Of a stretch of 51,334 bases of DNA, positions 1 through 51,334 are shown in pieces; positions within the stretch are counted from its first letter, which is position 1; each line of letters begins with the position of its first letter. Both the position numbers and the translations under genes were made by a program. The DNA is taken from contig RZYT01000002.1 of assembly GCA_009930195.1 (NCBI GenBank), positions 1-51,334 on the forward strand, given 5' to 3'. The stretch comes from Spirochaetia bacterium (GTDB lineage Bacteria > Spirochaetota > Spirochaetia > Sphaerochaetales > Sphaerochaetaceae). The notes below the pieces were generated by a model, which did not search any database, was not told the DNA's origin, and worked only from the letters and a program-made list of their open reading frames with translations.

Positions 1-816
1 GACCTCACCCCCCTGATCATCTTCTACCACGGGGGTGGCTGGGTCTGGGGCAACATGGACCTGTACAACTTCCTGTGCGCCCACCTTGCTGACATCACCG
101 GGGCATCGGTGCTCTCGGTCGACTATCGCCTTGCTCCCAAGTACAAGTTCCCCACCGCGGTGGAAGACTGCTATGACACGCTCGTCTGGGCTGCTGCGGG
201 TTGCCGCTACTGGAAGACCGACCCCGATCGCATCTATCTGGTCGGGGACAGTGCCGGCGGCAATCTTGCTGCCGTGGTCAGCCGCCTTGCCCGCGACCGC
301 AAGGGTCCGTCCATCGCGGGACAGGTGTTGCTCTATCCGGTCACCGACGGCAGGATGCGCACCACCAGCTATGAGAAGTACAAGGACTCTCCCACCCTGA
401 CCGACAAGCAGATGGCCTTCTTCATCAACAACTACCAGCGCGAACCGAAGGACATCCTCAGTCCCAGCTTCAGTCCGCTTTTGGGCAAGGACCACAGCCG
501 TCTTCCCCAGACCCTGATCATCGGGGCCGAGTTTGATCCCCTGCACGACGACGGCATGCTCTATGCCGACGCGCTCGCATCAGCCGACACCCCGGTCAAG
601 TATCTGGAAGTCAAGAAGACCGTACACGGGTTCATCAACTATCCCAAGGCCACCGGAACCGAAGAGACCGAGAGTGCCATCATCCAGTTCATCGGGGGAA
701 GACCGGTGGAGCAGGTGGCCCTCATCAGCCGCAAGGAGTGGAAAAAAGCTGAGCAACGCGAGCTGAGAAACATCAGGAAGCAAAGCAAGCATTTTGTGGA
801 TGCACAGCTGGGTTAG
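1..816 (+). CDS. alpha/beta hydrolase, HSL/acetyl-esterase type (5' end outside window)
   Basis: The reading frame is open from base 1, so the N-terminus lies upstream of the window; 271 codons are visible. The protein has the hormone-sensitive-lipase family oxyanion motif HGGGW (codons about 10-14), the nucleophile motif GDSAGG (about codons 83-88), an acidic motif AEFDPLHDDG and a catalytic His in VHGFINY. These place it among carboxyl/acetyl esterases acting on short acyl esters, for example acetylated sugars (inference). No signal peptide can be judged because the start is missing. The gene ends just before a LacI-type regulator and a sugar ABC transporter, which suggests a role in deacylating carbohydrate substrates. 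Its stop codon abuts the palindrome of the regulator's operator region. Confidence 0.9.
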   Translation, partial: DLTPLIIFYHGGGWVWGNMDLYNFLCAHLADITGASVLSVDYRLAPKYKFPTAVEDCYDTLVWAAAGCRYWKTDPDRIYLVGDSAGGNLAAVVSRLARDRKGPSIAGQVLLYPVTDGRMRTTSYEKYKDSPTLTDKQMAFFINNYQREPKDILSPSFSPLLGKDHSRLPQTLIIGAEFDPLHDDGMLYADALASADTPVKYLEVKKTVHGFINYPKATGTEETESAIIQFIGGRPVEQVALISRKEWKKAEQRELRNIRKQSKHFVDAQLG

Positions 817-905
817 GTTAACGTTAACCCAATTTTTATGGGTTAATCATGGGTTAATCATGGGGTTTTCCTTGTTAAAGCACATATGCGTGTTAACCTT
901 AACCC
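816..905 (+). promoter_or_regulatory. GGTTAA/TTAACC operator array upstream of lacI-type gene
   Basis: This 90-bp gap holds a perfect 14-bp palindrome GGTTAACGTTAACC (816-829), two copies of ATGGGTTAATC in tandem with an 11-bp period (838-848, 849-859) and two adjacent TTAACC units (893-898, 899-904). That is six GGTTAA-type half-sites, the last two overlapping the proposed -10 region. A central CG in the palindrome is typical of LacI-family operators. The regulator encoded just downstream is the obvious candidate to bind here, giving autoregulation and possibly control of the sugar operon (inference). Confidence 0.7.
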
Positions 906-908
906 ATG
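872..908 (+). promoter_or_regulatory. predicted promoter giving a leaderless lacI-type mRNA
   Basis: TTGTTA (872-877), a 16-bp spacer and TAACCT (894-899) preceded by TGT (extended -10) end six bases before the ATG at 906. There is no purine-rich ribosome site, and an in-frame TAA at 900-902 excludes an upstream start. Transcription would begin at or next to the ATG. Confidence 0.5.
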
Positions 909-1904
909 AGCATCCTCCTCAAAGATATTGCCCAGGTTACAGGTTTCTCCATCAACACGGTCTCCCGCGCCATGCGCTCAGACCCGAAAATCTCTGCAGA
1001 AACCACCCGCCTCATCAAGGAAAAAGCTCACGAAATGGGGTATATCCCCAACTCGGTGGCTGCAAGCATGCGTTCCAACCACTCCAAGATGGTGGGCATC
1101 ATCAGTGCCGATTCAGCCAACCCCTTCTTCAGTGAAGTGGTGCGCGGCATCGAGGAAGCTGCCACCAAAGCCGATTACCACATCCTCCTGGCCAGTACCG
1201 AGGAATCGGTGAAAAAGGAAGCCGATCTGGTGAAGATGTTCCTCTGCCGCAAAGTGGACGGCATCATTGCGATGCCGGTCTTCGACAACAGCAGTGCACA
1301 TCTTGACCTGTATCGTAATCTGAAAGTCCCTTTCATATTTCCCGGGAGACGCCTCGAGGGTCTTGTTTCGCATAGCATTCTTCACAGCGACCGAGATGGA
1401 CAGAGGAAGGTACTGGAACATCTGCTTGCCAATGGACATCGAAAAATCCTCTACATAGCTGGACCGAAAAAAGTGAGCAACACCATCGATCGGTTGACTG
1501 GAGTCGGGGAAGCGTATGCAAACAATGCTCTCGAGGTGGATCCCGATTACATCGTTGAGGCCTCAGGCCACATCGAGGATGGATACTACCTGACCAACCA
1601 AGCGCTCAACCGGGGCTTGGGCTTCACTGCCGTAGCCTGTTTCAATGACATGCTCGCCATGGGAGTACTCAAGAGCCTGTATGAGAACAATCTCTCCGTC
1701 CCGCATGACATTGAGGTGTTCGGCTACGACAACCTCTATATGAGTCAGTTCATGCAGCCCAGCCTCAGTACGGTCGATGTACCGAAATACCGGCTTGGGT
1801 ATGTGGCGATGGAGACCCTGCTGTCCCACATCCAGGATCCAGATCTGGAGTATTGCACCAAGGATTTCCCCACGAGATTGGTCTTTCGGGAAACATCTCG
1901 TTAG
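906..1904 (+). CDS. LacI-family transcriptional regulator
   Basis: A 332-residue repressor of the LacI/GalR family. The N-terminal helix-turn-helix is clear: LKDIAQVTGFSINTVSRAM followed by the hinge-helix region around residues 45-60 (GYIPN). The rest is a periplasmic-binding-protein-like effector domain (VGIISADSANPFFSEVVRGIEEA; CFNDMLAMGVL; VFGYDN) that usually binds a sugar or sugar phosphate. The start at 906 is fixed by the HTH beginning at residue 5 and by a stop codon immediately upstream. The gene precedes a carbohydrate ABC operon by 39 bp, so it is probably the local regulator of that operon. The effector is unknown. Length is normal for the family. Confidence 0.95.
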   Translation: MSILLKDIAQVTGFSINTVSRAMRSDPKISAETTRLIKEKAHEMGYIPNSVAASMRSNHSKMVGIISADSANPFFSEVVRGIEEAATKADYHILLASTEESVKKEADLVKMFLCRKVDGIIAMPVFDNSSAHLDLYRNLKVPFIFPGRRLEGLVSHSILHSDRDGQRKVLEHLLANGHRKILYIAGPKKVSNTIDRLTGVGEAYANNALEVDPDYIVEASGHIEDGYYLTNQALNRGLGFTAVACFNDMLAMGVLKSLYENNLSVPHDIEVFGYDNLYMSQFMQPSLSTVDVPKYRLGYVAMETLLSHIQDPDLEYCTKDFPTRLVFRETSR

Positions 1905-1943
1905 GAATAACCCATTACCTTGTGTTCCAATAAGGAGGTTCAC

Positions 1944-3206
1944 ATGAAAAAGCAGATTCTTTTGGTAGCGTTGGCAGCCATCTTGGCATCCGGCATGCTC
2001 TTCGCACAAGCCGCCCCGGAAACAAAAGCGGAAGGACCGATCGAGATCACCTTCTGGTCGCTGTTCACCGGCGGAGACGGCGAGTTCTTTGATGCAATGG
2101 TCAAAGAGTTCAACGCTTCACAGAGTGAGATCGTCATGAAGAATGACATGGTGAAGTTTGACAACTACTACACCAAGCTCACTACCGCACTCGCTGCAAA
2201 GACCGCTCCGGATGTGGTCGTCGTCCATCAGGGAAACCTGTTGAACTACGTTCCCAGCGGTTCTCTTCTGGCGCTCGACTCCTATGTTGATGCCACAACC
2301 CTTGCTGACTTCCAGCAGGCTCCGCTCGATGCATGCCGCTTCGATGGCAAGCTCTTCTCCCTGCCGTTTGATGTCCATCCGATCGTGATGTACTACAACA
2401 AGGACCTGATGGCAAAAGCCGGCATCACCAAGGTGCCCCAGAGTGCCCAGGAGTTCATCGAAGCATCGCAGAAAGTGAAGCAGGCTACCGGCAAGTGGGG
2501 CACGGCCATCGACAACACCACCGGTGTGTACAAGGCCTACACCCTGGCCCGCCTCTTCATGTCAATGATCGCACAGCAGGGCGGCTCGCTTCTGAATGCC
2601 GATGCCACTGCTCCCGCCTTCAACAATGCTTACGGTGAAGCAGCCCTGAAGTGGTTGCAGGATCTGGTGCATGTCTACAAGGTGAACCCCACCGAACTGG
2701 ACTACGATGCAGCCATGAACACCTTCAAGCTTGGGGAAGCAGCCTTCTACTTCAACGGAGTCTGGGCAACCGGCACCCTGGAGCAGACAGCTGGATTGAA
2801 TTTCGGTGCTGCACCGCTTCCGGCCATCATGGGTGGAGAGGCCGCATGGGCTGGCTCGCACACCTTGGCCATTCCCGTTCAGAAGAACCAGGATCCCAAG
2901 CGGGTTGAGGCAGCGATGACCTTCATCAACTGGATGACCTCCCATGGTGAGATGTGGGCGAAAGCCGGACACATCCCCACCCGCAAGAGTGTTGCCCAGA
3001 AGAGCGAAATGAAGGCACTTCCCTACCGTGCAGACTATGCAGCGGCAGCAGCTTTCGCCCTTCCGACCCCGCGCACCGCAGCCTGGGAAGAGATCTACGG
3101 AACCTTGAGCGACAAGCTTGAGTTCGCAGTGACCAAGAACCAGAATCCGAAGGCAGCTCTTGCCGATATGGAACAAACGGTGAAGAATATCATTGCATCG
3201 TACTAA
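1944..3206 (+). CDS. ABC transporter sugar-binding protein (family 1, MalE-like)
   Basis: A 420-residue extracellular solute-binding protein. Residues 1-23 form a signal peptide (MKK, hydrophobic core, AQA cleavage motif); there is no lipobox, so the protein is periplasmic rather than lipid-anchored. The mature part begins with the family-typical ITFWSLFTGGDG and contains PFDVHPIVMYYNKDLMAKAG. ATG at 1944 is chosen because AAGGAGG lies at 1932-1938 and the signal peptide starts there; a TTG 24 bases upstream would add residues ahead of the signal sequence. It delivers a carbohydrate, probably an oligosaccharide, to the two permeases encoded next. No ATPase gene is present in this operon, so a shared MsmX/UgpC-type ATPase encoded elsewhere is expected. 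Confidence 0.93.
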   Translation: MKKQILLVALAAILASGMLFAQAAPETKAEGPIEITFWSLFTGGDGEFFDAMVKEFNASQSEIVMKNDMVKFDNYYTKLTTALAAKTAPDVVVVHQGNLLNYVPSGSLLALDSYVDATTLADFQQAPLDACRFDGKLFSLPFDVHPIVMYYNKDLMAKAGITKVPQSAQEFIEASQKVKQATGKWGTAIDNTTGVYKAYTLARLFMSMIAQQGGSLLNADATAPAFNNAYGEAALKWLQDLVHVYKVNPTELDYDAAMNTFKLGEAAFYFNGVWATGTLEQTAGLNFGAAPLPAIMGGEAAWAGSHTLAIPVQKNQDPKRVEAAMTFINWMTSHGEMWAKAGHIPTRKSVAQKSEMKALPYRADYAAAAAFALPTPRTAAWEEIYGTLSDKLEFAVTKNQNPKAALADMEQTVKNIIASY

Positions 3207-3220
3207 GCGTTTTTCCTTCT

Positions 3221-3240
3221 CCCCCCTCGTATGAGGGGGG
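3221..3240 (+). repeat. intercistronic hairpin after the binding-protein gene
   Basis: CCCCCCTC (3221-3228) pairs perfectly with GAGGGGGG (3233-3240) around a 4-base loop. No U-tract follows, so it is more likely a stem that blocks 3' exonucleases than a full terminator. It would raise the binding-protein message over the permeases, a common arrangement in ABC operons (inference). Confidence 0.7.
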
Positions 3241-3251
3241 AATCTCTCGAT

Positions 3252-3267
3252 GGAGGGCCCTCCTATG
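3252..3267 (+). promoter_or_regulatory. ribosome binding site buried in a 12-bp palindrome
   Basis: The Shine-Dalgarno sequence GGAGGG (3252-3257) is the left half of the perfect palindrome GGAGGGCCCTCC (3252-3263) directly ahead of ATG 3265. The site decides the start at 3265 rather than the ATG at 3250. The self-complementarity could pair between molecules or slow initiation. Confidence 0.6.
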
Positions 3268-4137
3268 ATACCTGGAAACAAGGACACCCGTGACGGAATC
3301 ATCTTTTCCCTTCCGTTTCTGGTGGTTTACCTCGCCTTCATGATCTATCCACTGCTGTCGGGGCTCTACATCAGCTTTTTCAAGTGGGACATCCTTTCCA
3401 CAGCCTCTTTCGTCGGGCTGGACAACTATCGAACCCTCTTCTCCGACGAGAAGTTCTACTCCTCACTCTGGCACACCCTGCAGTTTGTGCTCATGACCAC
3501 CCCGACGCTCTTGGTTGCCGGTTTTCTCATGGCCTTGGCCATCACCGGCAGCTCCCCCTGGAAGGGACTCATGGAGAACGTCTTCTTCTTTCCCTACATC
3601 TTTTCCATGACGGTGGTCAGTACCCTGTGGGCGTGGCTGATGCAGAAGGACTGGGGTATCTTCAACCAGGTCCTGATCAACATCGGTCAGAATCCTGTCA
3701 GCTGGCTTACCAACGAGAGGCTGGCCATGTGGTCGGTTGCACTCACCACCTTGTGGTGGACGGCAGGCTTCAACATGGTGCTCTTCGGGGCAGGCATCAA
3801 GCAAATCCCCAAGGAAATCTATGAATCGGCGGCCATCGACGGAGCCACGTATATCCAGAGTGTCAGGCACATCACCATCCCCTTGGTCAGTTCCACCACC
3901 GTTCTCTGCCTGATCCTCCAGATCATCGCTTCCTTCAATGTCTTTGGACAAGTCTATGTCATGACCGGTGGCGGCCCCCATGGCACCACACGCGTATTGG
4001 TACAGTACATCTACGAGACTGGTTTCAAGTTCTTCAAGATGGGCTACAGCGCAGCAATGAGCTACATCCTCTTTCTCATCATCCTGGTGGTCAGCATTCT
4101 CCAGTACACCCTGCTGGGGAGGAAGGAGAACGCATGA
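3265..4137 (+). CDS. sugar ABC transporter permease (MalF/UgpA type)
   Basis: A 290-residue inner-membrane permease with about six hydrophobic segments. The cytoplasmic EAA loop that contacts the ATPase is present near residues 186-210 (EIYESAAIDGA). Start ATG 3265 is preferred over the ATG at 3250 because GGAGGG sits 7 bases before it and the in-frame upstream ATG has no site. It overlaps the next permease gene by four bases (ATGA), which implies translational coupling and a heteromeric channel. The pair would carry the substrate bound by the upstream binding protein. Confidence 0.92.
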   Translation: MIPGNKDTRDGIIFSLPFLVVYLAFMIYPLLSGLYISFFKWDILSTASFVGLDNYRTLFSDEKFYSSLWHTLQFVLMTTPTLLVAGFLMALAITGSSPWKGLMENVFFFPYIFSMTVVSTLWAWLMQKDWGIFNQVLINIGQNPVSWLTNERLAMWSVALTTLWWTAGFNMVLFGAGIKQIPKEIYESAAIDGATYIQSVRHITIPLVSSTTVLCLILQIIASFNVFGQVYVMTGGGPHGTTRVLVQYIYETGFKFFKMGYSAAMSYILFLIILVVSILQYTLLGRKENA

Positions 4138-4964
4138 AAAAGCTCACCTTCTCCAAGAAACAGCTGCTCATCCGCTGCATAGAACTGCTGTTCATCCTCA
4201 TCTGGGTCTTCCCCCTCCTGTGGATGGTGATCACCAGCCTCAAGCTGGAAGAGGAAGTCATCACCAGGACCTTCTCCTTCTGGCCATCCCATCCCACTTT
4301 TGCCAACTACATCAAGGCTTTCACCTCGACCTACATCGTCAACTGGATGGGCAACTCCTTCATCGTTTCGCTGATGGCAATGCTGCTCACCCTCATCATC
4401 GACGCTCCCATAGCCTATGCCTTTGCAAAGATCCGCTTCAAAGGAAGAAACATCCTCTTCTGGGCGGTGATGGGCGGCATGATGGTTCCTTTCCAGGTCC
4501 TCATCGTTCCCCTCTACCTGCAGTTCAATTCATTCGGCCTGATCAACACCCTTGCTGCCGCATACCTGCCAAGAATTGCCCTGCCCATCGGCATCTTCAT
4601 CCTCAAGCAGTTCTATGAGGGCATCCCTTCCGACCTGGAGGAAGCAGCCTTCATCGATGGGGCTTCCCGCTACAGGATCTTTGCGCAGATCATCCTGCCG
4701 TTGGGACAGTCGGCGATGGCAACGGTGATCATCCTCTCCTTCATCAATGCATGGAACGACTTCCTCTGGCCCTTGATCGTGATCAACGACACCATCAAGT
4801 ACACGATTACGGTGGGTATCGCCAACTTCCAGGGCACCCATGGAACCCAATACTCCCTGATCATGGCAGGGGCGGCGGTAGCTTCGATCCCGCAGATCTT
4901 TTTCTACATTTTCTTCAGAAAGAAGATCATTGCAGGAATAGCCACCAGTGGAATGAAAGGATAA
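4134..4964 (+). CDS. sugar ABC transporter permease (MalG/UgpE type)
   Basis: A 276-residue inner-membrane permease, the partner of the preceding one. Six hydrophobic segments are visible and the EAA motif reads DLEEAAFIDGA near residues 163-173. The start overlaps the previous stop as ATGA. The C-terminus (FFRKKIIAGIATSGMKG) matches the usual MalG-type ending. It completes the membrane part of the transporter. Confidence 0.93.
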   Translation: MKKLTFSKKQLLIRCIELLFILIWVFPLLWMVITSLKLEEEVITRTFSFWPSHPTFANYIKAFTSTYIVNWMGNSFIVSLMAMLLTLIIDAPIAYAFAKIRFKGRNILFWAVMGGMMVPFQVLIVPLYLQFNSFGLINTLAAAYLPRIALPIGIFILKQFYEGIPSDLEEAAFIDGASRYRIFAQIILPLGQSAMATVIILSFINAWNDFLWPLIVINDTIKYTITVGIANFQGTHGTQYSLIMAGAAVASIPQIFFYIFFRKKIIAGIATSGMKG

Positions 4965-4968
4965 GGAC

Positions 4969-7017
4969 GTGATACTACAAGAACTCTCCGAGCAGAAGGT
5001 TGAGCTTTTCGCAGCCGATTCGCTGTGCATCCTCTCCTACACGCTCACCTACGAGGGAAAGCGACGCACAAGTGCTGCCTTGACCATCAAAGGCACACAG
5101 TTGCGAGCCGAGTTCCCCGGCATCGCTGTCATAGAGGACTCCTTCACCCTTGCCGGTGATTTGATCATCCTGAAGCGGAAGTGGCATATCATGCAACGTG
5201 GTTCCTATCGCTTGCAGGCAGCCTTCTCCTATCAGGATGGGGAGAAAGAGAACTCGCTCTTCATCCCAGCAGTCTGGTACCAGGACAACCTCAAGGGCAA
5301 AGGCTGCTTTCCCTCTCCCGAACGCAGCACCAGCTGGTCCTTTCTGGAAACCAGGATGGCCATCCCTTGCTGCGCCCAGCTCTCCAACGGACAACAGCTC
5401 TTCAGCTGTGCCACCGAGCCGGCGCAGGAAGAGCGCTTCCTTTCCTCGGTTGCTGCCGAACGGCATGGCATTATCATCTCCATTCCCGGCAGTGAATGGC
5501 CCTACAGTTACCGTGGCAAGCAATCATTGGTCGACACGTCCCAAGATAGTCTTCCCACCTTGGAGGTAGGGGCGGAAGGTCTGGTCTATGAACGGACCTT
5601 CTATCTTGCAAACCAGAAAACCAGTGACAGCCAGGGAGGGTATTGCTCCTTTGTGGCCGCTCTCCCGGAGCCGGACAGGAAAAAGTCCCCTCGCATGCCG
5701 GCATGGCAGGACTGGTTCGAGTACAAGCTTACCCGCCTGATCAACCTGGTCAAGAAAACGGAGAACGATCTGGCCTACCTGGCAATGGGTGAGGGAAATG
5801 ATGAGGTGCAGGATGTCTATGCCTTCACCGCAGCCTCCTTTCTGGTCAAGAGCCTCCAAGGCGCATACGAACTGGCAAACCTGAGTTCCTACCAGCCCAA
5901 GCTTGCGTGCCTCAAGCAAGCCAGAAAGAACCTCGCTTGTACGTTTGGCCTTCAGGATGATGGGCTGCTGCTTGCACAGGTGGCAAAACGGATTGCAGAC
6001 TTTTTTCTGCAGGCTGAGATCAGCGAAGGGGTGTTCCAGGACAACTATGACCTGAACAACCATATCTGGGGAGGATACCTGGGTATCGGGGAACATCCCG
6101 AATTCCGCTCGATGGTGAACAGCCGCTGCAACGGGGAGGCGATGAAGCACTATGTGCTGCTTGCCAGAACGCTCCACCATCTTGGCTATGAGGAGGGATC
6201 GTACCTCTCGCTTGCCCGCAGGGTGGCCCGGTTCTACTGCGAGGCACAGCTCTCCTCGGGCTCTTTCGGTCGCTGGTGGACGGAGAAGGGAAAACCCGGC
6301 GACATCCAAGGGACCAACGGGGCGTACGTTGGATCGTTCTTCTGTGCCCTCATCCCGTACCTCAACGATGAGGATCCGCTCAGAAACGATTTGCTCAGTG
6401 CGGTACACCAGGCATACAGCTTTTACAGCGAACTTGCCTACGAGGGCTTGTTCTATGGGGATACGCTTGATGCGGACTCCTGTGACAAGGAAGCCGGGGT
6501 CGCCTTGCTCTCCTTCTTCCTCGATCTCTACACTTTGGAGAAGGACAAGCGCCAGCTTGAGAGCGCTCGCTTGTGTGCACAGTTCATCGTGCAATGGATC
6601 TGGCAGAGAGACTCCTACCTGCCGCCGGAAAGTCCGCTTGCACAGCAACAGTTCTGCACCCGCGGAATGACCAGCGTATCGGTTGCCCACCATCATCTCG
6701 ATTTCTATGGGATGGCGATTGCCTACGAGTTCCTCCGCTATGCATCCTTTTCCGGCGACTCCTTCTTCAGGCAACAGGCACACCTGATGATCCAAGCGTG
6801 CAGGCAGCTGGTTGCAACCGAGGAGAATCTGCTGGGAAGGGATGTCTCCTTCGTAGGGTGGCAACCTGAGCAGCTGAACCATACTGCGTGGGAGTATTTT
6901 GATCGTCCTGAGTTGATGCATGGGCACTATGCCATTGATATCGCCTGGGTGACGGTGCTGACCTTGGGCTCCTATGAGCAGATCAGGACTGATTTTCCCG
7001 AGGACTTGGAGGAGTAA
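4969..7017 (+). CDS. predicted (alpha/alpha)6 six-hairpin glycosidase-like protein
   Basis: A 682-residue protein that I cannot assign to a named glycoside hydrolase family. The first about 240 residues look beta-rich and contain no signal peptide. From about residue 245 to the end there are repeated amphipathic helices with aromatic and acidic residues (DNYDLNNHIWGGYLG, SSGSFGRWWTEKG, TRGMTSVSVAHHHLDFYGMAIAYEF), the pattern of six-hairpin sugar-processing enzymes. GTG 4969 is the start: AAAGGA lies 7 bases upstream, only 4 bases separate it from the permease stop, and no ATG fits better. Position inside a sugar ABC operon and the lack of a signal peptide suggest it cleaves an imported saccharide in the cytoplasm. 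Function is inference. Confidence 0.75.
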   Translation: MILQELSEQKVELFAADSLCILSYTLTYEGKRRTSAALTIKGTQLRAEFPGIAVIEDSFTLAGDLIILKRKWHIMQRGSYRLQAAFSYQDGEKENSLFIPAVWYQDNLKGKGCFPSPERSTSWSFLETRMAIPCCAQLSNGQQLFSCATEPAQEERFLSSVAAERHGIIISIPGSEWPYSYRGKQSLVDTSQDSLPTLEVGAEGLVYERTFYLANQKTSDSQGGYCSFVAALPEPDRKKSPRMPAWQDWFEYKLTRLINLVKKTENDLAYLAMGEGNDEVQDVYAFTAASFLVKSLQGAYELANLSSYQPKLACLKQARKNLACTFGLQDDGLLLAQVAKRIADFFLQAEISEGVFQDNYDLNNHIWGGYLGIGEHPEFRSMVNSRCNGEAMKHYVLLARTLHHLGYEEGSYLSLARRVARFYCEAQLSSGSFGRWWTEKGKPGDIQGTNGAYVGSFFCALIPYLNDEDPLRNDLLSAVHQAYSFYSELAYEGLFYGDTLDADSCDKEAGVALLSFFLDLYTLEKDKRQLESARLCAQFIVQWIWQRDSYLPPESPLAQQQFCTRGMTSVSVAHHHLDFYGMAIAYEFLRYASFSGDSFFRQQAHLMIQACRQLVATEENLLGRDVSFVGWQPEQLNHTAWEYFDRPELMHGHYAIDIAWVTVLTLGSYEQIRTDFPEDLEE

Positions 7018-7020
7018 GGA

Positions 7021-7755
7021 ATGCAACGAATCAGTGTGGTGAGTCTGAATCTTTGGAATACCGAGTACTGGGAAGAGCGCAAGGACTGTGTGGCATCATT
7101 TGTACAGACCTATGCTGCCGATGTCTACTGCTTCCAGGAAGTACGGCCACAGACCCTGGCATTCCTGGATGACGCCTTGCACGGATATGTGCGTATTGAA
7201 GGGGAGGAAGAAGGCTGGCGGTGTGAGAACAGCATCTATCTGAGAAAAGACCGCTTCGAGGTGGACTCATTCGGAAGAGTCGACCTTCAGATGCCGGAAA
7301 TACATCGTGGACTGTTCTGGACCAAGGTGCGTACCACAGAAGGAACACCGCTATTCATCGGCACGATGCATCTGACCCATCAGCTCAATGCAGATGAGCT
7401 GCGGACCGGAATCGGCTACCGTCATGCAGAAGCTCACCTTGCTGCAAAAGCGCTGAATGAGCTGGCAGCGGACGATGCTGCGCTCATCTGCGGGGATTTC
7501 AATGACCCGGTGCATCCAAGCTGGATCTTCCACGAGCAAGCAGGATTCTCTGATGTGTTCACCTTGCTCGGTCTGGCAGCTCCTGTCACCTTCCCCTGCC
7601 CCTATCTCAGCAGCGAACGCTTCCTGGTGGAGGCAATCGACAAGATCATGATCAAAGGACCTATTCGGCCGGTTCTGGCAACCAGTCCGCAATTCATGAC
7701 GGTAGGGGGTGCCTTATCCGACCATTGGCCGGTAGCGGCCGTCCTCGATCTCTAG
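7021..7755 (+). CDS. endonuclease/exonuclease/phosphatase (EEP) family protein
   Basis: A 244-residue metal-dependent phosphoesterase of the EEP superfamily. The diagnostic motifs occur in order: SLNLWN (residues about 8-13), CFQEVRP with the metal-binding Glu (about 38-44), GTMHLTH (about 117), CGDFNDP (about 158-164) and SDHWPV near the C-terminus with the catalytic His. No signal peptide is present, so it is cytoplasmic. It starts 3 bases after the preceding gene with GGAGGAG overlapping that gene's end, so it belongs to the sugar operon. An EEP enzyme here suggests the imported compound carries a phosphodiester or phosphate group; nucleic acid repair is a less likely alternative. Its stop codon interlocks with that of the convergent gene. 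Confidence 0.85.
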   Translation: MQRISVVSLNLWNTEYWEERKDCVASFVQTYAADVYCFQEVRPQTLAFLDDALHGYVRIEGEEEGWRCENSIYLRKDRFEVDSFGRVDLQMPEIHRGLFWTKVRTTEGTPLFIGTMHLTHQLNADELRTGIGYRHAEAHLAAKALNELAADDAALICGDFNDPVHPSWIFHEQAGFSDVFTLLGLAAPVTFPCPYLSSERFLVEAIDKIMIKGPIRPVLATSPQFMTVGGALSDHWPVAAVLDL

Positions 7756-8381
7756 AACAGGGAGCTGATCATAGGAAAAAGTGCATGGGCGAGGGCCTGA
7801 TGGCCCTCCCTATCCATGTGCAGCTGATCGATTTCTGATGGTTGTGCAACCTGGGAAGCATCAAGAAAGAGCACATCCTGCTCTTTTGCCATCTGCCTGA
7901 TCGCGGGGGCAAGCTTTCTGCTCAACGTGGATGAGGATGCATCATAGCTGACAAACGGAGCCTTCTCTATCTCCAGGCCGATGTGGATCGGAGAGACAAC
8001 AAGCACCTTGGGGATGGGGTACCCTTCCCCATAGGGGTAGGTCCGAATCAGGGCAATCAATTGCTCCAAAGCCTTGGCGATGATTCGCTCACTGGCTTTG
8101 AAGAAAACCTTGCAGTCGTTGGTTCCCAGACTGACGATGACCAGATCGATGGGCCGGTGGCTCTGCAGGGCTACCGGGAGGAACTGCTTTCCGCACCGGT
8201 TGGGTTCAAGGGGGTCGTCAAAGACGGTGGTACGCCCACCCATTCCTTCCTCGATGATGCGGTAGGAAGGGCCGAGCAGACCAGAGAGAATGCCGGTCCA
8301 ACGATCCTCATAGGACCATCTCCCACCGCTTGGGTTGGTACCGAACGTATTGGAATCACCGAAACAGAGTATCGTATGCAT
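7752..8381 (-). CDS. SGNH/GDSL-family hydrolase
   Basis: A 209-residue SGNH hydrolase. Block I (ILCFGDSNTFG) carries the nucleophile Ser near residue 9; block III reads VSLGTND; the C-terminal block contains D and H in IDQLHMDREGHQAL. Members are esterases or lipases acting on acyl or acetyl esters, including acetylated sugars. No signal peptide, so cytoplasmic. The ATG at 8381 is chosen because the GDSL block follows at once; the frame is open for 50 codons further upstream but those would run through a terminator hairpin. There is no Shine-Dalgarno site. It converges on the EEP gene, sharing CTAG as stop for both. Confidence 0.9.
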   Translation of the reverse strand: MHTILCFGDSNTFGTNPSGGRWSYEDRWTGILSGLLGPSYRIIEEGMGGRTTVFDDPLEPNRCGKQFLPVALQSHRPIDLVIVSLGTNDCKVFFKASERIIAKALEQLIALIRTYPYGEGYPIPKVLVVSPIHIGLEIEKAPFVSYDASSSTLSRKLAPAIRQMAKEQDVLFLDASQVAQPSEIDQLHMDREGHQALAHALFPMISSLF

Positions 8382-8396
8382 AGGGTGAGTGTAGCA
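8379..8396 (-). promoter_or_regulatory. extended -10 element giving a leaderless SGNH mRNA
   Basis: On the minus strand TGCTACACT (8396-8388) is an extended -10 whose hexamer ends six bases before ATG 8381. The 17-bp spaced -35 position is poor (TTTTAT). No ribosome site precedes the ATG. Confidence 0.4.
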
Positions 8397-8409
8397 AGAG
8401 ATTCCCCTA

Positions 8410-8443
8410 AATAAAAGGCCAGTGATCGGGAGAATCACTGGCC
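8410..8443 (-). terminator. rho-independent terminator with no protein gene upstream
   Basis: GGCCAGTGAT (8417-8426) pairs perfectly over 10 bp with ATCACTGGCC (8434-8443), loop of 7. Read on the minus strand the stem is followed by TTTTATTT. It therefore terminates RNA arriving from the 8.44-8.63 kb segment and lies just ahead of the SGNH gene. Confidence 0.85.
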
Positions 8444-8626
8444 CAAGGGATTTGTGTTGCAAATAAACACTGATGTCCATCGAGAAGTAGGAAGCTCTGC
8501 AACAGCGAGGGAGAAAAACACCTACCGGCAAGCAGCACCGATTGAAGTAGAATCATCGGCAGGAACGGGGGACCAATTTCCCAATTGGCTATCCCACTGT
8601 TCTCCTCCGTTTCATGTCCCTTCCTA
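8417..8626 (-). ncRNA. candidate small RNA or attenuating leader
   Basis: A minus-strand unit of about 210 nt is bounded by a strong promoter (TTGACA 8661-8656, 18-bp spacer, TATCCT 8637-8632) and the terminator at 8417-8443. It contains a hairpin CCAATT/AATTGG (8573-8578 with 8583-8588) extended by GGGA/TCCC (8569-8572 with 8592-8595), and further pairing potential such as CCGAT/ATCGG near 8535-8560. The only reading frame with a ribosome site is an 8-codon ORF (8615-8589) with three consecutive Arg codons CGG AGG AGA. It could be a free small RNA, or a leader controlling the SGNH gene 36 bases beyond the terminator. No known RNA family was recognised. Confidence 0.55.
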
Positions 8627-8631
8627 ACACT

Positions 8632-8661
8632 AGGATATGTGTAAAAGTGGTATATTGTCAA
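8632..8661 (-). promoter_or_regulatory. sigma70-like promoter of the candidate small RNA
   Basis: Minus strand: perfect -35 TTGACA (8661-8656), 18-bp spacer, -10 TATCCT (8637-8632), AT-rich DNA upstream (8662-8720). The predicted start is near 8625, where the RNA would begin AGGAAGG. Confidence 0.65.
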
Positions 8662-8860
8662 TAGAGCTACTATTATAGCATTATCATATATAAAATTATC
8701 GAATGTTTTTAGCATTATATCGTTAATCCTGCTTTTCTAATTTTCTTGTGTCAGAACATTTGCTTAATTTAGTTGAATTTTGGCAGTTTCCTTCCGATCA
8801 GGTCCAATTATATCTTCTGTCCTGTCACAACCAAGTATTCACTCTTTTTTTATCTACATA

Positions 8861-8909
8861 TTGACGAATCAATGGGGACAGACTATAGTTGTCCTTGGCA
8901 ATTATTGCC
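8861..8909 (+). promoter_or_regulatory. marR-type promoter with two operator palindromes
   Basis: TTGACG (8861-8866), 17-bp spacer and TATAGT (8884-8889) form a good promoter, with a start near 8896. GGACA (8876-8880) and TGTCC (8890-8894) flank the -10, and GGCAAT-T-ATTGCC (8897-8909) lies on the start site. Both are symmetric sites where the MarR protein could bind to repress itself and the sulfur-transfer gene. The rest of 8662-8860 is AT-rich with no gene seen. Confidence 0.6.
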
Positions 8910-8933
8910 TACAAGAATCAATTGGAGACCAGC

Positions 8934-9287
8934 ATGCTTGACTTATGTGCCATTCGGAGATTGCAGACATCACTACGCACCTTCGAAGAAGAACTCAAAC
9001 GCCAAACCGGCCTTTCATTCAATGACGCACTCCTATTGTGTGCAGTCAACAAAGGCATCCAAGAACCCGGAGCCCTGGCAAAGGAGCTGGAGCTCTCTCC
9101 TTCCCGACTGACCAGAATCCTGGACAGCTTGGAAGGCCGTTCGCTCATCAAACGCAGCCTCAGCAGCGCAGATCGCAGGAGCCTTACGGTAAGCCTGACC
9201 GAGCAAGGCTCGGCCATGGTACAGACGTACAGTTGCTCGGAGATCTGTCTCCCTGAGGATCTTGCATTCACCCAAGCCACTACTTAG
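8934..9287 (+). CDS. MarR-family transcriptional regulator, short
   Basis: A 117-residue MarR-type repressor. The winged helix is visible: SFNDALLLCAVNKG, then ALAKELELSPSRLTRILDSLEGRSLIKRSLSSADRRSLTVSLTEQG, with the family's wing signature DRR. ATG 8934 is preceded by GGAG at 6 bases. At 117 residues it is shorter than the usual 140-150; the final dimerisation helix after the wing is reduced to about 20 unusual residues. The gene ends inside the AGGAGG site of the next gene, 8 bases from its start, so the two form an operon. A regulator beside a CoA-disulfide reductase/persulfide enzyme probably senses oxidants, sulfide or persulfide (inference). Confidence 0.82.
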   Translation: MLDLCAIRRLQTSLRTFEEELKRQTGLSFNDALLLCAVNKGIQEPGALAKELELSPSRLTRILDSLEGRSLIKRSLSSADRRSLTVSLTEQGSAMVQTYSCSEICLPEDLAFTQATT

Positions 9288-9295
9288 GAGGACCT

Positions 9296-11800
9296 ATGGC
9301 AAAATATCTCATTGTCGGAGGAGTCGCAGGAGGCGCAGGAACCGCCGCCAGGCTCAGGAGAAGGGATGAAAACGCCCAAATCATCATGTTCGAGCGCGGA
9401 GAGTACATCAGTTACGCCAACTGCGGGCTGCCCTACTATGCCGGAAATGTCATCACCGAGCGCTCCCGCCTTTTTGTCATGACACCCGAGCGGTTCGCAG
9501 AGAGCCTGAACGTTGAGGCGCGTGTTCTCAGTGAGGTGGTCTCCATCAACCGCGAAGCAAAGACCATCCATGTCAGGGACCTGAAGAACAATACCGAGTA
9601 TGACGAACGGTATGACACCCTCATCCTCTCACCCGGTGCCAGCCCTGTCCGTCCACCCATCCCCGGCATCGACCATCCGGCCATCCTCTCACTGCGCTCA
9701 GTATCCGACATTGACCGGATCAAGGAGAAAGTCGACAAAACCACCACCAAACGCGCAGTCGTGGTTGGCGGCGGATTCATCGGCTTGGAGATGGCAGAGA
9801 ATCTGAAGGAACGCGGTCTGGAAGTCTCAGTGGTGGAAGCTCTGGAACAGGTGATGAACATCATCGACTACGATCTGGCTGCCGAAGTGCAGCAACACCT
9901 GAGAGCCAAGGGAGTGAACCTGTATCTCAAGGATGGGGTTGCCGCATTTGAGGGACATGAGAGCATTGTCAGCGTCCGCCTTGCGTCAGGAACACTCATC
10001 GATGCGGACCTGGTCATTCTTTCCATTGGGGTACGACCCGACACTGCTTTTCTCAAGGAAGCAGGAATCGAACTGGCAAAGAACGGGGCGATCAAGGTCG
10101 ACCCCTACTTCACCACCAATGACAAGGACATCCGTGCAGTCGGTGATGCCATTGAGTTCACCAGTCCCCTGACCAAGAGTCCCGTCACCGTGCCGCTGGC
10201 AGGACCTGCCAACAAACAGGCACGCCTCTGTGCAGATGCCATCATCGACGGGAACAAGAAGCCTTATGAAGGCACCATCGCCACCAGCATTGCCAAGATC
10301 TTTGACATGACGGTGGCCTCAACCGGGCTGACTGAAAAAGGCCTGAAAGCAGCAAAGCTTCCCTACCGCTGTGCAGTCACCCATGCAGGCAATCATGCCG
10401 GCTACTATCCCAACTCACTGCAATTGACCCTCAAGGTCCTCTACCATCCCAAGACAGGCAAGATCTGGGGTGCGCAGGGTGTCGGATATGATGGTGTGGA
10501 CAAGCGAATCGATGTCATCTCCGCCTTCATCGGCAAGGAAGGGACTGTCCAGGACCTCGCAGAGTTTGAGCAGGCCTATGCACCCCCGTTCTCCAGTGCC
10601 AAGGATCCGGTGAACATGGTCGGCTTCGTTGCCGTCAACGTTCTGGAAGGATTCAGTGACACCATCAGCTGGGAAGAAGCAGAAACAGCACGCAAGAGTG
10701 GTGCTTTCATGCTGGATGTCCGTACTGAAGAGGAGTTCGAGCTGGGTGCCATTGAAGGGGCTGTAAACATTCCCAATACCGTGCTCAGGGATCGTCTCTC
10801 CCAGGTTCCCAAGGACCGTGAGATCATCGTCAATTGTGCCATGGGGTTGCGCGGATATCTGGCCGAGCGCATCCTGAGGCAGAACGGCTACACCAAGGTG
10901 AGGAACCTCACCGGTGGATTCAAGACTTACGACAGTGCAGTGCGCGAACGGGAGCTCTTGGAGAATCGTCAGAAGGTATCGGTCAAGGATGAGGCTGGAC
11001 TCATCAACCATCTCAATGAGGATGGATCCTTCCGCAAGCGCTCCGAGAACAAGATTTTCAAGGTTGATGCCTGCGGCTTGCAGTGCCCGGGACCGATCAT
11101 CCGCCTGAAGAAGGAAATCGACAACCTCGAGCAAGGTGACCGTATCGTCATCAAGGCTTCCGACCCCGGTTTCGGCGTCGATGTGCAATCCTGGTGCAAG
11201 CTTACCGGCAATGAGTTGGTGAGTGTCACCACTACCAATGGCATCATCGAGGCAATCATCGGAAAAGGTAATCCTGCTGTATGCGCCATGCCCGCCTCTG
11301 CTGGGGAAAAGCCGGCAATCTGCGACCCGGACAACGGGGCAACCATGATTGTCTTCTCCAACGACCTTGACAAGGCATTGGCCTCATTCGTACTCGCCAA
11401 CGGGGCTGCTGCCACGGGTAAGCCTGTGACGATGTTCTTCACCTTCTGGGGCCTTTCGGTTCTTCGCAAGAAGGATGCACCCAAGGTGAAGAAAGACTTC
11501 ATGGGGAAGATGTTCGGTGCCATGCTGCCCAAGGGTATGGAACAGCTTGCGCTCTCATCCATGAACATGGGAGGAATGGGCGCAAAGATGATGAAAGGCC
11601 GCATGAGGAAAAAGCATGTCGACCAGGTCGAGCAGATGTTCGAGGAAGCCAAGAAAGCAGGGGTTCGCATGGTCGCATGCCAGATGTCCATGGACATCAT
11701 GGGCATCACCAAAGAAGAGCTGCATGACGGCGTTGAAATCGGAGGGGTTGCAACCTACATGGGAGCAGCTTCCGAAAGCAAGATCAATCTTTTCATCTAG
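9296..11800 (+). CDS. CoA-disulfide reductase fused to rhodanese, TusA and DsrE-like domains
   Basis: An 834-residue four-module protein. Residues 1-440 are a FAD/NAD(P)H pyridine-nucleotide disulfide oxidoreductase of the CoA-disulfide reductase/Nsr type, with the Rossmann motif VGGVAGGAGTAARLRR and the single active Cys43 in YANCGLPYY. About 455-550 is a rhodanese domain with Cys in VNCAMGLRG. About 585-660 is a TusA/SirA domain with the CGLQCPGP signature. About 680-834 is a DsrE2-like domain with a conserved Cys near 795 in ACQMSMDIMG. Each module handles persulfide or thiol sulfur, so one chain may reduce CoA disulfide or persulfide and pass sulfur along. The protein is cytoplasmic. AGGAGG lies 6 bases before ATG 9296. 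It is probably controlled by the adjacent MarR protein. Confidence 0.93.
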   Translation: MAKYLIVGGVAGGAGTAARLRRRDENAQIIMFERGEYISYANCGLPYYAGNVITERSRLFVMTPERFAESLNVEARVLSEVVSINREAKTIHVRDLKNNTEYDERYDTLILSPGASPVRPPIPGIDHPAILSLRSVSDIDRIKEKVDKTTTKRAVVVGGGFIGLEMAENLKERGLEVSVVEALEQVMNIIDYDLAAEVQQHLRAKGVNLYLKDGVAAFEGHESIVSVRLASGTLIDADLVILSIGVRPDTAFLKEAGIELAKNGAIKVDPYFTTNDKDIRAVGDAIEFTSPLTKSPVTVPLAGPANKQARLCADAIIDGNKKPYEGTIATSIAKIFDMTVASTGLTEKGLKAAKLPYRCAVTHAGNHAGYYPNSLQLTLKVLYHPKTGKIWGAQGVGYDGVDKRIDVISAFIGKEGTVQDLAEFEQAYAPPFSSAKDPVNMVGFVAVNVLEGFSDTISWEEAETARKSGAFMLDVRTEEEFELGAIEGAVNIPNTVLRDRLSQVPKDREIIVNCAMGLRGYLAERILRQNGYTKVRNLTGGFKTYDSAVRERELLENRQKVSVKDEAGLINHLNEDGSFRKRSENKIFKVDACGLQCPGPIIRLKKEIDNLEQGDRIVIKASDPGFGVDVQSWCKLTGNELVSVTTTNGIIEAIIGKGNPAVCAMPASAGEKPAICDPDNGATMIVFSNDLDKALASFVLANGAAATGKPVTMFFTFWGLSVLRKKDAPKVKKDFMGKMFGAMLPKGMEQLALSSMNMGGMGAKMMKGRMRKKHVDQVEQMFEEAKKAGVRMVACQMSMDIMGITKEELHDGVEIGGVATYMGAASESKINLFI

Positions 11801-11808
11801 ACTGCATC

Positions 11809-12012
11809 TCAATAGTGGGGTGGCCGTTGCTCTCCGAGCAGGCCATCCCCGCTCTCTTCCACCATATCGGTGACCCGTTTCTCCAACTTCTCGAGACGGC
11901 TTTGCAAAAGTGCGATTTCCTTGGCTTGTTCCGTCACCACCGAGTCAAGGGTGACTATCGTCTCCTCCGCATACGCAAGTTTCACTTCCAGCTTGGTCAG
12001 ACGTTCTTCCAT
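11809..12012 (-). CDS. slyX: SlyX family protein
   Basis: A 67-residue protein with the SlyX pattern: an N-terminal coiled coil (LTKLEVKLAYAEETIVTLDSVV, then EIALLQSRLEKLEKRV) and the characteristic C-terminal PPHY. The biochemical role of SlyX is not established. AAGGAG lies 8 bases before the ATG at 12012. It converges on the sulfur-transfer gene with only 8 bases between stops and diverges from the WYL regulator gene. Confidence 0.88.
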   Translation of the reverse strand: MEERLTKLEVKLAYAEETIVTLDSVVTEQAKEIALLQSRLEKLEKRVTDMVEESGDGLLGEQRPPHY

Positions 12013-12035
12013 AGTAGTCGCTCCTTCTCACCCCC

Positions 12036-12064
12036 ATCCTAGCATGGAGTGACGGGGAGGGCAA
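12036..12064 (-). promoter_or_regulatory. slyX promoter
   Basis: Minus strand: TTGCCC (12064-12059), 17-bp spacer, TAGGAT (12041-12036), about 24 bases upstream of the slyX start, with the ribosome site in between. Confidence 0.55.
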
Positions 12065-12075
12065 TGCAGGGCATG

Positions 12076-12165
12076 TTGCAACACAAATGAGGTTTGTGCA
12101 ATTTTGGCTTGCCAGATGGGCTGAACGTGCTATACTGACATGAGTTTTGTTGCAGAATGGTGCAA
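12076..12165 (+). promoter_or_regulatory. promoter and TTGCA/TGCAA operators of the WYL regulator
   Basis: TTGCCA (12109-12114), 16-bp spacer and TATACT (12131-12136) form the promoter, with a start near 12143. Inverted TTGCA/TGCAA pairs flank it: 12076-12080 with 12097-12101 upstream of -35, and 12150-12154 with 12161-12165 just after the start (spacer 6). They look like autoregulatory operators. Confidence 0.5.
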
Positions 12166-12179
12166 ATAAAGGAAAAGAC

Positions 12180-13148
12180 ATGAAAGGCGAACGAGTTGCA
12201 CAACTTGAATTGTTGCTGCATTCCCATCCGGAAGGCTTGAGACGAGCCGAAATTGCACGGAGATTGGGAGTACACCGCTCTACCATCAGCAGATATGTTG
12301 ATGAACTGAAGCTCTATATCGACATCTATGAAGAGAACAATCTCATCAAGATCAAGAATCGGGAAGAAGATGAGAACATCGCCTTGAGCGTCTATGAAAG
12401 CCTTGCCTTCAACCTCTCAGCAGAGATGCTGGCAAGCAGCACCGAGTTCCAGAACCCCCATCTGGCCTCAGGTCTTCGCAAGATCGCCATGAACATGCGT
12501 TCCTATGCCCCGAAAATCAGTGAGAATGTGGTGAATCTTGCCGAGCAGATCGACAAGCAGTTGCAGGAAAGAAAGGAGAGCAGCAAATTCAATGCCATCC
12601 TGGAAGTCCTGATTGACAGCTGGGTCTCGGGACGCATCGTACGGATCGTACAGAGCCTGAAAGGCTTTGACCCGATCGAGACCGAGCTCGCCCCCTACTT
12701 CATCGGGTTCCGTGAGGAGGACACCGGGGGAAGACACCCCATCAGTGTCACCGGAAGATTGCGCCACACCACGGAGATTGTTACCATCGACATCAGTACG
12801 ATCACCAGCGCCACCATCCTGGATGAGACCTATACGATTCCCGACAACCTCAAACCCTTCAAGTTCCCCGAGAGCGAGGAGCGCTATGAGAGCATCGATA
12901 TGATACCGCTGAGCCTCAGACTCAAGGAACGGTCGGCAATGAACGTCTTCCGCTCCGTGGTGCACGGAACTCCGGTGTTTGAGAAACAGAGTGACGGTTC
13001 ACTCATCTGCAATATGGATGTGGAGAACTCAATCGAGCTCTACCTGCGAATCATCCAGTGCGGCGACTCTGTGGAAATTCTCGGTCCTGAGTCCTTCCGC
13101 AAGAAGTTCTGCAAGATGCTGAACAAGATCCTGGCCTTGTACCAGTAA
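12180..13148 (+). CDS. HTH and WYL-domain transcriptional regulator
   Basis: A 322-residue regulator. Residues about 1-55 form a winged helix (LRRAEIARRLGVHRSTISRYVDEL). The C-terminal half resembles WYL/WCX effector regions (FIGFREEDTGGRHPISVTGRLRHT, then YTIPDNLKPFKF, and a final domain ending with the LGPESFRKKF segment). WYL proteins often sense nucleotides or other ligands and control stress or metabolic genes; the ligand here is unknown. ATG 12180 is chosen because AAAGGA lies 6 bases before it; an upstream in-frame TTG lacks a site. It diverges from slyX and is followed after 58 bp by rubredoxin, which has its own promoter. Confidence 0.8.
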   Translation: MKGERVAQLELLLHSHPEGLRRAEIARRLGVHRSTISRYVDELKLYIDIYEENNLIKIKNREEDENIALSVYESLAFNLSAEMLASSTEFQNPHLASGLRKIAMNMRSYAPKISENVVNLAEQIDKQLQERKESSKFNAILEVLIDSWVSGRIVRIVQSLKGFDPIETELAPYFIGFREEDTGGRHPISVTGRLRHTTEIVTIDISTITSATILDETYTIPDNLKPFKFPESEERYESIDMIPLSLRLKERSAMNVFRSVVHGTPVFEKQSDGSLICNMDVENSIELYLRIIQCGDSVEILGPESFRKKFCKMLNKILALYQ

Positions 13149-13156
13149 TATTTTCC

Positions 13157-13185
13157 TTGCCCCCCATCACGAAAATCGCTATGCT
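13157..13185 (+). promoter_or_regulatory. rubredoxin promoter
   Basis: TTGCCC (13157-13162), 17-bp spacer, TATGCT (13180-13185), followed by AGGAGG at 13193-13198 and the ATG at 13207. Confidence 0.55.
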
Positions 13186-13206
13186 GAATAGCAGGAGGAA
13201 ACGACC

Positions 13207-13368
13207 ATGAAAGAGTATGAATGCGATCTCTGCGGGTATGTGTACGACCCGACTGTAGGTGACCCCGACAACGGAATCAAACCCGGAACAGCCTTTGAAG
13301 ACCTTCCCGAGGATTGGGTATGCCCTCTCTGCGGAGCTCCTAAGTCTGACTTCTCTCCCCGCGACTAA
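13207..13368 (+). CDS. rubredoxin
   Basis: A 53-residue rubredoxin. The two iron-binding knuckles are intact: [10 protein letters not shown] near the start and [13 protein letters not shown] near the end, giving a Cys4 site for a single Fe. The linker has the usual [16 protein letters not shown]. It is a cytoplasmic electron carrier, in anaerobes often serving oxygen or superoxide reduction. AGGAGG lies 8 bases before the ATG, and a strong terminator follows, so it is probably monocistronic. It sits beside a flavodoxin on the opposite strand, consistent with a small redox cluster. Confidence 0.97.
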
Positions 13369-13386
13369 GGTTGTGGGTTTTTACAG

Positions 13387-13417
13387 ACGGGGTAGGCAAA
13401 GCCTTCCCCGTTTTTTT
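13387..13417 (+). terminator. rho-independent terminator of the rubredoxin gene
   Basis: ACGGGG-T-AGGC (from 13387) pairs with GCCT-T-CCCCGT (to 13411) around AAA, followed by a run of seven T. It lies about 20 bases after the rubredoxin stop. Confidence 0.9.
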
Positions 13418-13423
13418 GTATCC

Positions 13424-13665
13424 TCACACTCCTTCCCTGAGAAACTGCAAGACATCCTCCCTGAACCGCTTCCCCCCAGCTGGGTGGGCCATGTGTGCAT
13501 ACAGGCAAAGCCTGGCATTCGGAATACCGGCGGCAGTCTCCCTGAATAGTTCGGGACTGTAGAAATAGTCATCCGCCTCGGCGGTCACCACCAGATCGGT
13601 TGGGTCCTCCGGATGATGGAGTGAAAGCAGAAAGGCAATGAGGCCAACCCACTGCGAAAATACCC
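13424..13665 (-). pseudogene. C-terminal remnant of an alpha/beta hydrolase
   Basis: About 80 codons on the minus strand read like the last third of an alpha/beta hydrolase: PTDLVVTAEADDYFYSPELF (the strand and Asp region), then a helix, AHMAHPAGGKRFREDVLQFL (the catalytic-His region) and a stop at 13424. The N-terminal two thirds with the nucleophile are absent. Upstream the frame simply runs into the 3' end of the flavodoxin gene in another phase. No ATG or ribosome site starts the fragment. It is best explained as a deletion remnant joined to the flavodoxin gene's end; a short translated product cannot be excluded. Confidence 0.6.
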
Positions 13666-13673
13666 TTGCTGTT

Positions 13674-14138
13674 TCATCCGACCAATGCGGTGGTCCATTG
13701 GATGGCACGCTCGATCTCACCATCCAGCAAAGGTCCTTCCTTGTCGCTGACGATGAATCCGATGGGCTCTCCAGCGCGTACCCCTCCCTTTTTCACCAAG
13801 GCGCTCATGATCGGTTCGGCAGCATACCCGAACAGTCTCACCAGGAAGGTAAGAAATCGGTTGCCGACTTGCTTCACATCCACCCGGGTATCAAAGGAGG
13901 CAACCTTCACTCCCTTGATACTTCCAGCCGGAAGGTTCTTCAGAAAAGCCTTGACCGACGGCAGGCTCTGGAAGGCTTGGGTCGGAGAACCGACGATCAG
14001 AAAATCCAACCCCTCGAGATGATCAGGTTTCACCTCCCCCACTCGGAGCACGATCGCTTTGCATGCCCCTCCGATTGCCTTCGCTATTGCCTCAGTATTC
14101 CCGTATGCAGAGTCATATACCACCAACGCCTTCATCAC
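13674..14138 (-). CDS. flavodoxin family protein
   Basis: A 154-residue flavodoxin-like protein. The FMN phosphate loop reads YDSAYGNTEAIAKAI (residues about 8-22), and the second loop region GSPTQAFQSLPSV lies about residue 50. It binds FMN and acts as a low-potential electron carrier or as a sensor-type flavodoxin; the terminal segment (KKGGVRAGEPIGFIVSDKEGPL) resembles flavodoxin-like proteins that work as reductase partners. A purine-rich ribosome site (GAGGGGGAAG) precedes tandem ATG codons at 14138 and 14135. It could serve pyruvate oxidoreductase (nifJ, elsewhere in the window) when iron is scarce. Confidence 0.87.
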   Translation of the reverse strand: MMKALVVYDSAYGNTEAIAKAIGGACKAIVLRVGEVKPDHLEGLDFLIVGSPTQAFQSLPSVKAFLKNLPAGSIKGVKVASFDTRVDVKQVGNRFLTFLVRLFGYAAEPIMSALVKKGGVRAGEPIGFIVSDKEGPLLDGEIERAIQWTTALVG

Positions 14139-14155
14139 GCTTCCCCCTCTGTATG

Positions 14156-14183
14156 ATTGTATTCATTTTTTCACCCAATACAA
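14156..14183 (-). promoter_or_regulatory. flavodoxin promoter
   Basis: Minus strand: TTGTAT (14183-14178), 16-bp spacer, TACAAT (14161-14156), 18 bases from the flavodoxin start. Confidence 0.5.
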
Positions 14184-14296
14184 AACAACACAACCCCTTG
14201 CCCACGAAGAATATGTCAACTTGATTCATTCACTCTTTCATTCGCACACAGGAAAGCCAAATTGTAGTATCTTGAAACCATCAATGGAGGAAGACT

Positions 14297-14869
14297 ATGC
14301 CAGTATTGCAAGCAATCAATGACAGAAGAGCCTATCGTGCACTTGATGCCAAGCCTGTAGAAAAGGATATCCTTGTGCGCTTGGTCGAAGCAGCACATAC
14401 CGCCCCCTCATCCATGAACAACCAGCCGTGGCGCTTTGTGACGGTCACTGACAGTGAGGTGCTCGAAAAGCTGAGAAAGACGCTTTCACCAGGCAACTAT
14501 TGGGCATTGAAGGCGCCAGCCATCACGGCAGTTGTCACCAACAAGTCATGGGGCATGACGTTGGGCAACCGTGATTTCGCCCCATTTGAACTGGGCATGG
14601 CGGCTATGGCCTATCAGACCCAAGCAGTCGCTGAGGGCCTGTACGTCCACCCCATTGCCGGTTTCAACGCGGATGAGGCGAAAAAGATCCTCAATATCGC
14701 AGATGAGGATACGCTCATGATTATGCTCGTGGTTGGGTATCCTGGGGACAGCTCATCGTTGAATGAAAAACATCTGGAGAGTGAGAAGGGCAAGAGAATC
14801 CGCCTTCCGCTTGAGAAGATCCACACCTTCGACTCCTTCACCGACCAGATCAGACCGCAACCCAAGTAA
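14297..14869 (+). CDS. nitroreductase family protein
   Basis: A 190-residue FMN-dependent oxidoreductase of the nitroreductase superfamily. The N-terminus has the FMN phosphate-binding pattern (INDRRAYRALDAKPV) and APSSMNNQPWRFVTV. The later part has AMAYQTQAVAEGLYVHPIAGF and VVGYPGD. Members reduce nitro compounds, quinones or flavins with NAD(P)H; the physiological substrate is unknown. GGAGG lies 6 bases before the ATG. Another, larger nitroreductase lies 1.4 kb downstream. Confidence 0.9.
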   Translation: MPVLQAINDRRAYRALDAKPVEKDILVRLVEAAHTAPSSMNNQPWRFVTVTDSEVLEKLRKTLSPGNYWALKAPAITAVVTNKSWGMTLGNRDFAPFELGMAAMAYQTQAVAEGLYVHPIAGFNADEAKKILNIADEDTLMIMLVVGYPGDSSSLNEKHLESEKGKRIRLPLEKIHTFDSFTDQIRPQPK

Positions 14870-14886
14870 GGATGATGGGAAGTTGG

Positions 14887-14915
14887 GTACACCTACGAGG
14901 TTACTGTAGGTGTAC
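14887..14915. terminator. perfect 10-bp hairpin at convergent gene ends
   Basis: GTACACCTAC (14887-14896) pairs perfectly with GTAGGTGTAC (14906-14915). The 9-base loop contains the stop codon of the minus-strand MFS gene (14903-14901). There is no clear T-run on either side, so it may protect 3' ends or slow polymerase rather than act as a classic terminator. Confidence 0.55.
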
Positions 14916-16214
14916 GATTTCCTGATTGATGACATCGTTCAGACGCTCTTCCTCGGTGATGATCATTGAACTCTCCCTGAGGAAGGAGCTTCCGATCATG
15001 GCGGCGACCAAGAGTCCTCCCAGCGAGGAGAGCAGCATTACCGAGTATTGCTCGGTCGTCACCAAGCTGATGATCAGGATACACGCACATCCAGCCTGGC
15101 TGAAGAGCAAAAGCATGCCTTGGATGATCTCCTCATGGATACCTTGCCCCAGCTCTGCAGCATACTGGCTGCCAAGAGGAACGGAGGCCAGCAAACTCAA
15201 TCCGACAATCGAGGCCCCAATCAATGCGATCGCCTCACTGCCAAGGAAGACCTGACCAATCTGTTGGCAAAACACCAGCAGCAGGATTCCGGGAATCGAA
15301 CAGACATTGCAGAACACGAAAAACAGCTTTCTCCTACGGAACCGATCCGAAAGAGCAGGAATCAACACAGCCCCCACCATACCCCCTGCCAGCATTGCGA
15401 TGCCAAGCAGGCCGTTTGAATCGGCAAATCCGAGAAATGCGCTGATTTCATCGACCTTGATGAAAAGGATCATCAAGACTCCCCAGCCAACAGAGAAGAT
15501 GATCGTGAGACCCCTCAGCGAGGTATTTGCGTTCAATGCACGGAACGAAGCCAAGAAACCTTCGTTTTTCTTGCCGCAGAGGGAAGAGGAAGGTGTGGGA
15601 GGATTTTCCCTGATCAGGAAAGCAGGTATAAGGGCCAGGATGGAGCTGAAAAGCGCATAGAACTGCATCATCCGATCAAAGCCATTTCCCCATGCAGGAT
15701 CGTTTGCGCGGGTGACAACCATCAGCGGGGTGATGATCATGACCAGGGCAAGACTCAGATACTGGCTTGCCGAGGTGATGCCCACCGCCATTCCGCGCTC
15801 CCGGATGGGAAACCAGCGTGAGACAATCTCGGTAATGCTGGTCAAAACCAAAGCTTGTCCCAAAGCAAGGATGAACTGACCGAAGAGAACCGCAAGAAAG
15901 CTGGAAAGATAGAGCCACTTGGTCATGGACCCGAAGATGATCAGGCCACTTGCAATCCACGTCGCCCATCGGATCCCGAGACGGTGCAACAGATAGGAGG
16001 AAGGAATACTGGCAACAACAAAGACCAGCAGATAGGTCAGCGAAAGAAGATCAACCGGACTGGCATACCGCAGGGGAAGCTGGCCTTGGTAATAGTGATT
16101 CGCCACCCTCCCCACCGGGGCCAGGTTGAGCCACTGGACCTCCACCGAAAACATGAGGAGTACCAAGGAGAGCAGGATAAGATACCGATAGCGATACGCC
16201 TTCACACTTTTCAT
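14901..16214 (-). CDS. MFS transporter
   Basis: A 437-residue major facilitator with about 12 hydrophobic segments. Family features include a loop 2-3 motif (HRLGIRWATWIASG) and the central loop with RFRRRKLFFVFCN as its counterpart in the second half. The substrate cannot be told; similar proteins export or import organic anions. ATG 16214 is chosen because the charged N-terminus MKSVKAYRYRYL starts there. No ribosome site precedes either this ATG or the one at 16226, and a -10 hexamer lies 7 bases upstream. It diverges from the NfsA-like gene. Confidence 0.85.
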   Translation of the reverse strand: MKSVKAYRYRYLILLSLVLLMFSVEVQWLNLAPVGRVANHYYQGQLPLRYASPVDLLSLTYLLVFVVASIPSSYLLHRLGIRWATWIASGLIIFGSMTKWLYLSSFLAVLFGQFILALGQALVLTSITEIVSRWFPIRERGMAVGITSASQYLSLALVMIITPLMVVTRANDPAWGNGFDRMMQFYALFSSILALIPAFLIRENPPTPSSSLCGKKNEGFLASFRALNANTSLRGLTIIFSVGWGVLMILFIKVDEISAFLGFADSNGLLGIAMLAGGMVGAVLIPALSDRFRRRKLFFVFCNVCSIPGILLLVFCQQIGQVFLGSEAIALIGASIVGLSLLASVPLGSQYAAELGQGIHEEIIQGMLLLFSQAGCACILIISLVTTEQYSVMLLSSLGGLLVAAMIGSSFLRESSMIITEEERLNDVINQEIVHLQ

Positions 16215-16250
16215 GAGATACAGCATACAGCATAGCGTGTCACTTGTATA
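16212..16250 (-). promoter_or_regulatory. promoter giving a leaderless MFS mRNA
   Basis: Minus strand: TATACA (16250-16245), 17-bp spacer, TATGCT (16227-16222), then 7 bases to ATG 16214. Confidence 0.45.
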
Positions 16251-16280
16251 TCTTCACTGGCTAAGAGAGGACAAATCGCC

Positions 16281-16295
16281 TATACTCCGGGTATG
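16281..16295 (+). promoter_or_regulatory. -10 element giving a leaderless NfsA-like mRNA
   Basis: TATACT (16281-16286) ends six bases before ATG 16293, and no ribosome site is present. The -35 position at 17 bp is weak (TGGCTA, 16258-16263). Confidence 0.5.
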
Positions 16296-17078
16296 CAAGA
16301 TACCATCAACCTACTGCTTTCACGACGTTCGGTTCGTTCCTTTGAGAAGCGAGCCATCGAGGATGAACAGCTTAAGCTGCTCAAGACAGCAACCCTGCGC
16401 GCCCCTACGGCGGGGAATATGGCACTCTACTCCATCGTGGAGGTCCACGATGCGCAGAAGAAGCAGAAACTCAGTGAAATTTGCGACAATCAGGAGATGA
16501 TCGCCCAAGCCCCGCTTGTCTGGGTCTTCCTTGCTGACATGCAGAAATGGGTGAACTACTTCCACGAAAGCCTGGCAGTCGAAAAGGCCGGGAAGGACAA
16601 CCTCGCTTCCTATCGGAAGCCCGGTCTTGGAGACCTGCACCTTTGCATGCAGGATGCCATCATTGCGGCACAGAATGCAGTGGTCGCAGCAGAAGCTCTG
16701 GGAATCGGGTCGTGCTACATCGGTGATGTGATCGAGAACTTCGAGGCTTTGAGAACTCTTCTCGACCTGAAGCAGTACACCATCCCTGCCTGTATGCTCA
16801 TCTTCGGCTATCCGAAGGGGAAGAAGCCGGTCAAGCTCACCCCACGATGCCCTGAAGACTCCATCTTCATGCAAGATTCATATCAGGAACCACATCTGAA
16901 GCAACTGGAGGAGGCGTTTGCACTGCATGAACAACAGCGCAGAGCCACCAACTCCCTCCCCTATGAAAACACAGGGACCCTTGCCGACTACTACTACCTG
17001 CGCAAGCATACCAGTGCCTTCATGGAAGAGATGAACCGATCGACTTCGGTCATGTTTGATTGGTGGTGCAACGGCTAA
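16293..17078 (+). CDS. NfsA-like nitroreductase (FMN oxidoreductase)
   Basis: A 261-residue nitroreductase of the NfsA/FRP subgroup, longer than the upstream one because of a C-terminal extension. The FMN-binding start RRSVRSFEKRAIED and ATLRAPTAGNMALYS are visible, as are QNAVVAAEALGIGSCYIGDV and IFGYPKGKKPVKLTPR, where the basic residues typically contact NADPH phosphate. Cytoplasmic. There is no Shine-Dalgarno sequence. It is followed after 40 bp by the response regulator gene, which has its own promoter. Confidence 0.9.
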   Translation: MQDTINLLLSRRSVRSFEKRAIEDEQLKLLKTATLRAPTAGNMALYSIVEVHDAQKKQKLSEICDNQEMIAQAPLVWVFLADMQKWVNYFHESLAVEKAGKDNLASYRKPGLGDLHLCMQDAIIAAQNAVVAAEALGIGSCYIGDVIENFEALRTLLDLKQYTIPACMLIFGYPKGKKPVKLTPRCPEDSIFMQDSYQEPHLKQLEEAFALHEQQRRATNSLPYENTGTLADYYYLRKHTSAFMEEMNRSTSVMFDWWCNG

Positions 17079-17083
17079 ATTTC

Positions 17084-17121
17084 TTGCGTCAACTCTGCTT
17101 TCCCACTACCATACAGCTATG
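17084..17121 (+). promoter_or_regulatory. promoter giving a leaderless yesN-like mRNA
   Basis: TTGCGT (17084-17089), exactly 17 bp, TACCAT (17107-17112), then six bases to ATG 17119. No ribosome site is present. Confidence 0.5.
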
Positions 17122-18726
17122 GCTTACACGATACTCCTGGTAGATGATGAGACGGCGGTACGCGACGGAATCCGCTCCCGTACCCCATGGGAAACCTATA
17201 ATTTTGAGGTCATAGCAGAGGCCGGAAACGGCATCGAGGCATTGGAACTCGTTGAGGAGTTGCGTCCTGACGTTGTCATCACCGACATCCGCATGCCATA
17301 TCTGGATGGGATGGAGCTGATCCAGCAGATCCGCAACTCCCATCCTGCAACGACACTTGTCATTCTCAGCGGCTATGATGAGTTCACCTACGCCCAGCAG
17401 GCGATGCGGTACGAGGTAAGCGAGTACGTGCTGAAGCCTGTGTCCGTTGAGGACCTGAGCAAGCTGCTCGAACGACTGGGCAAGCGTCTGGACGAAGAGA
17501 TCAAGCGCACCCAGGACCAAGATCGCCTCCGGCAATCCTATCTGCAGGCGCTCCCCCTGATCAGGGAGAAGTTTCTGGTCTCCTTGCTCACTACAGCCCA
17601 GCCCCTCTCCGATACTCTCTTGGTCAGCAAGGCCCAGGAGTATGGGTTCGACCTCAACAAGGACGAGTTCATGGTGGCGCTCATCGAGACAAACCACTAC
17701 CAGGACGATCCCTTGCAGGCTATGGCCATGCTGGAAGTCATCGAGGAGACACTCAAGAAGGAAGGAGGAGGCCTCGCCTTCCAGTTCGAGAACCAGATCG
17801 TAATCATCTTCAGTGCACACAGTCATGCACAGAACCAGTATGATGCAGTCTTCCGAAAGCAAACCTACCGCAAGGCAGAGCATCTGAAAACCTACCTCGA
17901 GAAGTACTCCTTCGATGCAATCATGGGAGTGGGCAGCTTGGTCCACACTCCTTCTGCCATCACCGTTTCCTACCATCAGGCACTCACGGCACTCAACTAC
18001 AGCACCTGCTATCCGGAACAATCCCTCTTTTTCATCAGCGATCTGGAGCATAGTAGCTCCGAGGAAAGCGTCGGGAAACTGCAGGAGATGAAGTCAAACA
18101 TCCTCATTGCGGTGAAAATCGGCAGTGAGGAGCAGGTCGTCGAGGGAGTGAACCAGTTGCTTGGAGAGCATCTGGCTTCTCTCGGATTGCAGGAGATGCA
18201 GGCACTCCTTCTGGAACTCTCTTCCTCCCTGCAAGACCTTGCCCACTCCTATGGGCACTCCCTCTTCACCATCGGTGAGGAGGAGGGACGCAACCTCTTC
18301 TCCGAACTGGCCAGCCTCACCACCCTGGGCAAGGCAAGAAGATGGTACACCCGCCTCTGCCTGAACCTCAGGGAGATGATTGCAGGCCAACGGGAGAACA
18401 GCCACATCCAATTCATAGGACAGGCAAAGACCTTGATAGCAAAGCACTTTACCGAAAGCGGATTCGGTCTTGAGCAGATCTGCGAAATGATAGGGGTGAG
18501 CCCTTCTTACTTCAGCTCCACCTTCAAGCGGGAGGTGGGAGCAAGCTTTGTACAGTACCTTACCGGAATGCGGATGGACAGGGCAAAGGAACTCTTGCTG
18601 AAAACCGAGGGCAAAACCTATGAGATAGCACAAGCGGTAGGGTTTGCCGAACCGAACTACTTCAGCTTCTGCTTCAAGCGACATGTGGGACTCTCACCCT
18701 CACAGTACCGACAGGCCAACCGATGA
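17119..18726 (+). CDS. YesN-like response regulator (receiver + AraC DNA-binding domain)
   Basis: A 535-residue response regulator. The receiver domain spans about residues 1-120: acidic pair in LLVDDE, phospho-acceptor Asp in VVITDIRMPYLDG (about residue 55), Ser in VILSGYDE and Lys in YVLKPVS. A long middle region (130-420) of helical character follows, as in YesN proteins. The C-terminal about 100 residues are an AraC/XylS domain with two HTH motifs (GLEQICEMIGVSPSYFSSTFK and TYEIAQAVGFAEPNYFSFCFK). ATG 17119 is chosen because the receiver begins there and upstream codons overlap the previous gene. It overlaps the kinase gene by ATGA. YesN regulators usually control carbohydrate transport genes. 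Confidence 0.93.
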   Translation: MAYTILLVDDETAVRDGIRSRTPWETYNFEVIAEAGNGIEALELVEELRPDVVITDIRMPYLDGMELIQQIRNSHPATTLVILSGYDEFTYAQQAMRYEVSEYVLKPVSVEDLSKLLERLGKRLDEEIKRTQDQDRLRQSYLQALPLIREKFLVSLLTTAQPLSDTLLVSKAQEYGFDLNKDEFMVALIETNHYQDDPLQAMAMLEVIEETLKKEGGGLAFQFENQIVIIFSAHSHAQNQYDAVFRKQTYRKAEHLKTYLEKYSFDAIMGVGSLVHTPSAITVSYHQALTALNYSTCYPEQSLFFISDLEHSSSEESVGKLQEMKSNILIAVKIGSEEQVVEGVNQLLGEHLASLGLQEMQALLLELSSSLQDLAHSYGHSLFTIGEEEGRNLFSELASLTTLGKARRWYTRLCLNLREMIAGQRENSHIQFIGQAKTLIAKHFTESGFGLEQICEMIGVSPSYFSSTFKREVGASFVQYLTGMRMDRAKELLLKTEGKTYEIAQAVGFAEPNYFSFCFKRHVGLSPSQYRQANR

Positions 18727-20489
18727 AAAGCATCCGAGGCCCCCACTCCATCAAGACCATCCTCTCCATCGCCATCGCTGTGGTCTCCATCTCCTTCACC
18801 CTGCTTGTCTCTGCAATCCTCTATACCCAGTTCAGTTCAACCATCAGGGAGAATGCGACCGTCTCCACCCGTGAGATTGTGCGACAGGTGAATGCAAACC
18901 TGAATTTCTACACCAACGACATCCTCACCATTGCCGGCTATGCACGGGATCTTTCCAAGCAGACCAATGACCTGCCTCGCGATGAGATCGAGCAACGCCT
19001 GCGTTCCATCGTAGACAGCAGACAGGACATCGTCTGTCTGGTCCTTTTCGATCTGGAGGGCAAGGCGGTGCTTTCCACCAGTGATGCAAAACTGCGAAGT
19101 GCCGATGAGATCAAAGACCAGACCTGGTTCACCAGAGCCCTCGGAGGAGAAGGGAATTTCTACTTCACCGGTCCGCATGTCCAACAGCTCTTCACCTCCA
19201 GCTACCCCTGGGTCATCACCTACAGCCAGCAGATCAGCTACCTCGATGAGGCAGGAGAAACCAAGCATGGGCTGTTGGCGATCGACATGAACTTCTGGGC
19301 GGTGAGTGAGCTCTGCCAGAACGCACGACTGGGATCCACAGGCTATGTCTACTTCATCGACAACAATGGGAAGGTCGTCTACCACCCCTACCAACAGCTG
19401 ATCAATTCCGACCTCTTCAACGAGGATCTGGATGCAGTACAAGAACACATCTTCGGGACCTTCACCAACACCTTTGAGGGAAGGGAACGGCTGGTGATCG
19501 TCGATACGGTCAACAATGCCCGCTGGAGAATTGTGGGAGTTGCCTACATGGACGAGCTGATGTCGGGCTTGGACCAATACACCTCGGTAATGTTCCTGGT
19601 GCTCGCCTTCTGCATCGTCATCACCATCCTGCTTTCCCGAGTCGTATCAGCGTACATCAGCCGTCCCATCAGGGAGCTGGAACGGTTGATGAACAGCGTG
19701 GAGCGCGGCGACTTCTCCGCTCCTCCCACCGTAGGAGGAAACCAGGAGGTTGCAGCCTTATCGCAGACCTTTGCCCTGATGGTCGGGCGCATCCGCCAGC
19801 TCATGGATGACATCGTCAAGAGCCAGGAGATGAAACGCAAGTTCGAGCTCGATGCCCTGCAGGCAAAGATCAATCCGCACTTCTTGTACAACACCCTCGA
19901 TTCGGTCGTCTGGATGGCGGAACAGAACAATACCGAAGGGGTCATCACCATGATCACCGCCCTCGCCAAGCTCTTCAGGATTTCCATCAGCAAGGGCCGG
20001 GACATCATCACCCTCAGCGAGGAACTGGAGCACGTGCGCAACTACCTGATCATCCAGCAGATCCGATACCGTGACAAGTTCGAGTTTTCCATCTCCCGGG
20101 AAGAGGGTATCGAAAACCTGCCTACCATCAAGCTCATCGTGCAACCCATCGTCGAAAATGCCATCTATCACGGCATCAAGTATCTGCAGGAGATGGGGCA
20201 TATCGACATCAAGGTATTCAGGCGCAAACCCGGTGCTGTCGTCATTGAGGTCCGTGACAACGGAGTGGGCATGGATGAGCAGAAACTCTCCAACATCCTC
20301 AGTTATGAGGGTCCCCACCACAAGGGCGGTACGGGCATTGGGGTGAGGAACGTCCATCAGAGAATCCAACTTTATTATGGTTCCGATTTTGGCCTCGAAC
20401 TCTCCAGCGAACTGGATGAAGGTACCTTGGTCAGGCTCGTGATACCTGAGCAGGCGCCGATTCATCCCATCAAGGTGGTTTCATCATGA
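18723..20489 (+). CDS. YesM-like sensor histidine kinase
   Basis: A 588-residue membrane histidine kinase. A transmembrane helix lies near residues 15-35, an extracellular dCache-type sensor spans about 40-280 (including QDIVCLVLFDLEGKAVLST and GSTGYVYFIDNNGKVVYHP), a second helix about 285-305, then HAMP (SRPIRELERLMNSV). The His_kinase region has the phospho-acceptor His near 386 in KINPHFLYNTLDSVVW, and the HATPase domain has the N-box VENAIYHGIKY and G-box GTGIGVRNV. It phosphorylates the adjacent response regulator. It overlaps both neighbours by four bases, so the three genes are translationally coupled. Confidence 0.94.
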   Translation: MKSIRGPHSIKTILSIAIAVVSISFTLLVSAILYTQFSSTIRENATVSTREIVRQVNANLNFYTNDILTIAGYARDLSKQTNDLPRDEIEQRLRSIVDSRQDIVCLVLFDLEGKAVLSTSDAKLRSADEIKDQTWFTRALGGEGNFYFTGPHVQQLFTSSYPWVITYSQQISYLDEAGETKHGLLAIDMNFWAVSELCQNARLGSTGYVYFIDNNGKVVYHPYQQLINSDLFNEDLDAVQEHIFGTFTNTFEGRERLVIVDTVNNARWRIVGVAYMDELMSGLDQYTSVMFLVLAFCIVITILLSRVVSAYISRPIRELERLMNSVERGDFSAPPTVGGNQEVAALSQTFALMVGRIRQLMDDIVKSQEMKRKFELDALQAKINPHFLYNTLDSVVWMAEQNNTEGVITMITALAKLFRISISKGRDIITLSEELEHVRNYLIIQQIRYRDKFEFSISREEGIENLPTIKLIVQPIVENAIYHGIKYLQEMGHIDIKVFRRKPGAVVIEVRDNGVGMDEQKLSNILSYEGPHHKGGTGIGVRNVHQRIQLYYGSDFGLELSSELDEGTLVRLVIPEQAPIHPIKVVSS

Positions 20490-21433
20490 AACGAGCACTT
20501 CTCATCCTACTCATCACCACACTCCTTCTCGGTTGCTCGAACAGGCAACAAGACCAAAACCAGACGTATCGTATTGCCGTCATAACCATGATGCAGGGTG
20601 GGGAGTTCTGGGGGGCGCTGAAAAATGGTGCAAGAAGTGCCCGAAGCGCAACCAGTTCTGTCTTGGAGTTCCTCGCACCTGTCAATGAATCCGACTATGA
20701 GGGACAGATCAGTGCCGTCCAGTATGCCATAGACCAGAAGTTTGATGCGATTGTTCTCTCCCCAAGCCACTATACCCGTCTTGAGACTGTAGTGGCGAAG
20801 GCCAGGAACCAAGGGATCAAGGTAGTATTTGCAGACACCTCGCTCCTGGACGTTCATCCGGATTTCCTGATCACCGCAGACTACCATGCCATTGGAAGGG
20901 CAATGGCAGAGCATGCTTTCTCGCATTTCCAGAAGGATGAACCGATCAAAGCGCTGGTACTTGGCTCAATGCCGAATACCACCAGCATGACGGCAATCGT
21001 GGAAGCGCTGGTGGCCACCTTCTCCCAGCGAAGTGGTGCAACCATCGTCAATGCCACCTACTCCTTCACCGATGCGGCGATAGCAACGGAAATTACAGCA
21101 AACGCTCTGGCGAACGATCCCTCGATCAATATGATCTTTGCCTTGGAGGAGTACACCGCCCATGGGGTGGCAAATGCCCTTGAAGAGTGGCAGAAGGTAC
21201 ATTTCATAGCGTTCGGAACCACACAGTACGAAATCCAACTGCTCGAGCAGGGAGTCATTGATGCTCTGGTGGTAGTCAACTCCTTCAACCTCGGCTATCG
21301 TGCGGTGATGGCTGCCATAGACCTGCTCAATGGCAACAAGCCGGTGGAGAAGCTGGTCGACTTTGATCTCGTGACCAAGGAGTCGATGTTCAGCGAAGAA
21401 CATCAGCGCTTGCTCTTCCAGACGCTGCAATAG
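20486..21433 (+). CDS. sugar-binding lipoprotein of the YesMN operon
   Basis: A 315-residue periplasmic-binding-protein type 1 (RbsB/MglB-like) lipoprotein. The signal peptide ends in the lipobox LLLGC with Cys17 as the lipidation site. The mature fold is family typical: YRIAVITMMQGGEFWGALKNGA, AVQYAIDQKFDAIVLSP, and the interlobe region FALEEYTAHGVANALEE. It starts inside the kinase stop (ATGA). No permease or ATPase accompanies it, so it probably acts as the ligand-binding co-sensor for the YesM-type kinase rather than in transport. A transport role with the convergent mgl system is an alternative. Confidence 0.88.
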   Translation: MKRALLILLITTLLLGCSNRQQDQNQTYRIAVITMMQGGEFWGALKNGARSARSATSSVLEFLAPVNESDYEGQISAVQYAIDQKFDAIVLSPSHYTRLETVVAKARNQGIKVVFADTSLLDVHPDFLITADYHAIGRAMAEHAFSHFQKDEPIKALVLGSMPNTTSMTAIVEALVATFSQRSGATIVNATYSFTDAAIATEITANALANDPSINMIFALEEYTAHGVANALEEWQKVHFIAFGTTQYEIQLLEQGVIDALVVVNSFNLGYRAVMAAIDLLNGNKPVEKLVDFDLVTKESMFSEEHQRLLFQTLQ

Positions 21434-21436
21434 AAA

Positions 21437-21458
21437 GAGGCAGGGTTTCCCCTGCCTC
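21437..21458. terminator. hairpin between convergent operons
   Basis: GAGGCAGGG (21437-21445) pairs with CCCTGCCTC (21450-21458) around a 4-base loop. On the minus strand it is followed by TTTCTATT, so it best serves as terminator for the mgl operon, and may also help end the YesMN operon. Confidence 0.75.
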
Positions 21459-21479
21459 AAGTAGCGTAGGAAGGGACAA

Positions 21480-22484
21480 CTACTTCTTCTGAACGTATTT
21501 GCGGATGTCAAACGAGACGGCCGCAACAATGATGACGCCTTTGATGATGTTCTGCCAGTACGGATTGACACCGATGAAGGTCAGACCATAGTTGATGAAG
21601 CTGAAGATGATGACACCAGCGATGACACCGCTTACCGTACCCACACCACCGGTGGTTGAGACACCACCAACGACACAGCTGGCGATGGCATCGAGCTCAT
21701 AGCCGTTGCCATAGTTGTTGGTTGCGCCACCGGTACGGGCTGCTTCAAGGACGCCGGAGAGCGCAATGAGAAAGCCACAGACACCGAAGAGGCCCACAAG
21801 GGTCTTGGTGATGTTGATGCCCGAAACAGCGGCTGCCTCAGGATTGCCACCCACTGCATAGACATTCTTTCCGAACACCGTCTTGTTCAGGACAAACCAG
21901 ACAATGATGGAGACAAGGGCCGCAAACACCACGATGACAGGAACAAAGCCCACAGACCCCGAACCGAGGAAGGTGAAATCCGCCCTGAGGCCGCCGATGG
22001 GCTGGCTGTTGTTTGGGGGCATGTTGAAATAGATGGAGTTGATGCCGTAGATGATCAGCATGGAGCTGAGGGTTGCGATGAAGGCGGGAACCTTGAACTT
22101 TGCCACGATGAGGCCGTTCATCATGCCAAACAACGTACCCACTGCAACAGCAAGCAGAATCGGAATGATGACAGGAACCTGACCCAGATCGGGATAGAAG
22201 CGCCTGACATAGTCAGCAGTCTGCAGCATGGAGGCTGAGATGACCGCAGCCATTCCTACCAACCGGCCGCCACCAAGGTCAACACCTCCGGTGAGAATGA
22301 CGAACATCATGCCCAGTGCCATGATGATCTTTGTGGAGCTCATCATCAGGATATCCCTGAGAACCTGCAGACGCAAAATCCTGGGATTGATGACAGCGAT
22401 GACAATGACGAGCAGGAGCAAGACCAAGAAGATTGCCTTGTCCATGACGAACTGTTTTACTCTTTTTGCATTCAGCGTACCCAT
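21480..22484 (-). CDS. mglC: galactose/methyl-galactoside ABC permease MglC
   Basis: A 334-residue inner-membrane permease of the ribose/galactose (BPD_transp_2) family with about ten hydrophobic segments. Typical family motifs: VILTGGVDLGGGRLVGMAAV, TLSSMLIIYGINSIYF, VYAVGGNPEAAAVSGI, and GNGYELDAIASCVVGGVSTTGGVGT. ATG 22484 is chosen: AGGAGG in the end of mglA lies 9 bases upstream, whereas the GTG at 22493 would touch the site. It is the last gene of the mglBAC operon and ends at the convergent hairpin. Confidence 0.93.
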   Translation of the reverse strand: MGTLNAKRVKQFVMDKAIFLVLLLLVIVIAVINPRILRLQVLRDILMMSSTKIIMALGMMFVILTGGVDLGGGRLVGMAAVISASMLQTADYVRRFYPDLGQVPVIIPILLAVAVGTLFGMMNGLIVAKFKVPAFIATLSSMLIIYGINSIYFNMPPNNSQPIGGLRADFTFLGSGSVGFVPVIVVFAALVSIIVWFVLNKTVFGKNVYAVGGNPEAAAVSGINITKTLVGLFGVCGFLIALSGVLEAARTGGATNNYGNGYELDAIASCVVGGVSTTGGVGTVSGVIAGVIIFSFINYGLTFIGVNPYWQNIIKGVIIVAAVSFDIRKYVQKK

Positions 22485-22497
22485 ATGGTTCACCCTC

Positions 22498-24006
22498 CTA
22501 CCCGACGTACTTTGTCGCCAGTTCCATAATCTCTTCCTGGTTGGTCTCTTTACTGGTTACCGTACCGGCAACCCTGCCCTCACTCATGACCACAATCCTG
22601 TCGGTCATACCCAGCAGCTCGGGCATCTCGCTGCTGATCATGATCACACCCTTGCCTTGGGCGGCAAGCTCGCGCATGATCACATAGATCTCATACTTTG
22701 CCCCGACGTCGATACCTCGTGTCGGCTCATCCAGAATGAGAATATCGGGAACCGTGAGCAACCATCGGGCGAAGAGCACTTTCTGCTGGTTCCCTCCGCT
22801 CAGGCTCTTGATCAGCGTTCGTGCCGAGGGGGTCTTGATATCCAGCTCCTTGATGCTCTTCTTCGTATCTGCCGCCATCTTCGCGGCATTGAGCAGGCCG
22901 TTCTTGTTCTTGTAGGCATTGATGTTTGCGATGACCAGATTCTCCTGCACCGAAAGGACGGGGAAGATGCCGGTGGCACGCCGTTCTTCGGTCAACAGTG
23001 CCATACCCAGGCGCTTGGCATCATAGGCGCTGTTGCAGACTTTCTCCTTTCCATCGATGAAGAGCTTGCCGACGCTATGAAGCCTCAAGCCGAACACGGC
23101 TTCCATGACTTCGGTTCGCTGTGCACCGACAAGTCCGCCGATACCCAGGATCTCGCCCTTGTGCAGTGTCAGCGAAACATCCTTGAAGCTTCTGGGATTC
23201 GGGGAGGTATAGTCCTCAATCCTGAGCAACTCACTGCCGATGACACTCTCCCCGGAGGGAAACCGGTGGGTAAGGTCCCGACCGACCATACGCTTGATGA
23301 TGGTCGCTGTCGTCAGCTCGTTGGCAGGCCAGGTGCCTACGTACTTGCCGTCACGCATGATGGTGACATCATCGCTGATCTTCAGGATCTCTTCCATCTT
23401 ATGGGAAATATAGATGATGGCCACACCCCGTGCCTTGAGGGAACGGATGATGGTGAACAGGTGCTCCACCTCATTCTCCGTCAACGAGGAGCTTGGCTCA
23501 TCCATAATGATGATTTTTGATTCATAGGAGACTGCTTTCGCAATCTCTACGCTCTGTGCCTTTGACACCGAGAGTGTTCGCAAAAGATCGGTTGGCTGGA
23601 TGGTGGTGAGATTGAGATCCTTCAGCAAGGCGGCTGTCATCTCATACATGGCCTTGTGGTCAATGACCGGACTCTTCGATCCACCGATGCGTGGATACCT
23701 GCCCAACCAGATGTTCTCCATGACCGAGCGATAGGGAATCAGATGAAGTTCCTGGTGGATCATCGAGATTCCCAACGAAAGGGCTTCCTTGACACTGGAG
23801 ATGTTCACCGGCTGTCCATTGAAGGAAATCTGCCCCTCATCCATGGAATACAAGCCGAAGAGGCATTTCATCAAAGTGGACTTCCCTGCCCCGTTTTCCC
23901 CCATGAGAGCGTGTACCGTTCCCGGTCTCACCTTCAGTGTTACATCGTCCAATGCCTTGACGCCGGGAAATGCCTTGGAGACATGGTCCATTTCTAATAC
24001 ATACAT
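22498..24006 (-). CDS. mglA: galactose/methyl-galactoside ABC ATPase MglA
   Basis: A 502-residue double ATPase of the sugar ABC type. The first cassette has Walker A GENGAGKST (about residues 37-45), a degenerate signature LSVSKAQSVEIAKA and Walker B IIIMDEPSSSL. The second cassette has a normal signature LSGGNQQKV and Walker B ILILDEPTRGIDVGAKYE but a degenerate Walker A (GGLVGAQRTE), as is usual for MglA/RbsA proteins. It energises MglC on the cytoplasmic side. It lies 100 bp after mglB, with a terminator-like hairpin between them. Confidence 0.95.
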   Translation of the reverse strand: MYVLEMDHVSKAFPGVKALDDVTLKVRPGTVHALMGENGAGKSTLMKCLFGLYSMDEGQISFNGQPVNISSVKEALSLGISMIHQELHLIPYRSVMENIWLGRYPRIGGSKSPVIDHKAMYEMTAALLKDLNLTTIQPTDLLRTLSVSKAQSVEIAKAVSYESKIIIMDEPSSSLTENEVEHLFTIIRSLKARGVAIIYISHKMEEILKISDDVTIMRDGKYVGTWPANELTTATIIKRMVGRDLTHRFPSGESVIGSELLRIEDYTSPNPRSFKDVSLTLHKGEILGIGGLVGAQRTEVMEAVFGLRLHSVGKLFIDGKEKVCNSAYDAKRLGMALLTEERRATGIFPVLSVQENLVIANINAYKNKNGLLNAAKMAADTKKSIKELDIKTPSARTLIKSLSGGNQQKVLFARWLLTVPDILILDEPTRGIDVGAKYEIYVIMRELAAQGKGVIMISSEMPELLGMTDRIVVMSEGRVAGTVTSKETNQEEIMELATKYVG

Positions 24007-24022
24007 GACTTCCCCCGTCTCC

Positions 24023-24039
24023 CCGGAGATTCCGGGGTG
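24023..24039 (-). repeat. hairpin just upstream of mglA
   Basis: CCCCGGA (24023-24029) pairs with TCCGGGG (24033-24039), a tight 7-bp stem with a 3-base loop, 17 bases ahead of the mglA start. It may mark the processed 5' end of the mglAC message. Confidence 0.55.
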
Positions 24040-24051
24040 TAGTTCCTTGAA

Positions 24052-24087
24052 AAAACCCTCCGGATTAACGAGCTAACCCGGAGGGGG
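24052..24087 (-). terminator. intercistronic partial terminator between mglB and mglA
   Basis: Minus strand: CCCTCCGG (24087-24080) and CCGGAGGG (24065-24058) enclose a 14-base loop and are followed by six T (24057-24052). This is a rho-independent terminator shape inside the operon. Partial read-through would give more mglB than mglA/mglC message. Confidence 0.8.
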
Positions 24088-24106
24088 AATCACACTTGAT
24101 CAGTTC

Positions 24107-25120
24107 TTATTTGAACTGCTTGTAGTTCTCTTTGGTAACCTTCTGGTAGGGAACCCATACGTACTTGCCATCAGTGATCTTGTAGCCGATGGAGTCGCTG
24201 GTGGGGTTGATTCCACGAGCCAAGTCGTAGGAGAGCATGAAGGTTGCACGGCCCTGGTTGACAGCGTCATTGAGGACGGTTCCGAGCAGGGTGCCTTCCT
24301 CGAGAGCCTGCAGAGCGGGAGCGGTTGCATCAACACCGACGACGGGCATGAACTTTCCGTCCTTGAAGTAACCGGCAGCCTTGAGGGCTTCGATTGCACC
24401 GAGGGCCATGTCGTCATTGTTTGCGAACACTGCCTCGATCTTGTCGCCCTGGCTGGCGATGAAAGCAGCCATTTTCTCCTGGCCCTTTACGCGGTCCCAC
24501 ATGCCGGTGTCTTCAGCAAGCTTCTGCACCTTGATTCCGTTGTCCTGCAGATTCTTGATGGAGTACTCGGTGCGGAGCTCTGCGTCCTGGTGTCCGGGCT
24601 CGCCCTTGAGCATGACATACTGCAACACGCCGTCGCCATTCTTGTCCATGGACTTGTTGGCCTTCCAGTAGTCGGCAATGATCTGACCACTCATGGTACC
24701 GGACTCTTCAGCACGTGCACCAACGTAGTAGATCTTGTCCCACTTTGCCATGTCTTCAGCAAGCGGTTCGCGGTTGAAGAACACTACGGGGATGTTTGCC
24801 TTCTTGGCCTTGTCGATGATGACACCGGCTGCGGTGCGGTCGACAGGGTTGATCTGCATGGCTTTCATGCCCTTGGTGATGAACAGGTCAACTTTCTCAT
24901 TCTGGGTGGCCTGGATGTTCATGGAGTCGACAACCTCAACTTTTGCATCGGTCTCTGCTGCTGCAGCGATGATTGCGTTGCGGACGCCGGTCATGAAGGT
25001 GTCATCAAACTTGTAGATGGCGCATCCAATTTCGATGGCCTTGCTGTCAGACTGACCCTGAGCGAACATGGGTGTTGCCAAGGCAAGTGCCAAGCACACA
25101 ACTGCGGTAATCTTTTTCAT
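24107..25120 (-). CDS. mglB: galactose/glucose-binding periplasmic protein MglB
   Basis: A 337-residue periplasmic binding protein. The signal peptide is MKKITAVVCLALALATPMFA with cleavage near AQG. The protein shows the MglB calcium-site loop (DKNGDGVLQYVML) and ligand-contact regions NREP and NNDDMALGAIEALK. Spirochaete MglB proteins bind glucose or galactose and may also feed chemotaxis; methyl-accepting partners are not in this window. AGGAGGG lies 5 bases before the ATG. It is the first gene of the mgl operon, preceded by palindromes that probably regulate it. Confidence 0.95.
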   Translation of the reverse strand: MKKITAVVCLALALATPMFAQGQSDSKAIEIGCAIYKFDDTFMTGVRNAIIAAAAETDAKVEVVDSMNIQATQNEKVDLFITKGMKAMQINPVDRTAAGVIIDKAKKANIPVVFFNREPLAEDMAKWDKIYYVGARAEESGTMSGQIIADYWKANKSMDKNGDGVLQYVMLKGEPGHQDAELRTEYSIKNLQDNGIKVQKLAEDTGMWDRVKGQEKMAAFIASQGDKIEAVFANNDDMALGAIEALKAAGYFKDGKFMPVVGVDATAPALQALEEGTLLGTVLNDAVNQGRATFMLSYDLARGINPTSDSIGYKITDGKYVWVPYQKVTKENYKQFK

Positions 25121-25142
25121 AGATCCCTCCTAATGGATTTTC

Positions 25143-25196
25143 TCTGTATTCAGTCTTGCATGGCCCATGCAAGCCGTACATGCAAATTTTTTTGCA
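25143..25196 (-). promoter_or_regulatory. mgl promoter region with two palindromic operators
   Basis: A 19-bp palindrome CTTGCATGG-C-CCATGCAAG (25155-25173) has perfect 9-bp arms and covers a possible -35 (minus TTGCAT, 25172-25167), with an 18-bp spacer to TACAGA (25148-25143). A second inverted repeat TGCAAA-N4-TTTGCA lies at 25181-25196. The position suggests repression by a dimeric regulator; the same TTGCA/TGCAA theme occurs at the WYL regulator's promoter. Confidence 0.55.
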
Positions 25197-25278
25197 CAAT
25201 CTTGGTTTTTTTTCGATTCCAGAGGAAAACTTCCATGTAAGAATAGAGAGAGGGACCCAGACCCAGAACCTATGCTAT

Positions 25279-26220
25279 CTACCGCATCTCAAGGAGTTGC
25301 ATGTATTCCAAAACCTGCTCTATCGTCGAAAGAGCCTGCGGTTTTCCACAGTTCTCGCGCTTTGCCAATGCTCCTGGCCCATGGCAGGAGGACTCGAAAA
25401 AGCGTGAATCCTCAGCCTTGAAGACCACCTCTCCGCCCCCAGGGGGGAAGGCATGCATCCATGTCCACCCGTCAGGGTGGATGTGAGCATTCAGATGACA
25501 CTCATACAACAGGCAGTAGGAGTTGACCGCAGGATCTGCTCCGGGATGCCAAGGCCTGCCCAAGAATACACTCCCATCTGCAACGCCTGCTTCCCTGACC
25601 ACGTTGCATCGATACAGCACAAAACCCAACTTCCCTTCCTTGGTGGACGGAGCAACAAGATATCCCGGGCCCTTGGAGAGAATGGTACACTCCTCAAAAA
25701 GTGCCATCCCCCCACCAAAGATGAAATCGATGTTGCCGGCAATCAGGCAGTTCTGCAACCGATGGCTGCCGCAATCGAGCAGCAGGGTATCCTGCCAGCC
25801 AAGCAGTGCGCAATCGGTCAGGGTGGTGTGTTCCGCACCTTCACAGGTTCTGAGTGCAACTGCCTGCAGTCCTTTCACCTTTCCCGGATTTTCCGCCACC
25901 CGCTGTCGGTGGGCTTCATACTCGAAGGAGTTTGCAATCGTGAGGTTTTCTGCATGGAAAAACGGTGCACCTATGGTCAGTGAAGCCGTTGCAAAGGTGC
26001 CCATCATCCTGCCATCCCGCTCCATGAAAGCGGCATCTGCGTAGGTGAGTATGGTTTTGTCCCGTCCTCTGCCCAGCAGGGTGACATCAGGTCGATTGAT
26101 GTACACCTTTTCGGTATACACGCCCTCTTCCAGATGGATGACCAGCGGCCCTTGCGCCGCATGAGCAAGCGCCTCATTGATGCTCTCTCCGATTTTCACC
26201 AGTCTTGTCTGTATCTGCAT
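25279..26220 (-). CDS. pectinesterase-like (carbohydrate esterase family 8) protein
   Basis: A 313-residue right-handed beta-helix protein with pectin methylesterase signatures: GWQDTLLLDCGSHRLQNC, then IAGNIDFIFGGG holding a catalytic Asp, and LGRPWHPG with the Arg. In the family this enzyme demethylates pectin. It has no signal peptide, so it should act in the cytoplasm on imported methyl-esterified oligogalacturonides. It lies 158 bp upstream of mglB on the same strand, separated by the mgl promoter region, and has no Shine-Dalgarno site. A -10 hexamer ends six bases before the ATG. Confidence 0.9.
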   Translation of the reverse strand: MQIQTRLVKIGESINEALAHAAQGPLVIHLEEGVYTEKVYINRPDVTLLGRGRDKTILTYADAAFMERDGRMMGTFATASLTIGAPFFHAENLTIANSFEYEAHRQRVAENPGKVKGLQAVALRTCEGAEHTTLTDCALLGWQDTLLLDCGSHRLQNCLIAGNIDFIFGGGMALFEECTILSKGPGYLVAPSTKEGKLGFVLYRCNVVREAGVADGSVFLGRPWHPGADPAVNSYCLLYECHLNAHIHPDGWTWMHAFPPGGGEVVFKAEDSRFFESSCHGPGALAKRENCGKPQALSTIEQVLEYMQLLEMR

Positions 26221-26232
26221 GATTCCATCATA
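26218..26232 (-). promoter_or_regulatory. -10 element giving a leaderless pectinesterase mRNA
   Basis: Minus strand TATGAT (26232-26227) ends six bases before ATG 26220. The -35 at 17 bp is weak (GGTAAA). Confidence 0.4.
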
Positions 26233-26292
26233 GCCGCATTTGCTTGGAGTTTACCGACACATGTTTCTCTCTTTCCTTTGTGAAAGAACACG

Positions 26293-26320
26293 AAAAAGGG
26301 CTGCCGCATCGCGACAGCCC
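26293..26320 (-). terminator. nifJ terminator
   Basis: Minus strand: GGGCTG-T-CGC and GCG-G-CAGCCC pair around a 3-base loop (26320-26298) with one mismatch, followed by five T (26297-26293). It lies 25 bases after the nifJ stop. Confidence 0.85.
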
Positions 26321-26344
26321 CAAAAACACACAAACAAGTGAGTC

Positions 26345-29300
26345 TTACATCAAAGGACCGAGCTTCTCGAAGAAACTCCAGCGCTTCTTTGCATCTTCCT
26401 CAGCCTTCACAAAGAGGTCTTCGGCATTTGCAGGATTCGTCTTGTAGAGCGAAGTATAGCGAACCTCACCCTTGATGAAATCCTGGAAAGAACCGGAAAC
26501 CGGCTTGGCATCCCAGCTGAATCTCTTGCCTTCCTCGAGTGCGGGGTTGAAGCGGTAGAGCGGCCAGTAACCAGCTTCCACTGCCTTCTTCTCCTCAACC
26601 TGGCTGAAACGCATGTTCATGCCGTGGTTGATACACGGGGAGTAACAGAAGATGATCGAGGGGCCCTTCCATGCGACTGCTTCCTGCAGAGCCTTCTGGG
26701 CATGCAGGCGGTTGGAACCGAGTGCGATGGAAGCAACATACGCATGTCCATAGGTCATGCACATGAAGCCCATGTTCTTCTTGCCGATCTCCTTGCCTGC
26801 GCTTGCAAACTTTGCAACCGCTGCAATCGGAGTTGACTTGGAAGCCTGTCCGCCGGTGTTGGAGTACACCTCGGTGTCGAGCACCAGGATGTTGACGTTC
26901 CTACCAGAGGCAACAACGTGGTCAACACCACCGTAGCCAATGTCGTAGGCCCAGCCGTCACCACCGATGATGAAGACAACCTTGTCGGCAAAATAGTCCT
27001 TCAGCTCATCAATCTTGACAAGCACGGCCTTCTGCTCGGCGTTGGCACTGGCCATAGCCTCGGGAAGGGCAGCCTGGACAGCCTTCTGTGCAGCGTTGGC
27101 GGCATCAGAGGACTCTTCCCACAGCTCAAGGGACTTCTCGATGGCACTCTTCAGTGCATCGGTGGTGCCCAGAGCAAAAAGCTGATCGATGTAGATGCGC
27201 AGCTGCTCACGGTTGGAATCTACGGCAAGGCGCATACCCAGACCATACTCAGCATTGTCCTCGAAGAGGCTGTTTCCCCATGCCGGACCCTGTCCATCAC
27301 TCTGGCGTACGGTGTACGGAGTGGTCGGGAAGGTACCGCTGTAGATGGAGGAACAACCGGTTGCGTTGGCTACGATCATGCGATCACCGCAGATCTGGGA
27401 GACCATCTTCACATAGGGGGTCTCACCACAGCCGGCGCATGCACCGGAGAACTCAAAGAGCGGCTGCTTGAACTGCAAGCCCTTGATGGAGGTCTCGGGA
27501 GCTCCGTCGAGCACATCGTACGGAAGAGCTTCAAAGAACTCGGCATTGGCGATTTCGCCAGCTTCGCGCTCGGTCGCAATCGGGCTGAGCACAAGAGACT
27601 TCACCTTGGACGGACAGGTCTCAACACAAACACCACAACCCTGGCAGTCCTCAGTGTAGATCTGAATCTTGAACTGGAGATTGCGATCGTTCTTGGTGCT
27701 GGACTTCAGAACATTGAACGTCTCTGGTGCGCCTTCCAGATCCTTCGGGTCAATCTGCTTTGCGCGGATTGCAGCGTGGGGACAGGACTGTACGCACTGG
27801 TTGCACTGGATGCAGTTCTCAGAAACCCAGTGAGGCACGAAGGGTGCAACACCACGCTTCTCAAACTTTGCGGTAGCGGTCGGCAAAGTACCATCAAACG
27901 ACATCTTGGAAACAGGAATGTCATTGCCCTTCAGGTGCATGATGGGTTCCATGATATCCTTTGCAAAGTCGTCGGCATCAGCTGGGATCAGGCGAGCAGG
28001 TTCATAGCTCTTGGTGATCTTGGCAGGAATGGCGACCTGGTGCAGGGCATCACTTGCGCCGTCAACGGCCGCCCAGTTCTTCTTGACGATTTCCTCGCCC
28101 TTCTTGATGAAGGTCTTCTTGATGTACTGCTTGATCAGGTCAATGGCTTCCGTCTCAGGAAGCACTTCGCTGATCTTGAAGAATGCAGCCTGCATGACCG
28201 TGTTGATGCGAGTCCCAAGACCAGCCTTCTCAGCAATCTCAAGTGCATTGATGTTGTAGAAACGGATCTTCTTCTCGATGATCTGCTCCTGCATCTCACG
28301 GGTCAGGTGCTCAAAGACCTCATCGGAAGGAATCTGGCTGTTGAGCAGGAAGACGCCGCCGTTCTTGAGCGGACCAAGCATGTCATAGCGCCCGATGTAT
28401 GCCGGGTTGTGACAAGCAACGAAGTCAGCATGGTCGATGAGCCAAGGCATATCCAACGAACTCTTGCCGAAGCGAAGGTGGCTGACGGTGATACCGCCGC
28501 TCTTCTTGGAGTCGTAGGAGAAGTAGGCCTGTGCATTGAGATCGGTGTTGTCGCCGATGATCTTGATGGAGTTCTTGTTTGCACCGACGGTACCGTCAGA
28601 GCCAAGGCCCCAGAACATGCAGGAAACAACGCCGGCAGGAGAAACGTTGATCGATTCGTTCACCGGGATGGAACGACCGGTCACATCGTCGTTGATACCG
28701 ACGGTGAAGTTGTTGAAAGCCTTGCCTGCAAGGTGATCATAGACAGCCTTTGCGTGGCTGGGAGTGAAGTCCTTGCTGGAGAGACCGAAACGGCCGCCGA
28801 TGACCTGCATGTCGGTCCTGCCCATCTGGCTGAGCGCGGTGATGACATCCTGGTACAGGGGCTCACCAAGTGAACCGGGTTCCTTGGTGCGGTCGAGCAC
28901 TGCAATGCGCTTCACTGACTGGGGAATGGCCTGCACGAAATGCTTGGCACTGAACGGGCGATAGAGACGAACCTTCAGGACACCGGTCTTGGAACCCTTC
29001 TTGTTCAGGTAATCGCTGGCCCATTCGAATGTGTCTGCACCGCTGCCCATCACAATGACGATATCGGTAGCATTGGGATCGCCGACATAGTCAAAAAGGT
29101 GGTAGGGACGACCGGTAAGTGCGGAAACCTGATCCATGTACTTCTGCACCATCTCGGGGAGGGCTTCGTAGTACGGATTGACGGTCTCACGACCCTGGAA
29201 GTAGACGTCTTCGTTCTGGGCGGCAACCTTCAGCCTCGGATGCTCGGGGCGCATGGCTCTCTCGCGGAAGCGGCGCACATACTCTTCGTTCACCAGCGGC

Positions 29301-29878
29301 TTGATATCCTCATACGCGATATCCTCAACCTTCTGCAGTTCATGGGAGGTCCTGAAACCATCAAAGAAGTTGAGGAAGGGAACCTGGGCCTCAAGCGTTG
29401 CAAGGTGGGCTACCAAGGACATGTCCATGGTTTCCTGTACGTTGCTCGCACAGGTCATGGCGAAGCCGGTATTGCGGCAGGACATGACGTCAGCATGGTC
29501 ACCAAAGATCGAAAGCGACTGTGCTGCAAGAGAACGTGCGGAGACATGAAACACAGTAGGAATCATTTCACCGGCAATCTTGTGCATGTTCGGGATCATC
29601 AGAAGCAACCCCTGACTAGCTGTGAACGTGGTGGTCAAAGCACCAGCAGAGAGGGCACCATGTACGGCACCGGCTGCGCCAGCCTCGGACTGCATTTCCA
29701 TGATCTCCACCGTCTTTCCCCACAGGTTCTTACGGCCGGTGCTGGACCATGAATCTGCGAACTCTCCCATCGGGGACGAGGGGGTGATCGGATAGATTGC
29801 GGCTACCTCGCTGAAGGCATATGCAATATGCGCGGCAGCGGTGTTTCCGTCAATAGTAACCCTTTTTTTGTTACCCAT
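26345..29878 (-). CDS. nifJ: pyruvate:ferredoxin (flavodoxin) oxidoreductase
   Basis: A 1177-residue single-chain enzyme that converts pyruvate and CoA to acetyl-CoA and CO2, reducing ferredoxin or flavodoxin. Domains in order: pyruvate-binding domain I (AAHIAYAFSEVAAIYPITPSSPMGE), domain II, the gamma-like domain (about 430-620), a two-cluster ferredoxin domain (CIQCNQCVQSCPHAAI near 690 and CQGCGVCVETCPSKV near 745), and the TPP domain with CAGCGETPYVK and GDGWAYDIGYGG. Full length for the family. GGAG lies 7 bases before the ATG. Flavodoxin and other low-potential carriers encoded in the window are possible acceptors. It is cytoplasmic and central to fermentative energy metabolism. Confidence 0.97.
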   Translation of the reverse strand: MGNKKRVTIDGNTAAAHIAYAFSEVAAIYPITPSSPMGEFADSWSSTGRKNLWGKTVEIMEMQSEAGAAGAVHGALSAGALTTTFTASQGLLLMIPNMHKIAGEMIPTVFHVSARSLAAQSLSIFGDHADVMSCRNTGFAMTCASNVQETMDMSLVAHLATLEAQVPFLNFFDGFRTSHELQKVEDIAYEDIKPLVNEEYVRRFRERAMRPEHPRLKVAAQNEDVYFQGRETVNPYYEALPEMVQKYMDQVSALTGRPYHLFDYVGDPNATDIVIVMGSGADTFEWASDYLNKKGSKTGVLKVRLYRPFSAKHFVQAIPQSVKRIAVLDRTKEPGSLGEPLYQDVITALSQMGRTDMQVIGGRFGLSSKDFTPSHAKAVYDHLAGKAFNNFTVGINDDVTGRSIPVNESINVSPAGVVSCMFWGLGSDGTVGANKNSIKIIGDNTDLNAQAYFSYDSKKSGGITVSHLRFGKSSLDMPWLIDHADFVACHNPAYIGRYDMLGPLKNGGVFLLNSQIPSDEVFEHLTREMQEQIIEKKIRFYNINALEIAEKAGLGTRINTVMQAAFFKISEVLPETEAIDLIKQYIKKTFIKKGEEIVKKNWAAVDGASDALHQVAIPAKITKSYEPARLIPADADDFAKDIMEPIMHLKGNDIPVSKMSFDGTLPTATAKFEKRGVAPFVPHWVSENCIQCNQCVQSCPHAAIRAKQIDPKDLEGAPETFNVLKSSTKNDRNLQFKIQIYTEDCQGCGVCVETCPSKVKSLVLSPIATEREAGEIANAEFFEALPYDVLDGAPETSIKGLQFKQPLFEFSGACAGCGETPYVKMVSQICGDRMIVANATGCSSIYSGTFPTTPYTVRQSDGQGPAWGNSLFEDNAEYGLGMRLAVDSNREQLRIYIDQLFALGTTDALKSAIEKSLELWEESSDAANAAQKAVQAALPEAMASANAEQKAVLVKIDELKDYFADKVVFIIGGDGWAYDIGYGGVDHVVASGRNVNILVLDTEVYSNTGGQASKSTPIAAVAKFASAGKEIGKKNMGFMCMTYGHAYVASIALGSNRLHAQKALQEAVAWKGPSIIFCYSPCINHGMNMRFSQVEEKKAVEAGYWPLYRFNPALEEGKRFSWDAKPVSGSFQDFIKGEVRYTSLYKTNPANAEDLFVKAEEDAKKRWSFFEKLGPLM

Positions 29879-29906
29879 TTTGACACTCCATAAAACAGTA
29901 TTTGAT

Positions 29907-29925
29907 GTACCCCAGAAGGGGGTAC
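29907..29925 (-). repeat. hairpin in the nifJ 5' untranslated region
   Basis: GTACCCC (29907-29913) pairs perfectly with GGGGTAC (29919-29925), loop of five. It sits in the middle of the predicted 85-base leader and could affect message stability. Confidence 0.55.
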
Positions 29926-29971
29926 CCTATGCGCGTGCAAAAAAAATCCTCACAGATTTTCCCAGAAATCA

Positions 29972-30000
29972 ATCATAAACCAATAAGGAATCGATTGCAA
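29972..30000 (-). promoter_or_regulatory. nifJ promoter
   Basis: Minus strand: TTGCAA (30000-29995), 17-bp spacer, TATGAT (29977-29972). The predicted start is near 29965, giving a leader of about 85 bases. Confidence 0.65.
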
Positions 30001-30046
30001 CCTTCACCAATCTGATTTCCTGTATTGATAAACCTTTAGTCACATT

Positions 30047-31267
30047 TCATTTCCTAAGGTATTTATTTAGTGCAATATAACCGCAACCAAGCATAAAACA
30101 GAGCCCTGCATTGATGAGCCAGAGCTGCCGATAGTCCAAAACCAGCAACAACAGCCCACCATAGGAAGGACTGAGGGCATGTCCAAGACTTGAAGTGGTC
30201 GTGAGGTAGGCGTTCGCCCGCGAGCGAAGCGAAGGTGGGGAATAGGCGTTTACGAACACGTTCGCATTGGTTGCCATCAGGATCTCACCAAGGGTCCAGA
30301 TACAGGTTGCCACCAGAAAGGGAACAAAGTTGGAACAGAGGGCATACATTCCATAGCCAAGAATATAGAAGAGCATTGCAAGCGCCATCGAATACAGCTG
30401 GCCGAACTTGTGGGTCCAGATGGTGAGGAAGGCAGTAGCCACCAGAACGGTGACGGCATTGATGCTCATCAACAAGGCATATGAACGGGAACCCACCACC
30501 TCGCCGAAGAGCGATGCAAATTGCAGCGGCAACGTGAAGGAGTTCTGTCCATAGGTAAGGCTGTAGAGGGCAAACCCAAGAAAGAACACAACCAGAACTG
30601 GGGATAGATGCAATTTCCCGCCACTTTGGCCTGGCTCCGGCATTCTGTGCATCCCGATCCCTTTGGCATACGGAATGGCAACGACAAGCAGGATTGTTGA
30701 AAGGGAGAGCAGGAGAGCCGAGAAGCTGAAGAGAAGAAACAGGGACCGGGCATACAGGAAGGAGGCGGCCATAGGACCGAGGGCAACCCCTACGTTCGTT
30801 CCCAGATAGAGCAGGCTGAACGATTGGGAAAGCTGTTCCTTGCTGCTGAACTCTGCAACCATGGTGTTGGTCAACGGGGACGTCCCACCCCGGAAAGGGC
30901 TGCCCAGAAGGATGAGATACGGAATGAGGTCAGGCTGGCTGTGATAGGAAAAAGCACAGGCTGCATAGGAGAGGATCACCATGGACTGGAAAAGAACCAA
31001 AGGCCTTTTCTGTCCCCATCGCTCCGCAATCGGTGCACTGAGCAACTGGCCGAGCATAGTCGCCGCCACGCTCAACGATATGAAGAATCCAGCCTGGGCT
31101 GGGCTGAGATTGAGTTTTCCGGTCAGAATCAGGACAAGCAGCAACTGTACAAAATCACCGAATCGGTTGATGATCCGGATGATGAAAAGTACATAGATTG
31201 ATTTCCCCAGACCCCGGTACAGGGAAAACCCCGCCAGGGACTGACGGGGTTTCTGTTTGGTCAACAC
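30047..31267 (-). CDS. MFS transporter
   Basis: A 406-residue major facilitator with about 12 hydrophobic segments. The loop 2-3 motif appears as APIAERWGQKRPLVLFQ and the second-half counterpart as WTHKFGQLYSMAL. It resembles multidrug or sugar efflux-type transporters; the substrate is unknown. The start is GTG 31267 (TTG 31264 is possible): AGGG lies 5 bases before it, and no internal ATG would retain the first helix. Codons 6-14 coincide with a terminator-like hairpin, which is unusual. It lies 46 bp after nrdJ with its own promoter. Confidence 0.82.
   Translation of the reverse strand: MLTKQKPRQSLAGFSLYRGLGKSIYVLFIIRIINRFGDFVQLLLVLILTGKLNLSPAQAGFFISLSVAATMLGQLLSAPIAERWGQKRPLVLFQSMVILSYAACAFSYHSQPDLIPYLILLGSPFRGGTSPLTNTMVAEFSSKEQLSQSFSLLYLGTNVGVALGPMAASFLYARSLFLLFSFSALLLSLSTILLVVAIPYAKGIGMHRMPEPGQSGGKLHLSPVLVVFFLGFALYSLTYGQNSFTLPLQFASLFGEVVGSRSYALLMSINAVTVLVATAFLTIWTHKFGQLYSMALAMLFYILGYGMYALCSNFVPFLVATCIWTLGEILMATNANVFVNAYSPPSLRSRANAYLTTTSSLGHALSPSYGGLLLLVLDYRQLWLINAGLCFMLGCGYIALNKYLRK
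31226..31252 (-). terminator. nrdJ terminator lying inside the MFS coding start
   Basis: Minus strand: AAACCCCGTCAG and CTGGCGGGGTTT pair over 12 positions with one G-T wobble around TCC, ending in a run of four T. It is 61 bases after the nrdJ stop and within codons 6-14 of the MFS gene, so it can end nrdJ transcription and also attenuate the MFS gene. Confidence 0.7.
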
Positions 31268-31287
31268 GGAATCCCTACCCTACATGG

Positions 31288-31316
31288 AGAGTACGGATTG
31301 CCATCTCTTTGGTCAA
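31288..31316 (-). promoter_or_regulatory. promoter of the MFS gene overlapping the nrdJ stop
   Basis: Minus strand: TTGACC (31316-31311), 17-bp spacer, TACTCT (31293-31288). The -35 contains the nrdJ stop codon TGA. Confidence 0.55.
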
Positions 31317-33814
31317 CACTCGCTATGACCGCATGAGAAACATTTTTTGCATCCTTCGATGTTCACGAAGGTGACATTTCCGCAGATCGGGCAGATATCA
31401 GGCTTCACGCTTGCCGTCACCGAGGGAAGTCCGAGATCAAGCTGACCTGCATCCTCCACCTCATCCTCCTCATCAGGAAGGCGGGAAGCCTCCCGCTGGG
31501 AGTCGGAGGATCCGATATGCTCCTGCAGTACCTGGGCCACGGCATCGGGAAGACTCATGACGCGATTTTTCCCGAAGCCCATGGACCGACCGCTGCCGAT
31601 GCCCGAGAGCTGACCGATGATGGCTTGTGCACGAAGCTCGGGAGTCAGGGGGCTGGGCATGCGCAGCATCAGGCTGATGAGCCTGCCAAGACCCTCTGCA
31701 TCTGCAGCCACATCCGAACCGACCTTGGCCACATTGATGAATACCTCAAAGATGTCACTGGGATCCGGCCCGTCGCAGTTGACGGTGATGTACGCAGTTC
31801 CGATCGGGGTTGCCTTGCGGTAGGTCGTACCCCTGAGCACCGTGGAACGAACACGCGGCTTGGGCTCCGAAGAACGGGATACCACCGGCTTCTCCACCTT
31901 CGGCTCCTCTTTCTTTACGGTGAGCACCTGGGTATCGCGCGATCCATCACGGTAGGTCGTACCACCCTTGCACCCCAGATCATAGAGCAACTCGTAGAGC
32001 TTGCCGGTCTGCTCCATGGTGTACTCCTTGGGAGTATTCCCGGTCTTGGAGATGGAGGAGTCGACCCACTTCTGGATGGCTGCCTGCACCTTCACATGCC
32101 CTTCGGGGGCAAGGTCCATGGCGGAAACGAAGTAGTCGGGCTTCTTCTGTCCGGGATGGGCCTTCACCCACTCCTCATACACTTTCACCCGTTCGATGTT
32201 CGTGCCCATCCTTCCGGTTCGTTCCCACTCCCAGAAGTAGTAGGGCTCGATGCCGGTGGAGGTATTCACCATCGTGCCGGTGGTACCGGTGGGAGCCTGG
32301 GTGAGCAGGGTGACGTTGCGCAGGCCTTGGCTCCTTACCTTCTCACGAAGGGATTCGGGCATTTGCTGCATGAACCCGCTCATGAGCAGCTTCTCGGCAT
32401 CAAAGAGGGGGAAGCTCCCCTTCTCCTTGGCAAGGTCGCTGCTTTCGCTGTACGCCTCGATGCAGATGAACTTGTACAGCTCCTCGATGAAGGTCAGGGA
32501 GGCATCGCTGCCATACCCGAGCTCCATCTTGATCAGCATGTCGGCAAGACCCATGGTACCGAGTCCGATGCGCCGTTCGCTGAGCTGCTGCTGCTTGTTC
32601 TCCTCGAAGAAATACGGAGTGTCATCGATGACATCATCAAGGAAACGGACTGCTGCCCGTACTGCCCTTCCAAGATCCTCATAGAGGACCTTCTTGTTCT
32701 TCACAAACTGGCTCAGATTGATTGAACCGAGATTGCACACGCCCCAGGGGGGAAGCCCTTGCTCCCCACAGGGATTGGTGCTCTGGATCGTGGAGTAGTA
32801 CCAGGAGTTGGACATCTTGTTGTACCGGTCGATGAAGAAGACGCCCGGCTCAGCACTCGCCCATGCACTTTCGACGATGGCATCCCAGATTTTCCTGGCT
32901 TTCACCTTCTGGTAGACGAAGACCTTGTGCCCGTTGTTCTTCCACTTGGTGATATCCCCATCCCACTCCTTGTTGTAGGCAGGGTCTGAGGTATCGGGGA
33001 AGAAGGTCTCCCAGTCACTGTCACTGCGTACGGCATCCATGAAGTCATCGGTGATGCCGACACTGATGTTTGCATTGGTGATCTTGCCCATCTCGCGCTT
33101 GGAATTGATGAAATCCAGGATGTCCGGATGCCAGACATTGAGAATCAGCATCAACGCACCGCGTCGTGAGCCACCCTGCTCAATCAGGCCGGTGACGAAG
33201 CTGAAGAGCCCGCCCCAGCTTACCGAACCACTGGATCTTCCGTTTACGCCCTTGACGTAGCTGTGCCTGGGCCTGAGGGAGGAGATGTTCATCCCCACCC
33301 CGCCGCCGCGGCTCATAATCTCGGTCATCTGCCCCAGAGAGGCAATGATGCCACCACGACTGTCCTTCGGTGAGGGGATCACGTAACAGTTGAAATAGGT
33401 CAGATTCTGATCTGTTCCTGCGCCAGTAAGAATCCTGCCTCCAGGGACAAACTTCCAATCCTCCAGGAGCCAATTGAACTCTTTTTCCCATGATTTCTGA
33501 ATCTCCGGCTTCTCTTGCGAAGCGATGCCTTTCGCTACACGAGCCAACATCTGGGCGGGGTCGGTTTCAAGAGGCTTGTCGACATCTTCCCTCTTGACGT
33601 GCAAGATCATCCCGTCGTCCAGTTTCACCGTGATGGAGTCATTTGCGAACAGCTCGGTGACAACACCAATCTCACGCTGACCTGTCTTTGGATTGCTGAC
33701 GGCGACCACGACATCCCCAACCGAAAGGGTTTCCTTCTTCACATCCTTCAGTGCATATCGGTCGAGAAAAATCTTGCGTCCCAACGTACTCAGTTCATTC
33801 TTCACAGAGCTCAT
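31313..33814 (-). CDS. nrdJ: adenosylcobalamin-dependent ribonucleoside-diphosphate reductase (class II)
   Basis: An 833-residue vitamin B12-dependent ribonucleotide reductase that makes deoxyribonucleotides with or without oxygen. Substrate and radical-site features: NCYVIPSPKDSRGGI, the SRGGGVGMNISSLRP loop, NPCGEQGLPPWGVCNLGSINL with the active Cys, and LTQAPTGTTGTMVNTSTGIEP. The C-terminus ends with Cys-rich CPICGNVTF and CKKCFSCGHSEC, a zinc or thiol-relay tail of the NrdJ family. The ribosome site is GAGGGA 6 bases before the ATG. The long upstream region carries NrdR boxes and hairpins. Length and motifs are complete. Confidence 0.96.
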   Translation of the reverse strand: MSSVKNELSTLGRKIFLDRYALKDVKKETLSVGDVVVAVSNPKTGQREIGVVTELFANDSITVKLDDGMILHVKREDVDKPLETDPAQMLARVAKGIASQEKPEIQKSWEKEFNWLLEDWKFVPGGRILTGAGTDQNLTYFNCYVIPSPKDSRGGIIASLGQMTEIMSRGGGVGMNISSLRPRHSYVKGVNGRSSGSVSWGGLFSFVTGLIEQGGSRRGALMLILNVWHPDILDFINSKREMGKITNANISVGITDDFMDAVRSDSDWETFFPDTSDPAYNKEWDGDITKWKNNGHKVFVYQKVKARKIWDAIVESAWASAEPGVFFIDRYNKMSNSWYYSTIQSTNPCGEQGLPPWGVCNLGSINLSQFVKNKKVLYEDLGRAVRAAVRFLDDVIDDTPYFFEENKQQQLSERRIGLGTMGLADMLIKMELGYGSDASLTFIEELYKFICIEAYSESSDLAKEKGSFPLFDAEKLLMSGFMQQMPESLREKVRSQGLRNVTLLTQAPTGTTGTMVNTSTGIEPYYFWEWERTGRMGTNIERVKVYEEWVKAHPGQKKPDYFVSAMDLAPEGHVKVQAAIQKWVDSSISKTGNTPKEYTMEQTGKLYELLYDLGCKGGTTYRDGSRDTQVLTVKKEEPKVEKPVVSRSSEPKPRVRSTVLRGTTYRKATPIGTAYITVNCDGPDPSDIFEVFINVAKVGSDVAADAEGLGRLISLMLRMPSPLTPELRAQAIIGQLSGIGSGRSMGFGKNRVMSLPDAVAQVLQEHIGSSDSQREASRLPDEEDEVEDAGQLDLGLPSVTASVKPDICPICGNVTFVNIEGCKKCFSCGHSEC

Positions 33815-33863
33815 GTAATCCCTCTATATATATGATTTTTACTTTCTCAAAAGACTTGGTTGT

Positions 33864-33911
33864 CAGCCCCAACGGCTGTGCAAGCAAGAGGGTCGACGGC
33901 TGTCGACCCTC
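33864..33911 (-). promoter_or_regulatory. two hairpins in the nrdJ leader
   Basis: A perfect 10-bp stem GAGGGTCGAC/GTCGACCCTC (33888-33897 with 33902-33911) is followed toward the gene by CAGCC/GGCTG (33864-33868 with 33874-33878). There is only a poor T-tract, so these are probably leader structures. No B12 box was found, so a cobalamin riboswitch is not supported. Confidence 0.5.
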
Positions 33912-33952
33912 ATCAACCATAGCATGGCGAACCGAACTTGGCAAGCAGGAAT

Positions 33953-34000
33953 ACCGTATTTATAGCGCAGTCAAAAGTTGAATAACGCTATATATAGTGT
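33953..34000 (-). promoter_or_regulatory. pair of NrdR boxes upstream of nrdJ
   Basis: ACGCTATATATAGTGT (33985-34000) matches the NrdR box consensus acaCwAtATaTwGtgt at 15 of 16 positions. A weaker copy ACCGTATTTATAGCGC lies at 33953-33968. The two starts are 32 bp apart, three helical turns, the canonical NrdR arrangement. NrdR with bound dATP would repress nrdJ. Confidence 0.8.
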
Positions 34001-34030
34001 TATATAGGTTTCATAGCACTCATGTATCAA
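34001..34030 (-). promoter_or_regulatory. nrdJ promoter
   Basis: Minus strand: TTGATA (34030-34025), 18-bp spacer, TATATA (34006-34001). The strong NrdR box begins immediately after the -10, covering the start site near 33994. On the plus strand the same TATATA has TTGAAT 17 bp upstream (33978-33983), so a divergent transcript is possible. From about 34031 to 34228 I see no gene. Confidence 0.55.
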
Positions 34031-34228
34031 CTCTAAGAAAATGCGTATGGGAAAGGTCTGAAAGAGTCAAAGCCCCCAGGAAAAAAAACTTTCAATTCCT
34101 TGCTGGCTATAAGCAGGCGATGCACGAGAACACCAATTCGGGAACGCTTTTTTCCGATGACAAAATCCTCCAACTCCCCATTTTCTGCGGCTGTACAAGC
34201 AGGCCTTTCTGTCAGCAGCCTAGTGGCC

Positions 34229-34249
34229 AAAAATTGGGAGCCCTCCCAA
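34229..34249 (-). terminator. gdhA terminator
   Basis: Minus strand: TTGGGA (34249-34244) and TCCCAA (34239-34234) form a 6-bp stem with a 4-base loop followed by five T (34233-34229). It lies about 45 bases after the gdhA stop. Confidence 0.75.
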
Positions 34250-34293
34250 CGAGAGGACTCCCAGATACATAAAACCCTTTTGGGTAACACTCA

Positions 34294-35631
34294 TCAGTAC
34301 CCGAGCTGGACCATGGTATCGGCAACCTTCCTGAAGCCGGCGATGTTCGCCCCCTTCACGTAGTTGATGTACCCATCATCTTCCTTGCCCTCACGTACAC
34401 ACGCCTCATGGATCTTGGTCATGATGGAGAAGAGCTTCTCGTCAACTTCCTCAGCCGACCAGGAAAGGTGCATGGCATTCTGGCTCATCTCCAAGCCGCT
34501 GACCGCCACACCGCCTGCATTTGCAGCTTTGCCCGGAGCGAAGGGAATGCGCTGTCCAATCAGATAGGTCACCGCATCAGCCTGGCAACCCATGTTGGAG
34601 GTCTCTACCACATACTTCACCCCGTTGGCCACCAGCAGCTTTGCATCCTCAAGATTCAGCTCGTTCTGGATTGCACAGGGGAAGGCAAGGTCCACGGGAA
34701 CCTCCCAAGGCTTCTTTTTCGGGACAAAGGTTGCCCCGAACTTCTTTGCATACGGCTCCACCACATCGTTGTTGCTGGTGCGCAGGATGTTCATGTAGGC
34801 CCACTTCTCAGGAGTCCCGACACCCTCCTCGTCATAGATGTAGCCATCGGGTCCGCTGATGGTCACCACCTTCGCCCCGAGTTGGGTTGCCTTCACTGCA
34901 GCGCCCCAGGCTACATTGCCGAAACCGCTGATGGAGACGCGCTTGCCCTCAAAACTGTCGTTGTGGGCCTCAAGCATCGCCTTGGCGAAGTACATTGTTC
35001 CATACCCGGTAGCCTCAGGCCGGACGAGCGAGCCGCCGTAGCCCAGGCCTTTTCCGGTGAGCACACCGGTATTCTCTTCACGGATGCGCTTGTACTGTCC
35101 ATACAGGAAACCGATTTCCCTTGCGCCCACCCCGATGTCCCCTGCGGGAACGTCGGTGTCAGGACCGATGTACTTCTGGAGCTCGGTCATGAACGAGCGG
35201 CAGAAGCGAAGAATCTCGGCATCACTCTTGCCGCGGGGATTGAAGTCGCTGCCGCCCTTGCCGCCACCCATGGGGAGTGTGGTCAGGCTGTTCTTCAGTG
35301 TCTGCTCAAAGCCGAGGAACTTGAGTGAGCCGAGGGTGACGCTTGAGTGGAACCGAAGCCCACCCTTGTAGGGACCGATGGCATTGTTGAACTGCACCCG
35401 ATACCCGCGGTTGACCTGCAGGTTGCCCTCATCATCCTCCCACTCCACGCGAAAGGAGTACACGCGATCGGGTTCGGTCATCCGTTCCAGAATCCGGTTC
35501 TTCTCATAGACGGGATTATCATTCACCACATCGATGACACTCTCCAGGACCTCGCGCACAGCCTGAATGAACTCCGGCTGGGCGGGATTCTTCCGCTCCA
35601 GATCTTCCATTAACGTTTCAAGGGTATACAT
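34294..35631 (-). CDS. gdhA: NADP-type glutamate dehydrogenase
   Basis: A 445-residue hexameric-type glutamate dehydrogenase that interconverts 2-oxoglutarate plus ammonia and glutamate. Catalytic region: YKGGLRFHSSVTLGSLKFLGFEQ and TTLPMGGGKGGSDFNPRGKS with the active Lys residues. The nucleotide fold is seen in VSISGFGNVAWGAAVKATQLGAKVVT, lacking an acidic residue right after the second strand, which fits NADP. ATG 35631 gives the normal family length; AAGGAG lies 12 bases upstream, a rather wide gap. It has its own promoter and a stem-loop at the 5' end of the predicted RNA. It supplies glutamate for biosynthesis. Confidence 0.95.
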   Translation of the reverse strand: MYTLETLMEDLERKNPAQPEFIQAVREVLESVIDVVNDNPVYEKNRILERMTEPDRVYSFRVEWEDDEGNLQVNRGYRVQFNNAIGPYKGGLRFHSSVTLGSLKFLGFEQTLKNSLTTLPMGGGKGGSDFNPRGKSDAEILRFCRSFMTELQKYIGPDTDVPAGDIGVGAREIGFLYGQYKRIREENTGVLTGKGLGYGGSLVRPEATGYGTMYFAKAMLEAHNDSFEGKRVSISGFGNVAWGAAVKATQLGAKVVTISGPDGYIYDEEGVGTPEKWAYMNILRTSNNDVVEPYAKKFGATFVPKKKPWEVPVDLAFPCAIQNELNLEDAKLLVANGVKYVVETSNMGCQADAVTYLIGQRIPFAPGKAANAGGVAVSGLEMSQNAMHLSWSAEEVDEKLFSIMTKIHEACVREGKEDDGYINYVKGANIAGFRKVADTMVQLGY

Positions 35632-35659
35632 ACCTAGATTTATCTCCTTCAGATCAAGT

Positions 35660-35678
35660 ACAGGCAGACGTTGCCTGT
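35660..35678 (-). repeat. stem-loop at the 5' end of the predicted gdhA mRNA
   Basis: ACAGGCA (35660-35666) pairs perfectly with TGCCTGT (35672-35678), loop of five. The predicted start site is near 35678, so the RNA would begin in this stem, as in 5' stabilising hairpins. Confidence 0.55.
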
Positions 35679-35684
35679 TCAAAA

Positions 35685-35713
35685 AGCCTAAACCTGAGCA
35701 TAGGTTCTGTCAA
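35685..35713 (-). promoter_or_regulatory. gdhA promoter
   Basis: Minus strand: perfect TTGACA (35713-35708), 17-bp spacer, TAGGCT (35690-35685). AT-rich DNA (35714-35800) lies upstream and is shared with the divergent gene. Confidence 0.65.
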
Positions 35714-35840
35714 TGTTTAAATTGAGTTAATCATGAGTATTTATTTTTATATTACTTGATTGTTCAATAAATCGTATATTTTTTGAATTTTTTGTCAAAT
35801 TTATGCAATTCTTGAAATTCTATCCAAAAGTTATCGCTCA

Positions 35841-35859
35841 TGCTACACTACACGGTATG
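35841..35859 (+). promoter_or_regulatory. extended -10 giving a leaderless mRNA for the PEP-synthase-like gene
   Basis: TGCTACACT (35841-35849) is an extended -10 ending seven bases before ATG 35857; the weak -35 at 17 bp is TATCCA. No ribosome site is present. Confidence 0.45.
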
Positions 35860-38796
35860 TACACACTAGACCCTACTTGGTTGCCCTTCAGCAACCTGAT
35901 GCTGAGACATATCTACAACGTCCTGCTGATCTGCAACGAATACGACCGCTTTCTCCTGGAAGAGGACGGACGGGTTGAGGAAGAGCTGTACATCGAGTAC
36001 ACCCAGCTGGGACTGAACAACCCCCCGAAAATCACCCACACAAACAGCGGCGAAGAAGCACTCAAACTCATCGCAACCCGAAAGTTTGAACTGGTCATCA
36101 CCATGCTCGACCTTGGTCCGGAATCGGTGGAGCAACTTGCCGACTCCATCAAGAGCCTCGACCCGGAAATGCCGGTCATCGCCCTCTCCCCCTCCTCAAG
36201 CCACCGCCGAAACAAGCTGATCAAAGGGTCCGATTGCCAGGCGATAGACTACTTCTTCTACTGGCAGGGCGACCCCACCATCTTTCTGGCCATGATCAAA
36301 TTGGTTGAGGACAGGATGAACCTCGACCATGACACAAAGGAAGCTGATGTCCAGGTCATCATCCTTGTTGAGGATTCCATCCGCTTCTACTCCTCCTACC
36401 TGCCGATGATGTACACCTGTCTCATCCAGCAGAACCGCTCTGCCATCCTGGAAGCACTGAACAACTGGGGCAAAACCCTGCGCATGCGCGGCCGGCCCAA
36501 AATTGTCCTTGCAAGAACCTATGAGGAAGCTTGGCAGCTGTACAGCACCTACCGGCACAACATTCTGGGCATCATCACCGACATGTCCTACCTCAAGGGC
36601 GGCGAACAGGATAGGTTGGCAGGGCTTACCCTCACCAAGGAAGTGCTCACCCTCGACCCGGAAGTTCCCATCCTGATACAGAGCAGTGACAACAATGCCC
36701 GCGATGAGGTGGAGGACAACGGGGCGTATTTCATCTGGAAACACAGCTCATCGCTGCTCTTTGACCTCAACAAGTTCATGACCAGCCATTATGGATTCGG
36801 CCCCTTCATTTTCCGAAACCCCAATACATTGGAGGAGATTGCCAGAGCCGAAACCATGCGAGACCTGCAGCGGCTTCTGCCCTTCATCCCATCCGAGAGC
36901 TTTGACTTCCACTGCAGGCGCAATGAGTTCTCCCGTTGGCTTCGGGCACAAAGTCTCTACACACTCGCTGCTCGGATCAAGGGACTTCAGATCCCCCCCA
37001 ACGGGGACGCCTCGCTTGTCCAGCAGCAGCTGATCGAGATCATCCGCACCTACCGGAGCGAACGCACCAAAGGCGTCATCGCGCAGTTCAGCCGGAACAA
37101 CTATGACGAGACGCTCTTCTTCAGCCGCATCGGGGGAGGATCGCTGGGAGGCAAGGGAAGAGGCTTGGCCTTCATCGACATGGTGCTCCGGGCTGCCAAG
37201 CTCCCTGCGAAGTACCCCCAGGTCTATCTCTCCATCCCCCGCACCGTGGTGCTGACCACCGAGATGTTCACCCAGTTCATCGAGGAGAACAACCTCACCG
37301 ACATCACCACCGCCGATCTTCCGGATGAGACCTTGCTCAAGATTTTCCTCTCCAAACCGCTGAAAGAGGAGCTGGTGCTCAACCTTGCCGAAATCATCCA
37401 GGTCATCCACCAACCCATCTGTGTCCGGTCATCAAGCCTGCTGGAAGACTCCCACTACCAGCCGTTTGCAGGGGTGTATGAGACCTGTATGCTGCCCAAC
37501 AAGGGCAGTGACGAAGTGCGCCTTGCAGAGCTGTGCGACGCAGTCAGGGCAGTGTGGGCTTCCACCTACTTCCGCAGCGCGAAGGAGTACCTCAAGGCAA
37601 CCGAGCATATGCTTGAGGACGAGAAAATGGCCGTCATCATCCAGCAGGTCATCGGCAGTGAGCACGGCTCCTACTGGTATCCGAACATCAGCGGGGTCGC
37701 CCGTTCGCTCAACTACTACCCCTTGGGAGGCGAAACGCCGGAGGATGGGGTGGGCATGCTCAGCTTCGGATTCGGAAAGTCTGTCGTCGACAACGGTTCC
37801 GCACTACGCTTCAGTCCTTCCCATCCCAAGCGCCCCGCACAGTTTTTGGGAGGCAACCAGACCAGCAGCCAGAGAACATTCTATGGCCTGAACCTTGACA
37901 GCGGCTACCATCCATTGGCCGAAGGCGGTTTGGAAAATCTTGAGCTTTTGGACCTCAGTGAGGCTGAACAGCACCCTGAATCACTCAAGTTCATCGCCAG
38001 CACCTACGACATGACCAGTGGCACCCTGAGCGAATCGATCCGTGCCGAGGGACAGAAGGTCATCACCTTCAACGGCGTGCTCAAGTATGACGCCTTCCCG
38101 CTCGCCCAGATCGTCAAGGACATCCTCATCCTCGGCACCCAAGCCATGGGCAAGCCGGTGGAGATTGAGTTTGCCGTCAATCTCAACCGCAAGGCCCCGA
38201 AAATCCAGGAGTTCAGTCTCCTGCAGATCAGGCCCATAGCCGCAGGCAATGAGGAGACGGATGTGGCAATCTCCGATGAGGAACGTGCACAGGCCGCCGT
38301 ACACTCCACGGTGGTCATGGGCAACGGAAAGCTCGAAGACATCCACGACCTGATCTACCTCAAGCTGGATCGGTTCGACCCGGCAGCAATGAAGGATATG
38401 GCAAAGGAACTTGACAAGCTCAATGCACAGATGGTCTTGGCCGAGCGTGACTATGCCCTTCTGGTTGCAGGAAGGCTGGGCTCATGCGATCCTTGGCTGG
38501 GCATTCCGGTGACCTGGTCACAGATTTCCCGTTCCAAGGTCATCATCGAGACAGGCCTGAAGGGCTTCCAGGTGGAACCCAGCCAGGGAACCCACTTCTT
38601 CCAGAACATGACCAGCCTCGGCTGCATGTACCTTACGATCAATCCGATGTACCGATCAGGACGCCTTGATAGGGAAAAGCTTGCAGCCTTGGATGTCTAT
38701 GACGAAACCGAGCACTTCATCCTTGCCCACAGCGAAAAGCCGCTCACCATCAAGGTGAACGGCTTCAAAGGGGAAGGGGTGGTGCTGGTCGATTAG
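35857..38796 (+). CDS. receiver-domain protein fused to a PEP-synthase/PPDK-like ATP-binding domain
   Basis: A 979-residue protein. Residues about 18-150 look like a pseudo-receiver (NVLLICNEYDR, VIALSPSS) with no clear phospho-Asp. About 178-305 form a canonical receiver: acidic pocket in ILVEDS, Asp near 241 in GIITDMS, Ser in LIQSSD and Lys in FIWKHS. About 420-860 form the PPDK_N/PEP-synthase nucleotide domain (GGGSLGGKGRGLAFID, CVRSSSLLEDSHYQPFAGVYET, ITFNGVLKYDAF). The swivelling His domain and PEP barrel of real PEP synthases are missing. It may be a signal-controlled phosphotransferase; the function is unknown. ATG 35857 is chosen over 35803 by promoter position. It converges on the pseudouridine synthase gene with interlocking stops. 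Confidence 0.8.
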   Translation: MYTLDPTWLPFSNLMLRHIYNVLLICNEYDRFLLEEDGRVEEELYIEYTQLGLNNPPKITHTNSGEEALKLIATRKFELVITMLDLGPESVEQLADSIKSLDPEMPVIALSPSSSHRRNKLIKGSDCQAIDYFFYWQGDPTIFLAMIKLVEDRMNLDHDTKEADVQVIILVEDSIRFYSSYLPMMYTCLIQQNRSAILEALNNWGKTLRMRGRPKIVLARTYEEAWQLYSTYRHNILGIITDMSYLKGGEQDRLAGLTLTKEVLTLDPEVPILIQSSDNNARDEVEDNGAYFIWKHSSSLLFDLNKFMTSHYGFGPFIFRNPNTLEEIARAETMRDLQRLLPFIPSESFDFHCRRNEFSRWLRAQSLYTLAARIKGLQIPPNGDASLVQQQLIEIIRTYRSERTKGVIAQFSRNNYDETLFFSRIGGGSLGGKGRGLAFIDMVLRAAKLPAKYPQVYLSIPRTVVLTTEMFTQFIEENNLTDITTADLPDETLLKIFLSKPLKEELVLNLAEIIQVIHQPICVRSSSLLEDSHYQPFAGVYETCMLPNKGSDEVRLAELCDAVRAVWASTYFRSAKEYLKATEHMLEDEKMAVIIQQVIGSEHGSYWYPNISGVARSLNYYPLGGETPEDGVGMLSFGFGKSVVDNGSALRFSPSHPKRPAQFLGGNQTSSQRTFYGLNLDSGYHPLAEGGLENLELLDLSEAEQHPESLKFIASTYDMTSGTLSESIRAEGQKVITFNGVLKYDAFPLAQIVKDILILGTQAMGKPVEIEFAVNLNRKAPKIQEFSLLQIRPIAAGNEETDVAISDEERAQAAVHSTVVMGNGKLEDIHDLIYLKLDRFDPAAMKDMAKELDKLNAQMVLAERDYALLVAGRLGSCDPWLGIPVTWSQISRSKVIIETGLKGFQVEPSQGTHFFQNMTSLGCMYLTINPMYRSGRLDREKLAALDVYDETEHFILAHSEKPLTIKVNGFKGEGVVLVD

Positions 38797-39485
38797 GAAT
38801 TTGTCTGGGCAACAAACGCATCCCAAAGGGCATCATGAGGAGGATCGGCAACCAGGCTGATCTCCTCTTTCTTCACCGGGTGGGTGAAGGAGATCGAGCG
38901 TGCATGCAGGCAGATTCCCCCATCAGGATTGGATCTGGGGAATCCATACTTGAGGTCTCCCTTGATATGCAGGCCGATTGCCGCAAACTGGGCCCGGATC
39001 TGGTGGTGCCTTCCGGTATGCAGGTCGATCTCCAGAAGATAGTAGTTCGTGGAGGCCGCAATCACGCGATAGTCCAGTTTGGCCAGCTTGCCGCCCTTGC
39101 GCTCTATGGGAAGCGCCACACTCTTGTTGGTCCTCGTGTCGCGGATGATATAGTGCACCAAGGTTCCCTCATTTGCATTGGGCATGGTATCGACAATGGC
39201 CCAGTACTGCTTTTTCACCGAGCTTCCCTTGAACATCTCATTGAGACGGATCAGAGCCTTCTCTGTTTTTGCGTAGACCACAATGCCACTGGTGGGACGG
39301 TCCAGGCGATGAGGAATGCCCAAATACACATTTCCCTTCTTCTGATAGGTGATGCGCAGATACTCCTTGACCTCGTCGGCCAGCGTCACATCCCCGGTCT
39401 GGTCCCCTTGGACCAGTTCCCCGCACAGCTTGTTCACTACGATGAGATGGTTGTCCTCATAGAGAATCCGTTCTTGTATGCCCAT
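38793..39485 (-). CDS. RluA-family pseudouridine synthase
   Basis: A 230-residue RNA pseudouridine synthase. The catalytic motif is PHRLDRPTSGIVVYAKT with the active Asp near residue 60, and the later motif LHTGRHHQIRAQFAAIG is present. It isomerises uridine in rRNA or tRNA; the exact target is unclear because no S4 domain is seen. ATG 39485 is favoured by AAGGAG five bases upstream; GTG 39491 and ATG 39488 are possible. The start overlaps the end of parC, so it is translationally coupled to the topoisomerase operon. Its stop shares TTAG with the stop of the convergent gene. Confidence 0.92.
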   Translation of the reverse strand: MGIQERILYEDNHLIVVNKLCGELVQGDQTGDVTLADEVKEYLRITYQKKGNVYLGIPHRLDRPTSGIVVYAKTEKALIRLNEMFKGSSVKKQYWAIVDTMPNANEGTLVHYIIRDTRTNKSVALPIERKGGKLAKLDYRVIAASTNYYLLEIDLHTGRHHQIRAQFAAIGLHIKGDLKYGFPRSNPDGGICLHARSISFTHPVKKEEISLVADPPHDALWDAFVAQTNS

Positions 39486-39487
39486 CA

Positions 39488-41464
39488 TCACTCCTTCTCT
39501 TCCTCGTCGAACAGGCTGGGTTCGGCATCTTTTGCATGCACAACTTCCTTGACCGCCCTGAGCTTGAGCGAGGCCACTTCCTTGACGGCGATTCGCACCC
39601 CGCCAGCCTTCACTCCCTTGACCAGATAGTCTGAGAAGTAGAACTTCTCCTCCAGGATCCTCAGCCCCGGCTTGGGCTTGTAGGAGACCGTGAGCTCAGC
39701 GTTGGGGAAGGTTGAAAGCTTGATGAGCTTGAAGTCACCCTCAGGAAGCAAGGGGTAAACCTTCTTCAGCTGATAACTGACGATCTGGCACCGCTTGAGG
39801 AAGAGGTACTTGTAGGTCTTCTCCTGGTAGATGACCGAGAATGTGAGATTGGAGAGCTCACTCTTGTCGGCTAACCCGCAATGCAGGAGACCTTTTCCGA
39901 CAAACTCCTTCTCCGGGGCATCAATCACCTGATAGGTACCATCCTTGCGGATGACCAGAAGGCGGTCGAAGGGACTGACCTCAAGCAAGGTGGTTCCACC
40001 CTTCACCCCGTAGCCCAAATAGCCGTTGGAAGGATCGTATCTGACCGGGAGATTCCGCTGGGCAACCTCCTTCACATCAACCATCTCAAAGGATTTGAGG
40101 GTTGTCTTTCGTTGGTGTTCCACAGGGTCGAGCATGCTCTTCAGCTCCCCAAGATAGGAGAGCGCATAGCCGACCAGATCACCAAGCTTGCGCTCGATAT
40201 CCTCAAGGTTGGCATTGATCTGCTCAATCTCGGAGCGATTCTTCTCGATATCAAAGAGACTGATGCGCCGGATGGGAATCTTCAGAAGCCGTTCCACATC
40301 GTCATCATCAACCGGCCTGAGCAACTGGTCCTCGAAGGTTTTGAATCCGGTGATGACAGCCTTGTTCACCTCTTCGGCACTCTTTTTCTGCTCAATCCTC
40401 TTGTAGATGCGTTCCTCGATGAAGATGCGCTCCAGGGTCCGGGCATGCAGCTTGTCCAGCTGATGCCCCTTCTCCAGCTCAAGCTCGGCCTTGAGGACCT
40501 GGACCAGATGCTTTGCATGATAGTCAAGGATCTCATGGACGCCCAAGATGGTCGGCACATTGTCACGAATCACCAAGGGATTCACCGAAAGCTTGGTCTC
40601 ACACGCGGTATAGGCATACAGGGCATCGACAATTTCCTGGGCGTAAGTGTTGCGCGCGAGATTGATCTCAATGTTCACGAACTCGGCAGTGTAGTCATTG
40701 ATCGAACTGATCTTGATCCTGCCCTTCTTTGCCGCTTCCTCCACCGAGTGGATCATTGCTTCGCTGGTGGTTCCGTAGGGAAGCTCCTCAATGACGATGC
40801 GTTTTGGATCGGATGTATTGAGCTTAGCCCTGATCGAAACCGTGCCTTTGCCGTCATCATAGTTCTCCACATCCACGATGCCCCCTCCGGGGAAGTCGGG
40901 ATAGAGGCGGTAGCTCTCACCCTTCAGGGAGGATGCCATGGCATCGAGGACCTCAAAGGCATTGTGCGGAAGGATGTAGGTGCTCATGCCGACCGCAATG
41001 CCGCTGACGCCTTGGATCAGAACCACCGGAATCTTTGCAGGAAATGCCACCGGTTCCTGGTTTCTCCCATCATAGGAGTCAACGAACTCGGTCAACTCCG
41101 GGTTGTACAGAACCTTCTTGGCAAACGGCAGCAGACGGCATTCAATGTAACGGGCGGCGGCAGCACTGTCCCCGGTAAGGATGTTGCCGAAATTTCCCTG
41201 CCGCTCGATGAACAGGTCACAGTTGGCAAGATTCACCAGTGCCTCATAGATGGAAGCATCCCCGTGTGGATGGTAACGCATCGCCCACCCGACCACGTTT
41301 GCCACCTTGTGGAACTTGCCGTCATCCATCTCAAAAAGGGTGTGGATGATACGCCTTTGCACCGGCTTGAACCCATCGACAAGGTCGGGGATTGCCCGTT
41401 CCTTGATGACGTAGCTGGCATATTCAAGAAAGTTTTGTCGGAAAATTGAGTGTGCCTGAGTCAT
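39488..41464 (-). CDS. parC: DNA topoisomerase IV-type subunit A (ParC-like)
   Basis: A 658-residue type IIA topoisomerase breakage-reunion subunit. It has RAIPDLVDGFKPVQRRIIHTL, the quinolone-region GWAMRYHPHGDASIYEALV, and the catalytic Tyr in AAAARYIECRLLPFA (about residue 110). The C-terminal region is short, about 150 residues after the coiled-coil, with a few beta-pinwheel-like repeats, unlike the longer tail of GyrA. Partnered with the upstream ParE-like subunit it would decatenate or relax DNA. The start overlaps the parE stop by one base (TGATG). A separate gyrase is expected elsewhere in the genome. Confidence 0.88.
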   Translation of the reverse strand: MTQAHSIFRQNFLEYASYVIKERAIPDLVDGFKPVQRRIIHTLFEMDDGKFHKVANVVGWAMRYHPHGDASIYEALVNLANCDLFIERQGNFGNILTGDSAAAARYIECRLLPFAKKVLYNPELTEFVDSYDGRNQEPVAFPAKIPVVLIQGVSGIAVGMSTYILPHNAFEVLDAMASSLKGESYRLYPDFPGGGIVDVENYDDGKGTVSIRAKLNTSDPKRIVIEELPYGTTSEAMIHSVEEAAKKGRIKISSINDYTAEFVNIEINLARNTYAQEIVDALYAYTACETKLSVNPLVIRDNVPTILGVHEILDYHAKHLVQVLKAELELEKGHQLDKLHARTLERIFIEERIYKRIEQKKSAEEVNKAVITGFKTFEDQLLRPVDDDDVERLLKIPIRRISLFDIEKNRSEIEQINANLEDIERKLGDLVGYALSYLGELKSMLDPVEHQRKTTLKSFEMVDVKEVAQRNLPVRYDPSNGYLGYGVKGGTTLLEVSPFDRLLVIRKDGTYQVIDAPEKEFVGKGLLHCGLADKSELSNLTFSVIYQEKTYKYLFLKRCQIVSYQLKKVYPLLPEGDFKLIKLSTFPNAELTVSYKPKPGLRILEEKFYFSDYLVKGVKAGGVRIAVKEVASLKLRAVKEVVHAKDAEPSLFDEEEKE

Positions 41465-43266
41465 CAGATAAGGTTCTCCATAATGAATTCGCGTCGATCA
41501 GGAGTGTTGTTGCCCATATAGAACTCCAAAGTCTTGTGCATCTCGTTCATACCTGCAATGGAAACCGGTATGAGACGCATATCCTCACCGATGAACTGCC
41601 CGAACTCCTTGGGATCGATCTCCCCAAGCCCCTTGAACCGGGTAACCTCACTGTTCCTGATCTGGGCGGTTGCATTGTCACGTTCCCGCTCACTGTAACA
41701 GTAGACCGTCTGGTTCTTGTTGCGCACCCGAAACAGCGGAGTCTCCAGAATGTAGACCCGTCCGGCGAATACGAGATCCTCAAAATAGGTGAGAAAGTAG
41801 GTCATCAGAAGGTTGCGGATATGAAACCCGTCATTGTCAGCATCGGTGGCGATGATGACCTTGCCGTAACGCAATCCCTCAACCCCATTCTCGATGCCCA
41901 AGGCAACCATCATATTGTAGAGCTCTGCATTCTTGTAGATTTCGGTCTTCTTCTTCCCATAGACATTGAGAATCTTCCCCCGCAGGCTGAATACGGCCTG
42001 GGTCATGACATCCCGCGTCTTGGTGATCGTTCCGCTGGCGCTGTCACCCTCGGTGAGGAAGATCATCGAACGCTCACACTCATCCTGGTGAGAGGCGCTC
42101 TGCCCAAGATGGTATTTGCAGTCCTTGAGCTTGGGTATGTTCAGCGAGACCTTCTTCGCCGACTCCCTTGCTCCCTTCTTCACCTCATTGAGCTCCTTGC
42201 GCAGAGCCTCGTTGTTGATGACTTTCTGGTAGAGTTTGTTCGCTTCCTCGGTATTCTTCAGCAGGAAGTCAATGATGGCATCCTTGACCTCATTCACAAT
42301 CCAGGTGCGGATCTCGGTATTGCTCAGCTTGTTCTTGGTCTGGGACTCGAAAACCGGGTCCTTCACCTTCACCGCAATGGCCCCAACCACCCCCTCACGG
42401 GCGTCCTGGGGTGCCCAGTTCTTCTTGAAGTGCTCGTTGATCGCCTTGAGGATACCCTCCTTGAATGCGCTCTGGTGGGTACCTCCGTCGGTGGTATGCT
42501 GCCCGTTTACATAGGAGAAGTAGTTCTCCCCATAGCTGCCACCCACATGGGTCAGCGCAAATTCAAGCTGCTTGCCCTGATAGTGGATGATGGAGTAGAG
42601 GTTCTCACTGCCCACTTCCTTGTCCAGCAGATCGAGCAGACCATGGGCGGAACGGTAGATCTTGTTGTTGTAGTCAATCGAGAGACCGGTGTTCAGGTAG
42701 GCATAGCTCCAGATGCGGGAGAGGATGAAATCCTCGTTGTAGTGGTAGTCGCCGAAAAGCTCAGGGTCGGGAATGAATGTCACCTCAGTCCCATCGGTCT
42801 CACCGGTCTTGCCGATCTCCTCATTGACCAACACACCCTGGGAGAAGGTTGCCTTGCTGAACTTGCCCTCACGGTAGCTGGTGACCGAGAAATGGGAGGA
42901 AAGAGCGTTGACAGCCTTCGTACCCACCCCGTTCAGCCCTACCGAAAACTGGAAGACATCATCGCTGTACTTAGCACCGGTGTTGATGATCGACACGCAG
43001 TCAACCACCTTGCCCAGCGGGATGCCACGTCCATAGTCCCTGACGCGGATCTCACTCTCCTTGAGTCGGATGAGGATCTTGCTGCCGTAGCCCATGATGA
43101 ACTCGTCGATGCTGTTGTCCACCACCTCCTTGAGAAGGATGTAGATACCGTCATCGACATGCGTACCATTGCCCAAACGCCCGATATACATACCAGGACG
43201 CTTTCGTATATGCTCCAGCGCACTCAGCGTTTGGATCTTTGATTCATCATATGTTGTCTTCGCCAT
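41464..43266 (-). CDS. parE: DNA topoisomerase IV-type subunit B (ParE-like)
   Basis: A 600-residue ATPase subunit of a type IIA topoisomerase. GHKL ATP-binding motifs: LLKEVVDNSIDEF, RDYGRGIPLG, and GLNGVGTKAVNALS. The TOPRIM domain has FLTEGDSASGT and the metal-binding DADNDGFHIRNLL. Length fits ParE rather than the longer GyrB of some groups. It is followed in the same operon by parC and an rRNA-type modification gene. There is no Shine-Dalgarno site: a perfect extended -10 sits 8 bases before the ATG. Confidence 0.9.
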   Translation of the reverse strand: MAKTTYDESKIQTLSALEHIRKRPGMYIGRLGNGTHVDDGIYILLKEVVDNSIDEFIMGYGSKILIRLKESEIRVRDYGRGIPLGKVVDCVSIINTGAKYSDDVFQFSVGLNGVGTKAVNALSSHFSVTSYREGKFSKATFSQGVLVNEEIGKTGETDGTEVTFIPDPELFGDYHYNEDFILSRIWSYAYLNTGLSIDYNNKIYRSAHGLLDLLDKEVGSENLYSIIHYQGKQLEFALTHVGGSYGENYFSYVNGQHTTDGGTHQSAFKEGILKAINEHFKKNWAPQDAREGVVGAIAVKVKDPVFESQTKNKLSNTEIRTWIVNEVKDAIIDFLLKNTEEANKLYQKVINNEALRKELNEVKKGARESAKKVSLNIPKLKDCKYHLGQSASHQDECERSMIFLTEGDSASGTITKTRDVMTQAVFSLRGKILNVYGKKKTEIYKNAELYNMMVALGIENGVEGLRYGKVIIATDADNDGFHIRNLLMTYFLTYFEDLVFAGRVYILETPLFRVRNKNQTVYCYSERERDNATAQIRNSEVTRFKGLGEIDPKEFGQFIGEDMRLIPVSIAGMNEMHKTLEFYMGNNTPDRREFIMENLI

Positions 43267-43303
43267 GACTGGGTATTATATCAGAATTCCTTCAGGATAG
43301 CAA
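43264..43303 (-). promoter_or_regulatory. parE promoter giving a near-leaderless mRNA
   Basis: Minus strand: TTGCTA (43303-43298), 17-bp spacer, perfect extended -10 TGA-TATAAT (43283-43275), then 8 bases to ATG 43266. With initiation 6-8 bases after the -10 the RNA starts at the ATG or a base or two before it. Confidence 0.65.
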
Positions 43304-43324
43304 AATAGTGTATATCTTTCCTCC

Positions 43325-43362
43325 TTGCAGGCTGATGACGGGTGCTGTACCGTACCCATATG
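43325..43362 (+). promoter_or_regulatory. yhhN-type gene promoter giving a leaderless mRNA
   Basis: TTGCAG (43325-43330), 17-bp spacer, TACCGT (43348-43353), then six bases to ATG 43360. The -10 is poor apart from TA---T. No ribosome site is present. Confidence 0.4.
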
Positions 43363-43956
43363 GATACTTCCCTGATTCCCTATCTTATCCTCTCCTTCCT
43401 CCACTTGAGCCTGAGAAGCGAAGGAAAACACAGAGCAGTAGTGGCGACGAAGGCTCTGCTCATGCCTTCACTTGCTCTCTTTGTGCCCAGAACTCAAGCT
43501 TACAGCTATCTTCTGCTCGGCCTGGCACTGGCAACAGCCGGTGATGTGGTGCTGACCAAATCCAAGCAATACCGCTGGTTCCTTGCAGGCATGGGGCTGT
43601 TCGCTTTGTCCCACATAGCCTACAGCCTTCAGCTTCTCAACTCTTTTGTCGCCCCTCTTCCCACGCTCCTGGCATTTGCCATCCTCGCGGTGGCTGCCTT
43701 TGTACTCATCCGGACCCTTGGCAAGGGCAAGGGTTGGCTCAAATACCTGCTCTATGCCTTGAATCTCTCAGCCATGAGTGCCCTCTGCGTTGGCAGCGGC
43801 TCGCTGGTGTGCATGCTTGGAGCCTTGGCCTTCCTCTTCTCAGACGGTATGATTGCATTGGATTCCCTGGGAGTGAGGACAAGCAAGAAAATCAGTGAGA
43901 TGTCCTTATATATCCTTGCCCAACTTTTGTTGGTGCTTGGTTTCACCACCCTATAG
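43360..43956 (+). CDS. YhhN family membrane protein (lysoplasmalogenase-like)
   Basis: A 198-residue integral membrane protein with about seven to eight hydrophobic segments. The YhhN family pattern is seen in LLLGLALATAGDVVLTK, AGMGLFALSHIAYSLQL and GALAFLFSDGMIALD, where the acidic residues in membrane segments are thought to be catalytic. Family members such as TMEM86 hydrolyse lysoplasmalogens; plasmalogens are known from many anaerobes, so this would be lipid recycling (inference). ATG 43360 is preferred to GTG 43342; neither has a ribosome site. It is the first gene of a plus-strand run that includes corA 9 bases downstream. Confidence 0.8.
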   Translation: MDTSLIPYLILSFLHLSLRSEGKHRAVVATKALLMPSLALFVPRTQAYSYLLLGLALATAGDVVLTKSKQYRWFLAGMGLFALSHIAYSLQLLNSFVAPLPTLLAFAILAVAAFVLIRTLGKGKGWLKYLLYALNLSAMSALCVGSGSLVCMLGALAFLFSDGMIALDSLGVRTSKKISEMSLYILAQLLLVLGFTTL

Positions 43957-43965
43957 GAGATTGCC

Positions 43966-45006
43966 ATGCAGGATAAGAAACAGCGCCCCTTGTTGCACAA
44001 GAAAAAGGAAGGGTTGGCTCCCGGAGCCTTGGTGTATGTAGGGGATACGATTGAGGAACAGACCAGCATTCGTACCCACCGTTACAGCAACGGGTACTAT
44101 GGCCAGGAGGAAGGATTCCGCAAGGCGGAAGAGGGGACTCTGTGGGTGGAGATCACCGGCCTGAAGGATATCAGGGAAATCGTACGGATCGCCAAGGAGT
44201 TCTCCCTCTCCAACCTCAGCCTTGAGGATGTCTTTTCAACCGACCAACGCCTGAAGGTTGACCGATACGACTCCTATCTTTCGGCAACCCTCCGCATCCT
44301 GGACAGCAAAGAGGCCCCCGAACAGCAGCTCTCCCTCTTTTTGGGCAAGAATTGGGTCCTCTCCATCGCAGAGAACAAGAGCGATGTGTTCGAACCCTTG
44401 GTCCGTCAGCTTGCGACCAACCAATCAAAGCTGCAAGCGGGAAGCGCAGGCATGCTCTTCCACTCCCTGATGGACCGGGTGGTGGACCAATACCTGGTGA
44501 AAGCTGACGAGCTTGAGCTGAAAACCGAACATCTGGAAGAACAGGTCATCACCTCCCCCCAGTCAACCGATGCCCCCACCATTCACCAGCATAAGGCCGA
44601 GATCCTCCGCCTCAGGAGGATGACCAGCCCACTGAGAGAAATTCTCACCACCCTGCTCCGCTCGGAAAGCGAGTATCTGGACAAGAACACCCTTTTCCTG
44701 CTGAAAGACATCCAGGACCATGCACTGTGGCTGAGTGAGGAGTGCGACATGCTTCGCGAGACCGTCTCGGGCATCATGGAAGTCTATCTGTCCAGTTTGG
44801 ATATGCGGATGAACTCCATCATGAAGGTACTGACCATCATCTCCACGATATTCATTCCCCTGACCTTCCTCACCGGTCTGTATGGGATGAATTTTGCCAC
44901 CATGCCCTTCACCACTGCATGGTGGGGGTTCTATGCGATTGTCTTCTGTTGTATCCTCGTCGTTGCACTCATGGTCATCTACTTCAGGAGGAAGCAGTGG
45001 TGGTAG
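43966..45006 (+). CDS. corA: CorA-type magnesium/cobalt transporter
   Basis: A 346-residue CorA channel. The long N-terminal cytoplasmic domain (about 1-285) precedes two transmembrane helices. The selectivity motif YGMNFATMP lies between them at about residue 305, and the C-terminus ends in basic residues (YFRRKQWW), all as expected for CorA. It imports Mg2+ or Co2+ as a pentamer. AGGAG lies 6 bases before the ATG. Its last codons overlap the start of the next gene by 10 bases. Confidence 0.95.
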   Translation: MQDKKQRPLLHKKKEGLAPGALVYVGDTIEEQTSIRTHRYSNGYYGQEEGFRKAEEGTLWVEITGLKDIREIVRIAKEFSLSNLSLEDVFSTDQRLKVDRYDSYLSATLRILDSKEAPEQQLSLFLGKNWVLSIAENKSDVFEPLVRQLATNQSKLQAGSAGMLFHSLMDRVVDQYLVKADELELKTEHLEEQVITSPQSTDAPTIHQHKAEILRLRRMTSPLREILTTLLRSESEYLDKNTLFLLKDIQDHALWLSEECDMLRETVSGIMEVYLSSLDMRMNSIMKVLTIISTIFIPLTFLTGLYGMNFATMPFTTAWWGFYAIVFCCILVVALMVIYFRRKQWW

Positions 45007-45830
45007 TCAATTCCCTTGCCGAGGTTGGCATCGATCATCTACTGGAGGCGTTCAACGACGCCTTCAGCGATTATGACGTTCCGATGCAGATGGACAAGAC
45101 CCAGCTTGTACGTCATATGCATACCAATGGATGCAGTCTGGACGATTCCGTCGGCCTCTTTGATGAGGAACGGCTGGTTGGATTTCTGCTGGTGGCACGA
45201 CGCACCACAACCGCCTATGACGGGGGAACCGGAATACGGGTGGCATATCGGGGGCAGGGGCTTGCGCACCTGCTGATCGATGAAGCCATCAAGCACACCG
45301 CCAAACGCGGTTGCACATCCTTTGTCCTGGAAGTCCTCGACACCAATGAGCGTGCAAAGAAACTCTATGAGAAGCACGGCTTTGCAACGATTCGGACATT
45401 GGCCTGCCATCGCAGGGAGCGCCCCACCCCATTGCGGGAGGGAACTCTGAAACTGGAGCAACAAAGTGAGCTTTGCCTTGGTCGGGGGGAGTGCCAGCCA
45501 AGCTGGCAGTACAGCGAGCAATCGCTCAAAGCAGGCTCCTATACAGGCTTTGCCATCGTTTGCAACAGAGAAACGGTTGGTACGCTCTGCTTGGACACCA
45601 AGAGGGGAATGATAGCCCAGATCTTCATAGAGCCCAACCAAAGAAGGAGAGGCTATGCAAAAGAGGCTCTTCTTGCGGCACAAGCTTTGTGTGAATCGGA
45701 CCACCTCTCCTTCTACAACGTGGATACCGCTTGCCTGGATCTTCAGGGTTTTCTCGCAGCGGTCGGCTTTCACTGTGTCCTTACCCAAAGTGAGATGCAT
45801 CGCTCCCTGACACCACAGGCCAGAGCATGA
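44997..45830 (+). CDS. protein with two GNAT acetyltransferase domains
   Basis: A 277-residue protein with two tandem GNAT folds. The first has IRVAYRGQGLAHLLIDEAIKH (acetyl-CoA loop) and NERAKKLYEKHGF, typical of RimI-like N-acetyltransferases. The second (about 160-277) has IFIEPNQRRRGYAKEALLAAQAL as its acetyl-CoA loop. The acceptor is unknown. The start is GTG 44997 or GTG 45000, with AGGAGG 5 or 8 bases upstream inside corA; no ATG is available. It overlaps corA and, by ATGA, the next gene, so all are translationally coupled. Confidence 0.85.
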   Translation: MVVVNSLAEVGIDHLLEAFNDAFSDYDVPMQMDKTQLVRHMHTNGCSLDDSVGLFDEERLVGFLLVARRTTTAYDGGTGIRVAYRGQGLAHLLIDEAIKHTAKRGCTSFVLEVLDTNERAKKLYEKHGFATIRTLACHRRERPTPLREGTLKLEQQSELCLGRGECQPSWQYSEQSLKAGSYTGFAIVCNRETVGTLCLDTKRGMIAQIFIEPNQRRRGYAKEALLAAQALCESDHLSFYNVDTACLDLQGFLAAVGFHCVLTQSEMHRSLTPQARA

Positions 45831-46903
45831 GCGACTATCTGATCCAGCCGCTCGCCGAAGGGCAACAGGAAGAAGCGCTCCAGCTCATGCGCCGTATCTT
45901 CGAACCAAGCCTTCACTCCATCTTTTTCCTGCACCCGGAGACCACGTTGGTGGTACGTTTCGAAGGCAAGCTGGTGGGAGGACTCAATCTTGATGTCTAT
46001 CGGGTGAACACCCAGGTAACGATGGGGTACCTGGGCTGGCTGTACATCGATGAGCAGCACCGGGGAAAGGGCCTTGCAGGTCGTTTGATCGACGAGGCAC
46101 TCATCTTCCTCCGTGACCTTGGCTGCACCGATGCAGCTGGGTGTGTGGAGGGAGACAATCCTGCTTCCTTCCGGCAATTGGAGCAACGCGGCTTTGCCAT
46201 CCGCTCCCTCTCCTTCCAACTCAAGCGCTACCGGTTGGGAGTGGCCAAGGTCTGGTCCCACGCATCACGGTTCTTCGACATGGGGTATTTCTTCTGGCAA
46301 TCAAGCCTGAAGGAGGAGCAAGCGACACCCTATCCCACCAACCTTTCGGCTTATGTGCGTACAGTCTTGGGAAACACGCTCGCCTTCTCATTGCTCGTCC
46401 TCGGGTGGAACATTCCGGCACTGCTCTCCCTGCCCTGGACACAGGGAAAAGCCGACAGTGAGCCGACGCTTCTACTCCTGATCCCCATGCTTGCTCTTTC
46501 AGTACGCACCCTCTCCATGCTTCTGGTGGCGCGAATCCACAAACTTCCTGTGGTCTATCGCGGTTGGGATACTGCCTATGTGGCCGCCTATCTGGCACCA
46601 TTGTTGCTGGGAATCCCCTTTCCGAATCCCGGAAACCTCTACATCAGGGGAAGTGACTGGTCACCCAAGGAACAGGCAAAGCCCCTCTTTGCCATGGGCC
46701 TGGCCTCCACCGTCTCGCTTGCACTCCTCTCCCTCCTCGTTCCCCATCCCTATGTGGTGCTGCTTCTTTTGCTTGATACCTTTTTCTCGAAATATCCCTT
46801 CTGCGGCTTCAATGCATCGCGCATCTGGAGAGGAAAGCGAACACTTGCCATCCTTCCCGCTCTCATCACCCTTGTCTGCTGTACACTTCTGTTGGTATAC
46901 TGA
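45827..46903 (+). CDS. GNAT acetyltransferase fused to an inactive site-2-protease-like membrane domain
   Basis: A 358-residue two-part protein. Residues 1-135 are a GNAT domain (LGWLYIDEQHRGKGLAGRL as the acetyl-CoA loop; NPASFRQLEQRGF). Residues about 175-358 have five to six membrane segments. That part resembles M50/site-2 proteases: RTLSMLLVAR (227-236) aligns with HExxHxxxAR, NLYIRGSDWSPKEQ with the amphipathic segment before AGP, and SKYPFCGFNASRI (321-333) with NxxPxxxLDGxRI. All three metal-ligand positions are changed (His to Arg, His to Met, Asp to Asn), so proteolysis is not expected. The role is unknown. Confidence 0.75.
   Translation: MSDYLIQPLAEGQQEEALQLMRRIFEPSLHSIFFLHPETTLVVRFEGKLVGGLNLDVYRVNTQVTMGYLGWLYIDEQHRGKGLAGRLIDEALIFLRDLGCTDAAGCVEGDNPASFRQLEQRGFAIRSLSFQLKRYRLGVAKVWSHASRFFDMGYFFWQSSLKEEQATPYPTNLSAYVRTVLGNTLAFSLLVLGWNIPALLSLPWTQGKADSEPTLLLLIPMLALSVRTLSMLLVARIHKLPVVYRGWDTAYVAAYLAPLLLGIPFPNPGNLYIRGSDWSPKEQAKPLFAMGLASTVSLALLSLLVPHPYVVLLLLLDTFFSKYPFCGFNASRIWRGKRTLAILPALITLVCCTLLLVY
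46872..46901 (+). promoter_or_regulatory. promoter within the end of the preceding gene
   Basis: TTGTCT (46872-46877), 18-bp spacer, TATACT (46896-46901). The predicted start near 46908 gives the next gene a leader of about 76 bases that contains a 29-codon ORF. Confidence 0.55.
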
Positions 46904-46910
46904 CTGCATT

Positions 46911-47000
46911 ATGGATGACCCGTTACCTAGAAAGGGGTGCTCTGATGAACACCCAATGCTGTTGTTTGTGGCCGGGAGGTGTACATGCAGGTACAACTGA
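46911..47000 (+). CDS. candidate 29-residue leader ORF
   Basis: ATG 46911 begins about 3 bases after the predicted start site; the frame encodes 29 residues including three Cys near its middle and end (GCSDEH, GRCTCRYN) and stops at 47000. It overlaps the first 16 bases of the CNNM-type gene, so translation could be coupled or could control access to the AGGAGG-type site at 46974-46979. No homologue is recognised. It may be non-coding. Confidence 0.3.
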   Translation: MDDPLPRKGCSDEHPMLLFVAGRCTCRYN

Positions 47001-48247
47001 CCGCCATCATCATTCTGTTGATCTTTTCTGCAATATTCAGCGCCACGGAAACCGCGTTCACGTCGCTCTCCTTCGTACAGCTCAAGATCCTGGAGAACCG
47101 AAAAAGCCGCGCAAGCAGGCTTGCCTACCGGCTCAGCCAAAGGCGTGAGGAGCTCATCACCACGGTCTTGGTCGGAAACAATGTGGTGAACATTTCCGTC
47201 TCGTCACTGGTCACCACCTTTGCCATTGAGTTCTTCTCCAGCCAAGCCATCGGATATGCCACCGGTATCCTTACCCTGGTCATCCTCATCTTTGGGGAGA
47301 TCACCCCCAAGCAGCTGGCCCTGACCCACAACATGAAGATTGCCGTCTTCATGGCCTATCCCATGCGCTTTCTCACCACGATTCTCTTTCCGGTGATCTG
47401 GGCGCTGAGACACTTCTCAGCCCTCATCACCCGTCTCTTCTCCTCCCATGCCGACCCTACCATCACCACAGAAGGGGTGATGCACATGGTTGATGCGGCA
47501 GAGGATGTCGGCTTGGTGGACCAGTATGAGTCGGATCTCATGCAACGGGCAATCCACTTCAGTGAGACGCAGGTGAGAACCATCATGACCCACCGGACCA
47601 ATGTGTTTTGCATCAGCGACGAGCTGACCATCCGCGATGCCTTTCCTTCCATCGTACGCTCGGGCTTCAGCCGCATCCCCATCTTCCACGGAACTCCGGA
47701 GAACATCATCGGCATTGTGCTGGTACGTGACATTCTCAGGGCCCAATTGGAAAAACGGATGGACAAGATGCTCTCCTCGATCTCGCGCGAACCGATGTTC
47801 GTCCCCGAACAGATGCACCTCGATGATGTCTTCTATCTCTTCAAGAAGGCAAAGCTGCAGCAGGCCATCGTCCTGGATGAGTATGGTGGTTTCAGCGGGG
47901 TGGTGACCATGGAGGATGTGGCCGAGCAACTCTTCGGCGAGCTCTATGATGAGCATGAGCGCCGCTTCCCCGACCGTATTGTGGAGCGGGAGCAGAAGCC
48001 CGGCACCTTCCTGGTCATGGCAGACACCCCCTTCCAGCAGATGGTTGACGAGTTGGACCTGATGGTGGATGAGCACAAGGGACGTACCTCCACGGTGGCT
48101 GCCTATGTGCTTGACCTCATCGGGGACATCCCCAGTGAAGGGGAAGTGGTGCAGTCTCCGCTGGGAACCTTCAGAATCATCTCCATGAAGGGGAACAGGA
48201 TGGAAGCCGTGGAATTTTCCCCAACCATTGATGACGGAACCCTCTAG
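46985..48247 (+). CDS. CNNM/CorC-type (DUF21-CBS) membrane protein
   Basis: A 420-residue protein of the hemolysin C/CorC/CNNM family, linked to Mg2+ or Co2+ efflux. Order: DUF21 transmembrane domain (about 1-190, with FSATETAFTSLS and VGNNVVNI), a CBS pair (about 200-325: MTHRTNVFCISDELTIRDAFPSI and IVLDEYGGFSGVVTMEDV), and a CorC_HlyC domain (340-420: FLVMADTPFQQMVDELDL). ATG 46985 is chosen: GGGAGG lies 5 bases before it and the membrane segment follows. The family connects with the nearby CorA gene, suggesting divalent cation homeostasis. Confidence 0.92.
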   Translation: MQVQLTAIIILLIFSAIFSATETAFTSLSFVQLKILENRKSRASRLAYRLSQRREELITTVLVGNNVVNISVSSLVTTFAIEFFSSQAIGYATGILTLVILIFGEITPKQLALTHNMKIAVFMAYPMRFLTTILFPVIWALRHFSALITRLFSSHADPTITTEGVMHMVDAAEDVGLVDQYESDLMQRAIHFSETQVRTIMTHRTNVFCISDELTIRDAFPSIVRSGFSRIPIFHGTPENIIGIVLVRDILRAQLEKRMDKMLSSISREPMFVPEQMHLDDVFYLFKKAKLQQAIVLDEYGGFSGVVTMEDVAEQLFGELYDEHERRFPDRIVEREQKPGTFLVMADTPFQQMVDELDLMVDEHKGRTSTVAAYVLDLIGDIPSEGEVVQSPLGTFRIISMKGNRMEAVEFSPTIDDGTL

Positions 48248-48263
48248 ACAGGCTTTCTCGGCG

Positions 48264-48302
48264 TTGACTGATTAGGGTTGCAAAGGTATGATTGCTCCCA
48301 TG
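48264..48302 (+). promoter_or_regulatory. leuS promoter giving a leaderless mRNA
   Basis: TTGACT (48264-48269), exactly 17 bp, TATGAT (48287-48292), then seven bases to ATG 48300. The other ATG (48288) lies inside the -10, so it cannot be the start from this promoter. No ribosome site precedes 48300. Confidence 0.65.
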
Positions 48303-50816
48303 AGCAAATACCCCTTCCATGAAATAGAAACCAAGTGGCAGGCCTACTGGGAAGAAAACCAGAGCTTCCGAGTGACCGAGGATGAGAACGTACCCGCTGA
48401 CAAGCGCGCGTACGTATTGGATATGTTCCCCTATCCCTCCGGGGCGGGCTTGCATGTGGGTCACCCGGAAGGGTATACGGCCACCGACATCTACTGCCGG
48501 TTCCTCCGCATGAACGGCTACAACGTGCTGCACCCGATGGGTTTCGACTCCTTCGGGCTTCCTGCCGAGAACTATGCGATCAAGACAGGCACCCATCCCA
48601 GGGCAACCACCGAAAAGAATATCGAGAACTTCCGCAAGCAGATCAAGAGCCTGGGCTTCAGCTACGACTGGAGCCGGGAAGTCTCCACCCACAGCAGCGA
48701 CTACTATCGCTGGACCCAGTGGATCTTCCTCCAGCTCTTCAAGAAAGGCCTTGCCTACGAGTCCCATACCCCGATCAACTGGTGCGACCAGTGCAAGACC
48801 GGTCTGGCCAACGAGGAAGTGAAGGATGGCAAATGCGAGCGCTGCGGGACCACCGTGGTGCGCAAGAACATCCGCCAGTGGGTGCTCAAGATCACCGAAT
48901 ACGCTGACACCCTGCTTTCCGACCTGGACGGTGTCGATTGGCCGGAGTCCGTGAAGAGCATGCAGAGAAACTGGATCGGCCGCAGCGAAGGCGCTTCCGT
49001 CCTCTTCCCCGTTGAGAATCTTGAGGAGCAGCTTGAGGTCTATACCACCCGTGCCGATACGCTCTTCGGTGCCACCTACATGGTGGTTGCCCCTGAGCAT
49101 CCGCTGGTTGCAAAGCTGACCACCGAAAGCCAGAAAGAGGCTGTCGAGGCCTATCTTGAGGCAAGTGCCCGCAAGAGCGACCTTGAGCGCACCGACCTTG
49201 CCAAGGACAAGAGCGGGGTGTTCAGCGGAAGCTATGCAATCAACCCGGTGAACAACAAGAAGATTCCCATCTGGATTGCCGACTATGTGCTGATCAGCTA
49301 CGGTACCGGTGCCATCATGGCAGTCCCTGCCCATGACACCCGTGACTGGGAGTTTGCCAAGAAGTTCAACCTGCCCATCATCGAAGTCCTCAAGAGTGAG
49401 GTCGATGTCCAGCAGGAAGCCTGGACCGAGGATGGCATCCACGTTAACAGCTCCTTCCTTGATGGATTGAACAAGGATGATGCCATTGCTGCCATGCTTG
49501 CCTGGCTTGAGGAACAAAAGCTCGGCAAGAAAGCAATCAATTACAAGCTCAGGGACTGGATCTTCAGTCGCCAGCGCTACTGGGGCGAACCCATCCCCTT
49601 GGTGCACTGTCCCACCTGCGGAACGGTTGCCGTCCCCGAGGAAGAGCTTCCCCTGCTGCTTCCCGAAGTGACCAGCTACGAACCCAGCGGCACCGGCGAA
49701 AGCCCGCTTGCAAAAATTGACAGCTGGGTGAACACCACCTGCCCGGTTTGCGGCGGCAAAGCAAAGCGGGAGACCAATACCATGCCCCAGTGGGCAGGTT
49801 CCTGCTGGTACTATCTGCGCTACCTTGATCCGAACAACACCAAGGAGTTCGTATCCAAGGAGAAGGAACAGTACTGGATGCCCGTCGACCTCTATGTAGG
49901 CGGTGCAGAACATGCGGTGCTCCATCTGTTGTATGCACGTTTCTGGCACAAGGTCTTGTTCGACCTTGGGGTGGTCTCCACCAGCGAGCCGTTCAAGCGC
50001 CTGGTCAACCAGGGCATGATCACCAGCTATGCATACCAGCGGAAGGACAAGAGCCTCGTTCCCACCGATATGGTCGAGGAGACTTCCACCGATGTGTTTG
50101 TCGAGAAAGCAACCGGCGAGCAGCTTGAGCGTGTCGTGGCAAAGATGTCCAAGAGTCTGAAGAACGTCATCAACCCCGATGAGATCATCACCGAATACGG
50201 GGCCGACTCGATGCGCATGTATGAGATGTTCATGGGTCCGTTGGAAGTGTCGAAGCCCTGGGCAACCACCGGCCTGATCGGTGTCTATCGTTTCCTCGAC
50301 CGTGTCTGGAGACTCTATGACGAGCGGCCGATCACCGACGAGGCGCTGGGGGAAGAGTTGGAAAGAACCCTTCACAAGACCATCAAGAAGGTGACCTATG
50401 ACACCAACACCCTCAACTTCAATACCGCCATCAGCCAGATGATGGTACTGGTGAACGAGCTGTACAAGATCGACAACTTCCCCAGGGAAGTTGCAGAAAC
50501 CCTGGTCAAGCTGCTTTCCCCCTATGTCCCTCACCTTGCGGAGGAACTCTGGGAGCGCCTTGGCCATACCGGAAGTATGAAAACGGTAACCTGGCCAACC
50601 TATCAGGAAGAACTTACGGTCGACAATGAGATCGAGATGGTTTTCCAGATCAACGGCAAGGTCCGTGCAAAAACTACGGTTGCAAAGGGACTTTCCAAGG
50701 AAAAAGCCTTGGCCCTGGCCAAGGAAGATGAGAAGGTGAGAACCTGGTTGGAAGGGAAGACCATCGTCAAGGAGATTGTGGTCCCCGACAAGCTGGTGAA
50801 CATCGTCATCCGCTGA
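48300..50816 (+). CDS. leuS: leucyl-tRNA synthetase
   Basis: An 838-residue class Ia aminoacyl-tRNA synthetase that charges tRNA-Leu. The HIGH signature is in [14 protein letters not shown] (about residues 44-57) and KMSKS in [15 protein letters not shown]. The editing (CP1) domain contains [22 protein letters not shown] and [22 protein letters not shown]. The C-terminus carries the LeuS tail ([14 protein letters not shown]). Full bacterial length. ATG 48300 is preferred, as the preceding in-frame ATG at 48288 is part of the -10. No Shine-Dalgarno is present. A terminator follows the stop. Confidence 0.96.
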
Positions 50817-50828
50817 CAAGACCCATGA

Positions 50829-50857
50829 GGGAGGCTTTCGGGCCTCCCTTTCTTATT
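50829..50857 (+). terminator. leuS terminator
   Basis: GGGAGGC (50829-50835) pairs with GCCTCCC (50842-50848), 6-base loop, followed by TTTCTTATT. It is also the end zone of the convergent gene, whose stop lies in the T-tract. Confidence 0.85.
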
Positions 50858-51334
50858 GTTCCAGTATGAAATGGATGCTGATGGTGCTCCTGAAAGCCCC
50901 TTGATTCTGACTCAGGGGCCGAAACAGCCGTGCGTACAACCGCCCCATCCTCACTTGCTCATGGAAAATACCGTGCACCTGATACTCAAAGGGAATCGAA
51001 CGCTCAAGAAGTCTTCCCTGCTCATCCTCAAGCAGATAGGAAACAACCTGGTTTCCCAACGAGAGTGGAGTGTGGTCAAAGAACAGCCTGCCCAGCCCCC
51101 GGTGCTTTGCATGGAGGGTAAGGTCACAGATGGGCAGTCGGGTTTGGATTTGTTTATCCTGATCCGGGATGGGCTGGATTTCAAACACCACATCGGTGGG
51201 GGCTGTCTCCAGGATGATTGCAGGATGGAGCGGGTACAAACACAGGCAGAGAAAGAGTACACAAACCGCACCCGGGCGAACTGCACGGGCAGGAGAAGAA
51301 ACAAAGCGTTGGAAAGAGCATAATCTAATGTTGG
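50853..51334 (-). CDS. hypothetical exported protein (N-terminus beyond window)
   Basis: The frame is open on the minus strand from the window edge to a TAA at 50853 and encodes about 160 residues. A hydrophobic stretch (GAVCVLFLCLCLYPL, near 51230-51275) follows several Arg residues and looks like a signal peptide or membrane anchor. The remaining about 120 residues (IILETAPTDVVFEIQPIPD to the end FRSTISIHFILEQ) look beta-rich and hydrophilic. No family was recognised. Its true start is probably outside the window; a TTG at 51239 would cut the hydrophobic part. It converges on leuS. Confidence 0.55.
   Translation of the reverse strand, partial: NIRLCSFQRFVSSPARAVRPGAVCVLFLCLCLYPLHPAIILETAPTDVVFEIQPIPDQDKQIQTRLPICDLTLHAKHRGLGRLFFDHTPLSLGNQVVSYLLEDEQGRLLERSIPFEYQVHGIFHEQVRMGRLYARLFRPLSQNQGAFRSTISIHFILEQ

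Follow-up and report, generated by a model that had tools for sequence, protein, structure and literature searches.

The window, by which we mean the whole 51,334-nt stretch of DNA analysed here, carries on its minus strand a segment bounded by a promoter and a terminator and followed by a gene of the SGNH family. A sequence-only reading had left two options for this locus, a free small RNA or a leader that controls the SGNH gene, which raises the question of what the segment encodes. Our comparison with related genomes indicates that positions 8411-8625 (minus strand) probably specify a free-standing structured small RNA with a predicted length of ~210 bases. Searches of the literature yielded no publication dealing with small RNAs in Sphaerochaeta.

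Promoter, terminator and predicted transcript ends

The following features delimit the predicted transcript.

8411-8625, minus: small RNA gene, predicted transcript from ~8625/8624 to ~8411 (covariance model, covariation and fold)
Predicted transcript ends, minus: 5' start AGGAAGGG, 3' end in the U-tract, 205-215 nt
8632-8637, minus: -10 box TATCCT (TATNNT across the family)
8656-8661, minus: -35 box TTGACA (TTGACA or TTGACT in all members at E ≤ 1e-15)
8687-8699, minus: conserved A/T element ATAAWWTTATATA upstream of the -35 box, a candidate UP-element-like or regulator site
8749-8756, minus: TTCTGACA block ~125 nt upstream of the RNA start, conserved in the alignment
8416-8444, minus: intrinsic terminator with an invariant UCCC in the loop

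The two promoter boxes are separated by an 18-nt spacer, which is conserved in the family, and AGGAAGGGAC lies 3' of this TTGACA-18-TATCCT promoter on the minus strand. The promoter had been described as perfect; the TTGACA hexamer is indeed present at 8661-8656, but the -10 box TATCCT has only four of six matches, so that the promoter as a whole is good but falls short of perfect. The perfect 10-bp terminator described at the same time was found at 8444-8416, where GGCCAGTGAT-TCTCCCG-ATCACTGGCC forms 10 perfect pairs, or 12 with the flanking pairs, ahead of a T-rich tail. Both the promoter and the intrinsic terminator are conserved along with the RNA in the family. The ATAAWWTTATATA element together with TTGAC was matched in 16 genomes, in each of them once and at the small RNA, apart from a second match in G001; it was therefore rejected as a shared regulon element. 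The idea of a dispersed terminator repeat was also rejected, as the terminator hairpin is present in only one or two copies per genome.

Conservation and covarying structure in the genus

The survey was made at the genus level and comprised 26 congeners from Sphaerochaeta and relatives, with a cut-off of E ≤ 1e-15. DNA search located the segment in about half of them. Covariance search in related genomes, the check suggested by the sequence-only reading, revealed one full copy each in 16 of the 26 congeners, with a conserved structure and compensatory changes; 13 of the 16 matched sequences trained the model, and their E-values are not independent evidence. The same holds for the match of the covariance model (R1) at 8411-8625 with an E-value of 2.2e-62, as the window sequence was in the training set. 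Two further genomes, G022 and G010, have a diverged and weaker copy that was recognised by its syntenic position. The covariance model gave no convincing copy in G016, G015 and G020, which are complete or near-complete, and, among 139 genomes searched from the remainder of the order, no convincing match.

The minus strand folds at -74 kcal/mol, with a z-score of -2.5 against dinucleotide shuffles. The alignment and consensus structure, built from 13 distinct sequences, show P1 as the closing stem, P2 as a long arm that branches into the hairpins P2a and P2b, P3 as a second arm, and the terminator, with the following positions in the window.

8617-8622, minus: P1 5' strand AAGGGA (consensus structure)
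8445-8450, minus: P1 3' strand UCCCUU (consensus structure)
8598-8610, minus: P2 5' strand, purine-rich, holding the Arg codons (double changes in 7 of 13 pairs)
8508-8520, minus: P2 3' strand, pyrimidine-rich (consensus structure, covariation)
8568-8597, minus: hairpin P2a (double changes in 2 of 5 pairs)
8521-8562, minus: hairpin P2b, large apical loop with CUAC at 8550-8547 (consensus structure, covariation)
8453-8507, minus: hairpin P3, apical loop with CUAC at 8490-8487 (consensus structure, covariation)

Standard pairs occupy 91% of the 640 pair cells of the 13-sequence alignment, 40 of which are double-change cells. Compared to this, slid controls with the 3' partner moved by 1-3 columns have 43-53% of cells paired and 8-10 double-change cells, a comparison in which the structure is somewhat favoured because it was derived from the same 13 sequences. 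In 500 shuffles, the pairing percentage, the number of double-change cells and the covariation score all stayed below the values observed. Double changes affect one or more pairs in each of P2, P2a, P2b, P3 and the terminator; P1 hardly varies and thus says little on covariation. P2b and P3, with 76% and 85% of their cells paired, are the least certain helices. Altogether, the clear stems seen earlier are borne out by the z-score and by their recurrence with compensatory changes in 16 congeneric genomes. The promoter and the terminator recur along with them, and this conservation is the decisive argument against chance; the small RNA is, at the sequence level, a real and new genus-level sRNA family.

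Two conserved and mutually complementary motifs are the GGGA of the P2a region and the UCCC in the loop of the terminator. GGGA is partly paired in one clade, however, so that a kissing loop between them would be a mere possibility.

At first sight, the length of ~200 nt and the closing stem resemble 6S RNA (RF00013), as if a housekeeping RNA (6S, SRP, RNase P or tmRNA) had diverged here. However, the small RNA has a three-branched fold instead of a rod with a central bubble, matches no Rfam 15 family above the gathering cut-off and is not matched by the 6S model even at E ≤ 10. A separate 6S candidate is located elsewhere in the genome of the window (G000:C16:5650-5838), as in most congeners searched, and the small RNA was not found in several near-complete congeners. 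We consider a housekeeping origin extremely unlikely. The Rfam matches at E ≤ 10 were dismissed as chance only; they include tsr31 and CyaR, whose weak score came from the terminator-loop part. The 6S candidates of the congeners themselves score below the Rfam gathering cut-off (up to 45.8 versus 46.4 bits), and standard annotation would miss them.

Neighbouring genes and the small ORF

The surroundings of the small RNA contain the following features.

8413-8453: 41-bp segment, single in the window, duplicated around a TRAP cassette in G060
8589-8615, minus: 8-codon ORF MKRRRTVG*, with the start position kept in the family, the frame and length not
8897-8909, plus: palindrome GGCAATTATTGCC of the marR leader, conserved in position in most congeners
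8934-9287, plus: marR-like regulator, divergent, conserved synteny partner (Cys5, Cys36 and Cys100 conserved)
9296-11800, plus: CoA-disulfide reductase/rhodanese/TusA/DsrE fusion of the marR operon

The constant neighbour in the relatives is the divergent operon composed of the marR-like gene and the CoA-disulfide reductase/rhodanese/TusA/DsrE fusion. Fifteen of the 16 copies adjoin marR; the remaining one, in G005, lies at another locus, to which the promoter and the upstream A/T element have moved together with the RNA. G016, G015, G020 and G021 have kept marR, with other genes at the position of the small RNA, and a contig of G003 ends at this position.

On the downstream side, the relatives possess TRAP-transporter genes, SGNH or convergent genes, the convergent gene being an ORF with weak similarity to MalT-TPR in G005 and an alpha/beta hydrolase in G006. 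The segment had been placed immediately ahead of the SGNH gene, which in the window starts (8381) only 35 nt past the terminator, but this adjacency is not conserved. In the closed genome of the same species (G060), the small RNA and SGNH are separated by a 5.3-kb cassette (L127:2681-8023) that encodes GntR, dctP, dctQ, dctM and a fucose-isomerase-like gene. The cassette is flanked by two direct repeats that are copies of the last 41 bp of the small RNA; it is absent from the window strain, and no integrase was seen. The junction of RNA and SGNH in the window is a strain-level event and therefore cannot underlie a conserved leader function.

A cis-acting leader (attenuator or riboswitch), either of SGNH or of the TRAP-transporter operon, would fit the location of the RNA and its terminator directly 5' of SGNH in the window and of the TRAP genes in most relatives examined. 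Nevertheless, we regard it as very unlikely, given that the downstream genes differ, that they are convergent in G005 and G006 and that the TRAP operon intervenes in the same-species genome. Moreover, the GntR/TRAP cassette apparently brings a promoter and operator-like repeats of its own, and we noticed no antiterminator pairing alongside the conserved terminator. The same observations, which do not support control of the SGNH gene, favour the other option of the sequence-only reading, and we predict with high confidence that the small RNA is a free transcript independent of the downstream genes. At the SGNH start itself (8381-8397), GCTACACTCACCCTATG places a -10-like box right before the ATG, likewise in L001, which fits a leaderless mRNA driven by a promoter of the gene's own. 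The terminator of the small RNA may be a site of recombination or insertion.

The 8-codon ORF with the consecutive Arg codons CGG AGG AGA is present as described, at 8615-8589 (ATG AAA CGG AGG AGA ACA GTG GGA TAG). Its start codon (ATG; GTG in G006) occupies the same position in all 16 members, just 3' of a purine-rich Shine-Dalgarno-like sequence. Across the members the peptides vary from 7 to 34 residues and differ in sequence (MKRRRTVG, MMKRKTEVP, VKKEVDGG and MYLMKGI), and 1-nt indels shift the frame in G007, G011 and G013. As the Arg-rich ORF is conserved in neither frame nor length, the proposed attenuation leader finds no support; among the relatives compared there is neither a conserved run of a sensed codon nor the same regulated gene downstream. 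Similar to amino-acid attenuation leaders, the locus has a short ORF with consecutive like codons ahead of a terminator, but it differs from them in the lack of frame conservation, of a conserved downstream biosynthetic gene and of an identified antiterminator.

The constant start behind the Shine-Dalgarno-like sequence speaks for a dual-function RNA or small-protein mRNA, in which the GGAAGGGA-AUG start would be used and a short basic peptide (MKRRR../MIRRR..), or translation as such, would matter. This is quite unlikely in view of the variable lengths, shifted frames and differing peptides. In addition, the Shine-Dalgarno sequence lies inside P1. The Arg codons belong to a purine tract that forms the 5' strand of P2, and pairing in this helix, with its compensatory changes, accounts for the tract.

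CUAC loops and the possible mode of action

The RNA is marked out above all by the tetramer CUAC. Across the 13 sequences, the initial 180 nt contain 48 copies of it, compared to 7.3 expected from dinucleotide shuffles; as the sequences are related, these are not 48 events, but the excess still holds within each RNA. Forty-three of the 48 reside in unpaired consensus columns, that is, in loops, and the mean unpaired probability is 0.68 for CUAC versus 0.39 for all positions. Each RNA has two to six copies in 12 of the 13 aligned members, with two in the window member, and G007 has a single one. CTAC is also somewhat over-represented in the whole window (266 versus 163 in the same kind of shuffle), so that part of the CUAC excess may reflect a genome-wide bias.

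CsrA was found in none of the 26 congeners and Hfq in only one (G003), whereas control genomes gave matches for both. This rules out a classical CsrA sponge and, for nearly all members, any mode that depends on Hfq. The sole Hfq gene (G003:C20:2187-2375) may stem from transfer or contamination.

The small RNA is probably a regulator, and we propose, as the best and a moderately probable explanation, that it is a free regulatory RNA of ~210 nt acting in trans by base pairing, independently of Hfq. Transcription would start from the strong, conserved sigma-70-type promoter and end at its own intrinsic terminator. The folded RNA would then present two large apical loops with unpaired CUAC repeats, in addition to the UCCC terminator loop, and these loops would pair with mRNAs, likely at ribosome-binding regions (UCCUACUU against AAGUAGGA), without CsrA and, in all but one assembly, without Hfq. 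RsaE/RoxS and CyaR are trans-acting intergenic sRNAs with C-rich or anti-Shine-Dalgarno loops. The small RNA resembles them in its own promoter and terminator, intergenic location, exposed pyrimidine-rich loops and UCCC-type terminator loop; it differs in the lack of sequence homology, the near absence of Hfq, the repeated CUAC and the larger branched fold.

Target prediction was a weak test on one genome, covering 2.0 of 3.2 Mb (62%) of G060 with simple gene calls. UCCUACUU is complementary to AAGUAGGA-type Shine-Dalgarno start regions there, in a number expected from composition. Against base pairing, the two loops formed duplexes with 1855 start regions that were energetically no better than those of shuffled loops, and translation-initiation regions contained no more complements of CUAC than a Markov model predicts. 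The three congeners in which the covariance model gave no convincing copy also count against the proposed explanation.

Instead, the unpaired CUAC repeats might titrate an RNA-binding protein in the manner of CsrB or CrcZ, the protein being neither CsrA nor Hfq. Such sequestration agrees with the repetition of CUAC in loops far above chance, with the variable loop sequence around it and with the single-genome target search, which gave no base-pairing signal. CsrB/RsmZ and CrcZ are protein-sequestering RNAs with GGA or AAYAAYAA motifs, and known sponge RNAs carry many more motif copies. The small RNA shares with them a short motif repeated in the loops of a structured RNA, but the motif is CUAC, its copies are few, down to two in the window member and one in G007, CsrA is absent from the genus and no candidate protein emerged. 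We hold protein sequestration to be possible but doubtful; it is the chief rival of trans base pairing, which we favour as the likeliest mode.

The family represents a conserved, covariation-supported sRNA whose promoter is defined, from bacteria in which Hfq and CsrA seem to be mostly missing. Such an RNA provides a concrete way into the post-transcriptional control of these spirochaetes, with the unpaired CUAC as a specific, testable motif.

A more specific and slightly more doubtful version of sequestration is a genus-specific sponge, in which the CUAC loops would capture an RNA-binding regulator and the RNA would be tied to the marR/CoA-disulfide-reductase (thiol or persulfide) locus. No copy of GGCAATTATTGCC, or other MarR operator, was found near the small RNA promoter. 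In the marR leader, GGCAATTATTGCC is a probable autoregulatory operator of marR, and the marR-type regulator encoded ahead of the CoA-disulfide reductase fusion is possibly a thiol or persulfide sensor.
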